Below the pieces are notes generated by a model. It ran no database searches, was not told the origin of the DNA, and saw only the letters and a list, made by a program, of their open reading frames with translations. From Streptomyces roseochromogenus subsp. oscitans DS 12.976 (GTDB lineage Bacteria > Actinomycetota > Actinomycetes > Streptomycetales > Streptomycetaceae), in contig NZ_CM002285.1 in NCBI RefSeq assembly GCF_000497445.1, forward strand, positions 2,839,111 through 2,856,465: 17,355 nt of DNA, written 5' to 3'. This document shows, one piece after another, positions 1 to 17,355 of the stretch (position 1 is its first letter; every line of letters begins with the position of its first letter). A program made the position numbers and the translations under genes.

Positions 1-2
1 CG

Positions 3-818
3 CGCGCCGCCGGGCGGGACCCGCGCGCCGTGGTGGTGACGGTGCCGGACAACCCGACCGGCACCGTCGCCTCCGCCGCGACCGTGCGGGGCCTGGCCGA
101 GGCAGCCCGCGACCTCGACCTCGTCCTGGTCTCCGACGAGATCTACGGCGACCTCGTCCACGATCCCGACCGTGCCGCGGTCTCCCCGGCGAGGTATGCC
201 CCCGAGCGCACGGTCGTCACCACCGGGCTCACCAAGAACCTGGCGCTGGGCGGCTGGCGCACCGGCGTGGCACGGCTGCCCGACAGCCCCGCCGGACACG
301 AGCTGCGCACGCGGCTGGTCTCCGTCGCCAGCCAGATCTGGTCCAGCCCGCCGGCCCCGGTGCAGACGGCCGCGGCCTACGCCTTCGCCGAGCCGGCGGA
401 GATCACCGGGCGGATCGCGGCGAGCCGGCGACTGCACGCGGCGGTGGTGCGTGCGGCAGCCGCGAGCTTCACAGCGGTCGGCGCGGACCTCGCGCCGGTG
501 ACCGCCACCTGCTACCTCTACCCGGACTTCGAGCCGCTGCGCGCCCGCCTCACCGAGGCACATGGCGTAAGCGGCGGCGAGGACATCGTCCGGTTCCTCG
601 TCGAGCGCCACGGCGTCGGCGTCCTCCCGGCGAGCGCGTTCGGCGAGCCGGGCAGCGCGCTGCGGATCCGTGCCGCCACCAGCCGCCTGTACGGCGACAC
701 CGACGAGCAGCGCACCGCCGCGCTGACCGCTCCCGACCCGCTCACCCTGCCCTGGATCCGCCAGTCCCTCACCCACCTCGGCGAGGCTCTGGCGGACCTG
801 ACCGATCCCCGGCCCTGA
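3..818 (+). CDS. PLP-dependent aminotransferase, class I/II (5' end outside window)
   Basis: Fold-type I aminotransferase that would move an amino group between an amino acid and a 2-oxo acid in the cytoplasm. The frame is open from base 3 and no start with a ribosome site is visible, so the N-terminal part lies upstream of the window. Visible family landmarks are the cofactor-contacting VTVPDNPTGT segment, then SDEIYGDL (the Asp that pairs with the pyridine nitrogen, and the Tyr), then TTGLTKNLALGGWRTG, which holds the Schiff-base lysine and the downstream arginine. Near the C-terminus GSALRIRAA corresponds to the substrate-carboxylate arginine region. It ends 20 bases before the FAH-like gene and is probably the first visible gene of the same operon. 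Substrate specificity cannot be read from the sequence. Confidence 0.88.
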   Translation, partial: RAAGRDPRAVVVTVPDNPTGTVASAATVRGLAEAARDLDLVLVSDEIYGDLVHDPDRAAVSPARYAPERTVVTTGLTKNLALGGWRTGVARLPDSPAGHELRTRLVSVASQIWSSPPAPVQTAAAYAFAEPAEITGRIAASRRLHAAVVRAAAASFTAVGADLAPVTATCYLYPDFEPLRARLTEAHGVSGGEDIVRFLVERHGVGVLPASAFGEPGSALRIRAATSRLYGDTDEQRTAALTAPDPLTLPWIRQSLTHLGEALADLTDPRP

Positions 819-838
819 CCGCATCTGGAGGCTTCCGC

Positions 839-1768
839 ATGTCCCAGTCACTGCCGCCCGTCCTCACCGAGGTCGCCTACGACGGCGGTCGTTACGTCAC
901 CTTCGGCCGGCCCGAGCCGGGCGAACCGCAGACGCTGCACCGGGTCGCCGAGGGCGCCCTGGCCGCCGCGTTCACCACCACCGACGGCTCCCCGGACGCC
1001 GTCCGGGCCGCCCTTGCCGACGACGGCGAGACCGTCGCAGTCAGCGCCGGGGCCCCGGGGGTGCGCCCGCTGGTTCCGCTGCTGCCCCCGGCGTCCGGCT
1101 CCGCGCTGCTCAGCGGCTTCATGGGCACGCACAAGAAGAAGTGGGGCGGACAGAGTGCCCCGCAGGACGCCGAGTTCACACCGCCCAAGTGGTTCTTCAA
1201 GGGGTTCGGCGACTGGGCCCGGCTGCCCGGCGAGCCCCTGACCGTCCCCGCCCGCCCGGTCGCGCTCATCGAGGAGCCGGAGGTCGTGCTCGTGTACGTC
1301 AACGACGCCGACGGCACGCCGCACTACGCCGGTTACACCTTCGGCAACGACCTGTGCGACATCGGCCTGCACCGCAAGGACCCTGGCTACAACCCGTACT
1401 GCAAGCTGTGCGACACCGCGCTCGCGCCCTGGCTGTTCCTCGGCCCGCCGCCGCGCTCGGCGACCGGCCGCGTCACCATCGTGCGGGACGGCGCGACCGC
1501 CTGGGAGGGCAGCTTCGACTGCGGCGGCGACGCGCTGTACTTCCGGGTCCGGGACATGGTCGACCACCTGTTCTCCTTCCCGGCGGTGCGCCGACCCGGC
1601 CTGGTCAACTACGTGCTGCTCGGCGCGGACGAGGCCAGCTTCCACGACGGCTTCCGGATCGCCGACGGCGACCGCATCGGCATCGACGTCAAGAGCCACG
1701 GCGTCACCTTCGAGAACACGGTGCGGTACGTCTCCCCGGCCCCCGCCGCCGCGCTCCCGGCCTCATGA
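839..1768 (+). CDS. Fumarylacetoacetate-hydrolase-fold (FAH) family protein
   Basis: A 309-residue cytoplasmic protein of the FAH superfamily, whose members hydrolyse, hydrate, decarboxylate or isomerise 2-oxo or beta-diketo acids using a bound divalent metal. The C-terminal two thirds fit the fold: an acidic metal-site pair in EEPE (about residues 145-148), then GYTFGNDLCDIGLHR (165-179, with Asp171 a likely third ligand), then CDTALAPWLFLG (191-202). The NDLCD/ALAPWLF arrangement is closer to the GguC-like sugar-acid branch than to true fumarylacetoacetase; that placement is from memory of the family and is uncertain. ATG at 839 follows GGAGG at 827-831. Its stop overlaps the next start (ATGA, 1765-1768), implying translational coupling to the monooxygenases. 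The real substrate is unknown. Confidence 0.82.
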   Translation: MSQSLPPVLTEVAYDGGRYVTFGRPEPGEPQTLHRVAEGALAAAFTTTDGSPDAVRAALADDGETVAVSAGAPGVRPLVPLLPPASGSALLSGFMGTHKKKWGGQSAPQDAEFTPPKWFFKGFGDWARLPGEPLTVPARPVALIEEPEVVLVYVNDADGTPHYAGYTFGNDLCDIGLHRKDPGYNPYCKLCDTALAPWLFLGPPPRSATGRVTIVRDGATAWEGSFDCGGDALYFRVRDMVDHLFSFPAVRRPGLVNYVLLGADEASFHDGFRIADGDRIGIDVKSHGVTFENTVRYVSPAPAAALPAS

Positions 1769-3153
1769 GCGGCCCGCCCGCCGCCGGACGCAAACAGGTA
1801 CACCTGGCGGCCCAGCTGCCCGGCATCCACAACGTGACCGTCTGGTCGGACCCGCGCGCCAGGAGCCAGATCGCCTTCGACTCCTTCCTGCACCTCGCGC
1901 AGACCGCCGAACGCGGCCGGTTCGACTTCTTCTTCCTGGCCGAGGGCCTCAGACTGCGCGAGCACAAGGGGCAGCTGTACGACCTGGACGTGGTCGGCCG
2001 GCCGGACAACCTCACCCAGCTGAGCGCCCTGGCCGCGGTCACCACCCGGCTCGGACTCGCCGCGACCGTCAACGCCACCTTCAACGAGCCCTACGAGGTG
2101 GCGCGCCGGCTGGCCACCCTCGACCACCTCAGCGCCGGGCGCACCGCCTGGAACGTGGTCACCAGCTCCGACGCCTTCACCGGCGAGAACTTCCGGCGCG
2201 GTGGTTTCCTCGCCGAGGCCGACCGCTACGCACGCGCGGCCGAGTTCCTGGCGACCGCGCGCGAGCTGTGGGACAGCTGGGCCGACGGCGATGTGCGCGC
2301 CGACGCCGTGGCCGGGGCGTACCTCCGGCCCGGCGCCGGCCGTTTCGCGCACCGCGGGCGGCACTTCGACATCTCCGGCCGCTTCACCACCCCTCGCCCT
2401 CCACAGGGGCACCCGGTGATCATCCAGGCGGGCGACTCCGACACGGGCCGCGAGTTCGCCGCCGCCGAGGCCGACGTCGTCTTCAGCAAGTACAACCGGC
2501 TCGACCAGGCCCGCAGCTTCTACCGTGACGTCAAGGGACGCCTGGCGCGGCACGGTCGCACCCCGGACCGGCTGAAGATCCTGCCCACGGCCACCGTGGT
2601 GGTGGCGGACAGCGACGCGGAGGCTGCCGCCTACGCCGACGAGATCACCCGCGCCCAGGTGAGCCCGCAGACCGCGATCGCCCACCTGGAGGCCGTCTGG
2701 GGCCGTGACCTGTCCGGCTACGACCCCGACGGCCCGCTGCCGGACATCGACCCCGACCCCGACTCGCTGACGCTGAAGGGCCATTCACTGTTCCGCCGGG
2801 GCCGCGCCGAGACCGCGCGGCGCTGGCGGGCCCTCGCCGAGCGGCGCGGCCTGAGTATCCGCGAACTGGTCATCGAGATCAGCGGCGGCCAGACCTTCGT
2901 CGGCGCCCCGCGCACCGTCGCCGACGCGATCGACCACTTCGTGCAGACCGGCGGCGCCGACGGCTTCGTCCTCGTCCCGCACCTGACCCCTACCGGCCTG
3001 GACGACTTCGTGGCCCGGGTCGTTCCACTGCTCCAGGAAGAGGGCGTGTTCCGGCCGGACTACACGAGCAGGACGCTCCGTGACCACCTGGGCCTGCCGC
3101 ACGACAGGGGAGAAGACACGGCAGACCCGGCTGCCGAGGAGGAGGCCTCGTGA
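1765..3153 (+). CDS. NtaA/SnaA/DszA-family FMN-dependent monooxygenase
   Basis: A 462-residue class C flavin-dependent monooxygenase of the bacterial luciferase superfamily. Such enzymes use reduced FMN supplied by a separate reductase, plus O2. Family hallmarks are RGRFDFFFLAEGL near residue 50, then ARRLATLDHLSAGRTAWNVVTS, then PQGHPVIIQAGDSDTGREFAA, and a C-terminal block ending in FVLVPHLTPTGLDDFV. I chose ATG 1765 because it overlaps the upstream stop and begins where family similarity begins; the frame is open further upstream but that part is only a shadow of the FAH gene. Relatives oxidise nitrilotriacetate, dibenzothiophene sulfone or pristinamycin IIB, so the substrate cannot be fixed. 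No flavin reductase lies in the window, so the partner must come from elsewhere. Confidence 0.88.
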   Translation: MSGPPAAGRKQVHLAAQLPGIHNVTVWSDPRARSQIAFDSFLHLAQTAERGRFDFFFLAEGLRLREHKGQLYDLDVVGRPDNLTQLSALAAVTTRLGLAATVNATFNEPYEVARRLATLDHLSAGRTAWNVVTSSDAFTGENFRRGGFLAEADRYARAAEFLATARELWDSWADGDVRADAVAGAYLRPGAGRFAHRGRHFDISGRFTTPRPPQGHPVIIQAGDSDTGREFAAAEADVVFSKYNRLDQARSFYRDVKGRLARHGRTPDRLKILPTATVVVADSDAEAAAYADEITRAQVSPQTAIAHLEAVWGRDLSGYDPDGPLPDIDPDPDSLTLKGHSLFRRGRAETARRWRALAERRGLSIRELVIEISGGQTFVGAPRTVADAIDHFVQTGGADGFVLVPHLTPTGLDDFVARVVPLLQEEGVFRPDYTSRTLRDHLGLPHDRGEDTADPAAEEEAS

Positions 3154-4373
3154 CCGCATCCCCGCTGCACCTCGCCGTCGCCCTGGACGGCGCCGGCTGG
3201 CACCCGGCGGCCTGGCGGGCCGAGGACGCCCGGCCCGGCGCGCTGTTCACCGCCCAGTACTGGGCAGACCTGGTCACGGAAGCCGAGCACGGCATGCTCG
3301 ACTTCGTCACCTTCGAGGATGCGCTCGGCATACAGTCCGCCGCCTTCCACCGGCCCGACGACCGCACCGACCAGGTGCGCGGCAGTCTGGACGCGGTCCT
3401 GCTCGCGGCTCGCATGGCACCGCTCACCACGCACATCGGCCTGGTCCCGACCGCGAACGTCACCCATACGGAGCCGTTCCACGTAGCCACCGGCATCGCC
3501 ACCCTCGACCATGCGAGCAAAGGCCGGGCCGGCTGGCGCCCGCAGATCGCCGCGCGCGCCGCCGACGCCACCCACTTCGGCCGCCGTACGACGCCGCAGC
3601 TCACCGACGACGACGTGCGCGACCCGGAGCGCATCGGCCGGCGGCTGCGCCCGCTGTTCGACGAGGCCACCGACGTGGTGGAGGTCGCCCGGCGGCTGTG
3701 GGACAGCTGGGAGGACGACGCGGAGATCCGGGACGCGGCCACCGGCCGCTTCATCGACCGCGGCAAGGTCCACCACATCGACTTCGCGGGCGCCCACTTC
3801 GGTGTCCGGGGCCCTTCGATCATCCCACGCCCGCCGCAGGGACAACCGCTTGTGACGAGCCTGGCGCACGCCATGGTCCCGTACGAGTTCGCGACGCGCT
3901 CGTGCGACGTCGTGTACGTCACGCCGCACGACCGGGCGGGGGCCGCGGCGATCGTTGCCCAGGTGGACGAAGCCGCCGGCCGCTCCGGCCGCGACATGCG
4001 GGCCTGGCCACTGCTCCGGTTCGCGGAACTCCTCGTCTTCCTGGACGCCGAGCCGCGCGCCGCCACGCACCGCAAGACCCACCTCGATTCCCTCGACGGC
4101 GCCGAACTCACCTCCGATGCCGAGGTGTTCACCGGCACTCCCGGCGAACTCGCCGACCTGCTGCTGGACTGGCGCGAGGCGGGGCTCGACGGCTTCCGGA
4201 TTCGCCCCGGCACGCTGCCGCACGACCTCGTTCAGATCACTCGCGGGCTGGTACCCGAGCTGCAGCGGCGCGGAGCGTTCCGCACCGCGTACGACGCGAC
4301 GACGCTGCGCGGCCACCTGTGCCTGGCGCGCCCCAACAGCCGCTATTCGCAGGAGAGGCAGACCAGAAAGTGA
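3150..4373 (+). CDS. Luciferase-like flavin-dependent monooxygenase (second copy, divergent)
   Basis: A 407-residue member of the same luciferase-like superfamily as the gene before it, but clearly a different subfamily. It opens with LHLAVALDGAGWHPAAWR, keeps a version of the flavin-site block (GIATLDHASKGRAGWRPQ) and a degenerate PRPPQGQPLVTS block, and is about 55 residues shorter. GTG at 3150 is the start: it overlaps the preceding TGA (GTGA, 3150-3153) and has GAGGAGG a few bases upstream. Two adjacent, coupled enzymes of this kind suggest consecutive oxidations or a heteromeric oxygenase, which is inference. The weakened nucleotide-binding block raises the possibility of a non-catalytic partner, as with LuxB beside LuxA, but this cannot be settled from sequence alone. 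Confidence 0.85.
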   Translation: MTASPLHLAVALDGAGWHPAAWRAEDARPGALFTAQYWADLVTEAEHGMLDFVTFEDALGIQSAAFHRPDDRTDQVRGSLDAVLLAARMAPLTTHIGLVPTANVTHTEPFHVATGIATLDHASKGRAGWRPQIAARAADATHFGRRTTPQLTDDDVRDPERIGRRLRPLFDEATDVVEVARRLWDSWEDDAEIRDAATGRFIDRGKVHHIDFAGAHFGVRGPSIIPRPPQGQPLVTSLAHAMVPYEFATRSCDVVYVTPHDRAGAAAIVAQVDEAAGRSGRDMRAWPLLRFAELLVFLDAEPRAATHRKTHLDSLDGAELTSDAEVFTGTPGELADLLLDWREAGLDGFRIRPGTLPHDLVQITRGLVPELQRRGAFRTAYDATTLRGHLCLARPNSRYSQERQTRK

Positions 4374-5521
4374 CGGTTCTCACGCAGGCCCGCCCGGCAG
4401 CGAGACAACTCACCTTCATCGCTGCCACCCGCCTGCTGCCGTCCTTCTGTATCCTCGCGTCGCATCTGTCCTTCGAGCAGGTCTTCAAGGACCGGACGGT
4501 GCAGGAGACGTACTACCGCATCTTCAACCCGGCGGGCTTCAACGCGGTGTCGTTCTTCATCGTCCTCAGCGGCTTCATCCTGACGTGGATATCCGCAGAG
4601 CGCCCGCCGGACCGCGGCTTCCGGGCCCGCCGACTGCTGCGCATCCTGCCGGTGCACTTCCTGACCTGGGCCGTGATCGTGTGCGCCTTCGCCGCCACCT
4701 TCTCGGCCACCGGCCTGTTCGCCACGCTCACCCTCCTGCAAGGCTGGTTCCCGGACCACGGCATCTACTGGGCGGCCAACGCCCCGGCGTGGACCCTGTC
4801 GACCGAACTCGTCCTGTACGCGGTGTTCCCGACCGCGTACAGGTTCCTGGTCCGCCGCGGTGACCAGTTCCTGTTCGGCCTGCTGACCGGTCTGATCGCG
4901 GTCGTGGTGCTGTTGCCGCTGGCTCTGCAACTCCTTCCGGACGGCACGACGTTCGCCAACGCAGCGTTCACGGAGCGCGGCCACCTCGTCCGTGTCTCCG
5001 AGTGGAAATACTGGCTCGTCTACGTCTTTCCGCTCACTCGCGTCCTGGAGGCGCTGTGCGGCATGGTGGTCTGCCTGCTGGTGTCGCGCGGCAGGTGGAC
5101 GCGCAAAGTCCGGGTGCCCACCGCACTGCTCGTGTCGGCGGTGGTGGTCGAGGAGCTGTGGGCGCCGGTCCTGTTCGACCTGACGGCGTTGACGATCGTC
5201 CCGATCGCCCTGCTCATCGGCGCCTTGGCAGCCAAGGAGATCGGCCGTTGGAATGCCCCAGGTGCTACGGAGAACCGCGCCGTCGCCCGCGTCTCGGCCT
5301 ACGGCAAGTACACCTTCGGTATTTACATGTACCAGTGGGCCTTCATCATGGTCTGCCAGCGGTATGTGCACCCCTGGGGCAACTCGGTCGCCGGGGGCGT
5401 GCTCTTGGTGATCGCCTTCTACGCGCTGTGCGTCGCCGTCTCCATGGTCTCCTACCGCTTCGTCGAGACCCCGGTCAACCGTTTCATGAAGCCTGCCATC
5501 GCTGCGTACACGAAGCGGTGA
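4370..5521 (+). CDS. Acyltransferase family 3 (OafA/YrhL-type) membrane protein
   Basis: A 383-residue polytopic membrane protein with about ten hydrophobic segments. AT3 proteins move acyl groups across or at the membrane onto sugars, antibiotics or lipids. The family pattern is visible in order: SFFIVLSGFILTW, then FRARRLLRILPVHFLTW (the basic residues and histidine typical of the active site), then APAWTLSTELVLYAVFP, and near the C-terminus YGKYTFGIYMYQW and YRFVETPVNRF. GTG at 4370 overlaps the stop of the upstream monooxygenase (GTGA, 4370-4373) and is preceded by AGGAGAGG at 4351-4358. Coupling suggests that it acylates the product of the preceding oxidases or that product's glycoside, but it could also modify cell-envelope glycans. 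It is the last gene of the operon. Confidence 0.87.
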   Translation: MTVLTQARPAARQLTFIAATRLLPSFCILASHLSFEQVFKDRTVQETYYRIFNPAGFNAVSFFIVLSGFILTWISAERPPDRGFRARRLLRILPVHFLTWAVIVCAFAATFSATGLFATLTLLQGWFPDHGIYWAANAPAWTLSTELVLYAVFPTAYRFLVRRGDQFLFGLLTGLIAVVVLLPLALQLLPDGTTFANAAFTERGHLVRVSEWKYWLVYVFPLTRVLEALCGMVVCLLVSRGRWTRKVRVPTALLVSAVVVEELWAPVLFDLTALTIVPIALLIGALAAKEIGRWNAPGATENRAVARVSAYGKYTFGIYMYQWAFIMVCQRYVHPWGNSVAGGVLLVIAFYALCVAVSMVSYRFVETPVNRFMKPAIAAYTKR

Positions 5522-5602
5522 CCCCTTGCGCGGCTTGTCGGGGCGGACTTGCGGTGAACATCATCGAATGCTGAAGTGAACCGCGTGACGGGTGGGGTGG
5601 CG

Positions 5603-7397
5603 ATGGGTGGAGCGGCACGGGTGCGCGTGCCGGTGGGTGAGGATGCGGAGCGATGGGTCACACGGGTGGGGTGCCGCCGTGTGCTGTTCATCGTGCACAA
5701 CGTGACGTCCGCTACGCGGCTGCTGGACGTGCTTCCGCTGTTCGACGGCGACCTGCGCGTCCAGATGGCCGCCACCTGCACCGGCTCGTCCCCGTTCCTC
5801 GCCGGGGTGCCCGAGCTGCTGGCACGGGCGGGGCTGCCGGTCCTGCCCTGGGAACAGGCCAAGGAGACGCCGTTCGACCTGGTGGTGTCCGCCAGTTACG
5901 GCGGTGAACTCGCTTCCGTGCAAGGTAAGTTGGCGGTGCTGTCACACGGGGTCGGATACAATAAAAGGCTGGCTACACCGGACACCGGACACCGGACACC
6001 GGACACCGGACACCGGACACCCGTCGCCCTCGTCCCCGCCCGTCTTCGGGCTGTCGCCCGACTGGCTCCTGGAAGACGGGCGTCCCCTCGCCAGCGCCAC
6101 CGTCCTGTCCCACCCAGAACAGCTGGAGCGGCTGCGCTCGGCCTGTCCGGAGGCGGCGCCCACCGCGGTGCTCGCCGGGGACCCGTGCTATGACCGCATG
6201 CTTGCCGCGCTCCCCCAACGTGCCGCCTTCCGCCGTGCGTTGGGCGTGGGCCCGGGCCAGCGGCTGATCGTCGTCAGCTCGACCTGGGCGCCCCGTTCCC
6301 TCTTCGGCGGAGCCGCGGAGCCGGAGGCGGATGATCTGCTGCCCTGGCTGCTGTCCCGCCTCTCGGCCGAGCTGCCGGCCGACGAGTACCGGACCGTCGC
6401 GGTCCTGCATCCGAACATCTGGTACGGCCATGGGCCCGGGCAGGTCCGTGCCTGGCTGGACAACGCGCGGCGGGCCGGCCTCGACGCGATACCGCCGCTC
6501 GACGGGTGGCAACAGGCCCTGATCGCCGCCGACTGTGTCCTGGGGGATCATTCGAGCGTCACCTACTACGCGGCGTCCATAGGCATCCCCGTCGTCCTCG
6601 GGTCGTTCCCCCAGCAGGACCTCGACCCGCTGTCACCGGTCGCCGCCCTCGGCCGTACCGCTCCCCGACTCGTTCGCCGAGGCAGCCTGCGGGCACAGAT
6701 CGACCAGGTCATCGCGGCGCACGACCCCGGCCGGTACAAGGAGCTCGCGGAGCAGACCAGTTCGGCACCGGGCGAGTCGGCCGCTCTGCTGCGCCGCCTG
6801 TTCTACGGCCTCATGGAGCTGCCCGAGCCGGACCGGCACTCCGCGCTGCTCGACCCGCTGCCGCTGCCGCCGTACCTGCCCGCCCGCCGTACCGCCCCGG
6901 TCCGCGTCCTCGTCGGCGGTATCGGCTCGCATCCGCCGGAGGTCTCCGTCGTCCGGTACGCCGTCGCGGGCGCCGGGCCCGGACCGGCGGTGTGTGCCGA
7001 CTCCGCGCACACAGTCGTGGACGAGGAGACGCGGGAGACCGGGCGGCTGGGCATCGCCGACGTCGTCGTACGGTACGCGGCCGGGGACGATCCACGGCTC
7101 GGGCCGCCCGCCGCCTGGACGGCGGAGGCGCTGGACCGCTACCCGTACTGCGGGCTGGCCGCCTATGTCGACGGGCCGGACCGCTGTGTCGTACGCACCC
7201 GGGACGGTGACCTCGTGCGGCTGTCCGCCGCAGCGGCCCTCGACGGCCGGGCCGACCTGTGCGATCCCGCCGCCTACGCCTCCGCGCTGCACGCCTGGCT
7301 CGCGAGCGGCCGGAGCCTGGAGCGGGCCCTCCCCGGGATCACCGTACGCACCGGTGCCACCGCCCATCGGGTCGCCGTGGAGCCGCTCGCCCCGTGA
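5603..7397 (+). pseudogene. CDP-glycerol glycerophosphotransferase-like (GT-B) gene, out of frame at a 7-bp repeat array; candidate phase-variable gene
   Basis: Two overlapping frames together encode one protein. The N-terminal half (from ATG 5603 behind GGTGGGG; GTG 5576 and 5585 are alternatives) contains RVLFIVHNVTSATRLL and VLSHGVGYNK. The C-terminal half continues one frame over with PVFGLSPDWLLEDGRP, HPNIWYGHGPG and CVLGDHSSVTYYAA. The last resembles the D-H/Y-S-S donor-site motif of TagF-like CDP-glycerol glycerophosphotransferases, which build teichoic-acid-type polymers. As sequenced, the first frame runs through the ACACCGG array (5975-6021) and stops at 6193, giving a 196-residue truncated product. 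Removing one 7-bp unit gives 595 residues and adding two gives 602. Sequence on both sides of the array looks intact, which argues against ordinary decay. The exact enzymatic role is inferred from weak motif similarity. Confidence 0.75.
5975..6021 (+). repeat. Tandem heptanucleotide array (ACACCGG) x 6.7 inside a coding region
   Basis: Six full copies of ACACCGG followed by ACACC, with no mismatch over 47 bases. Since 7 is not a multiple of 3, each gain or loss of a unit shifts the frame. Three units (21 bases) encode the heptapeptide TPDTGHR, seen twice here. With six full copies the downstream half of the gene is out of frame; five, eight or eleven copies put it in frame. Long perfect units of this size are the classic substrate for slipped-strand mispairing. 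Confidence 0.97.
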
Positions 7398-7411
7398 GCC
7401 GGGTCCTCACG
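7393..7411. terminator. Short inverted repeat between convergent genes
   Basis: CGTGAG, a 7-base loop, then CTCACG. It lies exactly where the phase-variable gene (stop 7397) and the STAND gene (stop 7407) meet tail to tail and spans both stop codons. It could serve as a weak bidirectional terminator. The stem is only 6 bp and has no T-run, so confidence is low. Confidence 0.3.
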
Positions 7412-9836
7412 CCGCCAGCTCGGCCAGGCGCGCCCGTACGCGCGCCAGGCCGATGTGGTTCCCGTGCTCCTCGTAGGACACGGCCGCGGTACGCAGGTCC
7501 TCCGTCTCCTCGGCCGGGCGGTCCGACCGTCGGTGACAGCGGGCCCGCGCCTCGACGGCGTCGGCCAGTTGCAGTCCCGCGCCCGCCTCGGTCATCGCCT
7601 TGACGGCCTCGTCCAGGCACACGCGCGCCTGCTCCGCGTCCCCCGCGTCCAGGTGGGCGTCGCCCAGACTCATATAGACCCGGCCCGCGTTGTAGGCATC
7701 GCCACCGCCCGGCAGCCGGCGGAACCGCGCCAGGGCGTCGTTCAGCCGGGCGATGGCGGCGGCGAAGTCCCCCCGCTTGGTCTGGGCGCGGCCGATGTGG
7801 TGGGCCAGCAGGGCCGTGGCGCGCGGCACGTCCTCCGCTCCGTCCTCGCCCGGGCCGATACGGCGCAGAATCTCCTGCGCCTCCTCGAAGCACCGCTGGG
7901 CCGCCCCGAACTCCCACTGCCTGAGGCGGAGCAGCCCCAGCGCCTCGACGGCGGTCGCCTCGCCGCGGTGATGGCCGCAGGCCCGGTCCGCGGCCCGCGC
8001 CTGTGTGAGGGCATCCGCGGCCTCCGTCACCTGCCCGGCTCCCATGTGGGCGAAGGCCAGTTGCGTCCACATGCGGCCCACGGCGCGCGGGTCGCCGAAC
8101 TCCTCCGCGCCGCGCCGGGCGGCCTCGACGCCGAGCAGGTGTGTGTCGATCCACTGGGCGTGGAAGCCGAGCAGCAGATGCAGGCCCCACATCGCCTCGC
8201 ACAGTTGCCAGACGAGGTCGTCGAAGCCGTGGTGTGCGGCGGCCCGGATGACGGCCGCGAGGTTCTCCCGCTCGGCGCGCAGGTCGGCCAGGGCTCGCTT
8301 GCCGTCCTCGGGGTCGCGGTGTTCCGGGACGGTGAGCGCCTGGTAGGCGGGGCCGAGCCGCCAGCGGAGCGGCATGACCCGGAAGTCGAGTCCCGCCGCG
8401 AAGCGCAGATGCGCGACCGCCACGCGGCGGACGGCGGCCGCCATCCGGCCGTGCCCGTCCTCGGCCTCCGCGAGCCCGTGGGCGTGCGCCCGGGTCAGGT
8501 CGTGGAACCGGTAGCGCTCCTCGCCGACCTCCTCCAGCAGATGCACCCGGGCCAGCCTCTCCAGCAGCGCCCGCGCCTCGTCCTCGCTCACCCCGGCGGC
8601 CTGTGCCGCGCACAGCACGGTGACGGTCGGCCAGGGCCACACCGCGATCGCCCGGTAGAACGCAGCGCAGTCGGGGGCGAGTTGGCCGTAGGAGACGTCC
8701 TGGACGGCGCGCACGGGATCGGCCGAGGCGTCGGGGGCCGGTTCTCCCATGAGGGCACCTCCCAGGTCATGGCCGTGGCTACGGTCGGACAGCTGCCGCG
8801 CGACCCGTTCCCACGTCAGGTGTTCCCGGACGGCGAGGCCGGCGCCCGTGGTGCACAGGGCGAGGGGAATCCCACCTGTGCCCTGCGCCACCGCCTGGAC
8901 GACGGCGTCCGGAGCCGCCGGGCGGCCGCTGCCGGCGACCCGCCTGATCAGCGTGACGGCGTCCTCGGTGGACAGCGGCCCCAGAGCATGCGGCCGGGCC
9001 CCGTGCCGGGACACGAGAAGTCCCTGCCGATACCGGCTCGTCACCAGCACCAGACACTCCGGGGACGCCGGGAGCAGCGGAATGACCTGGGCGTCGCCGC
9101 GGGCGTTGTCCAGTACGACGATCATGCGGCGCCCGGCCGTGCAGTCGAGGTACAGATCCCGCTGCCGTGCCTCGTCGCCCGGCACCATGGCGGCCGGCAC
9201 CCCGAGCCGCTCCAGGAACCGCGCGAGCACGTCGGAGGGCCGGAGCGCCGTACCGTCCGACGCGCCTGCCAGGTCGGCGAACAGGACTCCGTCGGGAAAC
9301 CGGTCCATCAGCTCGAACGCGCACCGGACCACGGCGGCTGTCTTGCCGATGCCACCCGGCCCGGTGAGTACGGCGATCGCCGGCGCACCCGGTGTACGCC
9401 CCTCCTCGTCCAGCAGTCCCCTGAGCCACGCGAGCACCTCCGCACGGTCGGTGAACACGGGCGTCGCCGGCGGCAGCATCTGCGGGCGGGAGGCGGCGTG
9501 TGCGACGGCGGGTACGGTGCGGGGCGACAGCCATGAGGCCTCACGGACCCACTCGGTCACCTCGCGGGCGAACTCCGGTGAGCTGCGGGCCAGTTCCAGC
9601 AGCTGCCGGGCCGCCGCGGTCTGCGCGTCCTCGGTGACGGGGAGGGTGGGGTGGCGTGAACCGCCCTCTCCAGGGCCGGAGTTCGCCTCGGCGTCGGCCC
9701 CGGCACGGCGGCCCCGGCTCAGCAGGTCATAGAGCCGCTCGGAGGTCCGTCGACCCGCCTCGCCGCCCGCTCCGGAGAGGGCGCCCGAGACGACCGTACC
9801 GACAGCCGAGAGCGCCATGCCCATCAACGGTTCCAC
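7407..9836 (-). CDS. STAND NTPase: NB-ARC domain with C-terminal TPR-like repeats
   Basis: An 809-residue signal-transduction ATPase. Residues 1-45 form a short helical, Gly/Ala-rich N-terminal module of unknown role. The nucleotide-binding domain begins near residue 125, with Walker A GPGGIGKT (159-166), Walker B MIVVLDNA (238-245), VTSR sensor (265-268), GGIPLAL (321-327) and a winged-helix segment ending in FHDL (444-447), the bacterial counterpart of the MHD motif. From about residue 560 to the end are helical TPR-like repeats. AfsR/SARP regulators share the NB-ARC and TPR parts, but here there is no N-terminal winged-helix activator domain, so direct DNA binding is not supported. GTG at 9836 is chosen because GGGGGAG lies 6 bases upstream. 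Such proteins work as ligand-sensing switches, some in phage defence; the function here is unknown. Confidence 0.87.
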   Translation of the reverse strand: MEPLMGMALSAVGTVVSGALSGAGGEAGRRTSERLYDLLSRGRRAGADAEANSGPGEGGSRHPTLPVTEDAQTAAARQLLELARSSPEFAREVTEWVREASWLSPRTVPAVAHAASRPQMLPPATPVFTDRAEVLAWLRGLLDEEGRTPGAPAIAVLTGPGGIGKTAAVVRCAFELMDRFPDGVLFADLAGASDGTALRPSDVLARFLERLGVPAAMVPGDEARQRDLYLDCTAGRRMIVVLDNARGDAQVIPLLPASPECLVLVTSRYRQGLLVSRHGARPHALGPLSTEDAVTLIRRVAGSGRPAAPDAVVQAVAQGTGGIPLALCTTGAGLAVREHLTWERVARQLSDRSHGHDLGGALMGEPAPDASADPVRAVQDVSYGQLAPDCAAFYRAIAVWPWPTVTVLCAAQAAGVSEDEARALLERLARVHLLEEVGEERYRFHDLTRAHAHGLAEAEDGHGRMAAAVRRVAVAHLRFAAGLDFRVMPLRWRLGPAYQALTVPEHRDPEDGKRALADLRAERENLAAVIRAAAHHGFDDLVWQLCEAMWGLHLLLGFHAQWIDTHLLGVEAARRGAEEFGDPRAVGRMWTQLAFAHMGAGQVTEAADALTQARAADRACGHHRGEATAVEALGLLRLRQWEFGAAQRCFEEAQEILRRIGPGEDGAEDVPRATALLAHHIGRAQTKRGDFAAAIARLNDALARFRRLPGGGDAYNAGRVYMSLGDAHLDAGDAEQARVCLDEAVKAMTEAGAGLQLADAVEARARCHRRSDRPAEETEDLRTAAVSYEEHGNHIGLARVRARLAELAA

Positions 9837-9872
9837 CTGGACTCCCCCAACTCGCCGTTGTAGCCATGGTAT

Positions 9873-9882
9873 CGACGCGTCG
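9873..9882. promoter_or_regulatory. 10-bp palindrome upstream of the STAND gene
   Basis: CGACGCGTCG is a perfect palindrome 37 bases upstream of the STAND start, in the 78-base gap between that gene and the methyltransferase gene ahead of it on the same strand. It may be an operator. GACGC and GCGTC (9874-9878 and 9886-9890) could alternatively form a weak hairpin ending the methyltransferase transcript. Confidence 0.25.
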
Positions 9883-9914
9883 GGGGCGTCAGGCCGGAAC
9901 GGCGGACGGCGGGT

Positions 9915-10802
9915 TCACGTGGTGGCCAGCAGCAGGTCCTCCCCGGTCGACGGGCGCAGGCCGTCGGTGCGGCCGGTGAAGTACCGCTCGGCGAGTGCGG
10001 TGCCCGGCACATGCCGGGCCTGCGCGAAGCCCGCCTCGCGGGCCAGGCTCAGCATCTCCGCGGGGGTGTAGAAGCTGCGGAACGGCGTGCCCGCGCTGCG
10101 CGCCCCGGCGGTGCTGGTACGCAGGCCCGGGCGGTCGGCCTCAGCCACGAGGTCTTCCGGCAGCAGGAAGGTCATGGCGAGGGTCGAGCCGGGGGCCAGC
10201 TGGGCGATCTGGCGCAGGGTCGCGGCGGTGGCCTCCTCGGTGAGGTACATGGTGACGCCGCTGGAGGCGACGACCGCCGGCCGGCCGGGGTCGAATCCGG
10301 CCGCGGTCAGCTGCTCCCGCCAGGTGCCGCCGCTCGCCTCGAAGTCGACCGGCACCAGGTGCAGCCAGTCGGGGACGCCGTAGCCGAGAGCGGTGAGACG
10401 CCGGCGCTTCCATTCCTGCGGGCCCGGCTGGTCGACCTCGAAGACGCGCAGCCGGGACGCGGCCCGCGGGGCGCGCTGGGCGAAGGTGTCGAGACCGGCG
10501 CCCAGCAGGACGTACTGGTCGACACCCCGGCCGGCCTGCTCCGTGACCAGGTCCTCGATGAACCGGGCGCGGGCGACGACGGCCGCGCGGAACCCGCGGG
10601 TGGCCCGCGGGTCCATGTCGGGGCGCGCACGCCAGTCGGGGCCGGGGTCCGCGATGCGCAGGCCGATCTCGTCCTCCAGCACCTGCGGGGGCGGGTCGGC
10701 CCGGACATGCATCGCCCGCCACAGGGCGCAGCGCACGGCGGTGTGGTCCGGGGTCCCGGTCCGTGCGTCCGCCGGTGCGCCGGGGGTGCCGTCGGCCGTC
10801 AC
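9915..10802 (-). CDS. Class I SAM-dependent methyltransferase (LCMT/TIGR00027-like)
   Basis: A 295-residue cytoplasmic methyltransferase. The SAM-binding core shows YVLLGAGLDTFAQR (motif I, about residues 97-110) and RVFEVDQP (acidic end of strand 2, about 119-126), with AVVASSGVTMYLT further on, the arrangement found in leucine-carboxyl-methyltransferase-like enzymes that methylate small molecules or carboxylates. A start at 10835 is possible, but GTG 10802 is far better: it overlaps the TGA of the preceding VOC gene (10799-10801) and has GGAAGGA six bases upstream. It is the last gene of a three-gene operon with the RHH regulator and the VOC protein, which suggests that the VOC protein and the methyltransferase act on or respond to the same compound. 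The substrate is unknown. Confidence 0.87.
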   Translation of the reverse strand: MTADGTPGAPADARTGTPDHTAVRCALWRAMHVRADPPPQVLEDEIGLRIADPGPDWRARPDMDPRATRGFRAAVVARARFIEDLVTEQAGRGVDQYVLLGAGLDTFAQRAPRAASRLRVFEVDQPGPQEWKRRRLTALGYGVPDWLHLVPVDFEASGGTWREQLTAAGFDPGRPAVVASSGVTMYLTEEATAATLRQIAQLAPGSTLAMTFLLPEDLVAEADRPGLRTSTAGARSAGTPFRSFYTPAEMLSLAREAGFAQARHVPGTALAERYFTGRTDGLRPSTGEDLLLATT

Positions 10803-11149
10803 GGCTGTTCCTTCCGCGGGGCCTGGAGGCTCCACAGGCGTCCGTCGGGGTCGCGGACGGTCATCAGGCGGGTGCCGAAGTGGGTGTCCTCGAACGGCGT
10901 GACCACCTCGACGGCGGGATCGGCGCGGAACGCGTCCGCGTCCGGCACCTTCAGCACGATCTGCGTCTGCGGCTCGCGGTCCTCGGGGATCTCGGCGATG
11001 AACACATACGGTCCGTCGCCGTTGCGGAGCTGCCCGGAGTTGTGGTCGGTCGCGAACTCCAGGTCGTAGCCCAGCGCCTGGAAGAACTTTGCCGCCCTGC
11101 CCCAGTTGTGCGTCTCCAGGAACACGGCCTCGATGCCTTCGGTCGCCAT
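10799..11149 (-). CDS. VOC-superfamily (glyoxalase/bleomycin-resistance fold) protein
   Basis: A 116-residue single-module vicinal-oxygen-chelate protein. It begins with IEAVFLETHNWGRAAKFFQALGYDLEF, the usual first beta-alpha-beta segment, and closes with the MTVRDPDGRLWSLQAP strand typical of the fold. Family members include glyoxalases, dioxygenases, epimerases and drug-binding resistance proteins; the sequence does not tell which applies. I use ATG 11149 rather than an upstream start at 11209, because AAGGAG lies about 8 bases upstream and the ATG comes one base after the stop of the RHH gene (TGACATG). Its own stop overlaps the methyltransferase start, so all three genes are probably translated as a coupled set. 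Confidence 0.86.
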   Translation of the reverse strand: MATEGIEAVFLETHNWGRAAKFFQALGYDLEFATDHNSGQLRNGDGPYVFIAEIPEDREPQTQIVLKVPDADAFRADPAVEVVTPFEDTHFGTRLMTVRDPDGRLWSLQAPRKEQP

Positions 11150-11150
11150 G

Positions 11151-11330
11151 TCAGGTCTCCTTCTCGGTCGACTGCTGTTCCCGCTCCTGGGCGTCGTCGA
11201 GGTAGGCACGCAGCGCGTCCGCGACCAGTGCCGACAAGGACGAGCCCGACTCGATGGCGCGGTACTTGACCTGCTTGATCAGTCCGATCGGCAGGTACAC
11301 GTTGAACTGCTTGACTTCCTCATCACCCAC
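11151..11330 (-). CDS. Small ribbon-helix-helix (CopG/Arc-like) DNA-binding protein
   Basis: A 59-residue protein, short enough to be missed by automated gene calling. After VGDEEVKQ comes [20 protein letters not shown], which fits the RHH beta-strand and helix A, then [19 protein letters not shown] for the turn and helix B. A charged tail follows ([11 protein letters not shown]). GTG at 11330 is the only usable start, since a TAG lies four codons upstream in the same frame. No ribosome site is visible, but TAGCTT (11337-11342 on this strand) sits about 6 bases before the start as a -10 element, suggesting a leaderless transcript. It heads the operon with the VOC and methyltransferase genes and lies next to repeated CTAGC sites, so autoregulation is likely. 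No toxin gene accompanies it. Confidence 0.8.
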
Positions 11331-11338
11331 ACTTCGAA

Positions 11339-11360
11339 GCTAGCATGCTAGCAATCTAGC
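11339..11360. promoter_or_regulatory. Iterated CTAGC operator upstream of the RHH operon
   Basis: CTAGC occurs at 11340, 11348 and 11356, exactly 8 bp apart. The first two copies form the perfect 14-bp palindrome GCTAGCATGCTAGC (11339-11352). RHH dimers characteristically bind evenly spaced short sites as cooperative arrays. The array overlaps the putative -10 element of the small RHH gene at 11330, which fits self-repression; it could also influence the divergent PI-PLC gene. Confidence 0.72.
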
Positions 11361-11492
11361 CGCCAGCCATGATGCACCGCGCCCTGCCGCTCGACAGCCG
11401 GGAGTGGCTGATGTTCCTCCAGGAGCTACCGCGCAGTAACCGCTTGCTCCTACGCTGCCCCCAACTCGACGCAAACGAAGGGAAGTTGAGCG

Positions 11493-12530
11493 ATGGGCGC
11501 AGTGAGACGGGTGGCGGCACTCCTGGGAGCGGCCGCTCTGCTGATGGCGGGGCCGGGCAACGCGCACGCGGCGGCGCCCAGGTTCTCCGAGACGACGGCG
11601 ATCGGCACGCACAACGCGTACGAGAAGGCCAAGTACACGTACTTCGCACAGGCGCTGGACTCCGGCGCCTCACTGCTGGAGCTGGACGTGTACGTGGACA
11701 GCATCAGTCACCGCTGGCGGGTCAGCCACAGCAATCCGTTCGGCAACGACAACAACTGCGAGGCCGCGAAGACCCCGGGCGAGCTGTACAGCAAGGACCG
11801 CGACCAGGACCTCGGCAGCTGCCTGGACAACATGGCCGCCTGGAACCAGCTCCACCCCGGCCACCCGCCGATCGTCATCAAGGTCGAGATGAAGGTCGGC
11901 TTCAACAACAACGCCGGCATGGGACCGGACGAGTTCGACACGCTCGTGTCCCAGAAGCTCGGCGGCAGCGTCTACAAGCCGGCCGAGCTGCTGGGCGGCA
12001 CCTACAGCACGCTCGACGCTGCGGCGAAGGCGAACGCCTGGCCGAGCCGCGACTCCCTCAAGGGCAAGTTCGTCTTCGAGATGATCCCCGGCACGGTCGA
12101 GATGGCCAATCCCTTCGACCACTACTGGACGGACCAGGAGTACGGCGACCATCTGCGCGACCTGTACGCGGCCGGGAACATCTCCCAGGCCGAGGCCTTC
12201 CCCGCGGTGCTGGGCGCGGCGGGCGGAGACCCGCGGGCCACCCGCTGGGCCTCCGACACCTCGATCCGGCCCTGGTTCGTGTTCTTCGACGGTGACGCGG
12301 CCACCTATGTGAACATAGGCTACGACACCTCGTTCTACTCCACGAACCACTACCTCTCGATCATGACCGACGCCTACAACGTGTCCCCGGCCATCTCCTC
12401 CACGAATCCGACGGACGCCGAGGTCGCCGCCCGGCTGGCGCTGCTGGCCAAGGACCACGCGAGCATCATCACCTCGGACTGGTCGGCGAAGTCCGCGTCG
12501 GTACTCAGTTCGACGGCCGCCCGGAGCTGA
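11493..12530 (+). CDS. Secreted Ca2+-dependent phosphatidylinositol-specific phospholipase C
   Basis: A 345-residue exported enzyme that cleaves phosphatidylinositol into diacylglycerol and inositol phosphate, resembling the Ca2+-dependent PI-PLC of Streptomyces antibioticus. A Sec signal peptide is clear: Arg5-Arg6, a hydrophobic core, and a likely cut after AHA near residue 26. Catalytic landmarks are AIGTHNAYEK (His40), LLELDVYVD (metal-binding Glu63 and Asp65) and WRVSHSNPF (second His, residue 79). IVIKVEMK and WFVFFDGD are further barrel strands. ATG 11493 has AAGGGAAG at 11478-11485. The gene diverges from the RHH operon across 162 bases that hold the CTAGC array; beyond that array I found no convincing promoter there. 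It may scavenge inositol or phosphate from lipids of other organisms. Confidence 0.88.
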   Translation: MGAVRRVAALLGAAALLMAGPGNAHAAAPRFSETTAIGTHNAYEKAKYTYFAQALDSGASLLELDVYVDSISHRWRVSHSNPFGNDNNCEAAKTPGELYSKDRDQDLGSCLDNMAAWNQLHPGHPPIVIKVEMKVGFNNNAGMGPDEFDTLVSQKLGGSVYKPAELLGGTYSTLDAAAKANAWPSRDSLKGKFVFEMIPGTVEMANPFDHYWTDQEYGDHLRDLYAAGNISQAEAFPAVLGAAGGDPRATRWASDTSIRPWFVFFDGDAATYVNIGYDTSFYSTNHYLSIMTDAYNVSPAISSTNPTDAEVAARLALLAKDHASIITSDWSAKSASVLSSTAARS

Positions 12531-12534
12531 CGTT

Positions 12535-12547
12535 CCCCGCCGCGGGG
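12535..12547 (+). terminator. Small GC hairpin after the PI-PLC gene
   Basis: CCCCG, a 3-base loop, then CGGGG, starting 5 bases after the PI-PLC stop. It is compact and has no T-run, so termination is only possible. Confidence 0.3.
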
Positions 12548-12625
12548 CGGATCGGGCGTGCCATCGTGGGGCATCACCTAAGCAGCAACTCCTTTCCCCC
12601 ACCCGCTCTTCGAGGAGTCCCCCAC

Positions 12626-13183
12626 ATGCTCCGCGGCATCGACGTCAGCGCGTACCAGTCGTCCTCCTACGACACGAGTGGCCTCTCCTTCGCCTTCATC
12701 AAGGCGACGGAGGGCCATTCGTACGTCAACTCCCATGCCGGCGCCCAGGCGAAGACCGCCCGTGACGCCGGCCTGGTCGTGGGCTTCTATCACTTCCTGT
12801 GGCCCGGCGACCTCACCGTCCAGGCCGAGTACTTCGTGGCCAAGGCCCCGTCGAGGACGGGCGACATCCTCGCCGTCGACTGGGAGACCACCGGCGACGG
12901 CACCCACGCGAGCAACTCGGAGAAGGACGCCTTCCTCCGGAAAGTGAAGCAGCTACGGCCGCACCACCGGGTCGTGCTCTACACGAACAGGGACTTCTGG
13001 TTGACGGTCGACACGACGTCCTATGCGGGCGACGGCCTCTGGATCGCCGACTACGTCACCGCGGGCAAGCCCCGCATCAAGGCGAAGTGGCTCTTCCACC
13101 AGTACACCAGCGAGCCCCACGACAAGGACGTGGCCAACTTCGCGAGCGAGGCGGCGCTGAAGGGCTGGGCCGACGGCGCATGA
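12626..13183 (+). CDS. Glycoside hydrolase family 25 lysozyme (muramidase), no signal peptide
   Basis: A 185-residue single-domain GH25 enzyme that would cut the MurNAc-GlcNAc bond of peptidoglycan. Visible motifs are RGIDVSAYQ (Asp6), FAFIKATEG, GLVVGFYHF, the catalytic pair in AVDWE (Asp85, Glu87), VVLYTNRDFW, LWIADY, and the closing WLFHQYTSEPHDKDVANF. ATG 12626 has CGAGGAG at 12611-12617 and starts just before the first catalytic strand, leaving no room for a signal peptide; the frame upstream to 12566 encodes nothing export-like. There is no cell-wall-binding domain. It may therefore be exported by a non-classical route, released on lysis, or be a domesticated endolysin. It follows the PI-PLC gene at a 95-base distance, so a shared transcript is possible but unproven. 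Confidence 0.9.
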   Translation: MLRGIDVSAYQSSSYDTSGLSFAFIKATEGHSYVNSHAGAQAKTARDAGLVVGFYHFLWPGDLTVQAEYFVAKAPSRTGDILAVDWETTGDGTHASNSEKDAFLRKVKQLRPHHRVVLYTNRDFWLTVDTTSYAGDGLWIADYVTAGKPRIKAKWLFHQYTSEPHDKDVANFASEAALKGWADGA

Positions 13184-13194
13184 GCGTTGAAGGC

Positions 13195-13208
13195 GGCTGA
13201 CGTCAGCC
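13195..13208. terminator. Palindrome between convergent lysozyme and oxidoreductase genes
   Basis: GGCTGACGTCAGCC is a perfect 14-bp palindrome lying 12 bases after the lysozyme stop and overlapping the oxidoreductase stop. As RNA it folds to a 5-bp stem with an ACGU loop from either strand. It may act as a weak bidirectional terminator. Confidence 0.3.
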
Positions 13209-13862
13209 CCGGAAGTCCTCGGGGCGTTCCGGGGAGGCCTCGGCAAGAGCCTTCCTCACTCCTTCCACACCTGCGCGCAGGCCGTAGACCGGGGTACCGG
13301 GCTGCTGGCGCCAGGAGTCGTCGAGGCCGCCCGCGTCGACCGTGTCGAAACCGAGTTCGCCGACGAGGGCGCGGACGGTCCGCTTGGCCTGCTCGTCGTC
13401 GCCGGCGACCGGGACGGCGAGGCGCTCGGGGTCGCCCGCGGGGCGGGGGCGGTCCAGGATGTCCTGGGCGTAGGTGCCGTTGAACACCTTGATCACCGGG
13501 TGGCCGAGGTGGCGCTCGGTCCAGCGGCTCTCGGTGACGCCCTCGTCCTCGATGCCCGCGATCCGGCCGTCGCGCCCCGGGTAGTAGTTGCCGGTGTCGA
13601 TCACCGCCACACCCTCGGCGGCGCCGTCCAGCAGGCCGGAGGGGAGGTGCGGGACCGCTTTGACGGGGACGGTGACGACGACGACCTGGGCGCCCTTGGC
13701 CGCGTCCTCGGCCCGGACCGCGGTCGCACCGGTCTCCTCGGCGAGTTGCCTGAGCGTCTCGGGGCCGCGGGAGTTGGCCACGGAGACGTCATGGCCGAGG
13801 GCGGTGAGCCGCCGGGTGAGGTTGCCGCCGATGTTGCCCGCGCCGATGATGCCGATCTTCAT
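13203..13862 (-). CDS. NADP-binding oxidoreductase of the F420-dependent NADP reductase family
   Basis: A 219-residue Rossmann-fold protein. MKIGIIGAGNIGGNLTRRL has the dinucleotide-binding GxGxxG at residues 7-12, and VSVANSRGPETL provides the Ser-Arg pair typical of NADP(H) specificity in this family. AQVVVVTVPVKAVPHL and VIDTGNYYPGRDG are further family blocks, and VIKVFNGTYAQDI resembles the cofactor-facing part. Members reduce coenzyme F420 with NADPH, but many actinobacterial relatives act on other substrates, so the substrate is not assigned. ATG 13862 is preceded by GGAAGG; an upstream start at 13922 would translate the operator-like palindrome and is unlikely. It converges with the lysozyme gene. 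Confidence 0.87.
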   Translation of the reverse strand: MKIGIIGAGNIGGNLTRRLTALGHDVSVANSRGPETLRQLAEETGATAVRAEDAAKGAQVVVVTVPVKAVPHLPSGLLDGAAEGVAVIDTGNYYPGRDGRIAGIEDEGVTESRWTERHLGHPVIKVFNGTYAQDILDRPRPAGDPERLAVPVAGDDEQAKRTVRALVGELGFDTVDAGGLDDSWRQQPGTPVYGLRAGVEGVRKALAEASPERPEDFRG

Positions 13863-13888
13863 GACAGGCCTTCCGGATGAGTCCGCTT

Positions 13889-13904
13889 GCATGCACGTGC
13901 ATGC
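13889..13904. promoter_or_regulatory. Perfect 16-bp palindromic operator candidate upstream of the oxidoreductase
   Basis: GCATGCACGTGCATGC is self-complementary over 16 bases and lies 26 bases before the oxidoreductase start. A TTGACG -35-like hexamer (13917-13922, minus strand) lies just upstream, so the palindrome would cover the -10 region. Dimeric MarR- or TetR-type repressors commonly bind sites of this form; no such regulator gene is in the window. Confidence 0.6.
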
Positions 13905-13983
13905 GTCTGTTGTCGGCGTCAACCCCGGCCGCCGGGGACTATTCCTGCGTTACGGCGATCGGTTGCGGGCGGGCACGGACAGG

Positions 13984-14019
13984 TCAGAGGCGCACGACGA
14001 TCTTGCCCGGGTGGCGCCG
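13984..14019 (-). pseudogene. Possible C-terminal scrap of a zinc-type/quinone dehydrogenase
   Basis: On the minus strand, the last codons before a TGA (13984-13986) read RRHPGKIVVRL, which looks like the usual end of medium-chain dehydrogenases (the ...GKIVVRL terminus). Upstream of this the similarity stops and no start or domain is present. If real, it is the tail of a gene cut off by the insertion that left the TnpB remnant. The match is about ten residues and could be chance. Confidence 0.3.
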
Positions 14020-14059
14020 TGACTGACGTGGTGGCGGATGACAAGGGCGGGGCGGCTGC

Positions 14060-14340
14060 TGCGCCGCCAAGGCCTTCAAGCGGGAGTACGGGGTGGCACC
14101 GGGCAGTATCGCAGGCCGGCAGCGTAGGAGTCGGCTCCTGCCGGGCTACCGGGAGGCGAAGAAGTGGCGGGCGAAGACGCACCAGAAGATCGCGCGACGG
14201 CGGCAGGACGCGGCCCGCGAGTGCGCACGCGCTTCCGTCGTCGGAACGCACCTACACCTGCACCGCGTGCGGAGCCATGTCCCCCAGGGACAAGAACTCC
14301 GCACGCGTGATGCTCGTCCCTCCCTACGGGGAGGGGGGCA
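14060..14340 (+). pseudogene. Decayed TnpB-like (IS200/IS605-type) remnant
   Basis: Two short stretches in different frames resemble pieces of the RNA-guided nuclease-like transposon protein TnpB. In frame 2, PGYREAKKWRAKTHQKIARRRQ (about 14140-14209) matches the basic helical segment that normally precedes the catalytic core. In frame 3, SSERTYTCTACGAMSPRDKN (from about 14238) matches the C-terminal zinc-finger half with its CxxC. The catalytic middle is missing and there is a frameshift, so no function is expected. Just before, AKAFKREYGVAPG (about 14066-14104) looks like the end of an AraC-type HTH domain, hinting at a mosaic of gene scraps. In the 479-base gap 13863-14341 I see nothing else coding. 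Confidence 0.55.
14318..14335. terminator. Strong hairpin with TACG tetraloop
   Basis: CCCTCCC, TACG, GGGAGGG: a perfect 7-bp GC stem closed by a C(UACG)G tetraloop, one of the very stable tetraloop types when transcribed from the plus strand. It lies 6 bases beyond the EF-hand gene stop and at the end of the TnpB remnant. It could be a bidirectional terminator or a leftover right-end hairpin of the former IS200/IS605 element. Confidence 0.5.
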
Positions 14341-14341
14341 G

Positions 14342-14554
14342 TCACTTGTTCAGGTAGTCCCAGAACTCGTCGAACGACAGGACCTTGTCGCCGTTGAGGT
14401 CGCGCTGGTTGATGATGGACTGCGCCACCGTCTCGGTGACGTTCCAGTCACCTTCCTGAGCCAGAGCGGACTTGAACTCGGCAGCGGTGATGAACCCGTC
14501 ACCGTTCGCGTCGATCCGGTCGAACTGCTTGCGTGCTTCCTCGATGTCCGCCAC
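14342..14554 (-). CDS. Small calcium-binding EF-hand protein (Cab-like)
   Basis: A 70-residue cytoplasmic protein made of two EF-hands. The first loop is DANGDGFITAAE (residues 15-26), a complete 12-residue Ca2+ loop ending in Glu. The second is DLNGDKVLSFDE (about 52-63), with Asp, Asn, Asp and the terminal Glu also in place, though Lys replaces the usual Gly at loop position 6. Size and pattern match the small Cab proteins described in Streptomyces, which buffer or sense calcium. GTG 14554 is the start, with AGGGG about 10 bases upstream and an AT-rich stretch (TATAAG at 14565-14570 on this strand) that may be the -10 element. It follows the MerR gene by 59 bases on the same strand but probably has its own promoter. 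Confidence 0.9.
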   Translation of the reverse strand: MADIEEARKQFDRIDANGDGFITAAEFKSALAQEGDWNVTETVAQSIINQRDLNGDKVLSFDEFWDYLNK

Positions 14555-14613
14555 CGATCCGCCCCTTATATTCGTGTTTCTGCTGCCGTGCTGGCGTACT
14601 GACGCAGGTCAGA

Positions 14614-15525
14614 TTAACGGCCCGGCCAGGCCTTCAGCGCGGCGACCACCCAGGCGAACTCCTCCTGGAACCTCTGCGGCTCCCCCTCGCCCTTGATCAC
14701 GGACGCCAACTCCCGGTAGCGGACGACCTCGTTGCCAAGGTTGATCCGGCGGAGCACGGCCGCGCGGTCGGCGTCCGCGCCGAGCAGTTCGGTGAGGACG
14801 GCGTCGGCCTCGGGTGACTGCGGGGTGACTCCGCGTTCCCTGGCGGCGGCGACCAGCTCGACCAGCCGCTTGAAGAACATCGCCGAGGCGCCGGCCGGGG
14901 TGTCCGGGGTGCGGTCGGCGGCGTTGAACTCGATCATCCGGCGCATCACGGCCCGGAAGTCCCGGTTCTGCAGCAGTTCCGCCAGTTCCACCCAGGCGTC
15001 GACCTGCTCCGGCGTCGGGTCGTCCGGCAGCTGCACGCCGATGCTGCGGGTGCGCTCCCGGATCCAGGGGTCGGCCGTGTCCAGCCCGTGGAAGATCTCC
15101 TCCACGAAGTCGTCCACGATCCGCTGCCGCTCCGCGGCCGACAGCCGCGCCAGTTTGTTCATGAGTGCCGTCTCCTCTGCGCTGGAACCTCGTCGGGCGA
15201 CCGTCGACAGCACCGCACGGGTCGTCTTCAGCGCCCGGATCTGCGTGTCCAGGGCCGCGACATGGGTGGCCGCGACCTCGGCGACGGTCCGCTCCCCGGC
15301 CAGCACCTTCCGTACGTCGTCCAGGCCGAGTCCCAGCTCGCGCAGGGTACGGATCAGCTCCAGGCGGGCGGCGGCTGCGCTGTCGTAGAGCCGGTAGCCG
15401 CCGGACGAGCGGGCGACCGGGGTGAGGACGCCTTCGTCGGACCAGTAGCGGATGGTGCGCACGGTCAGTCCGGTGGCCCGGGCCAGCGCGCCGATGGTGA
15501 GAAGTCCGGTGCCGTCTTCGGTCAT
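14614..15525 (-). CDS. MerR-family transcriptional regulator with large C-terminal effector domain
   Basis: A 303-residue regulator. The N-terminal winged helix is textbook MerR: LLTIGALARATGLTVRTIRYWSDEGVL (about 8-34), then GGYRLYD and the second helix pair LELIRTLRELGLGLDDVRKVL. A coiled-coil dimerisation helix follows (about 85-125), and then some 180 residues of helical sequence. The protein is over twice the length of the metal-sensing members and lacks their conserved cysteines, so an organic ligand is more likely. The visible operator (15533-15563) suggests that it controls its own gene. ATG 15525 has no ribosome site and sits about 7 bases after the -10 box, consistent with a leaderless transcript. 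Its stop is followed by a weak CTGAC/GTCAG hairpin (14599-14612). Confidence 0.9.
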   Translation of the reverse strand: MTEDGTGLLTIGALARATGLTVRTIRYWSDEGVLTPVARSSGGYRLYDSAAAARLELIRTLRELGLGLDDVRKVLAGERTVAEVAATHVAALDTQIRALKTTRAVLSTVARRGSSAEETALMNKLARLSAAERQRIVDDFVEEIFHGLDTADPWIRERTRSIGVQLPDDPTPEQVDAWVELAELLQNRDFRAVMRRMIEFNAADRTPDTPAGASAMFFKRLVELVAAARERGVTPQSPEADAVLTELLGADADRAAVLRRINLGNEVVRYRELASVIKGEGEPQRFQEEFAWVVAALKAWPGR

Positions 15526-15532
15526 GTCCGCG

Positions 15533-15563
15533 AGTCTGGGCCTTCCAGCGGGTGGAGACTCAA
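15533..15563 (-). promoter_or_regulatory. MerR-type promoter/operator with 19-bp spacer
   Basis: On the minus strand, -35 TTGAGT (15563-15558) and -10 CAGACT (15538-15533) are separated by 19 bp rather than 17. The spacer holds the dyad CTCCA-CCCGC-TGGAAG (15557-15542). The long spacer with a central dyad is how MerR-family activators work, by untwisting the promoter. The start codon of the MerR gene lies at about the expected transcription start. Confidence 0.75.
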
Positions 15564-15599
15564 GGAGCGGGCCCTAGAACCTGTCCAGCGGCCCGCTCC
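15564..15599. terminator. 10-bp perfect inverted repeat ahead of the MerR promoter
   Basis: GGAGCGGGCC (15564-15573) and GGCCCGCTCC (15590-15599) pair perfectly around a 16-base loop. It directly abuts the -35 box of the MerR promoter and lies about 60 bases after the lipoprotein gene, so it probably separates the two transcription units. No T-run is present, as is common in high-GC actinomycetes. Confidence 0.65.
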
Positions 15600-15605
15600 C
15601 GAGGC

Positions 15606-15620
15606 GTCAGTCCGACTGAC
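15606..15620. terminator. Second small hairpin downstream of the lipoprotein gene
   Basis: GTCAGT-CCG-ACTGAC, a 6-bp stem with a 3-base loop, 37 bases after the lipoprotein stop. With the larger inverted repeat next to it, it could form a double terminator. Confidence 0.35.
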
Positions 15621-15664
15621 CCTGGTTCAACCGGCCGTGCTTCAACTCGCCCTGGTTCAGCGGA
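15620..15664. repeat. Three degenerate 15-bp repeats at the lipoprotein 3' end
   Basis: CCCTGGTTCAACCGG, CCGTGCTTCAACTCG and CCCTGGTTCAGCGG follow one another at 15-base spacing and run into the lipoprotein stop codon. On the minus strand, out of frame with the lipoprotein, they read LNQGE-LKHGR-LNQGQ. The origin is unknown; it may be a small duplication. Confidence 0.5.
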
Positions 15665-16844
15665 AGATGCCCGTGTGCCCGAGCGAGTAGCGGCCCGGCT
15701 GCGGGTAGACCGCGAGTCCGTGCGGGCCGCTGCCGACCTTGATTCGGGCCAGCTCCCTGCCCGTCCGGGTGTCGAGGGCGTACACCTCGGAGTTGTAGCG
15801 GCCGGACAGCCACAGGACCTTGCCGTCGACGGAGACGCCGCCCATGTCGGGGCTGCCGCCGCCGGGCAGGTGCCACTTCTTGGTGAGCCGGTTCTGCGTG
15901 AAGTCGAAGACGGAGATGGAGCCCTCGCCCCGGTTGGAGACGTACATCTCGCGGGAGTCACGGCTGATGTAGAGGCCGTGGGCGCCCTTGCCGGTGTACA
16001 GGAAACGGGGCCGGGTGAAATTGTTGCCGTCGAGGATCCACAGGCCGTTGGCGACCATGTCGGCGATGTAGAACAGCTTGCCGTCCGGGGAGATCTTGAC
16101 GTCCTGCGGCATCGCCCCGCGGTACGGCAGCCGCTGCTGGCCGATGACCTTCATCTGCGCGGTGTCGACCTTGAGCAGCTCGCCGCTGAACTCGCAGGAG
16201 ACGATGAAGTAGCGGCCGTCCGGGGAGAAGTCGGCATGGTTGACGCCGTAGCAGCGGACCGGGACGGTCTTGACGACCCTCATGGTGTGCGCGTCACGGA
16301 AGACCAGCTGGCGGTCCATGGAGGCCATGACGACGGCGTACTTGCCGTCGGGCGTGAAGTACAGGTTGTACGGGTCGTGCACGGCGACCGGCTTGCCGGC
16401 CTTGCCGGTGCTCGGGTCGATGGGGGTGAGGCTGTTGCCGAGGTCGTTGTTGACCCAGAGGGTCTTCAGGTCCCAGGACGGCACCACGTGCTGGGGCTGG
16501 CGGCCGACCGGGTACGTGTCGATGACCTTGTAGGTCTCCGGGTCGATGACACTGACGGTGTTGGAGTTGGTGTTGGGGACGTACACCCGGTTCGGGAAGT
16601 CCTTGACGACCGGCGACAGTTGGCCCGGGCGGTCGGCGGAGTAGAGGTCCTTGGAGTCCTCGACCGGCGGCATCCCTGGCAGCATGTCCATCTGCCGCCT
16701 GCCGTTCCCCACCTGGGCCGGCGCTTTGCTGTCCCTGGTGTTGTCCGCGTGGTGCTGAGATCCCGAAGTGCACGCGGACAGCAGCGTCAGTGCGGTGAGG
16801 GCGGCGCCGGCGGCCAGCAGGCGGGCGGCTTTCTTCGTTCTCAT
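15657..16844 (-). CDS. YVTN-type beta-propeller lipoprotein
   Basis: A 395-residue exported protein. Basic MRTKK, a hydrophobic stretch and the lipobox LLSAC (Cys25) mark it for lipid anchoring on the outer face of the membrane, followed by a polar linker to about residue 70. The remainder is a YncE/YVTN-style seven-bladed propeller. Blade signatures include RVYVPNTNSNTVSVIDPETYKVIDTYPVG, YFTPDGKYAVVMAS, DFSPDGRYFIVS, KISPDGKLFYIAD and LYISRDSREMYVSNRGEGSISVFD. Propellers of this type bind partners or ligands rather than showing conserved catalysis. ATG 16844 shares one base with the stop of the deacetylase gene (TGATG), so the two are coupled and probably work on the same envelope glycan or in the same complex; that link is inference. 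Confidence 0.9.
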   Translation of the reverse strand: MRTKKAARLLAAGAALTALTLLSACTSGSQHHADNTRDSKAPAQVGNGRRQMDMLPGMPPVEDSKDLYSADRPGQLSPVVKDFPNRVYVPNTNSNTVSVIDPETYKVIDTYPVGRQPQHVVPSWDLKTLWVNNDLGNSLTPIDPSTGKAGKPVAVHDPYNLYFTPDGKYAVVMASMDRQLVFRDAHTMRVVKTVPVRCYGVNHADFSPDGRYFIVSCEFSGELLKVDTAQMKVIGQQRLPYRGAMPQDVKISPDGKLFYIADMVANGLWILDGNNFTRPRFLYTGKGAHGLYISRDSREMYVSNRGEGSISVFDFTQNRLTKKWHLPGGGSPDMGGVSVDGKVLWLSGRYNSEVYALDTRTGRELARIKVGSGPHGLAVYPQPGRYSLGHTGIFR

Positions 16845-17355
16845 CAGCTCAGCAGCTCCGTGGTGGTGACCGCGCGCAGTCCGCGGCGGTCGAGTTCGTG
16901 GAGGAGATCGGGCAGGGCGGCGACGGTGTCCGGGTACCCGAAGTGCATGCTCACCACCGAGCCGCTGCGCACCTCGGCGAGAACCTTGTGGGTGACGGCG
17001 GCGGCGCCGGGGCGGGTGTAGTCGAGCGAGTCGACGTCGTACGACAGCACGTGCGGGTAGCCGGCGGCGCGGGCGAGCCGGGCGACCAGCGGGGACGCGG
17101 TCGGCGAACGGGAGGGCCGGAACCAGGTGCCGATGGATCCGGTGAGCCGCTTCAGCCGGTCCGCGCAGTCGGTGATCTCCTTGCGGGCGTCCGCCTCGGC
17201 CATGGTGTTGACGGAGATGTGCCGCTGGGTGTGGTTGCCGAGGTCGTGGCCGCCGTCGAGGATCCGGCGGGCGATGTCGGGGTGTTCGTCCAGCCAGGTG
17301 CCGACGGCGAGCACGGTGAGCTTGGCGCCGCGCTGCTCGGCCGTGCTCAGCAGCG
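16844..17355 (-). CDS. Polysaccharide deacetylase, NodB domain (5' end outside window)
   Basis: The C-terminal part of a carbohydrate esterase family 4 enzyme, which removes N-acetyl groups from peptidoglycan, chitin-like or other glycans using a metal ion. The frame is open to the window edge, so the N-terminus with the first catalytic Asp motif is not visible. GHDLGNHTQRH contains the metal-binding HxxxH, TWFRPSRSPTASPLV is the motif that closes the active-site groove, SYDVDSLDY is motif 4, and VVSMHFGYPDTVAAL has the catalytic His. The third residue in FRPSRSP departs from the usual FRPPYG, a modest oddity also seen in active relatives. It ends by overlapping the propeller lipoprotein start. 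Export cannot be judged without the N-terminus. Confidence 0.88.
   Translation of the reverse strand, partial: LLSTAEQRGAKLTVLAVGTWLDEHPDIARRILDGGHDLGNHTQRHISVNTMAEADARKEITDCADRLKRLTGSIGTWFRPSRSPTASPLVARLARAAGYPHVLSYDVDSLDYTRPGAAAVTHKVLAEVRSGSVVSMHFGYPDTVAALPDLLHELDRRGLRAVTTTELLS

Follow-up and report, generated by a model that had tools for sequence, protein, structure and literature searches.

A heptanucleotide repeat array as a probable ON/OFF switch in a family of TagF-like transferase genes of actinomycetes

When a short tandem repeat divides a coding sequence into two reading frames, does it mark a switch or a broken gene? A 17,355-nt stretch of the Streptomyces roseochromogenus subsp. 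oscitans DS 12.976 genome (the window), located on G000:C1, raises this question. To answer it, we examined the frame break itself, the relatives of the gene and their repeat arrays, the DNA preceding these arrays and the neighbouring gene. Judging from assembled sequences, the locus would very probably be a contingency (phase-variation) locus, at which slipped-strand events turn a TagF-like GT-B enzyme ON and OFF.

The array lies at a frame break within one protein

The locus comprises the following features, numbered as in the window.

5603 to 5974, plus strand: N-terminal half of a TagF-like protein (RVPVGEDAERW ... LSHGVGYNKRL), 89% identical to residues 2-143 of P0002
5957 to 5970, plus strand: motif TACAATAAAAGGCT (consensus TAYAMTAARARRCT; also written TACAATAAAAGG), immediately before the array
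5975 to 6021, plus strand: ACACCGG x 6.7, the proposed switch (TRF, 100% match)
6022 to 7397, plus strand: C-terminal part in another frame (PPVFGLSPDWLLEDG ... VAVEPLAP, stop), open throughout and supported by relatives
6885 to 7394, plus strand: putative separate C-terminal alpha/beta domain of about 170 residues
7407 to 9836, minus strand: convergent NB-ARC/TPR (STAND-type) gene identified with Pfam, start codon tentative

The frame of the N-terminal half starts at GTG 5576 or ATG 5603, crosses the array and meets its stop codon at 6191-6193; a different frame, ending at 7397, holds the C-terminal half. In intact relatives a single ORF holds both halves with an identical junction peptide (GYNKRL[S/A]TPDTGHRTPDTGHPSP..PVFGLSPDWLL in P0001 and P0002). 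TRF, the ORF frames and these relatives confirm the sequence-only reading that 6.7 copies of ACACCGG sit at the frame break of one protein. The longest perfect period-7 run measures 47 nt, whereas no such run exceeded 20 nt when the window was copied 300 times with a first-order Markov model. Three consecutive ACACCGG units (21 nt) occur at a single place in the 9.78-Mb genome (four overlapping matches). Read from one assembled contig, the window clone would be in the OFF state; all unit counts reported here were taken from assemblies. An acyltransferase-3 gene adjoins the gene upstream (4316-5521) and is conserved in 0 of 63 relatives.

The predicted fold of P0002 (residues 24-405) has TagF as its best PDB match (3l7i-3l7m, 10-14% identity), approximately tied with UDP-GlcNAc 2-epimerases, and on this predicted structure the protein has a GT-B fold like that of TagF. 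An alignment of 63 relatives shows no variation at H116 or H266. The catalytic histidines of TagF are H444 and H548 (named in the PDB titles), and H116 can be matched to H444 only through its place in the aligned ranges 24..404 and 351..721. PF04464 did not exceed its cut-off of 22.1 in the window halves, P0002, P0071, P0101, P0118 or the L117 paralogue; its best score, 12.7 bits (E 0.06), came from the C half of L210. The earlier description of the product as teichoic-acid-like finds support in the predicted fold, and in no Pfam match that exceeds its cut-off. The modelled fold suggests that the window gene resembles cell-wall polymer enzymes and may code for an envelope-polymer-type transferase. 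In an intact relative, the loop encoded by the array is predicted to be disordered.

Arrays of varying sequence recur throughout the family

The C half was matched in 130 of 295 genomes of the genus at E <= 0.001. In the protein set it had 967 matches, and among the best 120 of these 967, which were listed, the best named proteins are from Streptomyces. We passed 219 family loci through one script and kept 202 after removal of 17 duplicates, among them L211, though this locus comes from a different strain with a different array. By best match, 141 of the 202 loci belong to the window type (A1) and 10 to a second internal type (A2), the rest being 49 loci of a 5'-end type (B1) and 2 of a second 5'-end type (B2). 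With a threshold of at least 3.5 perfect copies, an array occupies the same place as in the window gene in 117 of the 141 A1 loci, where the unit of the longest array is 7 bp (103 loci), 10 bp (9) or 8 bp (5) long, and arrays are present in 8 of the 10 A2 loci, all of 7 bp. B1 loci with at least 47% identity all carry arrays (25/25; 24 of 7 bp and 1 of 8 bp), B1 loci with 36-41% identity carry none (0/24), and both B2 loci are arrayed. As in contingency loci, the array lies inside the gene or at its 5' end and its main unit is not a multiple of 3 bp.

Unit sequence varies by species (ACACCGG, GAGCCGG, ACGCCGG, CACCGGC, GCACCGA, ACAACACCGG and others). Main unit length, which takes only the values 7, 8 and 10 bp, tracks a FastTree phylogeny of 138 C halves, with 10 changes compared to a shuffled minimum of 12; the chance that 10 free length changes would all miss multiples of 3 is about (2/3)^10 = 0.017 by hand calculation. 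The sole multiple-of-3 unit among internal-type loci is an extra 9-bp array (x 4.1) beside the 7-bp array of L112. At L112 and L260, this 9-bp array (GTCCGGCGA x 4.1) directly follows the 7-bp array ACTGCCG x 5.3.

Period-7 arrays appear to be a property of the family. In a 400-kb sample of the window's own genome, which deliberately included both paralogue regions described below, no period-7 array of at least 3 copies was found beyond the two other family genes. Likewise, 670 kb of flanks held no period-7 array of at least 3.5 copies outside the family: the 17 arrays detected there were 3 period-7 family arrays and 14 others with units of 6 (6 arrays), 5 (3), 9 (2), 8 (2) and 12 bp (1).

Two more paralogues, 43% and 38% identical to P0002 and free of internal stops, are present in the source genome.

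C1:8443805-8445445, minus strand: paralogue
C1:1342484-1344031, plus strand: paralogue

Their 7-bp arrays, GAACCGC x 9.4 and GCGAGCA x 10.4, are located at the 5' end. The domain frame is closed after the array start in 16 of the 27 arrayed 5'-end members, indicating that translation must begin behind the array; the switch in those members may be transcriptional or act via the leader. The 7-bp promoter repeats of hmw1A, as described in PMC8262952, are a precedent for such an arrangement.

Across the class, 27 of 296 genomes match the family alignment at E <= 1e-10, and these genomes represent 10 of 114 genera, counting that of the window. Thirteen loci outside the genus comprise 11 with 7- or 8-bp arrays (one at a contig end) and 2 without, and further loci outside the genus likewise include both arrayed and array-less copies. 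Either TACAATAA or TATAATAA precedes the array in 10 of these 11 cases, the eleventh being cut by the contig end.

ON and OFF copies are scattered and differ between close strains

In 57 of the 117 arrayed A1 loci the two halves share a frame; 30 loci show one of the wrong frames and 19 the other, and the remainder have no identified N half (7) or N runs (4). Scorable arrayed loci (n = 106) are therefore divided into 57 in-frame (ON) and 49 out-of-frame (OFF) copies, and all 49 OFF copies have retained an open C half. The 24 A1 loci without a scored array consist of 20 in frame and 4 without an identified N half, that is, 20 of 20 scorable array-less loci are in frame. The in-frame share exceeds one third (P = 1.8e-5) and OFF copies are found only with arrays (P = 2.3e-5), both tests being uncorrected for shared ancestry. 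The 8 arrayed A2 loci are 4 ON and 4 OFF. With 105 tips of the tree scored, ON/OFF state changes 38 times, compared to a shuffled mean of 35.1, and 450 of 500 shuffles fall at or below the observed value. The state has no phylogenetic signal and is scattered as in shuffled labels.

In Streptomyces anthocyanicus NBC_01668 and NBC_01372 the gene is located on large linear plasmids, and the two flank alignments are 99.5% and 98.7% identical. Their arrays, of 17.6 units (offset 2) and 9.6 units (offset 0), respectively, differ by 8 units or 56 bp, and the gene table, from which pseudogenes are omitted, gives NBC_01372 a complete CDS and NBC_01668 no more than the C-terminal part. The window and L006, its closest relative in the set analysed (95.2% DNA identity over 1200 nt of the C half), have 6.7 units (OFF) and 5.7 units (ON). 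L052 and L054 (96.1% identity) have 3.9 and 4.9 units and are ON and OFF, respectively, and L212, L213 and L214 (95-96% identity) are in three different frames. Unit number and frame thus differ between close strains, both in S. anthocyanicus and in the 95-96% pairs, as they do at contingency loci. The central proposal of the sequence-only reading, that the array is an ON/OFF switch, is well supported by the in-frame relative, the scattered states and the S. anthocyanicus pair. Beyond the reach of that reading were the occurrence of arrays throughout the family, the two paralogues in this genome, the NB-ARC/TPR partner and the motif described below. State can also be inherited, since L027, L067 and L070 have a single OFF count in common and L008 and L036 (97.1% identity) are both ON with equal counts.

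A short DNA motif accompanies the arrays

TAYAMTAAR directly precedes internal arrays and is mostly lost where arrays are missing. Its Asn/Thr codon has T as third base in 116 of 118 arrayed internal-type loci and in 2 of the 22 without an array (P = 6e-20, with no correction for ancestry); these two exceptions, L177 and L186, contain short sub-threshold arrays. GC3 of the motif codon is 0.02 in arrayed and 0.90 in array-less loci. In the 20 codons before the array GC3 is 0.64, compared to 0.87-0.89 further upstream (n = 110); array-less loci (n = 20) show a milder drop, from 0.91-0.93 to 0.757. The form TAYAMTAARARRYT has a single match in the source genome (G000:C1:2845067-2845080). Among 25 mutually related loci of the 5'-end types, 17 have [CT]GATA no more than 25 nt upstream of the array, and no other 25-nt bin contains it more than once. 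The motif is a candidate promoter, slippage-favouring or repeat-seeding element, and it poses a testable puzzle: it accompanies arrays across actinomycete families while the repeat unit keeps changing. In A1 loci, codon 17 before the motif Tyr codon ends in A or T in 98% of arrayed and 75% of array-less copies; this bias is an apparent second DNA-level signal about 50 bp upstream.

An NB-ARC/TPR gene lies tail-to-tail with the transferase gene

The product of the convergent gene scores above the Pfam cut-offs for NB-ARC (26.7 bits, cut-off 23.5) and TPR_12 (51.8, cut-off 30.1), that is, it combines an NB-ARC domain with TPR repeats as STAND proteins do. A convergent NB-ARC/TPR relative lies downstream in 65 of the 67 A1 loci with enough flank, the exceptions being L044 (same strand) and L086 (none found); the partner match at L091 covers only 75 residues. 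In the 113 loci with a convergent match, the two stop codons are at most 100 bp apart in 100 and the genes overlap in 62. All three copies in the source genome have such a tail-to-tail neighbour. No family of PADLOC-DB 2.0.0 matched the partner, P0002 or P0101 at E 0.01. The NB-ARC/TPR gene probably acts as a sensor or regulator of the process in which the transferase takes part. In a distant array-less subfamily (L153, L224, L226, L240 and others), an NB-ARC/TPR gene is nearby in part of the loci and is divergent, not convergent, in several.

Interpretation and alternative explanations

The best reading of these loci is that they form an old and widespread family in which slipped-strand events turn an envelope-polymer-type transferase ON and OFF. 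Repeat units would be gained and lost, most likely by slipped-strand mispairing in replication, and each such change would alter the frame between the two halves of the TagF-like GT-B enzyme, so that full-length enzyme would be made from only one class of unit counts. Steps of three units would lengthen the disordered loop by seven residues and do nothing else. Switching would be reversible inside a clone. The enzyme would build or decorate an envelope polymer, and by switching it the cells may hedge their bets against phages, umbrella-type toxins and other attackers of the surface. According to PMC13274773, umbrella toxins have as their ligand a teichuronic-acid-like polymer that is joined to wall teichoic acid.

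The split gene might instead reflect a neutral microsatellite growing in a dispensable loop, the frameshift being that of a dying gene or an assembly error. The 49 out-of-frame copies among 106 scored and the predicted disorder of the loop would fit this view, which we nevertheless consider highly improbable because every one of the 49 OFF copies retains an open C half, more than one third of the copies are in frame, all 20 scorable array-less copies read through in one frame, the 10 changes of main unit length all stay within 7, 8 and 10 bp (one locus having an extra 9-bp array), and period-7 arrays are confined to the family in both background samples. Nor do we give more than a very slim chance to programmed ribosomal or transcriptional frameshifting at TAYAMTAAR or at the array, which would yield full protein at any unit number: the frame break does coincide with a DNA-level motif linked to arrays (P = 6e-20 for this link, ancestry not being corrected for), but all three frame classes exist (30, 19 and 57), so that no single recoding event fits, and near-identical strains differ in frame.

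Two further alternatives concern the partner and the motif. The locus could be an intracellular conflict (defence) module, with the NB-ARC/TPR protein as sensor and the GT-B protein as effector or target, phase-varied because it is costly, like Pgl. The tail-to-tail arrangement (65/67 loci; stops at most 100 bp apart in 100/113; all three genome copies) agrees with this explanation, which we judge somewhat unlikely given that NB-ARC/TPR proteins are also common regulators in Streptomyces and that the partner, P0002 and P0101 have no PADLOC model match. On its side are also the glycosyltransferase domains reported in actinobacterial-type conflict systems (PMC7159879) and the phase variability of Pgl in Streptomyces (PMC4365076). 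The motif could likewise be the -10 box (TANNNT) of an internal promoter, placing the array in the leader of a second transcript, where unit number would also tune transcription of the C half. Positions T1, A2 and T6 hold in at least 116 of 118 loci, GC3 is down to 0.64 over the 20 codons that precede the array (0.87-0.89 further upstream), and the conserved [CT]GATA box lies at most 25 nt from the array in 17 of 25 5'-end members. We regard this promoter as unlikely because the Tyr codon already fixes T1 and A2, array-less copies also show a milder GC3 dip (0.757), and by eye there is neither a consistent -35 box at 16-18 bp nor a start codon just after the array.

A broader form of the slipped-strand reading, which we offer tentatively, is that actinomycetes possess an old family of two-gene modules in which a switched TagF-like transferase gene stands tail-to-tail with an NB-ARC/TPR gene and a conserved element, TAYAMTAAR inside genes and [CT]GATA at 5' ends, keeps or seeds a frame-shifting array at a fixed position while the unit sequence turns over. 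The independent switches of several modules per genome could then combine into many surface states against phages and surface-binding toxins, and a soil organism with a large genome would practise bet-hedging. PMC11475388 describes phase variation as a typical trait of pathogens with small genomes. If the switch operates as proposed, cells of one isogenic Streptomyces culture may differ at these loci, with possible consequences for the host range of phages, umbrella-toxin receptor use and strain instability. Soil bacteria seem to gamble with a trait much like some pathogens do.

Relation to known systems

The closest likeness is to neuO of E. coli K1, which, as described in PMC13001214, has 7-bp units (AAGACTC) in its coding sequence whose number modulo 3 sets ON or OFF, shows mixed states across genomes as the present family does, and codes for a surface-glycan enzyme affecting phage survival, features proposed for the present family too. 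According to the same source, neuO is a prophage-borne O-acetyltransferase gene with one unit at its 5' end, whereas the present family consists of TagF-like GT-B genes with an array after a conserved HG motif, a unit whose sequence and length vary by species, a spread over several actinomycete families and an NB-ARC/TPR partner. The phase-variable C. jejuni gene 06875 codes for a CDP-glycerol glycerophosphotransferase of TagF type, which the present gene product resembles in predicted fold, and its non-functional variants escape a capsule-dependent phage; it differs in that mutations occur at nine sites of one capsule gene, and the account drawn from PMC8949473 mentions no conserved heptanucleotide array. 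Pgl of S. coelicolor shares with the present loci repeat-tract phase variation in Streptomyces, but its tract is a homopolymer of G in the DNA methyltransferase gene pglX and the proteins are unrelated (PMC4365076). The 7-bp arrays in the promoter region of hmw1A and hmw2A of H. influenzae are akin to those of the 5'-end members but exert graded control of transcript level on adhesin genes, as outlined in PMC8262952. TagF itself, the wall teichoic acid polymerase (3l7i-3l7m), has the GT-B fold in common with the predicted P0002, whereas the present family has an extra C-terminal domain, an NB-ARC/TPR neighbour, a repeat array and no PF04464 above cut-off.

Among the results listed by searches of open-licence PMC full text, none is a report of these loci. 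The only Streptomyces phase-variation precedent met in these searches is the G tract of Pgl (PMC4365076), and a phase-variation review (PMC11868660) is listed with 0 occurrences of Streptomyces. Different from the known systems are the spread over multiple families, the turnover of units with a main length off multiples of 3, the position of the array after a conserved TagF-like segment, the NB-ARC/TPR partner and the motif.

Unusual loci

Draft unit counts need care at L079, L089, L095 and L194, which have N runs in the array region. L025 (G009) retains a remnant of the motif (CTAAGAGACTGGC), 13 repeat units and the C half, but its upstream DNA does not read as an N half, as if the locus had recombined at the array. 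In L017 and L105 (near 3900-4012) the array abuts a truncated N half, which looks like the outcome of a deletion that joined upstream coding DNA to the repeats. L105, from S. aureocirculatus, contains two family genes of different types in one 9-kb locus, each with its own 7-bp array (3920-4012 and 7682-7772) and with an NB-ARC/TPR gene between them. The longest array of the catalogue, GAGCCGC x 53, precedes a 5'-end type member at L221 (G124).
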